This document shows positions 1 to 35,296 of a DNA stretch of 35,296 nucleotides, piece by piece. Location of the stretch: assembly GCA_012517605.1 (NCBI GenBank), contig JAAYUS010000051.1, positions 1 to 35,296 on the forward strand. The letters run 5' to 3'. The first letter of the stretch is position 1; each line of letters starts with the position of its first letter. The stretch comes from Bacteroidales bacterium (GTDB taxonomy: Bacteria > Bacteroidota > Bacteroidia > Bacteroidales > VadinHA17). Made by a program: the position numbers and the translations under genes. The notes below the pieces were generated by a model. It saw only the letters and a list, made by a program, of their open reading frames with translations. It was not told where the DNA came from and made no database searches.

Positions 1-3
1 TTA

Positions 4-31
4 TTTTAACCCCGGCACCACGTGGTTAAAA
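4..31. repeat. Inverted repeat near window edge
   Basis: Perfect 8-base arms TTTTAACC (4-11) and GGTTAAAA (24-31) flank a 12-base loop that itself contains the palindrome CCACGTGG (18-25). It lies about 170 bases beyond the stop of the minus-strand oxidoreductase gene. It could be a transcript-end hairpin or part of an intergenic repeat. The stem is AT-rich and the adjacent gene lies off the window, so its role cannot be settled. I see no gene between 1 and 200. Confidence 0.3.
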
Positions 32-200
32 AGAACCAACGCCAAGGGGTTTTGGACGCAGGCTCTAGAATATGAAGAAGTAAATATTGGTATTAGTATC
101 CGTAAATATATTCCCTGGAATGATTAAGACAGATATTACTGCGGGATATTCCGTAAATTGAGTCCATGCCGGAGAATGAGCACTGATGCATCTGAAAGCA

Positions 201-1574
201 TTATTTCCAGAGATTTTCCCCGTATTCCCAACCTTTTCTGGCTGGCTCCTTAATATAGGCATCCAGTTCGGGATGATTCCTGACCTTCATATTTGCAGCA
301 TCATATTCAATTCTGGTATTGAATCTTTGTGCAAGAACACCAATGTGGGCCATCTCCACCAGCCCTGCCGAATAATCAAAATTCGATCCCGGCAGTTTAT
401 TGTTCTTGATGGCGTCGACCCATTCGCGCTGCGGGTTTTCCTCAAATGTCCTCGGGATGGTCTGAGCCGGCAGATTTTTCTGAAATTCGGTCCATTCTTC
501 TCCGGGCAATAAAATCTTGGGTGTATTTGGACGACCGCCTGTCATCAGGCAATGTTTGTCACCAACCATTATCATTCCGCTTCCTGGCAAAGTATCAAGA
601 TGCCATTCAGGACGATTCTCAGGTTTCAATCCTCCCTCGTACCAACGCATTGTAACAGGAACCTTATTTCCGCGAGCCGGGAAATCCCAGCGAATTATTG
701 CCTTATCAGATACAAATCCGGTATCAGGAACGGGTGTTTTGAACTCAGTTTCAGCTACAACAGGCAACCCCAGATCGAGCGACCAGTAAGGAGCATCGAG
801 GGTATGGCAGCACCAGTCCCCCATTTCGCCATTGCCGAAATCGAACCAGCCGCGCCAGGTTTTTGGTGCATAAATGCTATTGTAGGGGCGGAAGGCAGCA
901 GGGCCCAGCCACAAATCCCAATCGAGATATTCAGGCACAGGCTCTTCAGGCGGTGGAAAACTTGCAGGCTTGTCGAAATATTGTCCTTTGCCAAAAGACG
1001 GGCCATCAAACCAGGCTATCACCTCAGTAACATTGCCCAGTATTCCGGCGTCATACCATTCCTTAACCTGACGGATGCCGTTTGTTGCATGTCCCTGGTT
1101 AGCCAGCTGAGTTACTACTTTATAGTATTTGGCTGCTTTCCGGAGTGTCCTTAATTGCCACACATTGTGTGCCAGTGGTTTTTCAACAATCACATGTTTG
1201 CCAAGCTCCATCGCAGCCATTGCAGCCGGGAAATGTGTATGGTCGGGAGTGCAGACCATCACTGCATCAATTTCCTTGTGCATCCTGTCAAACATCACCC
1301 TGAAATCTTTAAAGCGCCTGGCATCCGGCATTGCTTTAAAACCATCAGCAGCCCTGTTGTCATCAACATCGCACAATGCGACGATATTTTCGTTCCAGAG
1401 CGGATCCTTCTGATTGATCAGTCTTCCCCAGTTACCTCCACCCTGCCCTCCAACGCCAATAACTGCAACATTTAACCTGTTTGCCGGTGAAGCACTTATC
1501 AGGCCGGGAATAAAAAAAGCACCTGCAGTAAATGTTCCTGCTGACTTAAGAAAATCTCTCCTCGTTGTCTTCAT
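201..1574 (-). CDS. Gfo/Idh/MocA family oxidoreductase, Tat-exported
   Basis: Predicted NAD(P)-dependent oxidoreductase of 457 residues that probably acts on a sugar or sugar derivative in the periplasm. The N-terminus carries a twin-arginine signal (TRRDFLK, residues 4-10) and a hydrophobic stretch ending near residue 30. The Rossmann fold starts at about residue 34 with NVAVIGVGGQGGG. The family EKP motif, whose Lys is the usual catalytic residue, is at 131-133 (IVEKPLAHN). The C-terminal half matches the long Bacteroidota/Planctomycetes Gfo/Idh form. The gene is preceded by about 200 bases and may have its own promoter, but it lies in line with the transporter gene upstream. The substrate cannot be read from the sequence. 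Family call is firm; function within the family is open. Confidence 0.93.
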   Translation of the reverse strand: MKTTRRDFLKSAGTFTAGAFFIPGLISASPANRLNVAVIGVGGQGGGNWGRLINQKDPLWNENIVALCDVDDNRAADGFKAMPDARRFKDFRVMFDRMHKEIDAVMVCTPDHTHFPAAMAAMELGKHVIVEKPLAHNVWQLRTLRKAAKYYKVVTQLANQGHATNGIRQVKEWYDAGILGNVTEVIAWFDGPSFGKGQYFDKPASFPPPEEPVPEYLDWDLWLGPAAFRPYNSIYAPKTWRGWFDFGNGEMGDWCCHTLDAPYWSLDLGLPVVAETEFKTPVPDTGFVSDKAIIRWDFPARGNKVPVTMRWYEGGLKPENRPEWHLDTLPGSGMIMVGDKHCLMTGGRPNTPKILLPGEEWTEFQKNLPAQTIPRTFEENPQREWVDAIKNNKLPGSNFDYSAGLVEMAHIGVLAQRFNTRIEYDAANMKVRNHPELDAYIKEPARKGWEYGENLWK

Positions 1575-1780
1575 GGTTGTTGATGGTCTTAATGATTTGA
1601 TTTTTAAGTATCAGATAAATATAGCTAACCCGATTTTATCATCTTGAATTATTCAGGCATATAAATATAATCAATTTTGTTGCAAATATGTCAGCCTGAC
1701 AGATATATCGCCCTTGCTAAAATTACGGATCAAAAAAATGTTGTGGCAGTTAAAGAAGCGGAGAGCATGCACGCTTATAA

Positions 1781-3064
1781 TTATTCACTGCGCTCCCTGA
1801 ATTCACCCATTGTCCTGGTAAATATCCAGATAGCAGCTATCCCCAGTATGGTATGAACAGCGAGAGTGTACATAATGTACTGAGGTTTTCCTCCCCTTTC
1901 AAAAACTCCAAGTAATCCGGTATATAATCCACTTAACAATGCACCGATGGCAGTTGCCAGAAAGCTGGTACCCATATATAAACCTGCTTTTTCCTTTGGT
2001 GCAATCCACATTATGTATTCCTGGATCCTTGGTGAGGATGTCATTTCCCCGACAGCAAAAAGGAATACGCCGAGAAATACCAGACTGGCTGACATAGTAG
2101 CTGAAAGACCCAGAACGATAAATCCGGCAGAGGCAACTGAAAGGCCAAAGAGGAACGACGGTATTGCAGGCCGTTTCTCAAAAATCCTTGAGACGACTAC
2201 CTGGAAAAGAATTATGATATAGCCTGTGTGCGAAATAGCTTCAGCATTTATCATCCGGACTCCATCCTTCTGATGCGAAATTACGCTGGCCACTGTTTCA
2301 CCGAGAACACCTTTAACAGTCTGGTACAAAGCAGCGGTATTGAGATGATCATTTATATATACAGCCAATATATTGAAAAACGACCAGAAAGGCAGCCAGA
2401 AGAAAAGACCCAGAAGTATTATGAAGATAAGAAATTTGACATCAGAAAGCGCTTCTTTCATATCCCTGAATTTCTTACTGAGAGATACTCCTTCAATATC
2501 GCGGGCAGGTTCTTTATAAAATAAAAGCGTAATTATTAACATTAATCCAATAGTACCGGCAGCAGTGTAAAAAACATAATCCCACGATATTGCATGTAGC
2601 TTACCCATAACGATCGGGCCGATCGAGGCGCCTATATTGACCATGGCATAATAGACACCGAAACCCAGAGTCTTATTGGTTGAATCAGTGGTTGCACGAA
2701 CGGTAGCTGCGATCAATGGTTTGAATATTCCCGCTGCCAGACCTATTGAAAGCATCGTCAGGGCAATCCCCGAAAATGTTCTGGTTACTATCAGTAACAG
2801 TATGGATGGCAGATATGCCAGGTATGAAACGATCAACATTTTTTTGAAACCGTACTTATCAGCTATAGTCCCCGAGAAAATAGGAGTCAGATAAGAAAGC
2901 AAAAGGAATATACTTTGTATTATGCCAAGATCTCCTTTCGAAAAGCCAAGTTGCTGAAGGTAAATACCAAAACTCATATATATGCCATAATAGGCGAACC
3001 TTTCCAGAATCTCAATGAGGTTTGCTGTCCAGAATACTCCGGGGAATTTTGATCTATTACTCAT
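1781..3064 (-). CDS. POT-like MFS peptide transporter
   Basis: Integral inner-membrane transporter of 427 residues with about 12 hydrophobic segments. Near the N-terminus it has EILERFAYYG, which fits the ExxERFxYYG signature of proton-dependent oligopeptide transporters (POT/PTR branch of the major facilitator superfamily). The loop GTIADKYGFKK resembles the MFS loop 2-3 motif (GxxADrxGrr). It starts 34 bases after the peptidase T stop on the same strand, so the two genes are probably cotranscribed and would import and cleave small peptides. It is shorter than many POT members (about 450-500 residues). A non-peptide substrate is possible, but neighbour and motif agree on peptides. Confidence 0.85.
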   Translation of the reverse strand: MSNRSKFPGVFWTANLIEILERFAYYGIYMSFGIYLQQLGFSKGDLGIIQSIFLLLSYLTPIFSGTIADKYGFKKMLIVSYLAYLPSILLLIVTRTFSGIALTMLSIGLAAGIFKPLIAATVRATTDSTNKTLGFGVYYAMVNIGASIGPIVMGKLHAISWDYVFYTAAGTIGLMLIITLLFYKEPARDIEGVSLSKKFRDMKEALSDVKFLIFIILLGLFFWLPFWSFFNILAVYINDHLNTAALYQTVKGVLGETVASVISHQKDGVRMINAEAISHTGYIIILFQVVVSRIFEKRPAIPSFLFGLSVASAGFIVLGLSATMSASLVFLGVFLFAVGEMTSSPRIQEYIMWIAPKEKAGLYMGTSFLATAIGALLSGLYTGLLGVFERGGKPQYIMYTLAVHTILGIAAIWIFTRTMGEFRERSE

Positions 3065-3098
3065 TTTTCAGAAATTAATAATTTCAGAAATATTTCTT

Positions 3099-4334
3099 TT
3101 ATCCATAATTTTCAGCATACAGGGAGGCGATCCTTATAATAACTTTTGTTGCTGCTACCATGCTCTCGAGAGGTATATATTCAAATTTCCCATGATAATT
3201 ATGCCCTCCTGTAAAGATATTCGGGCAGGGAACACCCATATAAGATAACCGTGAACCATCTGTCCCACCCCTGACAGGCATCATCTTTGCCTTAATTCCA
3301 AGCTCTTCAATAGCTTTGCATGCAATCTCGACGATATGAAAAACCGGTTCTATCTTCTCGCGCATATTGAAATACTGATCCCTGATTTCGGGCTTGACAG
3401 TTCCAGCCGGGTACTTACGGTTTAGGAGGCCTGCAATATCATATATCAAAGCTTTTTTATCCTCGAACTTTTGCCTGTCATGGTCGCGGATAATGTACTC
3501 TATAACAGTATTTTCAACTGTCCCCTCTATTTTCGTGAGATGAAAAAACCCTTCATAGTCTGTAGTAAATTCAGGTCTTTGACCCACAGGGAGCAAGTCG
3601 ATGAATTCTTTGGCAACCAGAAGGGAATTTATCATTTTGTCTTTAGCAGATCCGGGGTGTATGTTCCTTCCCTGGATATTTATAAGTGCTTTTGCGGCAT
3701 TGAAATTCTCGTATTCAAGCTCCCCTATCTCACCCCCGTCGATAGTGTAAGCATATTCTGCACCGAACTTTTTGACATCAAAAAAGTCCACACCTCTGCC
3801 GACTTCCTCGTCCGGCGTAAATCCGACCCTTACAGTACCATGATAAATTTCAGGATGGTTAACCATGTATTCCATGGCAGTCATTATTTCGGCAATACCG
3901 GCTTTGTCATCGGCGCCGAGCAATGTAGTTCCGTCTGTTGTAATGATTGTCTGCCCTTTATATTGCTTTATTTCCGGGAAATCAGATGATTTAAGAGTAA
4001 GTCCCGTGATCTCGTTAAGCAAAATATCCTCACCATTATAATTATCAACGACTCTGGGATTAACGTTTGTGCCCGACATATCAGGACTGGTGTCCATATG
4101 TGAAAGGAAACCGATTACAGGAATATTTTTTTCAATATTTGAAGGTAATGTAGCCATTACGTATCCATAGTTATCAATTGAAATGTCGGTCAATCCTATT
4201 TGTTTAAGCTCATCAGCCAGCATTTCTGCAAGTATAAACTGTTTCTTTGAACTAGGGAACTCTGTTGAATCTGAATCCGACTGGGTATCAACTCTGGCAT
4301 ATCGTAAGAAACGTTCAAGAATTTTCTCCTTCAT
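3099..4334 (-). CDS. pepT: Peptidase T (tripeptide aminopeptidase)
   Basis: Cytosolic M20-family zinc peptidase that removes the N-terminal residue from tripeptides. Length is 411 residues, as is usual for PepT. Metal and catalytic sites are all visible: His79 and Asp81 in GFLSHMDTSPDMSG, bridging Asp142 in LGADDKAG, catalytic Glu176 and ligand Glu177 in PDEEVGRG, Asp199 in TIDGGEIGELE, and a C-terminal His in FTGGHNYHGKFE. The dimerisation domain lies between the last two. There is no signal peptide. It is the first gene of a likely two-gene unit with the peptide transporter downstream (34-base gap), and the region 4335-4577 holds the divergent promoters for this gene and the DUF5916 gene. 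Confidence 0.95.
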   Translation of the reverse strand: MKEKILERFLRYARVDTQSDSDSTEFPSSKKQFILAEMLADELKQIGLTDISIDNYGYVMATLPSNIEKNIPVIGFLSHMDTSPDMSGTNVNPRVVDNYNGEDILLNEITGLTLKSSDFPEIKQYKGQTIITTDGTTLLGADDKAGIAEIMTAMEYMVNHPEIYHGTVRVGFTPDEEVGRGVDFFDVKKFGAEYAYTIDGGEIGELEYENFNAAKALINIQGRNIHPGSAKDKMINSLLVAKEFIDLLPVGQRPEFTTDYEGFFHLTKIEGTVENTVIEYIIRDHDRQKFEDKKALIYDIAGLLNRKYPAGTVKPEIRDQYFNMREKIEPVFHIVEIACKAIEELGIKAKMMPVRGGTDGSRLSYMGVPCPNIFTGGHNYHGKFEYIPLESMVAATKVIIRIASLYAENYG

Positions 4335-4577
4335 TGTTATTTAATTTTCATATGTTAAAAATACTGATTATTCGGGCCTGAAAAATTATTATAATTTAAA
4401 TCATGCTGACAATCGGCCGGAAATTCAGGTTGAAGGAAATCTCATTTTGAAAGCGCAAGCTGTTTTTTGCTTCGCGAAAAAAATTCCGGGGTAACACAGG
4501 AGAAATTACAATATTTAGCCTGATGAAGCATTCAATTGATGGATTCTTTTTCTATTTTCGGAACTTTTAATATAAAA

Positions 4578-6755
4578 ATGCTCAACCCTTCACGACTCCT
4601 TCTCATTTGTGCAGTTTTTCTTCTTGGAGAAATAATAGTTTATTCCCAGGTGAAGGCTGTGAACCGGAATAATTACCGTATTAACATTTCCTATACAAGC
4701 GAGCCAATAAAGATCGACGGAGTATTGAATGAACAATCCTGGCAGGATTCAGAAAAAGCTGAAAATTTCACGCGGGTGACACCGGTCGATACTGGTTATG
4801 CAGTTGCACAGACAACTGTTGTGATCACTTATGATAAATCTTATCTATATGTGGGGGCTGTCTGTTATGATCCTTCACCAGGGAAAAGACCTGTGGAATC
4901 ACTCCGCAGGGATTTTGAGTTCACCAGGAATGACAATTTCAGGGTACACATTGATACCTACAATAACCTTACCAACGGCTATGCCTTTGGTGTATCTGCC
5001 GCCGGAGCACAGAGCGACGGGGTGATAAATAACGGAAGCGTATCAAGTTTTACCTGGGATACTAAATGGAAATCTGCGGTGAAAAGCTATAGCGACCACT
5101 GGGTGGCTGAAATGGCCATCCCTTTCCGAAGTCTCCGCTATTTCGAAGGAGAAAATGAATGGGGGATCAACTTTGGCAGGCTCGATCTTAAAACAAACGA
5201 AAAATCCGCATGGGCTCCTGTCCCGCGGCAGTTTCCGCATAACTCCCTTCCCTATGCAGGAACGCTGGTCTGGGATAAGCCCCTTGATAAAGCCGGATTA
5301 AGGTTATCTGTTATCCCGTATTTCACCTCAAAAGTCATTAAAAATACCGAGGCAGATGAAACTACAAAATGGAAATGGAATGCAGGCTTTGATACAAAAA
5401 TGATATTGTCCACATCAATGAACCTCGACCTGACAGTCAATCCCGATTATTCCCAGGTTGAGGAAGACAGGCAGCAGACCAACCTCGACAGGTTTGAATT
5501 GTTCTTTCCTGAGAGACGGCAGTTTTTTCTTGAGAACAGTGACCTGTTCGCCAATCTCGGTAACAGCAAGGCACAGCCTTTTTTCTCAAGGAGGATCGGA
5601 CTTAATGTCCCGATAAATTTCGGTGGAAGACTGACCGGAAGGATTGGTAATAAATGGAGGATCGGCATGATGGATATGCAAACCGGATCTAAAGATGATA
5701 ACCTGGCCAGCAATTATGCGGTGGCTGTCCTGCAACGTGAGATCTTCAGCCGTTCCAGCATTGTCGGATTTCTGGTGAATAAGGAGATCACCCAGTCATA
5801 CAGTGATACTGCGTTCACTGCAAACCATTACAACAGGGTGGCTGGACTCGAATATAATTTTGCCAGCACGGATAACCGCTGGCAGGGCAAAACATTCTTT
5901 CACCAGTCGTTTTACCCGGGGGCTGGAAAAAATGCCGCTGCTTTTTCAGGAAATATAGGCTATTTCTCACAATATCTGAAAGCTTCCATCAGCCAGTCGT
6001 ATATAGGATCGGACTATATAGCCGAAGCAGGTTATATCAGAAGGACAGGACTTTTTGAGATCACTCCATCTGTCAGTTACCTTTTCTATCCATCACATTC
6101 AGAAAAGATTATCAGTCATGGACCAGGTGCAAACTTCAATGTTGTCTTTGATCCAGAATTCAAACTTACCGATCGGGAAACCGAATTTTCATATACCATT
6201 GGATGGAAGAATAAAAGCCAGCTGTCAGTCAGCATGCAGGAAGAGTTCATTCTGCTCAGCAGTGATTTCGACCCGACCAATACAGGAGGTGAGAAACTTG
6301 ATGCGGGAGAGCGGTTTCACTGGAATAGCGCACAGGCCGGATTTACCTCCGATGACAGGAAATTATTTAACTACAAACTGTCTACCGGAATTGGAGGATA
6401 TTATAACGGGAATCGCTGGTTTTTTAACGGACAGATGAATTACCGTGTACAACCATACGGGAGCATCGGCATGATAATAAATTATAACAATATCTCCCTG
6501 CCAGATCCATACAACAGTGCAAAGCTGATCCTTTTGGGACCAACGCTGGATATTACCTTTACGGATAAAGTGTTTCTGACCACATTTATTCAATATAACA
6601 ATCAGATTGATAACGTGAATATGAATATCCGTTTCCAGTGGCGTTTTGCGCCAGTATCGGATTTGTTTATCGTGTACACAGGCAATTCCTATTCTGATAA
6701 TTTCGTGAACAAGAACAGGGGGCTGGTTGTCAAGCTGTCCTACTGGTTTAATTAA
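4578..6755 (+). CDS. DUF5916 protein with CBM9-like domain
   Basis: Large exported protein, about 725 residues. From the Met at 4578 it begins with a clear signal peptide (Arg-Leu-rich start, then a hydrophobic core, cleavage near YSQ). In-frame starts at 4536 (TTG) and 4539 (ATG) would add 13-14 residues before a normal signal peptide, so I prefer 4578. The first ~200 mature residues look like a family-9 carbohydrate-binding/DOMON-type sandwich (IDGVLNEQSWQDSEKAENF, with YDKSYLYVGAVCYDP). The rest is rich in alternating aromatic strands and ends in a Trp-Phe-Asn C-terminus, as in DUF5916 outer-membrane barrel proteins. The C-terminal aromatic fits insertion by the barrel assembly machinery. 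Role unknown. Transcribed divergently from pepT. Confidence 0.88.
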   Translation: MLNPSRLLLICAVFLLGEIIVYSQVKAVNRNNYRINISYTSEPIKIDGVLNEQSWQDSEKAENFTRVTPVDTGYAVAQTTVVITYDKSYLYVGAVCYDPSPGKRPVESLRRDFEFTRNDNFRVHIDTYNNLTNGYAFGVSAAGAQSDGVINNGSVSSFTWDTKWKSAVKSYSDHWVAEMAIPFRSLRYFEGENEWGINFGRLDLKTNEKSAWAPVPRQFPHNSLPYAGTLVWDKPLDKAGLRLSVIPYFTSKVIKNTEADETTKWKWNAGFDTKMILSTSMNLDLTVNPDYSQVEEDRQQTNLDRFELFFPERRQFFLENSDLFANLGNSKAQPFFSRRIGLNVPINFGGRLTGRIGNKWRIGMMDMQTGSKDDNLASNYAVAVLQREIFSRSSIVGFLVNKEITQSYSDTAFTANHYNRVAGLEYNFASTDNRWQGKTFFHQSFYPGAGKNAAAFSGNIGYFSQYLKASISQSYIGSDYIAEAGYIRRTGLFEITPSVSYLFYPSHSEKIISHGPGANFNVVFDPEFKLTDRETEFSYTIGWKNKSQLSVSMQEEFILLSSDFDPTNTGGEKLDAGERFHWNSAQAGFTSDDRKLFNYKLSTGIGGYYNGNRWFFNGQMNYRVQPYGSIGMIINYNNISLPDPYNSAKLILLGPTLDITFTDKVFLTTFIQYNNQIDNVNMNIRFQWRFAPVSDLFIVYTGNSYSDNFVNKNRGLVVKLSYWFN

Positions 6756-6757
6756 AC

Positions 6758-6789
6758 TGACTGATCACCATCCAGACTGAGATCAGTCA
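6758..6789 (+). terminator. Hairpin just after the DUF5916 gene
   Basis: Perfect 9-base inverted repeat, TGACTGATC (6758-6766) and GATCAGTCA (6781-6789), with a 14-base loop, beginning 3 bases after the stop codon. The position suits a transcript end or 3' stabiliser between convergent genes. No T-run follows, so a classic intrinsic terminator is not shown. The rest of the 6756-6940 gap holds nothing I recognise. Confidence 0.4.
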
Positions 6790-6940
6790 TGGAAAAATCA
6801 ATTTAACATACATTCTGGTTCATTACCCACCATATACGAAATTCAATGAGAGAGTACTCAGACCTTTGATGAGACAGATAAATTACGCAACGGCGCCCAG
6901 CCTATCGGTCAGTTTGTCTTTGAGGATTCTGTAGTGTATT

Positions 6941-8779
6941 TTATTTGCCCAGTTCCAGAATAAGTTCTCCTTTGGCAGGTATTGTTACTTCTTCTGAAAT
7001 ATTATATGCGGCTGAAGTAATTACGTCCCTCCCGGTCGTAAAGCTTCCGGTAATATCAGAAAAACGATCTGTCTTCACAGTCTGGTCCGCCAATGAACTG
7101 TTCAGCATAACCATTACAGTATGACCATCTTTAACACGTGCATATACATATACACCATTCCTTGGAGCGTAGTGTATCATTTTTCCCTCTGTAACGGCCG
7201 GGCTTGTTTTTCTCCATTGTAGAAGTTTCTGCAAATAATCCCATGCTTCATTCTGCATTTCAGTTCTTCCGCTTTTCGAAAAAAGATCAGTTTTATCATC
7301 TGGCCATCCGCCCGGGAAATCCTTCCGTAAATTACCATCCCCTTCCTCCTTAACACCAGTCATTAGAATTTCTGTTCCATAAAAGATCTGTGGAATACCG
7401 CGGGTGGTAAGCAAAAAGGCAAGGCCCTGTTTAAAGCGCTTTAAGTCTGTTTCATCCTTACGGTTGAACCTGGTCATGTCATGATTATCCAAAAATATCA
7501 GGACATTGTATGGGTCAGGATAGATGAAATCCTGGGCTATGTCTTCAAAAATGTTGTTGAGATAACCATTGTCGGTCTTACTGTCAAATGCTGACTGAGT
7601 GATAAAAGTCAATGAAAAATCCATCGGAGTCTTTAGGTCGGAATCCTTATTGCTCAGACGAGAATTTTTCTGCCACCAGGCCGAGGATGTACTTTTGTTG
7701 TACCAGGTTTCTCCAACAATATTAAAATCAGGATATTCTGCATATATCTCCCTGTTCCACCTGGCCAGGAAATCGTAATCCAGATAGGAATATGTATCCT
7801 GTCGTATGCCGTCAATACGCGCGTATTCGATCCACCAGATCGTGTTTTGTATCAGATAAACTGCCAGGTGTGGATTGGTCTGGTTCAGGTCAGGCATGCT
7901 CCTTACAAACCATCCGTTTAAAAAAGCAGCCCTCTCCGAAGGCGCTGCATGAACATCCATTACAGACACAGTGGCATGGTTGGTTTGCACATAAACACCA
8001 TTGTTGTTTATCCAGTCTTTCGCAGGAAGGTCTTTCATCCACCAGTGTGAACTTCCACAATGGTTCAGCACCATATCCATTACTATCTTCAAGCCTTTGT
8101 CGTGGGCAGTTTTTGTAAAGGCTTTAAACTCTTCATTGGTTCCGAAACGCGGATCAATTTTATAATAATCTGTTATTGAATAACCATGGTATGAGCCTCC
8201 GGGCATTCTGTTTTCCTGAACCGGATTAAGCCAGATGGTGGTTATTCCCAGGTCTTTCAGGTAATCGAGATGTCGTGAGATTCCTTCCAGATCGCCACCA
8301 TGTCGTGCATTTGGATTTTGCCTGTTTACACTGACGTCCTCAAGATTGTCGTTGCCTGGATCGCCGTTCGCAAAGCGGTCAGGAGTAATAAGATACATGA
8401 CGTCCGCTGCGCTAAAACCCTGAGCTCCGGTCTTATCAGTTCTGGCCTCCAGAGGATAATTATATGTAAATCTATCCGCGCCGTTGGTAAATTCCAGCGG
8501 TACAGTACCCGGCTTTGTGCCAGGGGCAATATCTACATAAACAAACAAATAATTCGGATTTTCAGTTTTTGATACATTCAACACCTTTATGCCGGGATAT
8601 TTAATTTTGAGGCTGGCTTTGCTGATTTCCGGTCCATATACCAATATCTGAAGATTAGTATTCTTCATTCCGGTCCACCAGTTTGCAGGCTCGACACGTG
8701 TTACTGTAATTGCATTTACTGAAATGAGAGCCAAGGAGGCCCAAATGGAAAAGATGAGAGTAATTGCTTTTTTATTCAT
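6941..8779 (-). CDS. GH13 cyclomaltodextrinase/neopullulanase-like amylase
   Basis: Exported alpha-glucan hydrolase of 612 residues. Signal peptide about residues 1-23. A beta-sandwich N-terminal domain follows (about 24-115, as in cyclomaltodextrinases). The (beta/alpha)8 barrel starts near residue 125 (VMYLITPDRFANGD). All GH13 regions are present: region I DMVLNHCG (235-242), nucleophile Asp328 in DGIRQDTY, acid/base Glu357 in VGETWY, and transition-state Asp434 in FLDNHDMTRF. A C-terminal beta domain closes the protein. It probably releases short maltooligosaccharides from starch, pullulan or cyclodextrins in the periplasm or at the cell surface. No SusC/SusD pair lies in the window, so it is not in a classical starch locus here. 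The upstream 261-base gap contains a short dyad, TGCAT-N5-ATGCA (8851-8865), which could be an operator. Confidence 0.92.
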   Translation of the reverse strand: MNKKAITLIFSIWASLALISVNAITVTRVEPANWWTGMKNTNLQILVYGPEISKASLKIKYPGIKVLNVSKTENPNYLFVYVDIAPGTKPGTVPLEFTNGADRFTYNYPLEARTDKTGAQGFSAADVMYLITPDRFANGDPGNDNLEDVSVNRQNPNARHGGDLEGISRHLDYLKDLGITTIWLNPVQENRMPGGSYHGYSITDYYKIDPRFGTNEEFKAFTKTAHDKGLKIVMDMVLNHCGSSHWWMKDLPAKDWINNNGVYVQTNHATVSVMDVHAAPSERAAFLNGWFVRSMPDLNQTNPHLAVYLIQNTIWWIEYARIDGIRQDTYSYLDYDFLARWNREIYAEYPDFNIVGETWYNKSTSSAWWQKNSRLSNKDSDLKTPMDFSLTFITQSAFDSKTDNGYLNNIFEDIAQDFIYPDPYNVLIFLDNHDMTRFNRKDETDLKRFKQGLAFLLTTRGIPQIFYGTEILMTGVKEEGDGNLRKDFPGGWPDDKTDLFSKSGRTEMQNEAWDYLQKLLQWRKTSPAVTEGKMIHYAPRNGVYVYARVKDGHTVMVMLNSSLADQTVKTDRFSDITGSFTTGRDVITSAAYNISEEVTIPAKGELILELGK

Positions 8780-9040
8780 AGGATTAATCTATTATTCGAT
8801 TTTAAGTCCGGTTCTGATTGAAAATTCTGATTTTTCAAAATTGGCAAAAGTGCATTATTTATGCAATTTACTTGTTTTTATTTATGTCTTTCCTCTATAC
8901 AGGCAACAAATCCGCATATAAAGTCTCTTTGATTTGATCTGCCTCATTCCGGAAATGATGGCGGCGGTTCAGTCAAAAGTCAGAATAAATTGTATCAGAA
9001 GTGAAAATATCTCTCCTGAAGAATTCAGGAAAAGCCAATA

Positions 9041-10990
9041 TTAGCGCTTGTCGGGCAGTGTGAACCTGATCTCTTTAAAACTGTTATCCTGCGATGCAAA
9101 CCAGATCCTGCCTCCGTGCTTCTCAACAAAATCCTTGCAAAGCAACATGCTTAATGTAATCCCTTCCTCTTCAGCGGCACCTTTCCCCGAAGTGACATAA
9201 GAAGCTGAAAATATTTCATTAAGATTTTCATGGCTCAGGTTTGAAGTTTCACTCTGTACTGAGATCTCAATCTCCGAATTGCCATGACTTGCCAGAACAT
9301 CAATATGACAATTTGATCCTGAATGCCTGATAAAATAGGAAAAGATGTTTGTGAAGATCGATTTAAGCATAAACTTATCCGCAAAAGCCTCAATCTCCTC
9401 TCCGATAAAATAATTTACATAAAACTCATTGAATTCATTGCCGGGGTTCAGAACGGATACAGATTCATGACAGGCTTCCCTTAGATTAAGAAGTTGAGGT
9501 TCGAATGCAATCTTCCCCTGATTCATTCTTGTCCATTGAAGCAGATTATCAAGCAATCCATACAGATTGCTTGCAGAATTGCTCATCATTCTGGCCATTT
9601 TCTGGATTTCCTTTATAGGAAGATTATCCAGTTCCTCGGCCATCAGCTTTGAAAAGTTGTTAAATACGTTGAAAGGAGTATACAGATATTGTGCTATCAT
9701 TGAATAGAACCGGTCTTTCTCCTGACTGACACGAAACAGTTCTTTTTCATATCTCTTGAGTTCAGTAACATCCCTCACCACTGAACAGAACAGGTAATTT
9801 TCATTCAGCTTTACCGGAAAAACCATACTTTGTATATACCTTTTTGAATCTGAATTCAATGGAATTATTTCACTGTCAATTATATGATTGAATTTCTCAG
9901 ACGCCTCCATTGTCAGAATCCCATTTATATTATTTTCAATAATATGTCTTTTATTATTTGGAGGCGGCGTAAGTTGCAGCTGCACATCGATGATATCCCT
10001 GTTCAGGACATCCTCACGTCTTACTCCACAGATTCGTTCAGCCCCGTTGTTCCAGATTATAATTTGTCCCTTCTGATCAAATACTGTAATGGCATCATTT
10101 ATCTGGTCAATGATCTCCCTGAATTTTGTTTCACTTTCAATCCGGGCCTGCTCCGTTTCAATCCGGCTGGTAATATTCCGTGCAAGAAATGTAGTTCCGA
10201 TTATTTCGTTTTGCTCATTGCTTATTGGATTAACGAAACATTCATAATAAGCTTTGTTCTTATCTCCGAAAGTCTGAATAAATGTTGTCGGCTGCCCCGT
10301 GAGTGCAAGGTCCAGATTCTTTTTTAACAATTTTCTGTCATCTTCAGATGACACATAATTGATAAAATTACTTCCTTGCTCTACATCTGCGTTATATGCA
10401 AATTTCATTGCTTCGGCATGTGCCTTATTGAAGTATATGTAATTATAATTCAAGTCTGTAGAAAAAATTATTATCCCCAGATCGGATTCAAGGCTGGACA
10501 TCAGGAAAAGACGTGAACTGATAAGTTCTTCCTCAGTTTTTTTCCGTCCCGTTATGTCAATTACATTTGCCAGATAGAATGTGCGATCTGATTGTTGTTT
10601 AAATGAAGAAATAGTGACATTGACATACATCCTCTCCTTTTTCCTGGTCCGGAATACAAGATCAAATCCTTCTTTTGGCGCCCTGTTTTCCAGAGTAAGC
10701 CGGAAAGCCTCGTTGATATTATAGATATCATCATCCGACCAATAGACAAATGGAGGTTTTTTCCCGAGAAGTTCCGATTTATCCCATCCAAACATCCTGC
10801 AAAAGGAGTCATTGACATATACCTGTTCACCGCTTTCGTCAATTACGGAAATTCCGCTTGGAATGGATTCCTCCAAAGCCTGTATAAAATTCCTGTCTAA
10901 TTGAAGATCGCTGCCAGCAGAATACTGACTTACCGTATTATGACCGACTTGCTGAACATCTAAACTGAATTCAGATTTTTCGGAACTCAT
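9041..10990 (-). CDS. Triple-PAS sensor protein with degenerate histidine kinase
   Basis: Soluble protein of 649 residues with no membrane segment. It has three PAS domains at roughly 35-155 (GISVIDESGEQVYVNDSF), 157-282 and 287-415 (AITVFDQKGQIIIWNNGAERICG), then HisKA-like and ATPase-like regions. The kinase part is recognisable but lacks key residues. The usual phospho-acceptor context AHDLRxPF reads AQYLYTPF with Gln434 in place of His. The N-box Asn is Tyr552 (NIFSYFIRHS). The ATP-binding DxGxG region reads VQSETSNLS (about 578-586). The G2 box GTGLGL reads GITLSM. FVEKHGGRIWF at the end still fits the fold. It is probably a non-catalytic sensor or scaffold, or phosphorylates by an unseen route. 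No response regulator is adjacent. It is divergent from the heme protein genes. Confidence 0.88.
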   Translation of the reverse strand: MSSEKSEFSLDVQQVGHNTVSQYSAGSDLQLDRNFIQALEESIPSGISVIDESGEQVYVNDSFCRMFGWDKSELLGKKPPFVYWSDDDIYNINEAFRLTLENRAPKEGFDLVFRTRKKERMYVNVTISSFKQQSDRTFYLANVIDITGRKKTEEELISSRLFLMSSLESDLGIIIFSTDLNYNYIYFNKAHAEAMKFAYNADVEQGSNFINYVSSEDDRKLLKKNLDLALTGQPTTFIQTFGDKNKAYYECFVNPISNEQNEIIGTTFLARNITSRIETEQARIESETKFREIIDQINDAITVFDQKGQIIIWNNGAERICGVRREDVLNRDIIDVQLQLTPPPNNKRHIIENNINGILTMEASEKFNHIIDSEIIPLNSDSKRYIQSMVFPVKLNENYLFCSVVRDVTELKRYEKELFRVSQEKDRFYSMIAQYLYTPFNVFNNFSKLMAEELDNLPIKEIQKMARMMSNSASNLYGLLDNLLQWTRMNQGKIAFEPQLLNLREACHESVSVLNPGNEFNEFYVNYFIGEEIEAFADKFMLKSIFTNIFSYFIRHSGSNCHIDVLASHGNSEIEISVQSETSNLSHENLNEIFSASYVTSGKGAAEEEGITLSMLLCKDFVEKHGGRIWFASQDNSFKEIRFTLPDKR

Positions 10991-11313
10991 AAAAATAAAT
11001 TTTTATACCCGGGATAAATATCAATAAACTTATTTCTTTAACCAGGTTATTAAAAAACATCTTTTAAAATCACCCGGATTATAAAAGAACTTCGAAAAAG
11101 AAGGTCAGGTCAATTTTAAATTTCATCGGCTTGAAGTGATTTAGAATTTACCTGTGGAGGATTCATATAAGTATATTAACAACCGGTCATTAAAATTGTT
11201 GGATGGCCATGGCAATAAATATTTCCCCTCATAAAACCTCTTCTGTCTGTATTAGTTTCGCAATAGAAATAGGCGCTGAATGATAAATTTTAGTTAAATT
11301 TATCTCAAAACAC
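10991..11313. other. Divergent intergenic region (323 bases)
   Basis: This AT-rich gap separates the minus-strand PAS sensor gene from the plus-strand heme protein genes and must carry both promoters. I find no convincing open frame, tRNA or strong hairpin. TAGTTTCG in the stretch CTGTATTAGTTTCGC (around 11252-11266) is one base from the Bacteroidota TAnnTTTG element, but it has no matching upstream element at the expected distance, so I do not call a promoter. Confidence 0.5.
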
Positions 11314-11706
11314 ATGACTATGAAAACTTCATCCTTTGTTGTTGTCGTTCTGGTAATTGCCGGCTTTTTGCTTGTTCAGAGTTCTCCTGTCAGAAAAGAC
11401 ATGCAAAACAATGCATCATTCTTTCCTGCCGATGTAAAAAAGGTAATAGATAATAAATGCTACGGGTGTCACAGTGCACAGGGGAAATCGCCGGTAGCAA
11501 AAGGTGCCCTGTTATGGGATAGCCTGCCCAATCTTAAGAAAAGCAGGATAGTGGCGAAACTTGATAATATTGTCAGGGTTCTTCAGAAAAATATTATGCC
11601 ACCTGCAGGTGTTGTAAAAAAGAATCCTGAAATGAAGTTATTGCCTGAAGAAAGCAAGTTACTGCAGTCGTGGGCCGTATCAAAAGCTGACAGCCTTCTA
11701 AGATAA
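11314..11706 (+). CDS. Small exported single-heme c-type cytochrome-like protein
   Basis: 130 residues with an N-terminal hydrophobic signal or anchor (about 4-23). One c-type heme motif CYGCH is at residues 49-53, and a likely distal Met ligand, Met95, is in KNIMPPAG. The acidic/Lys-rich helix ending in SWAVSKADSLLR resembles the end of Haem_bd-type domains. It probably transfers electrons or senses redox state in the periplasm. A second Met, two codons on (11320), may be the true start. The next gene, also a heme protein, begins 22 bases downstream, so the two are likely one operon. The electron partner is unknown. Confidence 0.85.
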   Translation: MTMKTSSFVVVVLVIAGFLLVQSSPVRKDMQNNASFFPADVKKVIDNKCYGCHSAQGKSPVAKGALLWDSLPNLKKSRIVAKLDNIVRVLQKNIMPPAGVVKKNPEMKLLPEESKLLQSWAVSKADSLLR

Positions 11707-11728
11707 AATCTCACTGAATCCTTTATTT

Positions 11729-12193
11729 ATGCTGATGAAAATATTTAAATTTATTTTATTGGCAGGATTTGTGCTGCTGATAATAATTCAGTTTTTCCCG
11801 TCAGGAATTCCGGGGAATAAGCCTGAGGATGAAAAGAGCATTGCAAAAAGCAGTCTGGTTACAGGACCTGTACTGGAACAGCTTAAAAAATCCTGTTTTG
11901 ACTGTCATTCAGATCAGGTTCGTCTCCCGTGGTATGCAAAGGTAGCACCGTCATCATGGTTACTTTCAAATCATATCAATGGAGGCAGGGAAAATTTAAA
12001 TTTTTCCCAGTGGGAAGATTACAGCAAACGTGAAAAAATAGGATTGCTGCAGAAAATCAAGGATGAAGTGGAGTCTGGAAATATGCCGCTGAAATCCTAT
12101 TTGCTTATCCACAGGGATGCGAAGCTTAGCCCGGAAAATATTTTATCCTTGTCGAAGTGGACAGAGGAAGCGACAGCCAAAATTATGGAATGA
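11729..12193 (+). CDS. Haem_bd domain heme-binding protein
   Basis: 154 residues with an N-terminal membrane segment (about 4-23) and a Haem_bd-type domain. The single heme motif CFDCH is at residues 56-60. Family hallmarks follow in order: LPWYAKVAPSSWLLSNHINGGRENLNFSQW (residues 66-95), then Met119 in GNMPLKSY as the likely sixth heme ligand, and an SLSKW helix near the C-terminus. It is anchored or secreted to the periplasm. It is the second gene of a two-gene heme operon. The family is common in Bacteroidota, but its function is not established to my knowledge. Confidence 0.92.
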   Translation: MLMKIFKFILLAGFVLLIIIQFFPSGIPGNKPEDEKSIAKSSLVTGPVLEQLKKSCFDCHSDQVRLPWYAKVAPSSWLLSNHINGGRENLNFSQWEDYSKREKIGLLQKIKDEVESGNMPLKSYLLIHRDAKLSPENILSLSKWTEEATAKIME

Positions 12194-12286
12194 AAGCATC
12201 CTGAAGCTTCAGTTATCGGAGCCCGGGTGAATGAGTCTCTCCGGCCAATGATCAGAAAGCTTAACAACTATGTTTTTTTCTTGTAA

Positions 12287-14113
12287 TTATTGAACCACTA
12301 CAACCCAGTCCATGTCAGTTTCAGCAGGAGGATAGCCCAAAGTTTTAAATCCTTTTCCATGGATTCCCAAAACAGTTCCTTCAACATATTCACCGCCATT
12401 GCGTGGATTAAACCATTTTACAGAAAAGTCCCCGTCTCCCGGTAAATAAATGCCGGCATTTTTTGATCCGGCAGGCAGATAGACCAGATAGATTTCTCCT
12501 GTTTTTTCGAGACAAAATGCTCCTTTAATGTTAACCCGTGCATTATTGGCTTTCATTTCGTCAATCGGAAACTGCAGCATGAAACGGGTAGCTATAGCTG
12601 ACTGCCTCCACCAGTTTTCGCGGCTGCGGAAATCTTCACAGTTCAGATCGTTATCAGGGTAACGATAGCCAAAATACCACTCCACTCCGGTTCCTCCGGC
12701 CAGCAATGTTCCCCAGAGACAGTTATACCTCACGGTATCATGCGATGAATCATACGAATCAGGCATTACGCCTTTCCAGCTGGGTCCTATCTCATCGAGA
12801 CTGACAAGCCATTTTTTCCCGGTTTTTCCCGATTCTGCAGCCCATTTACTAATTCGGGAGTTAACGTTTACCGGGTTTCCGATCTGTAAACTCGGGCCAT
12901 CAAGATTTTCGAATCCAAGCAGGGGATTAAGATAAAGTTCCTGGTGCCGGTCATCGGAATGGGTATGCAAAACAACAATGCCGGGATAGGGATTGATTTG
13001 CTTAATGTATGTCATCATTTGCTTTCTCTGGGTATCGGTCTGGCCAACCGGTGTCCAATCGGCAGGTCCGTTTTCCTCTCCGATATTCCAAGTTACAGCC
13101 AGGTGATGCCCAAACCGGGCAATAAGTTCCTTCAGGTACAATTTTCTCTGGACGTCGGTATTACCGCCATCAAGCAAACATTCGTTTTCGGTTTCCTGCA
13201 ATACAAAATGGATCATCATCCCAAGATTGTCCATGTGGTCGAATACTATTTCCCATTGATCGAGCTTGCTGCAGTCGAACCGGTACCGCTCGTTGTGGTC
13301 GGTGTAGGGCCATACATCTTTCCCGTCTCCCAAAATATTCATAGTAAGCATGTAAGCTGAATTCACACCAACTGAATTAAGATAGTTCAATGCCCCTATA
13401 ATACCTTTTCCCTTACCGTTCTGCCAGGAAGGGTCCCCCGGTTTCCAGTCAGCAATATGGGATTCGTATTTATGCAGGTCTTTTTTCGGATCAGCTTCGC
13501 CTTCACGTACCTCTGTTTTAAGGCTGTAACGCAAGGTCTGATCAAAATCAGTGTAAGCAAGGAAATTCTCCGGACTGTCGGTTCCGTTTTTCAGCCAGAT
13601 TTCCTCAGAACCCTGGAACCTGTAATAACCCTTCCCGCCGTTCACAATCCGTCCCTTATTCAGGAGAACACTTCCTGTTTTGTCGGGAGGCGCAACTACA
13701 AAACTGCCTTCCAGACCATCACCGGAGACCTCAACACTCTGGTTTACGTCGTCTTTTACAGCTATATCCTTTCCTTTCCTGAATGAGATTTTATAAGTCC
13801 ATGTTCCTGCAATATCGGGTCTGAAACGAATTTTCCATACAGTACCTGCATCAGCCGATGTTTCCGCGGCATTTCCGTCAGCGGCATAAAAGCCCGGAAC
13901 AGTATAGTTTTTATTTCCGTTCTTAAATACTGCCTCCAGTTTGTAATCGAGAAAAGGATTTACCTTGTCCCATTCAGCAGTCTCAGGACCATTGATAACT
14001 AAAGTTATTTTATTCCACTGCCGGAGTTCACCTTCAATTTCTACAATCTGGTTTCTCCCGTTATGGCAGGAGAAAAGAGGAAGGAGCCATACAAAAATCA
14101 AAAGGTTCTTCAT
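12287..14113 (-). CDS. DUF5060 glycoside-hydrolase-like lipoprotein
   Basis: 608 residues. The signal ends in a lipobox, LFSC, with Cys16 as the lipidated residue, so the protein is probably on the outer membrane. Residues about 22-140 form a DUF5060-type immunoglobulin-like domain (QWNKITLVINGPETAEW... RFRPDIAGTWTYKISF). A TIM-barrel-like region follows, with candidate acid/base Glu346 or Glu347 in TWNIGEENGPAD and candidate nucleophile Glu441 in VSLDEIGPSW. The C-terminal ~100 residues resemble the putative collagen-binding/beta-sandwich domain often found at this position (VYLPAGSKNAGIYLPGDGDF). The substrate is unknown. It starts 46 bases after the GH76 gene on the same strand, so both probably act on one polysaccharide. 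Confidence 0.85.
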   Translation of the reverse strand: MKNLLIFVWLLPLFSCHNGRNQIVEIEGELRQWNKITLVINGPETAEWDKVNPFLDYKLEAVFKNGNKNYTVPGFYAADGNAAETSADAGTVWKIRFRPDIAGTWTYKISFRKGKDIAVKDDVNQSVEVSGDGLEGSFVVAPPDKTGSVLLNKGRIVNGGKGYYRFQGSEEIWLKNGTDSPENFLAYTDFDQTLRYSLKTEVREGEADPKKDLHKYESHIADWKPGDPSWQNGKGKGIIGALNYLNSVGVNSAYMLTMNILGDGKDVWPYTDHNERYRFDCSKLDQWEIVFDHMDNLGMMIHFVLQETENECLLDGGNTDVQRKLYLKELIARFGHHLAVTWNIGEENGPADWTPVGQTDTQRKQMMTYIKQINPYPGIVVLHTHSDDRHQELYLNPLLGFENLDGPSLQIGNPVNVNSRISKWAAESGKTGKKWLVSLDEIGPSWKGVMPDSYDSSHDTVRYNCLWGTLLAGGTGVEWYFGYRYPDNDLNCEDFRSRENWWRQSAIATRFMLQFPIDEMKANNARVNIKGAFCLEKTGEIYLVYLPAGSKNAGIYLPGDGDFSVKWFNPRNGGEYVEGTVLGIHGKGFKTLGYPPAETDMDWVVVVQ

Positions 14114-14159
14114 ATTCGTGTCAGATTTAAATATTTCCGGAGTAACAGTGATTGGATTA

Positions 14160-15221
14160 TTATTGCGTTAAAGGCAGACAATTGATCAGAAGAGATACGG
14201 CGGCAGAGCATCCGAAAGCTGTTCCGGGATTGGCATCATCTGTAGTAGTTGCCCATTTCGTATTTATAAGGTCGTTTGAATTCCTGTTGCCATAAGCAAC
14301 CCTTGCATTTAACTGCAGCCATTCGATAAGGTCAGCTTTTTTAAGCTCAACAGTGTACATTCGGGCATAACGGGCAAAAATCCCTTTAAAACCCGGGAGA
14401 TCATTGCCGTTATCCTCATTATTCATCACTCCTGAGGAGTACATATTTACCCTGGTGTATTCTGCAATTTTTTGGGCTTCAACAAGATATGTGGCTTCTC
14501 CTGTATGCTTATAAAGCATTGTCGCTGCTCCCAGATATGTCCCCTGGTTGTATGTGGAGCTCCATTTATTAATTTTCAACTGCCCTGAATTTTTGTCAAG
14601 ATCCACATTATCATTCACTTTTCCTGTTTTCGGATCAAAAAGGTATAATTTTGACCAGTCATAAAGAGAAACTGCTTTATCGTAATAAGAGCTGTCGCCT
14701 GTTGCTCTTGCAAGGTAGCAGCATGCAACCATAGCTGGTCCGTTAATGCAGGCGTTTTTTGTTGTCTTTGCATGATGCCACAGAAGTCCCCCTCCATAAG
14801 AATTTGTAAATGCCCTTGCATACATTTTATCAAACTGATCTTTGGCTTTCTCAAGGTAAGTAAGATTCCCTGTCAAAAAATATCCTCTTAGGCAGACCAG
14901 AACAGCCCAGGTTATATCGTCATTGTAAAGGTTTCCCTGCCAGTCAGCCCCGTTTTTTTCAACGAAATTCTTAAACATTGCCTCGAACATTGTCTTGTAT
15001 TTCTGGTCCTTTGTTACTTCTAAAGCATCCAGAACAACTTCCATCATTTCAGCATTGTCCCAGAAGAATCCTTTGACAGATTCTACATTAAATGAATCAT
15101 ACCATGCCATAAAGATCCTGTCCGCAATTTCACGCGAAGGAAAAGGTTCCTGTGCTTTACCTGCATACACGATAAACAGGAATAATGCCAGTAAAGGAAT
15201 CCGAATCTTATAAGTTCTCAT
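14160..15221 (-). CDS. GH76 family protein, putative alpha-1,6-mannanase
   Basis: 353 residues with an N-terminal signal peptide (about 1-23, IVYAGKAQ). It fits the (alpha/alpha)6 barrel of GH76. The Asp-Asp catalytic pair is Asp101-Asp102 in GNLYNDDITWAVL. Conserved Gly/Trp segments GGGLLWHHAKTTKNACINGPAM and YLGAATMLYKHTG follow. GH76 endo-enzymes cut alpha-1,6-mannan backbones of fungal or yeast walls. The length is normal. It leads a two-gene minus-strand unit with the DUF5060 protein. No SusC/SusD genes are in the window, so the unit is not embedded in a full polysaccharide utilisation locus here. Confidence 0.9.
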   Translation of the reverse strand: MRTYKIRIPLLALFLFIVYAGKAQEPFPSREIADRIFMAWYDSFNVESVKGFFWDNAEMMEVVLDALEVTKDQKYKTMFEAMFKNFVEKNGADWQGNLYNDDITWAVLVCLRGYFLTGNLTYLEKAKDQFDKMYARAFTNSYGGGLLWHHAKTTKNACINGPAMVACCYLARATGDSSYYDKAVSLYDWSKLYLFDPKTGKVNDNVDLDKNSGQLKINKWSSTYNQGTYLGAATMLYKHTGEATYLVEAQKIAEYTRVNMYSSGVMNNEDNGNDLPGFKGIFARYARMYTVELKKADLIEWLQLNARVAYGNRNSNDLINTKWATTTDDANPGTAFGCSAAVSLLINCLPLTQ

Positions 15222-15669
15222 TCAGATAGAAATTCTTATTGGGTTACAATTGCTAATTTACTTACATTATCCGGGTAAGAATCCAGTTTTAAGTACAAAA
15301 TCAACGAAGTTCAATACAATTCTTAAGATAATGAAAAGACCGGAGGTTGAGCATGTTGCTTAATGGACCCGAAAATAAATTTTAATCTAATCAGTCAGTT
15401 AAATTATTACCTCAGGAAAAAGACACAATTGCCTTTGTTTATATTTTTTCGACCGGCAGTTTTTAATGGAGGTCTGTTTTACAAAAATATTTTTTTGGAT
15501 ATCAGATACTTCATATTCATAATTCCCGATAAACCTGCTTCGTGATAATATGCCACTTTTTCTTTATGCTGACAAACTCCTTGCAGGTTCGTGTAAAAGG
15601 AGCAAATTTTGAACAAATTCCTGAGAATTGATATTTTTCTGTCAGGTTGTTTGGTTTAAGATCAGATTG

Positions 15670-15726
15670 TCGGACGGCATTTCACAAAGACTACCCTGTC
15701 TGGATTTAAAATGGAATGCCGTCTGA
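15670..15726 (+). repeat. Long hairpin upstream of the terpene operon
   Basis: CGGACGGCATTTC (15671-15683) pairs with GGAATGCCGTCTG (15713-15725) over 13 positions including two G-U pairs. One further pair closes each end, giving a stem of about 15 base pairs with a loop of about 26 bases. It sits about 40 bases upstream of the candidate -33 element. No T-run follows, and no plus-strand gene precedes it to be terminated. It may be an operator, an insulating hairpin, or a remnant of a small repeat element. Confidence 0.5.
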
Positions 15727-15767
15727 ATTTTACTTCCGGTTATCTTTTTCAGGAAAAAGATTATACC

Positions 15768-15798
15768 TTGGAACCCCAAAACTCAACCTGTTATTTTG
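15768..15798 (+). promoter_or_regulatory. Candidate promoter of the terpene operon
   Basis: TTG at 15768-15770, then exactly 20 bases, then TTATTTTG at 15791-15798. This matches the Bacteroidota primary-sigma pattern TTTG-N19~21-TAnnTTTG with one mismatch in the -7 box. It predicts a transcript start near 15805 and a short leader to the ATG at 15834. The pattern is short, so chance cannot be excluded. Confidence 0.4.
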
Positions 15799-15833
15799 AA
15801 AACTAAACAGTGAAAAGTACTGCTGAAACAGGC

Positions 15834-16628
15834 ATGAACAAACAAAATAAACATATTCTCTTTTGCAATTGCCATGGGTCCAGAATCTCGCAGGAAACAC
15901 TGAGCGGGATATTGAATTATCTGGAGCAGCTTTCAATCGGATTTACTGTATTTTCCGATCTTTGCGGAGTTGTTGCATTGAACAGTGGCGCCTTATCAGA
16001 AGTACTGGAAGAGAATACAGAATATCTTGTGATCGGGTGTTTTCCCAGGACTATGAGGCTTTTGTTTGAACAGGCCGGATCAGGTGACCGGAATAACCTG
16101 GCTTTAAATTACATAAACCTCATTGAGACTCCTTTAACAAAAGCACAGGTTCTTATTGACGATTTCTGCTCCGGTGCTCTGAGCATCTCTTCCCGGAAGG
16201 AAATAAAAGGTGAGCCGGGATGGGCTTCATGGTACCCCCTAATTGATTATGCACGCTGCACTGTATGTGGTCAGTGCGCCAATTTCTGTCTTTTCGGGGT
16301 TTATGATAAGACTCCTGAAAAGATCACTGTAGTAAATCCGAAAGGTTGCAAGGATCAATGTCCTGCCTGTGCACGGATATGTCCTTCCGCAGCAATAATT
16401 TTCCCGAAATACAAGCACGGGGGTGCAGTGGGCGGGTCCGATGATATCGATGAAAAGGCAGAATTGCAGAGACAGACACGCGATATTGAATCGATCCTGG
16501 GTGATGATATTTACCTGGCACTTCAGAAAAGAAAAGCCAAAAGGCAGTCGATCATAAGGGAGGAGGAAATGAATAAGGCGATAATGGAAAGGGACACAGC
16601 CATTAATAAAATAAACAAAGCTGAATAA
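15834..16628 (+). CDS. Two-[4Fe-4S] ferredoxin-like protein, first gene of terpene operon
   Basis: 264 residues from ATG 15834; a GTG at 15810 would add 8 residues, but the domain starts at HILFCNCHG, so the later start is preferred. The N-terminal ~110 residues have a Cys motif FCNCHG and an IGCFPR segment resembling parts of HdrA-like or DUF116-associated Fe-S proteins. Two ferredoxin clusters follow: Cys142, 145, 148, 152 (CTVCGQCANFC) and Cys172, 176, 179, 183 (CKDQCPACARIC). The C-terminus (about 205-264) is charged and helical, probably coiled. It is cytosolic. It ends 2 bases before the radical SAM gene and is well placed to deliver electrons to it or to the Cys-rich DUF116 domain. Exact family not recognised. 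Confidence 0.85.
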   Translation: MNKQNKHILFCNCHGSRISQETLSGILNYLEQLSIGFTVFSDLCGVVALNSGALSEVLEENTEYLVIGCFPRTMRLLFEQAGSGDRNNLALNYINLIETPLTKAQVLIDDFCSGALSISSRKEIKGEPGWASWYPLIDYARCTVCGQCANFCLFGVYDKTPEKITVVNPKGCKDQCPACARICPSAAIIFPKYKHGGAVGGSDDIDEKAELQRQTRDIESILGDDIYLALQKRKAKRQSIIREEEMNKAIMERDTAINKINKAE

Positions 16629-16630
16629 AA

Positions 16631-17809
16631 ATGTCAGTATTGAAGAACTTCTTAAAAGCCGACAGGCGTTGCCGAAGGATCTTTCTGACCAATATGGTTG
16701 TGAAAGGCGCCGCCGGTTTTGTAAAGTTCAGGAAAAGAAGGAAGCAAGGTCTAATGTTTCCGGCTTTTCAGTTCATTTCCATCACTAACGACTGCAACCT
16801 TCGTTGCCAGGGCTGCTGGGTTGAAACCGGCAATCCCAAAATCTATATGGATCTTGAAAAGATAGATTCAGTGATTGAAGCCGGAAAAAGGCAGGGTTCA
16901 TATTTCTTCGGCATTCTTGGAGGAGAACCTCTTATTCACAAGGACTTGAACCTTATATTTAAAAAACACCCCGATTCATATTTCCAGCTTTTCACCAACG
17001 GGACTCTTTTCACCAGGCAGGTGGCAGAAAGCCTTAGAAAAGCCGGGAATGTAACACCCCTTATAAGTCTCGAGGGTGATGAATTTGTTGCAGATGTCAG
17101 ACGCGGTGGACACAATGTATATAACCGGACCCTCGATGCGGTAAAAACAGCGACAGCTGCAGGTCTTATTACCGGAGTTGCCATAAGTGTCTGCAAATCG
17201 AACATTGATATGGCGCTTAGTGACGATTTTGTAAAGATGCTTCACAACCTTGGCGTACTGTACATATGGTATTACATTTACCGCCCTGCCGGACACAATC
17301 CCAACTATGAGCTTGCCCTTTCATCTGAAGAGATACTCCGCTTGCGGAAATTCCTTGTTGACGGAAGGACGAGACTGCCCATGGTCCTGGTTGATTCATA
17401 CTGGCGTGCCAATGGGGAACCTTTCTGTCCTGCAGCCGACGGACTCAGTCATCATATAAATCCTTCTGGCAATCTTGAACCATGCCCTGTAATTCAGATT
17501 GCCGGAGAGAATTTTTTTAATGGCGAACCGGCAGCCATATATGAGAATTCAGAACTGTTAAGGGATTTCAGGCGTCAGATACGCAGTAAAACAAATGGAT
17601 GCGTGCTCATGGAAGATCCGGCATGGGTGAAGGATTTTGCTGAAAAACACAATGCCCTGAACACTTCAAACAGACCGGAATACCTCGAAGAGCTTGCATC
17701 ATCACCTTCTGTGAAAAGTCATGGCTCCTGCCCTGTTATACCTGAGAAAAGCCTTATTTACAGGATGGCAAAGAGGACAGCTTTCTTCGGAATGGGCGCC
17801 TATGGATGA
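16631..17809 (+). CDS. Radical SAM protein with SPASM-like C-terminus
   Basis: 392 residues. The [4Fe-4S]-SAM site is Cys55, Cys59, Cys62 in ITNDCNLRCQGCWVE (CxxxCxxC), and the SAM-binding GGEP motif is at residues 97-100. The C-terminal region has Cys265 and Cys284 in a pattern (C-P-A-A-D-G ... INPSGNLEPCP) like SPASM/twitch auxiliary-cluster domains, plus Cys323 and another Cys near 363 that could complete a cluster. The first ~40 residues are basic. It would generate a 5'-deoxyadenosyl radical. The substrate is unknown, but the operon suggests a prenyl or cyclic terpenoid rather than a peptide; no precursor peptide gene is visible. It is the second gene, with gaps of 2 and 6 bases to its neighbours. 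Confidence 0.9.
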   Translation: MSVLKNFLKADRRCRRIFLTNMVVKGAAGFVKFRKRRKQGLMFPAFQFISITNDCNLRCQGCWVETGNPKIYMDLEKIDSVIEAGKRQGSYFFGILGGEPLIHKDLNLIFKKHPDSYFQLFTNGTLFTRQVAESLRKAGNVTPLISLEGDEFVADVRRGGHNVYNRTLDAVKTATAAGLITGVAISVCKSNIDMALSDDFVKMLHNLGVLYIWYYIYRPAGHNPNYELALSSEEILRLRKFLVDGRTRLPMVLVDSYWRANGEPFCPAADGLSHHINPSGNLEPCPVIQIAGENFFNGEPAAIYENSELLRDFRRQIRSKTNGCVLMEDPAWVKDFAEKHNALNTSNRPEYLEELASSPSVKSHGSCPVIPEKSLIYRMAKRTAFFGMGAYG

Positions 17810-17815
17810 TTAAAA

Positions 17816-19408
17816 ATGGAAATGATTTCTGACAACATATTAACCCTTGTGGTGCCGGTTGAAAGCAAATTACGCGATGAGATCCGGCAAAAAACCGACA
17901 GCTATTTTGTAACAAATGTTACAATTCCACCTGTTTCTTACGATAAACTTGCCGGATTTGCTGATCATCTGATTGCTGAAAATGGATGGGATCCAGACTA
18001 TAAGGCCTTCACGATGATATGCTGCGGCAATGCCATCTGGCGTTCTGTAGTTGGAGCAATCCCCTTTGACAGGAGGATGCTTTTACTTCCTCAATGCCTT
18101 AGGAACAGCCAGAAGTGCAATGCACAGGAGGATGATCTCGGACTGCTCTGCAACGAATGCGGCAACTGCAGTATATCAGGATTTATCCGTGAGGCCGAAG
18201 ACCTGGGTTATATAACAATCGTTGCCGAGGGAACAACAATAGCATCACGTCTGGTTGAGAGTGGAAAAGTCGATGCCATAATCGGCGTCGGATGCATGGA
18301 AACGCTGCAGAAGATTTTCAGGACGGTCAATAAATATTCAGTGCCCGCTGTAGGCATCCCGCTTCTTACATGCGGATGTGTCGACACACAGGCAGATGCC
18401 GGATGGATAAGGAAGGAGATTAATTTCCGTAATGACCGCAACGGTTTCCGCCTTTTAAACCTGAATGACCTCAGGGATAAGACTGCCTCACTGTTTACAC
18501 AGGAGAAAATAAATAAGCTTCTTGATTTGAAAAACAATCCGACAGATGAGGTTTTGAGAGATATACTTCTGGCGGGAGGGAAAAGGATTAGACCTCTCCT
18601 CACTGCCCTTACATACCTGGCCTTCAGCCATGACCCTGATACGGAAGTTCTTCAGTATCTTGCAATGTCGGTGGAATGTTTCCATAAAGCCTCCCTCGTG
18701 CACGATGATATTGAAGATGGCGATGATCACAGATATGGCAAGGAAACTGTCCACAAAAAACATGGCATTCCTGTTGCAATAAACCTTGGTGATCTGCTTA
18801 TAGGAGAAGGTTACAGGCTTGTTTCCGAATGCAGCCTTGATCCTGTGGTAATGAAAGATTGTATCAGAATTATTTCAGCCGGACACAGACTGATGTCGGA
18901 GGGTCAGGGCGCTGAGCTCATGGCAAGAAGGAATAACGATATACTCAGTGTGAATGAAGTGCTTGCAATTTTCAGGAGCAAAACTGCAGAAGCCTTTAGG
19001 GTTTCTTTGATGACAGGTGCTCTGGCCGGCGGCGCAGACCAGGAATCTTTAAGGATCCTTGAAGAATTCAGTTACATTATCGGGACCGCCTATCAGTTAA
19101 AGGATGATCTTGAGGATATAACCCGGCCGGAAGAGGGAAATGTATTGAGAAATCCCTCGGCTGTGATCTCGGCATTGGCTGAAAAGACCGGAGAAACAGG
19201 GAAAGAAATCATAAAAAGTCTCGTATCAGAGAATGATATAGATGAAATACGGAAATTGATAGACAAACACAGCATAGACGATTTTATCGACAGCCTAATA
19301 GAAGAATACCTTGTAAGTATTGACAGCTGTCTTTCAGGAATGCAGAACATTCCTTTAAAACTCGCTCTTCATGAGATCGTTGGAAAAACTTTCAGCAAAT
19401 ATCTCTAG
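17816..19408 (+). CDS. DUF116-polyprenyl diphosphate synthase fusion
   Basis: 530 residues in two parts. Residues 1-220 form a Cys-rich DUF116-type domain: Cys69-Cys70, PQCLRNSQKC (Cys94, Cys101), LLCNECGNC (Cys112, 115, 118), GVGC (Cys160) and LTCGC (Cys186, 188), probably binding Fe-S. Residues 225-530 are a complete trans-isoprenyl diphosphate synthase: GGKRIRP (254-260), first Asp-rich motif DDIED (297-301), second DDLED (430-434). The residues four and five before the first motif are small (Ala292, Ser293), which fits a medium or long chain product rather than strict farnesyl length. There is no stop or frameshift at the junction. DUF116 is usually a separate protein, so the fusion links a redox module to prenyl chain synthesis. 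Its 3' end overlaps the next gene by 38 bases. Confidence 0.9.
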   Translation: MEMISDNILTLVVPVESKLRDEIRQKTDSYFVTNVTIPPVSYDKLAGFADHLIAENGWDPDYKAFTMICCGNAIWRSVVGAIPFDRRMLLLPQCLRNSQKCNAQEDDLGLLCNECGNCSISGFIREAEDLGYITIVAEGTTIASRLVESGKVDAIIGVGCMETLQKIFRTVNKYSVPAVGIPLLTCGCVDTQADAGWIRKEINFRNDRNGFRLLNLNDLRDKTASLFTQEKINKLLDLKNNPTDEVLRDILLAGGKRIRPLLTALTYLAFSHDPDTEVLQYLAMSVECFHKASLVHDDIEDGDDHRYGKETVHKKHGIPVAINLGDLLIGEGYRLVSECSLDPVVMKDCIRIISAGHRLMSEGQGAELMARRNNDILSVNEVLAIFRSKTAEAFRVSLMTGALAGGADQESLRILEEFSYIIGTAYQLKDDLEDITRPEEGNVLRNPSAVISALAEKTGETGKEIIKSLVSENDIDEIRKLIDKHSIDDFIDSLIEEYLVSIDSCLSGMQNIPLKLALHEIVGKTFSKYL

Positions 19409-20246
19409 ACTTGTTTCCGGCAGAAAAGCGTTGGTTTTCGGTCAGCTTAGCCCTGAAGCTGTACTTAAACGATCGCTCGGAATGCTCGAAACAAATGCTT
19501 CCCGGGATCTTAAAAATTATGTCGGGGGCAGGATGCATTTCTCCGGGGGATTTAAAGACAAGGCGGAAAATCCGGATCTTTATTACACCCTGTTCGGAAC
19601 TTTCCTCTCCGAAGCTCTGGACCTGAAGGAAATTCTGATGAAAACCCGGCAATATGTTGAAAACGAGATAAGAAATAATGAACCGGCAGGAATACACCTT
19701 TACTGTGCTTCAATCCTTGCTTCAAAACTTTCGACCGACAAGAAACTTAAAGCATTTCTCCGGGAAAGGGTCAGGAAGAACCTTGATGATGGTCTTGTTA
19801 AACAACCCGCATATGGTATGTTTGTAACAATGCTGGCATGTTATTATTCAGGTGATTACAAAGGACTCTTTAAAGTCAGAAGGCATCTTAAAAGTCAGCC
19901 CGGAAATGAAACACTGCCTTCTACGGTTATAGCAGCACTGACTGTACTTCAACATGCATTCGGCAGGCCCACAGGTGATCTTTTAAATAAGCTGATGGAA
20001 TTTTATAACAACCAGGGCGGTTTCAGGGCTGTGAAAAGAGCACCGGTATCTGATCTCCTTTCCACAGCTGTAACTTTATATGCTTGCAGATATGCCCAAC
20101 AGGATCTGAGGACCATAAAGCCTGAATGCCTCAACTTTATAGATTCTCTTTATCATGAAGGAGGATTCGGAGCCAATATGATGGATCCTGAACCTGACAT
20201 TGAATACACATTTTACGGATTGCTGGCTCTCGGATCACTGGCGTAA
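19371..20246 (+). CDS. Prenyltransferase/terpene-cyclase repeat protein
   Basis: 291 residues, all-helical, with repeats of the prenyltransferase/squalene-oxidase type: GGFKDKAENPDLYYTLFGTF (residues 59-78), GGFRAVKRAPVSDLLSTAVTLYAC and GGFGANMMDPEPDIEYTFYGLLALGSL at the C-terminus. No DxDD acid motif is present. The zinc-ligand pattern of protein prenyltransferase beta subunits (D-x-Y-H-T) reads DIEYT here, so the His ligand is missing and zinc catalysis is unlikely. It is probably a partner or substrate-binding half for the cyclase encoded next, or a degenerate cyclase domain. It overlaps the preceding gene by 38 bases in another frame and ends 4 bases before the cyclase start, suggesting coupled translation. 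Confidence 0.8.
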   Translation: MRSLEKLSANISRLVSGRKALVFGQLSPEAVLKRSLGMLETNASRDLKNYVGGRMHFSGGFKDKAENPDLYYTLFGTFLSEALDLKEILMKTRQYVENEIRNNEPAGIHLYCASILASKLSTDKKLKAFLRERVRKNLDDGLVKQPAYGMFVTMLACYYSGDYKGLFKVRRHLKSQPGNETLPSTVIAALTVLQHAFGRPTGDLLNKLMEFYNNQGGFRAVKRAPVSDLLSTAVTLYACRYAQQDLRTIKPECLNFIDSLYHEGGFGANMMDPEPDIEYTFYGLLALGSLA

Positions 20247-20250
20247 CAAT

Positions 20251-22032
20251 ATGGAAGCTAACACTATACATCAGAAATACAACGAACTCGCAGGTCTTCT
20301 GTTATCCGAGATGAACACGGAAGGTTACTGGACCGGCCGTTTATCCGGCAGCGCACTGAGTACGGCAGTGGCAATTGTTGCTCTGAAAATTTCAGATACC
20401 AGGGATGGCCTTAAGAGAATAGCATCAGGTTATGACTGGTTGCTGAAAAGTATTAATGACGACGGAGGGTTTGGCGATACTCCCGAATCAGCAAGCAATG
20501 TCAGTACTACTTTGCTATGCTACTCAGCCATAAGTTACTGCCAGCTAAACGGCAACGGAACAAACACACTCAGAAGGATGGAAGAGTGGCTATATTCAAA
20601 AGGGATTACTCTTGATCCTAAAAATATAACAAGATCAATATTGAAGTTTTACGGGAAAGATCTCACCTTTTCAGTGCCAATTCTTTCGATGCTTCATCTT
20701 GCCGGAGTTATTTCTTCATCTTCATTGAAAGAGATCCCAGGGCTTCCGTTCGAGCTTACACTCCTTCCCCGGTCACTTTACAGTTTTTTCAACCTTCGTG
20801 TTGTGAGTTATGCCCTGCCCGCCCTGATCGGAGTAGGGATCTATCTTCATACCCAAAGAAGAAGGAGAACACTCAGTTTAATGTCGTTCAGAAACATTTT
20901 CATAAAGCCAGCCATCAGGAAACTTAATTCACTTGTCCCTGAAAGCGGCGGATTCCTTGAGGCAATTCCCCTGACCGGATTTGTCGCCATGTGCCTTGTT
21001 GCGTGCGGTAAGGCAGACAGCCAAACTGTTCAGAAAGGGATAGGCTTCCTTTGCCGCCAGCAGCGTGATGATGGCAGCTGGCCTATCGACACTGACCTGT
21101 CGACATGGGTGACAACCCTCTCTGTCAAAGCCCTTGGAAATGATCCCTGCAAACACATGTCTGAAAAGCAAAGAAATATTTTAAGGGAACACCTGCTGGG
21201 ACTTCAGTACAATGAGATACATCCCTTCAATGGCGCAAAGCCCGGAGGATGGGGCTGGACCAGCTATTCAGGATCGGTACCGGATGCAGATGATACTCCC
21301 GGTGCAATACTTGCACTTCATGAACTGTACACCGGCACAGAAAGAGAAAAAAACTCAATTCTTGACGGATGCAGATGGCTTATTGAACTGCAGAATTCCG
21401 ACGGAGGATTTCCTACTTTCTGCAAGGGATGGGGCCGCCTCCCGTTCGACAAGAGCTGTTCCGACCTTACGGGCCATGCTCTCCTGGCATTGATGAGGAC
21501 CATCAGCTGTTTTGGAAATAATATGGACAAAAGGACACAGCAGAATATTGAACGTTCCATATTAAAAGCAGCCGGTTATCTTGAAAAGCATCAGGGATCA
21601 GATGGTTCCTGGATCCCCTTATGGTTTGGAAACCAGAAGACTGACGACCAGACAAATCCGGTCTACGGGACTGCAAAGGTGTGTACATACCTGAATGATT
21701 GTCTTAAACTGGATAAAATAGATTCGCATATTAAATCCAGGCTGGCTAAAATGACTGAAAAGGGTCAGGACTTCCTTGTCAGGCAGCAGAACAATGACGG
21801 AAGCTGGGGAGGGAAGAAGGGAGTTGAAGGGACACTGGAAGAAACTTCACTGGCAATATGTGCGCTGGCTTCGAAAAACAAAGAGTCGTGTTCAAACGGT
21901 TTAGAATGGCTCGGAAAGCAGAGAAATATGAAATCTTCACCTATCGGGCTCTATTTTTCGCTTCTTTGGTATGATGAAAAACTCTATCCTTATATCTATA
22001 TGACGGAAGCGTACCGGAGACTTTTATTATAA
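20251..22032 (+). CDS. Squalene-hopene-cyclase-like class II terpene cyclase
   Basis: 593 residues from ATG 20251; the in-frame TTG at 20200 lies inside the previous gene and is rejected. The proton-donor motif DxDDT is intact (Asp345-Ala-Asp347-Asp348-Thr) in the SHC-like context GGWGWTSYSGSVPDADDT. Several QW-type repeats are present: QQRDDGSWPID, QNSDGGFPTF, HQGSDGSWIPLW and QQNNDGSWGG. These indicate a two-domain alpha-barrel class II cyclase of roughly SHC length (about 630). It would cyclise a linear polyprene by protonation, probably at the membrane. No squalene synthase or HpnCDE genes are in the window, so the substrate may be a prenyl diphosphate from the fusion enzyme rather than squalene. 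It is the last gene of the operon, convergent with an AraC gene 53 bases away. Confidence 0.88.
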   Translation: MEANTIHQKYNELAGLLLSEMNTEGYWTGRLSGSALSTAVAIVALKISDTRDGLKRIASGYDWLLKSINDDGGFGDTPESASNVSTTLLCYSAISYCQLNGNGTNTLRRMEEWLYSKGITLDPKNITRSILKFYGKDLTFSVPILSMLHLAGVISSSSLKEIPGLPFELTLLPRSLYSFFNLRVVSYALPALIGVGIYLHTQRRRRTLSLMSFRNIFIKPAIRKLNSLVPESGGFLEAIPLTGFVAMCLVACGKADSQTVQKGIGFLCRQQRDDGSWPIDTDLSTWVTTLSVKALGNDPCKHMSEKQRNILREHLLGLQYNEIHPFNGAKPGGWGWTSYSGSVPDADDTPGAILALHELYTGTEREKNSILDGCRWLIELQNSDGGFPTFCKGWGRLPFDKSCSDLTGHALLALMRTISCFGNNMDKRTQQNIERSILKAAGYLEKHQGSDGSWIPLWFGNQKTDDQTNPVYGTAKVCTYLNDCLKLDKIDSHIKSRLAKMTEKGQDFLVRQQNNDGSWGGKKGVEGTLEETSLAICALASKNKESCSNGLEWLGKQRNMKSSPIGLYFSLLWYDEKLYPYIYMTEAYRRLLL

Positions 22033-22085
22033 AAAGATGATCTTCAGGCTTTCATCTGACCTTAATAGCGAGTATGATCCCGGCC

Positions 22086-22982
22086 TCAATTCAACGACCT
22101 GTATTCATTAGGGGTTTGCCCGGTTTCATTCTTGAACATGCGGCTGAAATGTTGAGGGCTTTTAAATCCTAATTCATATGCAATTTCACTGAGTGTTTTA
22201 CTCCTGTCATAGATCTTCTCCCTGGCAAGGGATAAAACCTTTAGCTGGATATTTTCCTGGGCAGATTTTCCGGTTTCCTTCTTAACGAGATCTCCAAAAT
22301 AATTGGGCGACAGATGCAGCTTGTCAGCACAGTACCTGACTGATGGCAAGCCTATGGTATGAACTAGTTCTGACTGAAAATAATCATCGAGCAATTTCTC
22401 AAATCTGCTAAGTATATCTTTGTTTACAGCACTGCGGGTTATGAACTGCCTGTCGTAGTATCTCATGCAATAATTTAGGAGTAACTCAATATTATTTGCG
22501 ATCAGTGTTTTACTGTGTTTGTCAACCGACTGCCTTATCTCATGATCGATGTTATGCAGGCAATCCATTACTACATGCCTTTCCCTGTCCGATAAATGAA
22601 GCGCTTCATTGGCTTCATATGAGAAAAAAGTGTACTTTTTAATATTCTGTCCCAGCGAAGTTCCCCGGATTATATCGGGATGAAAAAGTAATCCCCAGCC
22701 TTTGGGCTTCGCAGCCCCGGGTTTGTTTCCGATCCCGACGATCTGTCCCGGACTTATAAAAACCAGCGTTCCTTCCTGGTAATCGTAATAATTACACCCA
22801 TATTTCAAATCGCCGCATTTAGCCTCCTTGAGGAATACACAATAAAACCCATAGTGTGCTTTTGCTTCCGGAATTAATTTCATTTTTGAAAAATCAAAAA
22901 CACTTACAAGAGGATGCAATGTTTCAATCCCTCTCATTGTATTGAACTGAGAAATATTATCCAACCTGATGATTTCGTCCAT
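22086..22982 (-). CDS. AraC family transcriptional regulator
   Basis: 298 residues. The N-terminal ~150 residues form a cupin-like sensing domain (YQEGTLVFISPGQIVGIGN). The C-terminal ~100 residues carry two helix-turn-helix motifs of the AraC/XylS type: SVRYCADKLHLSPNYFGDLVKKETGKSAQ, then LSEIAYELGFKSPQHFSRMFKNETGQTPNEYR. It is divergent from the esterase gene at 23165 with 182 bases between, so it may control the two hydrolases there. TAACTTTG (complement of 23005-23012), 22 bases before the start, is an exact TAnnTTTG match but lacks an upstream TTG at proper distance. This organisation of AraC and ester hydrolases is common in Bacteroidota; the inducer is unknown. Confidence 0.92.
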   Translation of the reverse strand: MDEIIRLDNISQFNTMRGIETLHPLVSVFDFSKMKLIPEAKAHYGFYCVFLKEAKCGDLKYGCNYYDYQEGTLVFISPGQIVGIGNKPGAAKPKGWGLLFHPDIIRGTSLGQNIKKYTFFSYEANEALHLSDRERHVVMDCLHNIDHEIRQSVDKHSKTLIANNIELLLNYCMRYYDRQFITRSAVNKDILSRFEKLLDDYFQSELVHTIGLPSVRYCADKLHLSPNYFGDLVKKETGKSAQENIQLKVLSLAREKIYDRSKTLSEIAYELGFKSPQHFSRMFKNETGQTPNEYRSLN

Positions 22983-23164
22983 AGAATTCTTATTAAATTC
23001 AGATCAAAGTTAAAACAGAATTATCTTAATGATACTCATCAAAATGCAATATCAGTAATTCAGATAAAAGAAACAGTAATTTGTATAAGGTAACACCCTG
23101 AATTAGTTTCAACTTTGTGCTATGCTTCAAAAGATGCAAAATCAAAGAACTTAATTTATCTGAC

Positions 23165-24241
23165 ATGAAAAAATGTGTTCTTAAACTTTCTCACTTTATT
23201 CTGGCATTAACTGTCGCAATAACAGTTTCTGCCCAGAATTCCGGAAGAAACAGACCTATTGTTATCAGGGAACAGGGAAGTTTTGCTGTTGGAGGCAGAG
23301 TGATTACCAATCCGGGTACTTTCGATCAGTACAATCAAACCCCGGCAGGACAGACCTTTCATGGCGACCATGCCTATGTTTTTTACCAGATCCCGGTGAA
23401 AGCCCGTAAATATCCGCTTGTGATGTGGCATGGGATTGGCCAGTTTTCCAAAACATGGGAAACAACACCCGACGGCAGGGAAGGTTATCAGAACATTTTC
23501 CTGCGCCGGGGCTTCGGGGTTTATCTTATCGACCAGCCTAGAAGAGGCAATGCTGGACGAAGCATGGCAGAAGGAAATATTGCACCAACACCCGATGAAC
23601 AGGGATGGTTTGGCACTTTTCGTGTCGGCATCTGGCCTGACTATTTTGAAGGTGTTCAGTTCGCCCGCGACCCCGAGACCCTGAACCAGTATTTCCGGCA
23701 GATGACACCCAACATCGGACCGATAGATATTAATGCCAATGTCGATGCAGTATCCGCTTTGTTCGATAAGACAGGCCCGGCGATCCTGGTTACACACTCC
23801 CACTCAGGAGGTATGGGTTGGCTTACGGCAATTAAAAATCAGAACATAAAAGCCATCGTTTCCTACGAGCCTGGCAGTGGTTTTGTGTTTCCTGAAGGAG
23901 AAGTTCCGGCACCTGTCCCGATGGCAGGTGGCATGCTGGCAGCATCCGCAGTTCCATTATCGGATTTTATCAAACTCACCAGAATACCAATCATTATTTA
24001 TTATGGTGATTTTATACCTGAAAAGCCCATGAATAATCCGGGGCAGGATGGATGGCGGGCACGTCTTGAAATGGCAAGGCTGTGGAGAGATGCAGTTAAC
24101 AGGCACGGAGGTGATGTGACAGTTGTTCATCTGCCGGAAATCGGAATTAAAGGCAACACGCATTTCCCGTTCTCGGATCTGAACAACATTCAGATAGCCG
24201 ACCTGATGTCGGAATGGTTGAAGAAAAAAAGACTTGATTAA
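23165..24241 (+). CDS. Esterase-713-like alpha/beta hydrolase, exported
   Basis: 358 residues from ATG 23165, where a clean signal peptide starts (MKKCVLKL... VSAQ); an upstream GTG at 23117 is less likely. The sequence follows esterase 713 (Alcaligenes) closely: GSFAVGGRVITNPGTF, YVFYQIP, KYPLVMWHGIGQFSKTWETTPDGREG, LIDQPRRGNAGRS, THSHSGGMGW and KGNTHFPFSDLNN. Predicted catalytic residues are Ser214 (in SHSGG), Glu235 (YEPG) and His333 (GNTHF). It probably hydrolyses small esters in the periplasm. It is followed by a carboxylesterase gene 83 bases on, and both could answer to the divergent AraC regulator. Assignment is from recalled motif similarity. Confidence 0.88.
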   Translation: MKKCVLKLSHFILALTVAITVSAQNSGRNRPIVIREQGSFAVGGRVITNPGTFDQYNQTPAGQTFHGDHAYVFYQIPVKARKYPLVMWHGIGQFSKTWETTPDGREGYQNIFLRRGFGVYLIDQPRRGNAGRSMAEGNIAPTPDEQGWFGTFRVGIWPDYFEGVQFARDPETLNQYFRQMTPNIGPIDINANVDAVSALFDKTGPAILVTHSHSGGMGWLTAIKNQNIKAIVSYEPGSGFVFPEGEVPAPVPMAGGMLAASAVPLSDFIKLTRIPIIIYYGDFIPEKPMNNPGQDGWRARLEMARLWRDAVNRHGGDVTVVHLPEIGIKGNTHFPFSDLNNIQIADLMSEWLKKKRLD

Positions 24242-24324
24242 TCAGGAAATAATATCTGCAATTAAATCATGCTCATTTCTTAACATATACTTATGCCACG
24301 AAATATCAATAAACATTTACAAAT

Positions 24325-25953
24325 ATGAAAAAGTCATTATTAGGTTTAGCAGTCATAATGTGCTTCTCATGCAGCGCTCAGAAGCAGGCGGTCAATACTG
24401 CCCCTGAGGAGCCTGTAATCCGGATTGCTTCAGGTATGTTGCGCGGAGTGAGAGAAGGGAATGTAGACGTTTTCAGAGGTATTCCCTATGCCGCCCCTCC
24501 GGTAGGTGAATTTCGCTGGAGACCTCCGCAGCCCGTTGCTTCCTGGGAAGGGGTGCGTGATGCAAAAGAGTTTGGACCAATCTGTGCCCAGGCCGGGTTT
24601 GGCGGTGGCCCCGGGGCGATTTCCCGGGGATCATCCGAAGATTGCCTTTATCTGAATGTATGGAGGCCTTCGGGAGCCAGGCCGGGAGCAAAGCTGCCTG
24701 TTATGGTATGGATCCACGGCGGGGCTTTCGTCGGAGGATCAGGCAATACCTCAGGAAACGGCTTCGCCACGAAAGGGGTCATCCTTGTCAGCATTAATTA
24801 CCGTCTTGGCCGCCTGGGTCATTTTGCCTTTCCGGCGTTGACCGCCGAACATCCTGAGGAACCAAAAGGCAGCTATGCATTTATGGACCAGATTGCTGCT
24901 TTAAAGTGGGTACAGCAGAACATACAGGCTTTCGGAGGTGATCCTAAAAATGTTACCATTTTCGGTTTTTCCGCAGGAGGCGTTTCAATTCATTCGCTCA
25001 TGACCATACCATCAGCACGCGGACTGTTCCAGAAAGCAATCGGTCATTCCAGCGGTGGAAGGGATGGCGTTCTGACAGGCAGGCCGATCAGCAGGGAAAA
25101 TGCTTCTCAATACTACCCTGTTTCAGCGGAAACCATCGGAATAAACTTTGCCCGCAAACACGGCATTGAGGGTACAGATGCAGCCGCTCTGGCCAGACTG
25201 CGGGCTCTGAAAGTTGAAGAGATTGTGGACGGCGGGCAGGAAAATGACGGACAGGAAGGACCCCGAATCTATTCAGGACCAATTCTGGATGGTAAATTTG
25301 TTGTTGAAAATTGTTCGGATGCATATAATGCAGGCAGGCAGGCAAGAGTCCCTCTCATGATAGGTAATAACAGCGCAGAAATTGGCGGGCCCTTTGTCAA
25401 TGGAAGTACTTCAAAAGAAGAATTGTTTTCAATGTTCGGAGACCTGAAAGAAGAGGCAAAAGCGGCCTATGATCCTGATGGCACAAAGGATTTTGCTGAG
25501 GTTCAAACCAGATTTAATACAGACAAGATTTGGGGTGAGCCTGCCCGCTTTGCGGCTCAAGCAGTAACAAAGAAAGGCGATCCGGCTTACATCTTCCTGT
25601 TCTCCTATGTACCTGCCGGAATGAAAGAAAGAATGCGTTTTGGTCCGGGGCATGGAACTGATATTTCCTTTGTGTTCGATAATCTCAGAGTACCGGAAGG
25701 AGGAACTGCAGACCCTTTGGACAAAGAGGTAGCAAGGATTATGAATGGTTACTGGGTGAATTTTGCCAAAACCGGCAATCCAAATGGTGACGGACTTCCG
25801 CTTTGGCCGCTTTACAATCCGGCAACAAACCAGATACTTGAAGTACAAGCCGATGGAAAACCGGTCGGAAAACCTGATCCGAGAAAAGCCAGACTGGACG
25901 TGATTGAAAAGGCTGTGAACATGGGTGATAAGTTACAGCCTAACGGAATTTAG
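24325..25953 (+). CDS. Type-B carboxylesterase, exported
   Basis: 542 residues of the carboxylesterase/cholinesterase family. The N-terminus is a short hydrophobic signal with a Cys-rich end (VIMCFSCSAQ) that may be a lipobox. The oxyanion-hole motif HGGAF is at residues 131-135, the SEDCLYLNVWRP signature at 104-116, and nucleophile Ser216 in GFSAGG. Glu352 (NSAEIGG) and His443 (GPGHGTDISF) complete the likely triad. The length is normal for the family. It probably hydrolyses esters of small acyl or aryl compounds at the cell surface or in the periplasm. It lies in the same direction as the upstream esterase and could share its transcript. Confidence 0.92.
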   Translation: MKKSLLGLAVIMCFSCSAQKQAVNTAPEEPVIRIASGMLRGVREGNVDVFRGIPYAAPPVGEFRWRPPQPVASWEGVRDAKEFGPICAQAGFGGGPGAISRGSSEDCLYLNVWRPSGARPGAKLPVMVWIHGGAFVGGSGNTSGNGFATKGVILVSINYRLGRLGHFAFPALTAEHPEEPKGSYAFMDQIAALKWVQQNIQAFGGDPKNVTIFGFSAGGVSIHSLMTIPSARGLFQKAIGHSSGGRDGVLTGRPISRENASQYYPVSAETIGINFARKHGIEGTDAAALARLRALKVEEIVDGGQENDGQEGPRIYSGPILDGKFVVENCSDAYNAGRQARVPLMIGNNSAEIGGPFVNGSTSKEELFSMFGDLKEEAKAAYDPDGTKDFAEVQTRFNTDKIWGEPARFAAQAVTKKGDPAYIFLFSYVPAGMKERMRFGPGHGTDISFVFDNLRVPEGGTADPLDKEVARIMNGYWVNFAKTGNPNGDGLPLWPLYNPATNQILEVQADGKPVGKPDPRKARLDVIEKAVNMGDKLQPNGI

Positions 25954-26014
25954 CCTGCATGTTTAATCACCTGAAACCAGTCCGATATAAAAAATTATAT
26001 ACTGAATAAAGATT

Positions 26015-26806
26015 ATGACTCCTGGCAGAATCCAATATGCATGCAAGGTTTTGGCTTTTTTATTTTCATTTTGTCTATCACATGTCTTATCAGCCCAGGA
26101 AAATGACAGTACAGGTGCCAGGATAAATAGTTTTGGAGGTGCAGTCACAATTCAGAGCAAAGGTATTTCAACAATTCCAAATCTGACACTGGGCAAACCT
26201 GCGGCTGTCTTTGATATGAAGGTGGGGAGAAAACTGACTTTCGAGCCTCAGATCAGATTTGCCCTTGACGGAAAGCCATGGGCAATGGTATTCTGGTGGA
26301 GATATTACGCTTCTTTTGGCAACAAGGTTAAAGTGACTTTCCATACGAATTACTCCTTGGCCTATAAATCACTTACTTATTATACAGCTTCCGGAAATTC
26401 CCAGGAAATAATAAGAACCACCAGGTACCTTGTTGGTGCGCTGGAACCTACCTGCCAGATTAATAAGTATTTAAATGCAGGAGTGTATCTTTTTTATAAT
26501 TATGGCATAGAAAAATTCATAACAAGAAACACCTATATGTTTTCATTCCGGACCGGAATTTCAAATATTCCGGTAGCCGAAGGTACCACGGCAAGGATTA
26601 CACCTGAAATATACTATCTGAAAATGGATGGCAATGAAGGAGTTTTTTTTAATGCAAGATTATCGGTCAGTAACAGGAATTTCCCTGTTTCGGTGTCGGC
26701 ACTTGTAAATAAGCCGCTGAAATCCAATATTCCGTCGGAATATGATTTCCTCTGGCATATTGCTATGAGTTATTCATTTGGCGGGAATTATACAAAAGCA
26801 CCTTAA
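26015..26806 (+). CDS. Small outer-membrane-type barrel protein, unknown
   Basis: 263 residues. The N-terminus has a signal peptide (VLAFLFSFCLSHVLSAQ, residues 12-28). The mature part is strand-rich with alternating aromatics (WRYYASFGNKVKVTFHTNYSLAYKSLTYY; NAGVYLFYNYGIEKF), charged turns, and strands up to a C-terminal YSFGG, as expected of an 8- to 12-strand outer-membrane beta barrel. I recognise no specific family. It starts 61 bases after the carboxylesterase stop on the same strand, so it may be the last member of that unit, for example a porin-like channel for the ester substrate. That role is inference only. Confidence 0.7.
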   Translation: MTPGRIQYACKVLAFLFSFCLSHVLSAQENDSTGARINSFGGAVTIQSKGISTIPNLTLGKPAAVFDMKVGRKLTFEPQIRFALDGKPWAMVFWWRYYASFGNKVKVTFHTNYSLAYKSLTYYTASGNSQEIIRTTRYLVGALEPTCQINKYLNAGVYLFYNYGIEKFITRNTYMFSFRTGISNIPVAEGTTARITPEIYYLKMDGNEGVFFNARLSVSNRNFPVSVSALVNKPLKSNIPSEYDFLWHIAMSYSFGGNYTKAP

Positions 26807-27147
26807 TTCCTCAGGAATCTGCTTGCTGAAGGTCTTAACCTGAACTTCAAAAACAGACCACCTAAAGATGATGAGGATTACGGCTGAATTCTCCAGGAAA
26901 CACATGATCTGCAAAAGCTAATTCTAAAATTTGGAACAGAAATGCTCATTTTTGAATTATGCGTTTCTTTGGTTACAATCAAAGTATTCACTGATGTTAC
27001 ACTTTTTGATTTTTCCCCGTAATGAGCTCAAAGCTTTAAAGGAATTTACAATGCGGAAATTTCGTGTTAAACGGTTTTTTTTCTTCTTTAAGAATTAAAA
27101 GAATGTCATAAACAGATTTAATAATACCTTTAGTTAAAACGATAAAC
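26807..27147. other. Intergenic region before the tandem propellers (341 bases)
   Basis: AT-rich, with no convincing open frame on either strand. It begins with a very short hairpin TTCC-TCA-GGAA right at the stop of the upstream gene. Near the start of the propeller gene, TACCTTTA (27125-27132) is one base off the Bacteroidota -7 element but has no TTG at the right upstream distance. Nothing else is recognisable. Confidence 0.5.
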
Positions 27148-28437
27148 ATGAAAAGACTTAATCTCATCTTTACTTCAATCATTCTCCTTTCGGTCATTTC
27201 GAACGTTATGGCGCAGGACTGGCCCCGGTTCCTCGGACCGAACGGTAACAGCACTTCACCCCAGAAAGGTCTCCTTCGTTCCTGGCCGGCAAATGGGCCG
27301 GAAGTTCTTTGGACGGCTAATGTCGGCCCCGGATATGGCGGACCGGTGATAAAGGACGGAAAGGTCTATCTGCTTGACAGGGATGATAAGACAGGCGATA
27401 TAATGAGGTGTTTTGATTTCAACACCGGAAAGGAACTGTGGAACTACAGTTATAATGCGCCGGGAACAGTTTCATATCCGGGGTCAAGAAGTGTTCCTGC
27501 CATCGACGGTAACAGGGTCTATTCCTGCGGTCCTTATGGTGACCTGTACTGCATTGATATCAACACACATAAGCCCATCTGGAACAAGAACATAATGAAA
27601 GATTTCGGTGGAACAAAAATACCGGTCTGGGCGATATCCCAATGCCCGCTTGTTTACGGTGACCTGGTTATAGTGTCTTACTCAAAGGATCCCAATTCCG
27701 GACTGGTAGCCTATAACAAACTGAATGGTAACATCGTATGGAAAACAGATGCAATCGGAAATGAAACTTATGCAAGCCCGTCAATTGCAAAGATTTCGGG
27801 AGAGGATCATCTTGTAATGGTATTTTCATCCACTAATACCTTTATGCACAGGGAAGCCCCGGTATCAAAGGGCAGGATACTTGGCATGAAACCGCAGACA
27901 GGACAAATTCTGTGGGAGTACAATAACTGGGAGAATATGATTCAGATATCTCCGGCTTTTGATGCCGGTGAAGGCAGAATCCTTGCAGTGGGAGGATATG
28001 AACTTGGATCGGCTATGATAAAGGTTGAAAAAAAGGCAGATGGCAGTTATACTGTTAAAGAGCTTTTCAAACATAATGATTTCGGCGATCACACCAAACC
28101 GCCAATACTGGTTAATGGTTATTTCTATGGCCAGTTTTCAACAAACAACAAACGCGATGGCCTGTGCTGTATGAGCATGGATGGTAAGGTAATGTGGAAA
28201 ACGATGCGTAATCCTCTTTTCGATAAAGGCAGCATGATACTGGCCGACGGGCTGATACTTGCTACCGACGGAAGGCAGTCATTATACCTGATAGAGCCTG
28301 ATCCATCAGGCTTCAAGCCTCTGGCTTCTGCTCAGATCCTTGATATGGGACAAAACTGGGCCCCCATAGCGCTTGTGGATGGGAAATTGCTTATCCGCGA
28401 TCAGGCAAAGCTAAAATGTGTTAAAGTGACCAAATAG
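27148..28437 (+). CDS. Secreted PQQ-type beta-propeller protein (copy 1)
   Basis: 429 residues with a signal peptide (about 1-22, SNVMAQ), followed directly by DWPRFLGPNGNSTSP, a start typical of PQQ-like propeller proteins of Bacteroidota and Planctomycetes. Repeated blade motifs end in Trp after a Gly-Lys turn (TGKELWNYSY; THKPIWNKN; NGNIVWKTD; TGQILWEYN; DGKVMWKTM). The eight-blade fold is shared by BamB and quinoprotein dehydrogenases. I see no clear PQQ/calcium site, so a scaffold or binding role is as likely as catalysis. The next gene, 17 bases downstream, is its paralogue. The pair is probably one operon. Confidence 0.88.
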   Translation: MKRLNLIFTSIILLSVISNVMAQDWPRFLGPNGNSTSPQKGLLRSWPANGPEVLWTANVGPGYGGPVIKDGKVYLLDRDDKTGDIMRCFDFNTGKELWNYSYNAPGTVSYPGSRSVPAIDGNRVYSCGPYGDLYCIDINTHKPIWNKNIMKDFGGTKIPVWAISQCPLVYGDLVIVSYSKDPNSGLVAYNKLNGNIVWKTDAIGNETYASPSIAKISGEDHLVMVFSSTNTFMHREAPVSKGRILGMKPQTGQILWEYNNWENMIQISPAFDAGEGRILAVGGYELGSAMIKVEKKADGSYTVKELFKHNDFGDHTKPPILVNGYFYGQFSTNNKRDGLCCMSMDGKVMWKTMRNPLFDKGSMILADGLILATDGRQSLYLIEPDPSGFKPLASAQILDMGQNWAPIALVDGKLLIRDQAKLKCVKVTK

Positions 28438-28454
28438 AAAAAATTACATCATAA

Positions 28455-29789
28455 ATGAAAAGCAGCAGATTGCACTCAACTCTGGTTCTTCTGATAATCA
28501 GCACAATTGTTATTCAGGCACAGGACTGGCCTCAGTTCCTCGGGCCAAACAGGAACAGCACCTCTCCTCAGAAAGGCATTTTGCGCTCATGGCCTGCAAC
28601 CGGCCCTGAAATCCTGTGGACAGTAAACGTTGGCCCGGGTTATGGAGGTCCGGTTATAAAAGACGGAAAGGTTTACCTGCTCGACAGGGATGACAAGACA
28701 GGTGACATAATGAGGTGTTTTGATTTTAACACCGGAAAGGAATTATGGAAATACAGCTATGATGCTCCCGGATCGGTCATGTTTCCAGGCTCAAGAAGCG
28801 TTCCGGCTGTTGACGATAAATATGTATGGTCGGTCGGTCACAACGGCGACATGTACTGTATTGACATCCTTACCCATAAACCAGTCTGGAACAAAAATAT
28901 CTGGACGGAATTTGGAGGCACTAAACTTCCGATATGGGCCATTGCCCAGTGTCCGCTCATTTATGGCGACATGGTTATTGTTGCCCCGCAGGCTCCGGAG
29001 GCAGGAGTTATAGCATTCAATAAAGCCACAGGCAAAATAATCTGGAAAACCGCATATCTTGGAAACGAATCATATGCAAGCCCCGCTGTTGTAAAAATTG
29101 ATGGAAAAGATCATATTGTAGCTGTTGTGTCATCAACAAATCCCTTCGGGAATCGCGACCTCCCTCAAACAAAGGGCAGAATAGTTGGAATGGATCCCTC
29201 CACGGGAAAAATACTATGGGATTACAACGACTGGGTTTGCCATATTTCAGTGCCCTCCGCTGTTGATGCCGGTGAAAACAGGGTGCTTGTCGCAGGCGGA
29301 TATGAGCACGGCGTTGTAATGCTAAAAGTTGAAAAGAAGAGTGATGGCAGTTTCGGAGTTACTGAGCTTTTCAAACATAATGAATTCGGTGATCATACCA
29401 AACCGCCGTTGTTATGCAACGGCTACTTCTATGCTCAGTTCACCACAAACTCAAGGCGGGAAGGGCTGGCATGCATGGATATGAATGGCAAAGTACTCTG
29501 GAAAACCATGAGGGCTCCTCTTTTCGACAAAGGCAGCATGATCCTTGCCGACGGGGTGATCCTTGCCACTGACGGGAGAAAATCATTGTATGTTATTGAA
29601 CCTTCACCTGAGGGATTCAAGCCTCTTGCAAGCGCAGAAGTTCTGGCTGAAGGAGGATCAGCAGGCAATGATCCGATGGCCTCAAGGATGGGAGGAACTG
29701 CACAGAACTGGGCACCGATAGCGCTTGCCGGAGGGAAGCTCCTTATAAGGGATCAGAGCCGGCTTATATGTGTAAAAGTGGCTAAATGA
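28455..29789 (+). CDS. Secreted PQQ-type beta-propeller protein (copy 2)
   Basis: 444 residues, signal peptide about 1-23 (TIVIQAQ), then DWPQFLGPNRNSTSP. It aligns along its whole length with the preceding gene product. Blade one contains an identical run of 41 residues, from NVGPGYGGPV to TGKELW. Copy 2 has an extra ~14-residue insert before the last blade (AEGGSAGNDPMASRMGG). The matching DNA differs at many third positions, so the duplication is old and that stretch is under purifying selection. Other segments, such as the one near QAPEAGVIAFNK, have diverged more, suggesting split specificity. Function unknown. Confidence 0.88.
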   Translation: MKSSRLHSTLVLLIISTIVIQAQDWPQFLGPNRNSTSPQKGILRSWPATGPEILWTVNVGPGYGGPVIKDGKVYLLDRDDKTGDIMRCFDFNTGKELWKYSYDAPGSVMFPGSRSVPAVDDKYVWSVGHNGDMYCIDILTHKPVWNKNIWTEFGGTKLPIWAIAQCPLIYGDMVIVAPQAPEAGVIAFNKATGKIIWKTAYLGNESYASPAVVKIDGKDHIVAVVSSTNPFGNRDLPQTKGRIVGMDPSTGKILWDYNDWVCHISVPSAVDAGENRVLVAGGYEHGVVMLKVEKKSDGSFGVTELFKHNEFGDHTKPPLLCNGYFYAQFTTNSRREGLACMDMNGKVLWKTMRAPLFDKGSMILADGVILATDGRKSLYVIEPSPEGFKPLASAEVLAEGGSAGNDPMASRMGGTAQNWAPIALAGGKLLIRDQSRLICVKVAK

Positions 29790-29865
29790 TTTATTCATAC
29801 ACAGGTAACTATAACATTATTGTTTCATAATTCTCACGGGAGTTATGGATCACCTGGAAGGATGA

Positions 29866-31962
29866 TCAGAGTGCCGGCTTAAGTCCCTCCCATCTGACTG
29901 TCCAAGTGCCGTCATCAGGAAATCCCGGAGCCTGCCTGTCAGGTGCTCCGTCCCAGCCGGCTGCCATCATGGCGACGGCATAAAGAAGTCCTCCATTTCC
30001 CGGAAGGTAAGGGCACGGTCCTCCTGTGCATACACCACGAGTGTCATAGAAATTTTTCGTTCCTGCATCTTTTAATAATGCATCAACTGCCAGTTTTGGC
30101 TCGCCAAGCCTGGCTGCAGCTATTGCAAACCACGGGAAATCCCATCCCCAGCACCGTTTCCAGTCCCATGTCTGCCATATCTTTAAGAGCGTGCGGTGGG
30201 CTGTCTCCCTGTCGACTCCTTCAACAGGAGGAAGCATGCCGATTACACCAACAGGATCGGGATGTTCCCAGGCTCGTTTAATATAGGTGTCATGCCATTC
30301 AGATGAATGAACATAAACCCCGCTGTCGACAGGAAGCGGAGCCAGGTTTTTCCGGACTTTATGCCAGAAAGGATCGGGAGCCTTGTTCATGCGTTTTCTC
30401 CAAATCTGAGCATGATCCAGACCCCACCTCCAATAGGCAAGATCAAAAACGGCATCCCGTGTTATACCCTGTTCACTCGGGGGCATCACAGGATCTAGAT
30501 GATAAACACCTGCTCCTGCGTCATAGATTGCATAATCAGCCATGTGTGTGGCAGTTCCTTCAATAATGTCGCTCCATTTTTTCAATGTTACGGGTCCCGG
30601 CCTGAGCCGATATTCAAGTTCGGCAAAGAAAATCGGGTGTGGCTGCTTCCAAAGCAGCACCTGATTTCCTGCCCATGGAGCGCTGCGGCCTTCAGGTCCT
30701 ACACTTTTAGGCCATTTCAAACCCTTATAACCAAGCTGTCTCGAAAGTTCACCGGCTGACGGAATGAATTTTCTGTAGCAGTCAATCGCATCCTCTGCCA
30801 TTGACCACCTGTTCCACAAGCCATAATGCGCAAGATGCCACCAGGTCATCTCCATATGGAACTGACCGCGCCATGGATCTACTTCCATAAGGCCGGCTTC
30901 CGATGGCGGGAAACTCCCGGCCGACTGCACGGCAAGAAGATATTGTGAGAGGACTATACGCCTTTCGAGCTCCTTCCATCGCGGATCGGTGCTGCCAGAA
31001 AGATCTATGGCTCCACCACTTTTCCAGAAGTCCTGCCAGTTTCTTGTACATTTCTTAAATGTTAACCTGAAATCGTCAAGTTTTGCAGGCAAAGGTGAAT
31101 CTGAAAAAGCACAGATGAATTCAATTGAAGATGCTCCTCCGGAAAGTATCCTGAATGCATTGGACTGACTGTCGTCCGGCACTGCAAGTTTACCGTCCCC
31201 GTTACATACCAGGGTTGAATAGTATTTAAAGGAGTCAATTTCGTGAAGGAAATCAGCACGATATCTGTTTCCCGGAGAGTTGAGCAAAACGGTCCTGTGA
31301 CCATTCACCTGTTCAAAATTGCCGCTCCATGGCTTTCCCCGCTGAAGATCGGGATAGGGGAAATCAACTACAATTTCAAGATTGCCATTCTCAAGCAGTT
31401 CCGATTCTATCCTGAATGTGACCATGTCCATTGCCGGATGTACACAGGTTATTACTTTAACAAGCTTATCATCTACATAAAACTCAGATGAATGGATACC
31501 TGACCAAAGATCCATTTTCCGCTTAAGGTTTTTTATCTCTCCGGAATCAAGTTGAACACCGCCTGATTTAGTCAGCCTGATCCTGCCCAGGTTGAAAACA
31601 TGGGGATTGTCGAACATCCATGATCTTATTGCAGAAGTACCCTGAGGGAATATGTCAGGCCCTGTTATACGACCTTTCTGAAATGTTCCGGTTGAAGGTA
31701 TCTGATCGCTTGTAATACCCGGCGGAAGCGGAAAAGAGTGCCAGCCCCAGTGCGACATTGTATTTCCGCCGAATGTCTGAAGACCGGTCCCGTCAGCATT
31801 GAAACAGAACTCTCCGTTCCCAAGAGGTATCTGGCCATTTACATCATTCCACTCTATATTGTGCCGTGTCACAAGTGCATGCCTGTCAATGCCGGTTTTA
31901 CCGGCATTTAATACTAATGGCAGCAAAATGAGCAAGAAAATGAATGATCCCGGTTTTTTCAT
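29866..31962 (-). CDS. Putative six-hairpin glycosidase (GH65/GH95-like), exported
   Basis: 698 residues with signal peptide (about 1-20, PLVLNAGK). The N-terminal ~280 residues look like a beta-sandwich (IPLGNGEFCFNADGTGLQTFGG; KVITCVHPAMDMVTFRIES). The C-terminal ~380 residues are Trp-rich and helical (FHMEMTWWHLAHYGLWNRWSMAEDAIDCY; CWGWDFPWFAIAAARLG), as in (alpha/alpha)6-barrel glycosidases. This two-domain order matches GH65- and GH95-type enzymes, but I cannot assign a family or catalytic pair with confidence; candidates are Glu and Asp in the HMEMTWWH and GWDFPWF segments. It starts 24 bases after the reduced GH2 gene and was probably cotranscribed with the intact ancestor. Confidence 0.75.
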   Translation of the reverse strand: MKKPGSFIFLLILLPLVLNAGKTGIDRHALVTRHNIEWNDVNGQIPLGNGEFCFNADGTGLQTFGGNTMSHWGWHSFPLPPGITSDQIPSTGTFQKGRITGPDIFPQGTSAIRSWMFDNPHVFNLGRIRLTKSGGVQLDSGEIKNLKRKMDLWSGIHSSEFYVDDKLVKVITCVHPAMDMVTFRIESELLENGNLEIVVDFPYPDLQRGKPWSGNFEQVNGHRTVLLNSPGNRYRADFLHEIDSFKYYSTLVCNGDGKLAVPDDSQSNAFRILSGGASSIEFICAFSDSPLPAKLDDFRLTFKKCTRNWQDFWKSGGAIDLSGSTDPRWKELERRIVLSQYLLAVQSAGSFPPSEAGLMEVDPWRGQFHMEMTWWHLAHYGLWNRWSMAEDAIDCYRKFIPSAGELSRQLGYKGLKWPKSVGPEGRSAPWAGNQVLLWKQPHPIFFAELEYRLRPGPVTLKKWSDIIEGTATHMADYAIYDAGAGVYHLDPVMPPSEQGITRDAVFDLAYWRWGLDHAQIWRKRMNKAPDPFWHKVRKNLAPLPVDSGVYVHSSEWHDTYIKRAWEHPDPVGVIGMLPPVEGVDRETAHRTLLKIWQTWDWKRCWGWDFPWFAIAAARLGEPKLAVDALLKDAGTKNFYDTRGVCTGGPCPYLPGNGGLLYAVAMMAAGWDGAPDRQAPGFPDDGTWTVRWEGLKPAL

Positions 31963-31986
31963 CTGGATTTAAATTGAAGTTCAATC

Positions 31987-32796
31987 TTAATTTGCCAAGA
32001 CTTTAATAAAGGCTTGTTCTTTTCCAAGGCCCGGGGATTCTGCCGAAACTGTCACTGTGCTCTTTCCTGTAGGCCTTATTACAACCTGAGCCCTCCCCTT
32101 CCATGACCATGAGGGCAGTTCATCAGGCCATCCCCATCCGCTGAGGTTTTCAGCGAATCCTTCAGGTAAAAGGGAATGGACATTGATTTCGACCTTACTG
32201 TTATCCCAGATCACATCCCTGTAAATTCCAGATCCGCTGTACCAGCGAGAGTTCCTTCCGGGATTATCAACCTTTACGGCAATTAAATTCGGTTTACCTG
32301 CTCCATTCAGAAGAGAAGTAATATCGAACCAAAAAGGCGTATAACCGTTCTTATGGATGCCGGCTTCTTTACCGTTAACCCAAACCTGTGATTCCATGTA
32401 CACCCCGTCGAACTTCAGGATCACTGTTTTTCCGGAATCCTTTGTATCGAGAGTAAAAGTTTTCCTGTACCATCCCGTTCCGCCGATAAAATGACCGTTA
32501 GAGTTCCCATTACCGGGAGACAGGCGCGAAAAGGGTCCTGTTTGATCCGGGCCGTCATCGCCCGGCAGATCCATTATGCTGTAATCATGAGGCAGATCGA
32601 TAGTCATCCATCCGGAATCATCAAAGCCCGGATAAGCAGCGCCGGACAAAGAGTCGCGGACAAATCTCCAGCCTGAATTAAATAAACGGTCCCTTGAATC
32701 AGCGTGGGATAGGGATTGTTTTTCGTAAGCTGAGACTATGCTGCCGGAAGCTAATACAATTACTGTGATAAGAACCCGGAGTGCAGATTTTTTCAT
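31987..32796 (-). pseudogene. GH2 glycosidase remnant lacking the catalytic barrel
   Basis: In-frame 269-residue product with a signal peptide (about 1-23). Residues about 35-200 are a good GH2 sugar-binding jelly roll (LFNSGWRFVRDS; TIDLPHDYSI; GGTGWYRKTFTL; KFDGVYMESQVWVNGKEAG; NSRWYSGSGIYRDV). The immunoglobulin-like middle domain and the TIM barrel with both catalytic Glu residues are missing. What follows is SGWGWPDELPSWSWKGR, a segment that normally lies far downstream, joined to AQVVIRPTGKSTVTVSAESPGL, which resembles the extreme C-terminus of long GH2 enzymes. Such enzymes are usually 800-1000 residues. The pattern suggests in-frame internal deletions, leaving a secreted binding module at most. 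An assembly error is the main alternative. Confidence 0.75.
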
Positions 32797-32891
32797 CGTA
32801 ACGTTTATCAGAAGAATTTTAAACAGAATGGTTGTAACCCAGGTATAAATTTACTGAATTATTGCAAGCTTTTTGTTTCCTGCCATTTGAG

Positions 32892-32955
32892 TCCTTCGTG
32901 CACTCGATCCACATCCTTTGTGATTAAATAGTCTTATCCTTTACCACAAGGGGGA
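32892..32955. repeat. Intergenic repeat-like element
   Basis: The phrase TCCTTCGTG (32892-32900) recurs as TCCTTTGTGATTAAA (32914-32928) and is mirrored by TTTACCACAAGGGGGA (32940-32955). The latter two can pair imperfectly (CCTTTGTG..TTAAA with TTTA..CACAAGG). Phrases of the type CCTTTGTGGTTAAA recur between genes in many Bacteroidota genomes as I recall them. It lies between the small secreted protein gene and the GH2 remnant, both on the minus strand. Only one copy is clear in this window. Confidence 0.3.
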
Positions 32956-33002
32956 CAAAAAGGTTCAGGAAGCATTCAAAGGGTTGAAGATACAACCTCC
33001 AG

Positions 33003-33374
33003 TTATTTCACCCTTTCACCATATACAGGAACCAGACCATCCATGATATCACCTGTAACCGTATTGTCGTCTTTCATGTTTAGGACCATGGCCACTTCGC
33101 CCTGACTGGCTGTGAATTTTATTATGGCCTGTTTTTCTCCTGGAGTGGTGCTTAACACTTTGTACATCTCTTTACCGGATGAGTCTCTAAGTGTGGAAAT
33201 TACTTTGTCTTCATTTTTTTCAAACCCTACGATCATTTTAACATCACCATAGGGCGATGATGCAGTTACGCTCCATTGTCCCCTGAAATATTCAAATCCC
33301 GTTTTGGTCTGTGAATTTGCGGCTGTGGAAAGCATAAATAATATCCCCGCTAAAATCATTAAACCTTTTTTCAT
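33003..33374 (-). CDS. Small secreted protein, unknown
   Basis: 123 residues. Signal peptide about 1-21 (GILFMLSTAANSQ). The mature ~100 residues are strand-rich with alternating charges (GQWSVTASSPYGDVKMIVGFEKNEDKVISTLRDSSGKEMY; AMVLNMKDDNTVTGDIMDG), like a small lipocalin- or META-type sandwich, but I do not recognise the family. There are no Cys residues after the signal. It stands alone, about 160 bases from the divergent AraC gene, and has a well-formed candidate promoter at 33434-33464. The function is open; a periplasmic binding or stress protein is possible. Confidence 0.75.
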   Translation of the reverse strand: MKKGLMILAGILFMLSTAANSQTKTGFEYFRGQWSVTASSPYGDVKMIVGFEKNEDKVISTLRDSSGKEMYKVLSTTPGEKQAIIKFTASQGEVAMVLNMKDDNTVTGDIMDGLVPVYGERVK

Positions 33375-33433
33375 AGTCTTAATAAATTAATTTGTACTGA
33401 AATAACTCTTTTTTCTTATAAAATCATGTGATG

Positions 33434-33464
33434 CAAATTTAAAAGCAGATATACCGGCATGCAA
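33434..33464 (-). promoter_or_regulatory. Candidate Bacteroidota promoter of the small secreted protein
   Basis: Read on the minus strand: TTG (33464-33462), 20 bases, then TAAATTTG (33441-33434), an exact TAnnTTTG -7 element. It lies about 60 bases upstream of the ATG at 33374. This is the best match in the window to the TTTG-N19~21-TAnnTTTG consensus. The same gap must also hold the promoter of the divergent AraC gene. Confidence 0.5.
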
Positions 33465-33535
33465 GGTCAAAAAGAACAGAGTTTTGGACTCTTTTACCCT
33501 TTTTATAGTAATTTTACATTTATTCAGGACAAATA

Positions 33536-34417
33536 ATGGAAAATTCGCACCATAGGAACATAGAATCGGATTGTCATCCCCGGTTACAGAATCCGGTTAC
33601 CGACACAGTAAAGGGTCATATAACCCTCATGGAAAATCCCGGCCAGTTTTATGAAGGAAATTATCCGGTAAAACTGAAAGAAGTAATTGCAGTAATTTGT
33701 GAAAAAGGCACAATGGAAGGAACCGTTAATCTCAGGAAATTTATGGCAGAATCGCCTTGTATCTTCATTGCTCTTTCGGGTCAGATCCTGCAATTTGAAA
33801 CTTTCAGCGACAACTTCAGGGGCCTGACATTAATAATGTCACAAGAATTCTGGGATGGTTTCCCTTTTGACAACAGCCTCGAATTTCCATTGTCAAGGTC
33901 GATCCGGGATAATCCTTCGATAGCATTGGAACAGGAAGAACTGGATTCGATGAAGGAATTTTTCAGACTGATGCAGAAGACTATAAGGAAAGAGGAAAAC
34001 CCAAACAGGTCAGAAGCTGTGAAATATCTGACAATGGCGCTATTCTATGGATTTGGCTATCAGTTTCATAAGATAAATGAAGAACTGAACAGGCGGAACA
34101 GGGATAGACTTGTAGAAAATTTCCTTTTGCTTGTAAGGGAAAACTACAGGGAGCATCGCGAAATGGAATTTTACGCCGGAAAGCTTAATCTTACTCCGAA
34201 ATACCTTTCAAAAGCGATCAGACAAAAAAGCGGCAAGACAGGTTCCGAATGGATAGAGGATCATGTGATGCTTGAAGCCAGGGCTTTGCTGAAATCTACA
34301 GACAAATCCATAAGTCAGATAAGCGATGAACTGAATTTCCCATCACAATCATTTTTCGGGAAATATTTCAAAAGACTGGCAGGATTATCGCCAATGCAGT
34401 ACAGGAAAAGGAAATAA
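33536..34417 (+). CDS. AraC family transcriptional regulator
   Basis: 293 residues. The N-terminal ~180 residues form a cupin-like sensory region (GTVNLRKFMAESPCIFIALSGQILQFETF). The last ~100 residues hold the AraC-type DNA-binding domain with two helix-turn-helix units (EFYAGKLNLTPKYLSKAIRQKSGKT; ISQISDELNFPSQSFFGKYFKRLAGLSPMQYRKRK). This form is frequent in Bacteroidota next to efflux or redox genes. It is divergent from the small secreted protein gene and intact to its usual end. Its last 50 bases overlap the minus-strand frame of the truncated ArsG-like gene. Confidence 0.92.
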   Translation: MENSHHRNIESDCHPRLQNPVTDTVKGHITLMENPGQFYEGNYPVKLKEVIAVICEKGTMEGTVNLRKFMAESPCIFIALSGQILQFETFSDNFRGLTLIMSQEFWDGFPFDNSLEFPLSRSIRDNPSIALEQEELDSMKEFFRLMQKTIRKEENPNRSEAVKYLTMALFYGFGYQFHKINEELNRRNRDRLVENFLLLVRENYREHREMEFYAGKLNLTPKYLSKAIRQKSGKTGSEWIEDHVMLEARALLKSTDKSISQISDELNFPSQSFFGKYFKRLAGLSPMQYRKRK

Positions 34418-34679
34418 CCACAGCTTTTGAAACATTGAATTTGCTGGCTCTTAAAAAAAGGATTACGCCGATGGAAAAATATCCGGCTGCATTGCCCAGG
34501 GTGTAAAACAATCCATTTACAAATACCTTTCCCGGATTCTCAATGTTTCGGCTTATATATCCTATTGCAGTGATGTTCCTTGCAAGCTGGCATGGACTTA
34601 TTGCAGTCAGCAGGCCCAGAATAAGGGCATAGAAAAGCGGCGCTTCGGTACTGTTAAGAAGATCCTGCAGATAATGCAT
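34368..34679 (-). pseudogene. Truncated ArsG-like permease gene
   Basis: Frame of 103 residues starting 1 base after the ArsF-like gene. The first ~75 residues match the N-terminus of the ArsG-type permease family (FYALILGLLTAISPCQLARNITAIGYISRNIENPGKVFVNGLFYTLG), with two or more membrane segments. The full family is about 220-230 residues. Here homology stops near LFLRASKF (about 34440), and the frame then runs into non-homologous DNA and the antisense of the AraC gene. The expected CPLATNITA reads CQLARNITA, which suggests relaxed selection as well. It is probably non-functional. The family name is from memory of neighbouring-gene annotations. Confidence 0.65.
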
Positions 34680-34680
34680 C

Positions 34681-35127
34681 TTATTTCAGGTTTTTATCAA
34701 TTTCAGCCTTAAGCAATTCCTCAAATTTCGAAGGATTAAGATATGCATAATTCAATGCCGTGTTTGTGAAATCGGTAACAGTTCCGTCGGCCCTGACAAG
34801 CAAAAGGCTTGTATAGCTTATTTTATATTTATCAGTTAAACCCCGGTTCTTCCTGTTTTCAATGTTTACAGATTTGAATTTTATTATCCCGTTTTTTAAC
34901 TGGCTGATATAATCTTTGTCAAGTATCCTGGCAGAGGTTTCCTCAATTGCTTTACATACTTCACACCTTTCCGTGAGATGGAAAAAATATACGGCGAGAG
35001 CGGCATTAGGTTCCGCCTCCTGCTGACTTACAGGGGCCGGGCGGCATGAAATAAAGAAAACAATAATAAGCACCAGTGTAATGATTGGTGCAATTCCTGT
35101 GGTATGGATCCTGGCAGATATTTTCAT
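34681..35127 (-). CDS. ArsF-like thioredoxin-fold protein
   Basis: 148 residues. An N-terminal hydrophobic segment ends in ISC (about residue 28), a likely lipobox or anchor. The mature part has the core of a thioredoxin-like fold: AVYFFHLTERCEVCKAIEE with a CEVC (CxxC) pair, then KFKSVNIENRKNRGLTDKYKISYTSLLLVRADG, where the SYTSLLLV strand replaces the usual cis-Pro region. It matches proteins annotated in Bacteroidota as ArsF-family (nitrophenyl nitroreductase subunit-like), which sit beside ArsG permeases. Here the adjacent ArsG gene is truncated, so a transport or arsenical role is doubtful. Its own frame looks intact. Confidence 0.78.
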   Translation of the reverse strand: MKISARIHTTGIAPIITLVLIIVFFISCRPAPVSQQEAEPNAALAVYFFHLTERCEVCKAIEETSARILDKDYISQLKNGIIKFKSVNIENRKNRGLTDKYKISYTSLLLVRADGTVTDFTNTALNYAYLNPSKFEELLKAEIDKNLK

Positions 35128-35296
35128 TAATCTGAAATCTTTTTTCTAAATCGATCAAAATTCAACTAAATGTTTTCTATCTCCTTCAGTCAAAATTCCT
35201 CCATGAATTTTATTGATTCAATAATAATGTGAATATAGTTCAGGTGAATAAAACAAAAACAAAAATATACTCTAAAAGGAAAAATATTTTAAACAA

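Follow-up and report, generated by a model that had tools for sequence, protein, structure and literature searches.

Cyclases of the squalene-hopene cyclase (SHC) family are commonly taken as markers of hopanoids or squalene, and the making of hopanoids also involves a radical SAM enzyme, HpnH. In a second described system, the sesquarterpene route of Bacillus, heptaprenyl diphosphate is formed and then handled by YtpB or by the SHC-type cyclase SqhC; that route is not known to employ iron-sulfur or radical SAM enzymes, nor its genes to form one operon.

The five neighbouring genes described here (P1 to P5; positions 15834-22032, all on the plus strand, of a stretch of 35,296 nucleotides termed the window) share features with both systems. 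As in the hopanoid (hpn) pathway, the cyclase P5 bears the SHC N- and C-terminal domains and a DxDDT motif, and a radical SAM enzyme belongs to the set, as HpnH does; unlike that pathway, the cassette has a dedicated prenyl synthase fused to an iron-sulfur domain, and P2 and P5 score far under the cut-offs for HpnH and hopene cyclase. With the Bacillus route it would share an SHC-family cyclase acting on the chain of a trans-prenyl synthase rather than on squalene, whereas the iron-sulfur and radical SAM genes and the single operon are features of the cassette. No description of this five-gene cassette was found in the open-licence PMC literature. We think it somewhat probable that the cassette is self-contained and makes one dedicated, ring-containing, non-squalene polyprenoid lipid in Bacteroidales. 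An earlier note, made from the window alone, had proposed an operon for a cyclised isoprenoid modified by radical or iron-sulfur chemistry, an interpretation that is partly supported by the analyses reported here.

Gene boundaries and predicted proteins

ORF coordinates and domain matches bear out the five-gene set on one strand, with intergenic gaps of 2, 6, -38 and 4 bases as previously given, and every motif that had been claimed (two ferredoxin motifs, CxxxCxxC, both Asp-rich motifs and DADDT) is present and invariant in aligned orthologues. Within the window, an Rfam scan at gathering scores gave no match and a tRNA scan found no tRNA.

P1 (15834-16628, +; ORF open from a GTG at 15810) is an iron-sulfur protein comprising a domain of about 110 residues, with a CxC and two more invariant cysteines, followed by two [4Fe-4S] ferredoxin motifs. 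The eight ferredoxin cysteines and C11, C13, C44 and C69 are invariant in an alignment of 16 sequences, and every match to Pfam ferredoxin families lies under its cut-off. A PDB profile match to HdrA (E 4e-10) extends chiefly over the ferredoxin part, and the cysteine-bearing N-terminal domain is very weakly HdrA-N-like (4 bits); in contrast to HdrA, P1 has just 264 residues and no FAD-domain match. Its AlphaFold model (pLDDT 80.8) retrieved nothing with Foldseek at E<=0.001. P1 is predicted to be an electron donor. The possibility that its N-terminal region is itself a DUF116 domain was rejected, hhalign aligning just a 13-column ferredoxin-like stretch.

The second gene, P2 (16631-17809, +), encodes a radical SAM enzyme as judged by a PF04055 match (70.2 bits) and the CxxxCxxC site C55-x3-C59-x2-C62, invariant in 15 orthologues; its C-terminal part is twitch-like, with a C266-x13-G280-x4-C285 ... 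C324 pattern whose cysteines are likewise invariant in 15 orthologues. Identity with the adenosyl-hopene transferase HpnH (TIGR03470) was rejected at 44.7 bits versus a cut-off of 225. The radical SAM core resembles that of GDGT-MAS (7tol; E 3e-6), but this similarity covers the core only and SkfB is closer (E 6e-17).

P3 (17816-19408, +) is a fusion in which a DUF116 domain (N-terminal half, 17816-18481, +) precedes a trans-polyprenyl diphosphate synthase (C-terminal half, 18482-19408, +). The prenyl synthase had been recognized correctly, from both Asp-rich motifs, and PF00348 agrees (residues 244-440, 143 bits); the fused domain was overlooked. Both DDxxD motifs, D297-D298-x-x-D301 and D430-D431-x-x-D434, are invariant in 14 sequences, and a PDB profile search matched this half to GGPP synthase 1wy0 (E 2e-43). 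The N-terminal half belongs to DUF116 (PF01976, residues 66-201, 114 bits versus a cut-off of 25), has seven invariant cysteines at positions 94, 101, 112, 115, 118, 160 and 188 (alignments of 14 and 25 sequences), and forms the family's CxxCxxC from C112, C115 and C118. Its model (pLDDT 71.7) is of low confidence around the cysteines and gave nothing with Foldseek at E<=0.001; the DUF116 profile matched no PDB sequence at E<=1. The same DUF116 (COG1852) fusion, also Cys-rich, is described for Pirellula staleyi Psta_0175, for which an electron-transfer role was proposed; the passages that describe it name the fusion without a cassette or a cyclase (PMC5898192).

The remaining two genes encode alpha/alpha toroid and cyclase proteins. 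P4 (19371-20246, +) is a small toroid of the prenyltransferase type (PF00432, 28.2 bits versus a cut-off of 26.5) without DxDD. RabGGTase beta is its nearest solved structure (E 9e-5), and P4 is related to the protein prenyltransferase beta subunits, in which the His of an HTLFG-type motif is a zinc ligand. That His is replaced by Tyr in P4 (DLYYTLFG; YYTLFG and variants in an alignment of 17), and P4 was thus not assigned as such a beta subunit. P4 might be a simple duplicate of part of P5, to which hhalign gave a weak match (probability 22%). P5 (20251-22032, +) is an SHC-type class II cyclase by both SQHop domains (PF13243, 103.8 bits; PF13249, 76.2 bits) and a PDADDT sequence; its ORF is listed from a TTG at 20200, and its start is placed at the ATG at 20251 because translation from 20248 gives N, then M. 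D346-x-D348-D349-T350 is invariant among 17 sequences, with A or G at residue 347, and the DADDT aligns over the DVDDT of SHC 1gsz (E 5e-20). The squalene-hopene cyclase equivalog TIGR01507 was rejected for P5 (103.5 bits versus a cut-off of 431.1). The kinship of P4 with RabGGTase beta might indicate a protein-lipidation or envelope system, in which proteins or other lipids would be the substrates of P4 and P5; with Tyr replacing the HTLFG His and the cyclase acid motif of P5 kept without exception in all 17 sequences, we regard this as very improbable.

Co-occurrence and conservation of the five genes

Failure of the five genes to co-occur elsewhere had been named at the outset as grounds for abandoning the operon's interpretation; that check, run across the order, revealed close co-occurrence. 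Among 393 genomes of the order, with scoring confined to the top 3-4 candidates per genome (P3 at E<=1e-60, P5 at E<=1e-15), P2 and P3 were common to the same 17 genomes, from 11 families, and P5 occurred in 16 of these. With the same best 3-4 candidates considered, the other 376 showed no P3, no P5 and P2 at paralogue level at most. When genome contigs were scanned, a whole-P3 relative was present at 26 of 28 loci, and all five genes had the same order and strand at 22 of these 26 (at one of the 22, L016, P5 runs off the contig), the remaining four being cut by contig ends; the association is therefore not due to chance. At every locus where the contig allows order and strand to be read, both are kept, even at the 26-50% protein identity of rumen and gut Bacteroidaceae and Prevotella. 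Across 32 loci, the distances of P2, P3 and P5 are correlated with coefficients of 0.945-0.985. The five genes are one module. One metagenome-assembled genome (G820, 85% complete) has P1-P4 without P5; genes missing from such assemblies may reflect assembly gaps.

Conserved synteny across distant Bacteroidota had also been named as a finding that would support the interpretation. It was seen within one order, but a P2 profile found no orthologue-level match in a draw of 394 other genomes of the phylum; two genomes of that draw (G114, G417) contain weaker P2 paralogues, and the window's own genome has a further one. Among 330 matching plasmid records none covers at least 80% of P3, and of 74 stretches of viral contigs retrieved with the P2 profile none was confirmed.

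Squalene supply and a proposed reaction sequence

A non-squalene substrate had been suggested from the lack of squalene synthase genes nearby. A hopanoid pathway calls for squalene made by HpnCDE or a squalene synthase in the same genome. In 17 of 30 distinct cassette genomes no HpnC/HpnD-type (SQS/PSY) gene scores over the cut-off, while 13 of the 30, the window's own included, do have SQS/PSY genes (all these counts cover the SQS/PSY family and not HpnE). The 17 include all ten rumen/gut-type genomes, whose completeness is not given, and six others reported as 96-99% complete. The suggestion gains support from these carriers and is qualified by the two SQS/PSY-family genes of the window's own genome, which lie on another contig, score far under the HpnC/HpnD cut-offs, and sit in a carotenoid cluster alongside CrtI-family genes and genes for CarR lycopene cyclase. 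The other ground named at the outset for abandoning the interpretation, a cyclase that merely turns squalene into hopene with ordinary hpn genes elsewhere, did not overturn it either, as far as sequences can show. Exactly three PF00348 prenyl synthases, one of them P3, occur in each of 22 cassette genomes (P3 is the third such gene of its own), and in 23 of 23 the sole PF13243 match is P5 at the cassette. Since P5 is the sole SHC-domain gene, 17 of 30 genomes show no SQS/PSY gene over the cut-off and P3 is among three prenyl synthases, squalene appears unlikely as substrate; it is possible in the 13 genomes by virtue of their SQS/PSY-family genes. With no SQS/PSY gene over the cut-off in those 17 genomes, an ordinary hopanoid pathway was set aside as the leading interpretation. 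Its premise, that P5 is a divergent SHC acting on squalene from elsewhere and that the other four genes decorate a hopanoid, draws on the SHC-type DxDDT and both SHC domains of P5 and on those 13 genomes; given the SQS/PSY-free genomes, the carotenoid setting of the window's own genes, a P5 score of 103.5 versus 431 bits for the hopene cyclase equivalog, and a dedicated prenyl synthase for which such a route has no need, we judge it quite improbable.

For the dedicated non-squalene lipid that we favor, the following sequence of steps can be proposed, in an order that is a guess. The P3 synthase domain, by its enzyme class, would make an all-trans polyprenyl diphosphate. P1 would pass low-potential electrons to the fused DUF116 iron-sulfur domain, which would act on P3's diphosphate, perhaps removing it reductively to leave a plain prene. 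The DADDT acid of P5 would protonate the chain end to form rings, with P4 as a partner or second toroid, and P2 would modify the chain by radical chemistry, either before or after ring closure, and might attach a group to an alkene in the manner of HpnH. The product most likely carries a reductive or radical modification and probably works in the membrane; the carriers are probably anaerobes.

Redox neighbourhood and significance

Gene-neighbour evidence often places the cassette near propeller and ferredoxin genes. In the window, two PQQ_2 beta-propeller genes (27148-29789, +; PF13360, 85.9 and 72.2 bits) lie 5 kb downstream of the five-gene operon and outside it, and are possibly linked with it. 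Of the 31 loci flanked by 2 kb or more to either side, 24 have a propeller in the flank, 15 of these being from one related rumen/gut group. In G442 the cassette is part of a single long run with propeller and polyferredoxin genes; NuoEF-like and Fer2/FAD genes lie 5' of P1 at two loci, directly in L017 and with one ORF between in L016. NapH-like and polyferredoxin genes also occur near the cassette in relatives. The earlier note did not mention this redox neighbourhood of related loci.

Two further readings bear on these genes. In one, P5 would close rings in the prenyl tail attached to a head group, as in menaquinone, with P1 and P2 building or altering the head. The nearby NapH-like and polyferredoxin genes of relatives suggest lipid-borne electrons, and UbiA-type prenyltransferase genes are present in 22 of 22 cassette genomes; their presence says little, however, because all 14 control genomes carry UbiA too, and none of the five cassette proteins matches UbiA. 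We consider such quinone or meroterpenoid modification unlikely. In the other, the product would be a lipid redox cofactor for the adjoining PQQ-like propeller chain, running from NADH through NuoEF-like proteins, ferredoxins and NapH-like proteins to propellers outside the membrane. The 24 loci flanked by propellers (15 from one group) and the single run in G442 favor this tentative and unlikely role, but propeller clusters also occur in cassette-free genomes (G001, for example), and at seven of the 31 loci the examined flank lacks a propeller. Combined with the proposed enzymology, it would yield a squalene-free anaerobic route in which DUF116 reductively strips the diphosphate to yield a plain polyprene, P5 and the P4 toroid close the rings and P2 adds a redox-active or polar group, giving a new lipid cofactor for this chain in rumen, gut and environmental Bacteroidales, a picture we offer with low expectation.

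At this locus an SHC-family cyclase is tied to an iron-sulfur, radical SAM and prenyl synthase cassette, and in many of the genomes concerned the known family of squalene-forming genes was not found. If the proposal of a dedicated polyprenoid lipid is true, rumen and environmental Bacteroidales would have a new class of cyclic lipid, which might serve as partner to a propeller redox chain not described so far; the proposal would also provide a first role for DUF116 and urge caution in lipid-biomarker work.

Composition of the five-gene cassette

Five plus-strand genes (P1 to P5) span 15834-22032. The gaps between them (2, 6, -38 and 4 bases) are those given in an earlier note on this DNA, which had missed the DUF116 part of P3. 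P1 is an Fe-S protein with two 4Fe-4S motifs, its Pfam ferredoxin matches all being sub-threshold, and P2 a radical SAM protein (Pfam, 70.2 bits). P3 combines, in a single reading frame, DUF116 (114 bits) followed by a polyprenyl synthase (143 bits); P4 is a small prenyltransferase toroid barely above the Pfam cut-off (28.2 bits); and P5, the class II cyclase, carries the N and C domains of squalene-hopene cyclase (SHC; 76.2 and 103.8 bits). Among the families listed in an NCBIfam scan (the best 25 for P1 and P2), none reached its cut-off, and P4 gave zero matches. PMC5898192 describes DUF116 as Cys-rich, with a probable role in electron transfer, and names a fusion of it with polyprenyl synthetase from Pirellula staleyi.

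Alignments revealed that both DDxxD motifs and seven DUF116 cysteines of P3 are invariant (n=14), as are CxxxCxxC and C-x13-G-x4-C ... C in P2 (n=15), the latter matching the pattern of the twitch type of auxiliary cluster; P5 retains D-x-DDT and several Trp (n=17). The P2 sequences of loci L035 and L038 lack about 20 radical SAM core residues present in the other 13 aligned. P4 is similar to RabGGTase beta (E 9e-5), except that Tyr replaces the HTLFG His; the ferredoxin part of P1 is HdrA-like, whereas the alignment of its N-terminal domain with that of HdrA scores only 4 bits.

Conservation and distribution

A scan of genome contigs with P3 as query retrieved 28 loci, 26 of which contain relatives spanning DUF116 and synthase; the remaining two, L039 and L040 (Propionibacterium), have the synthase domain only and were left out. 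All five genes occur in the same order and strand at 22 of the 26 (P5 being cut by a contig end in L016), and contig ends shorten the cassette in L021, L024, L030 and L032. Identity in P2 and P3 is 54-74% within a group resembling the window and 32-50% in a rumen/gut group of Bacteroidaceae and Prevotella (26-50% for the five proteins). The five genes are a real module. L030 and L032 lie on separate contigs of one Prevotella MAG (JAGCPV), each with most of a P3 gene, possibly reflecting two cassettes or mixed strains.

The earlier note had proposed searching for co-occurrence of the five families. Among 393 evenly sampled Bacteroidales genomes, scored on the best 3-4 candidates per genome, P3 (E<=1e-60) occurs in 17 genomes from 11 families, P2 in the same 17 at E<1e-160, and P5 (E<=1e-15) in 16 of them, with neither P3 nor P5 reaching threshold in any further genome among those candidates. 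There are three weaker P2 paralogues (E 1e-66 to 1e-69; threshold 1e-60): G504 and G762 hold one each, and G544 carries the third as a second copy. Twelve of the 17 genomes have P1-P5 on a single contig, including G596 and G759, where P5 and P1, respectively, run off the contig; a 274-aa ORF separates P4 from P5 in G765, and P4 of G457 was detected by tblastn only. Contigs split the set in G040 (surveyed without P1 and P4), G492 (without P1), G569 and G757. The MAG G820 (locus L074; 85% complete) has P1-P4, P5 being absent from the cassette contig and from the P5 matches of that MAG. Synteny across distant Bacteroidota, which the note had named as potential support, did not emerge: a phylum draw of 394 genomes queried with P2 gave nothing else at orthologue level, so no cassette was seen outside the order. 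Protein distances for P2, P3 and P5 agree (r 0.945-0.985, computed without a null model, over the 32 loci at which all three were of sufficient length), as expected if they were inherited together.

Two further observations concern relatives of these genes. The match to a P3 relative at G698:C24:188401-189954 is interrupted by a single TAA, which may mark the end of a frame or come from a sequencing error, although the frame is reported as open over 525 aa. P2-like radical SAM proteins of about 400-515 aa form a sister family, with members in L050 (G417, in tandem), L051 (G114), L052 (G000:C19, in the window's own genome), G504:C47, G762:C126 and G544:C18; G000:C19 also carries the best PQQ_2 propeller match.

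Neighboring propeller and redox genes

Upstream of the cassette, many rumen/gut-type loci carry an aquaporin, a CobW GTPase and a LytTR pair of two-component genes; downstream follow a PQQ_2 propeller, a propeller-like protein of TAT type (sub-threshold Pfam match only), a TAT polyferredoxin and a NapH-like Fer4_5 protein, the domains being those of a Pfam scan of L026. The G442 run of cassette, propellers and polyferredoxin continues with genes named by eye: a long Cys-rich NuoEF-like gene, one encoding a short Cys-rich product and others that are ABC-transporter-like; NapH is absent among the ORFs listed there. A Pfam scan placed a NuoEF-like and a Fer2/FAD protein immediately before P1 in L017, a pair also found in L016, where one 369-aa ORF intervenes. 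The window itself has two propellers at a distance of 5 kb on the downstream side; the interval contains an AraC gene on the opposite strand, a pair of hydrolase-type genes and an ORF with no Pfam match (the gene at 24325 being identified by eye).

Screening with a profile built from propellers neighboring cassette loci covered 31 loci whose flanks extend 2 kb or more on each side; 24 of them had a propeller in the flank, and 15 of these 24 form one related group. Propeller clusters in G001, which lacks the cassette, weaken a strict link. Multi-propeller PQQ-like clusters with ABC-transporter-like genes, in genomes with and without the cassette, comprise L091-L092 (G000:C111), L093-L095 (G442:C33) and L096 (G001:C117); L094 and L096 include a polyferredoxin, and L096 a NapH-like protein. 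These clusters look like an undescribed extracytoplasmic electron chain.

Substrate and predicted pathway

The SHC C-terminal family (PF13243) matched in 23/23 cassette genomes, at the cassette only. Squalene/phytoene synthase (PF00494) was missing from 13 of 18 distinct genomes in a first set (22 handles, four taken as duplicates on identical matches or loci), including 10/10 of rumen/gut type, whose completeness is not stated, and from 4/12 in a second, where G765 was so counted because its sub-threshold match falls inside P3 itself. G007, G040, G533, G544, G636 and G765 lack it at 96-99% completeness. The non-squalene substrate proposed earlier draws support from absence in 17/30 cassette genomes, but 13/30, the window's own included, have the family. 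The latter's two PF00494 genes (G000, contig C159) have as neighbors a desaturase of the CrtI family and a lycopene cyclase domain of CarR type, each above cut-off; neither gene reaches any of the listed cut-offs for HpnC, HpnD or phytoene synthase, a result that goes against ordinary HpnC and HpnD genes elsewhere, part of a refuting outcome named in the earlier note. PF00348 has exactly three matches in each of 22 cassette genomes, P3 and two higher-scoring genes elsewhere, which we take as housekeeping. UbiA genes, present in 22/22 cassette genomes, occur in 14/14 controls too and so decide neither for nor against a prenylated head group.

At the level of sequence, we can establish the enzyme classes of P1-P5, their intact motifs, their co-occurrence and the many carriers in which no squalene/phytoene synthase gene was found. 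P3 would build a polyprenyl chain, and its DUF116 part may act on the allylic diphosphate, much as IspH carries out Fe-S reductive dehydroxylation. P1 is predicted to supply electrons, P5 to conduct a cyclization started by a proton, P4 to serve as a partner, and P2 to contribute a radical step; our confidence in this exact order is low. We lean toward a dedicated non-squalene cyclized polyprenoid as the product.

The cassette would work like other cyclized-isoprenoid routes, whereas the tests for hopanoid making and for HpnH came out negative. No account of the cassette turned up in the literature searched, in keeping with the earlier note, whose author knew of no described pathway with this gene set, and categorically new chemistry is possible. 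A stand-alone DUF116-like protein at L087 (G038:C201) adjoins genes resembling, by eye, a molybdenum hydroxylase set, a neighborhood that offers a lead to DUF116 function.
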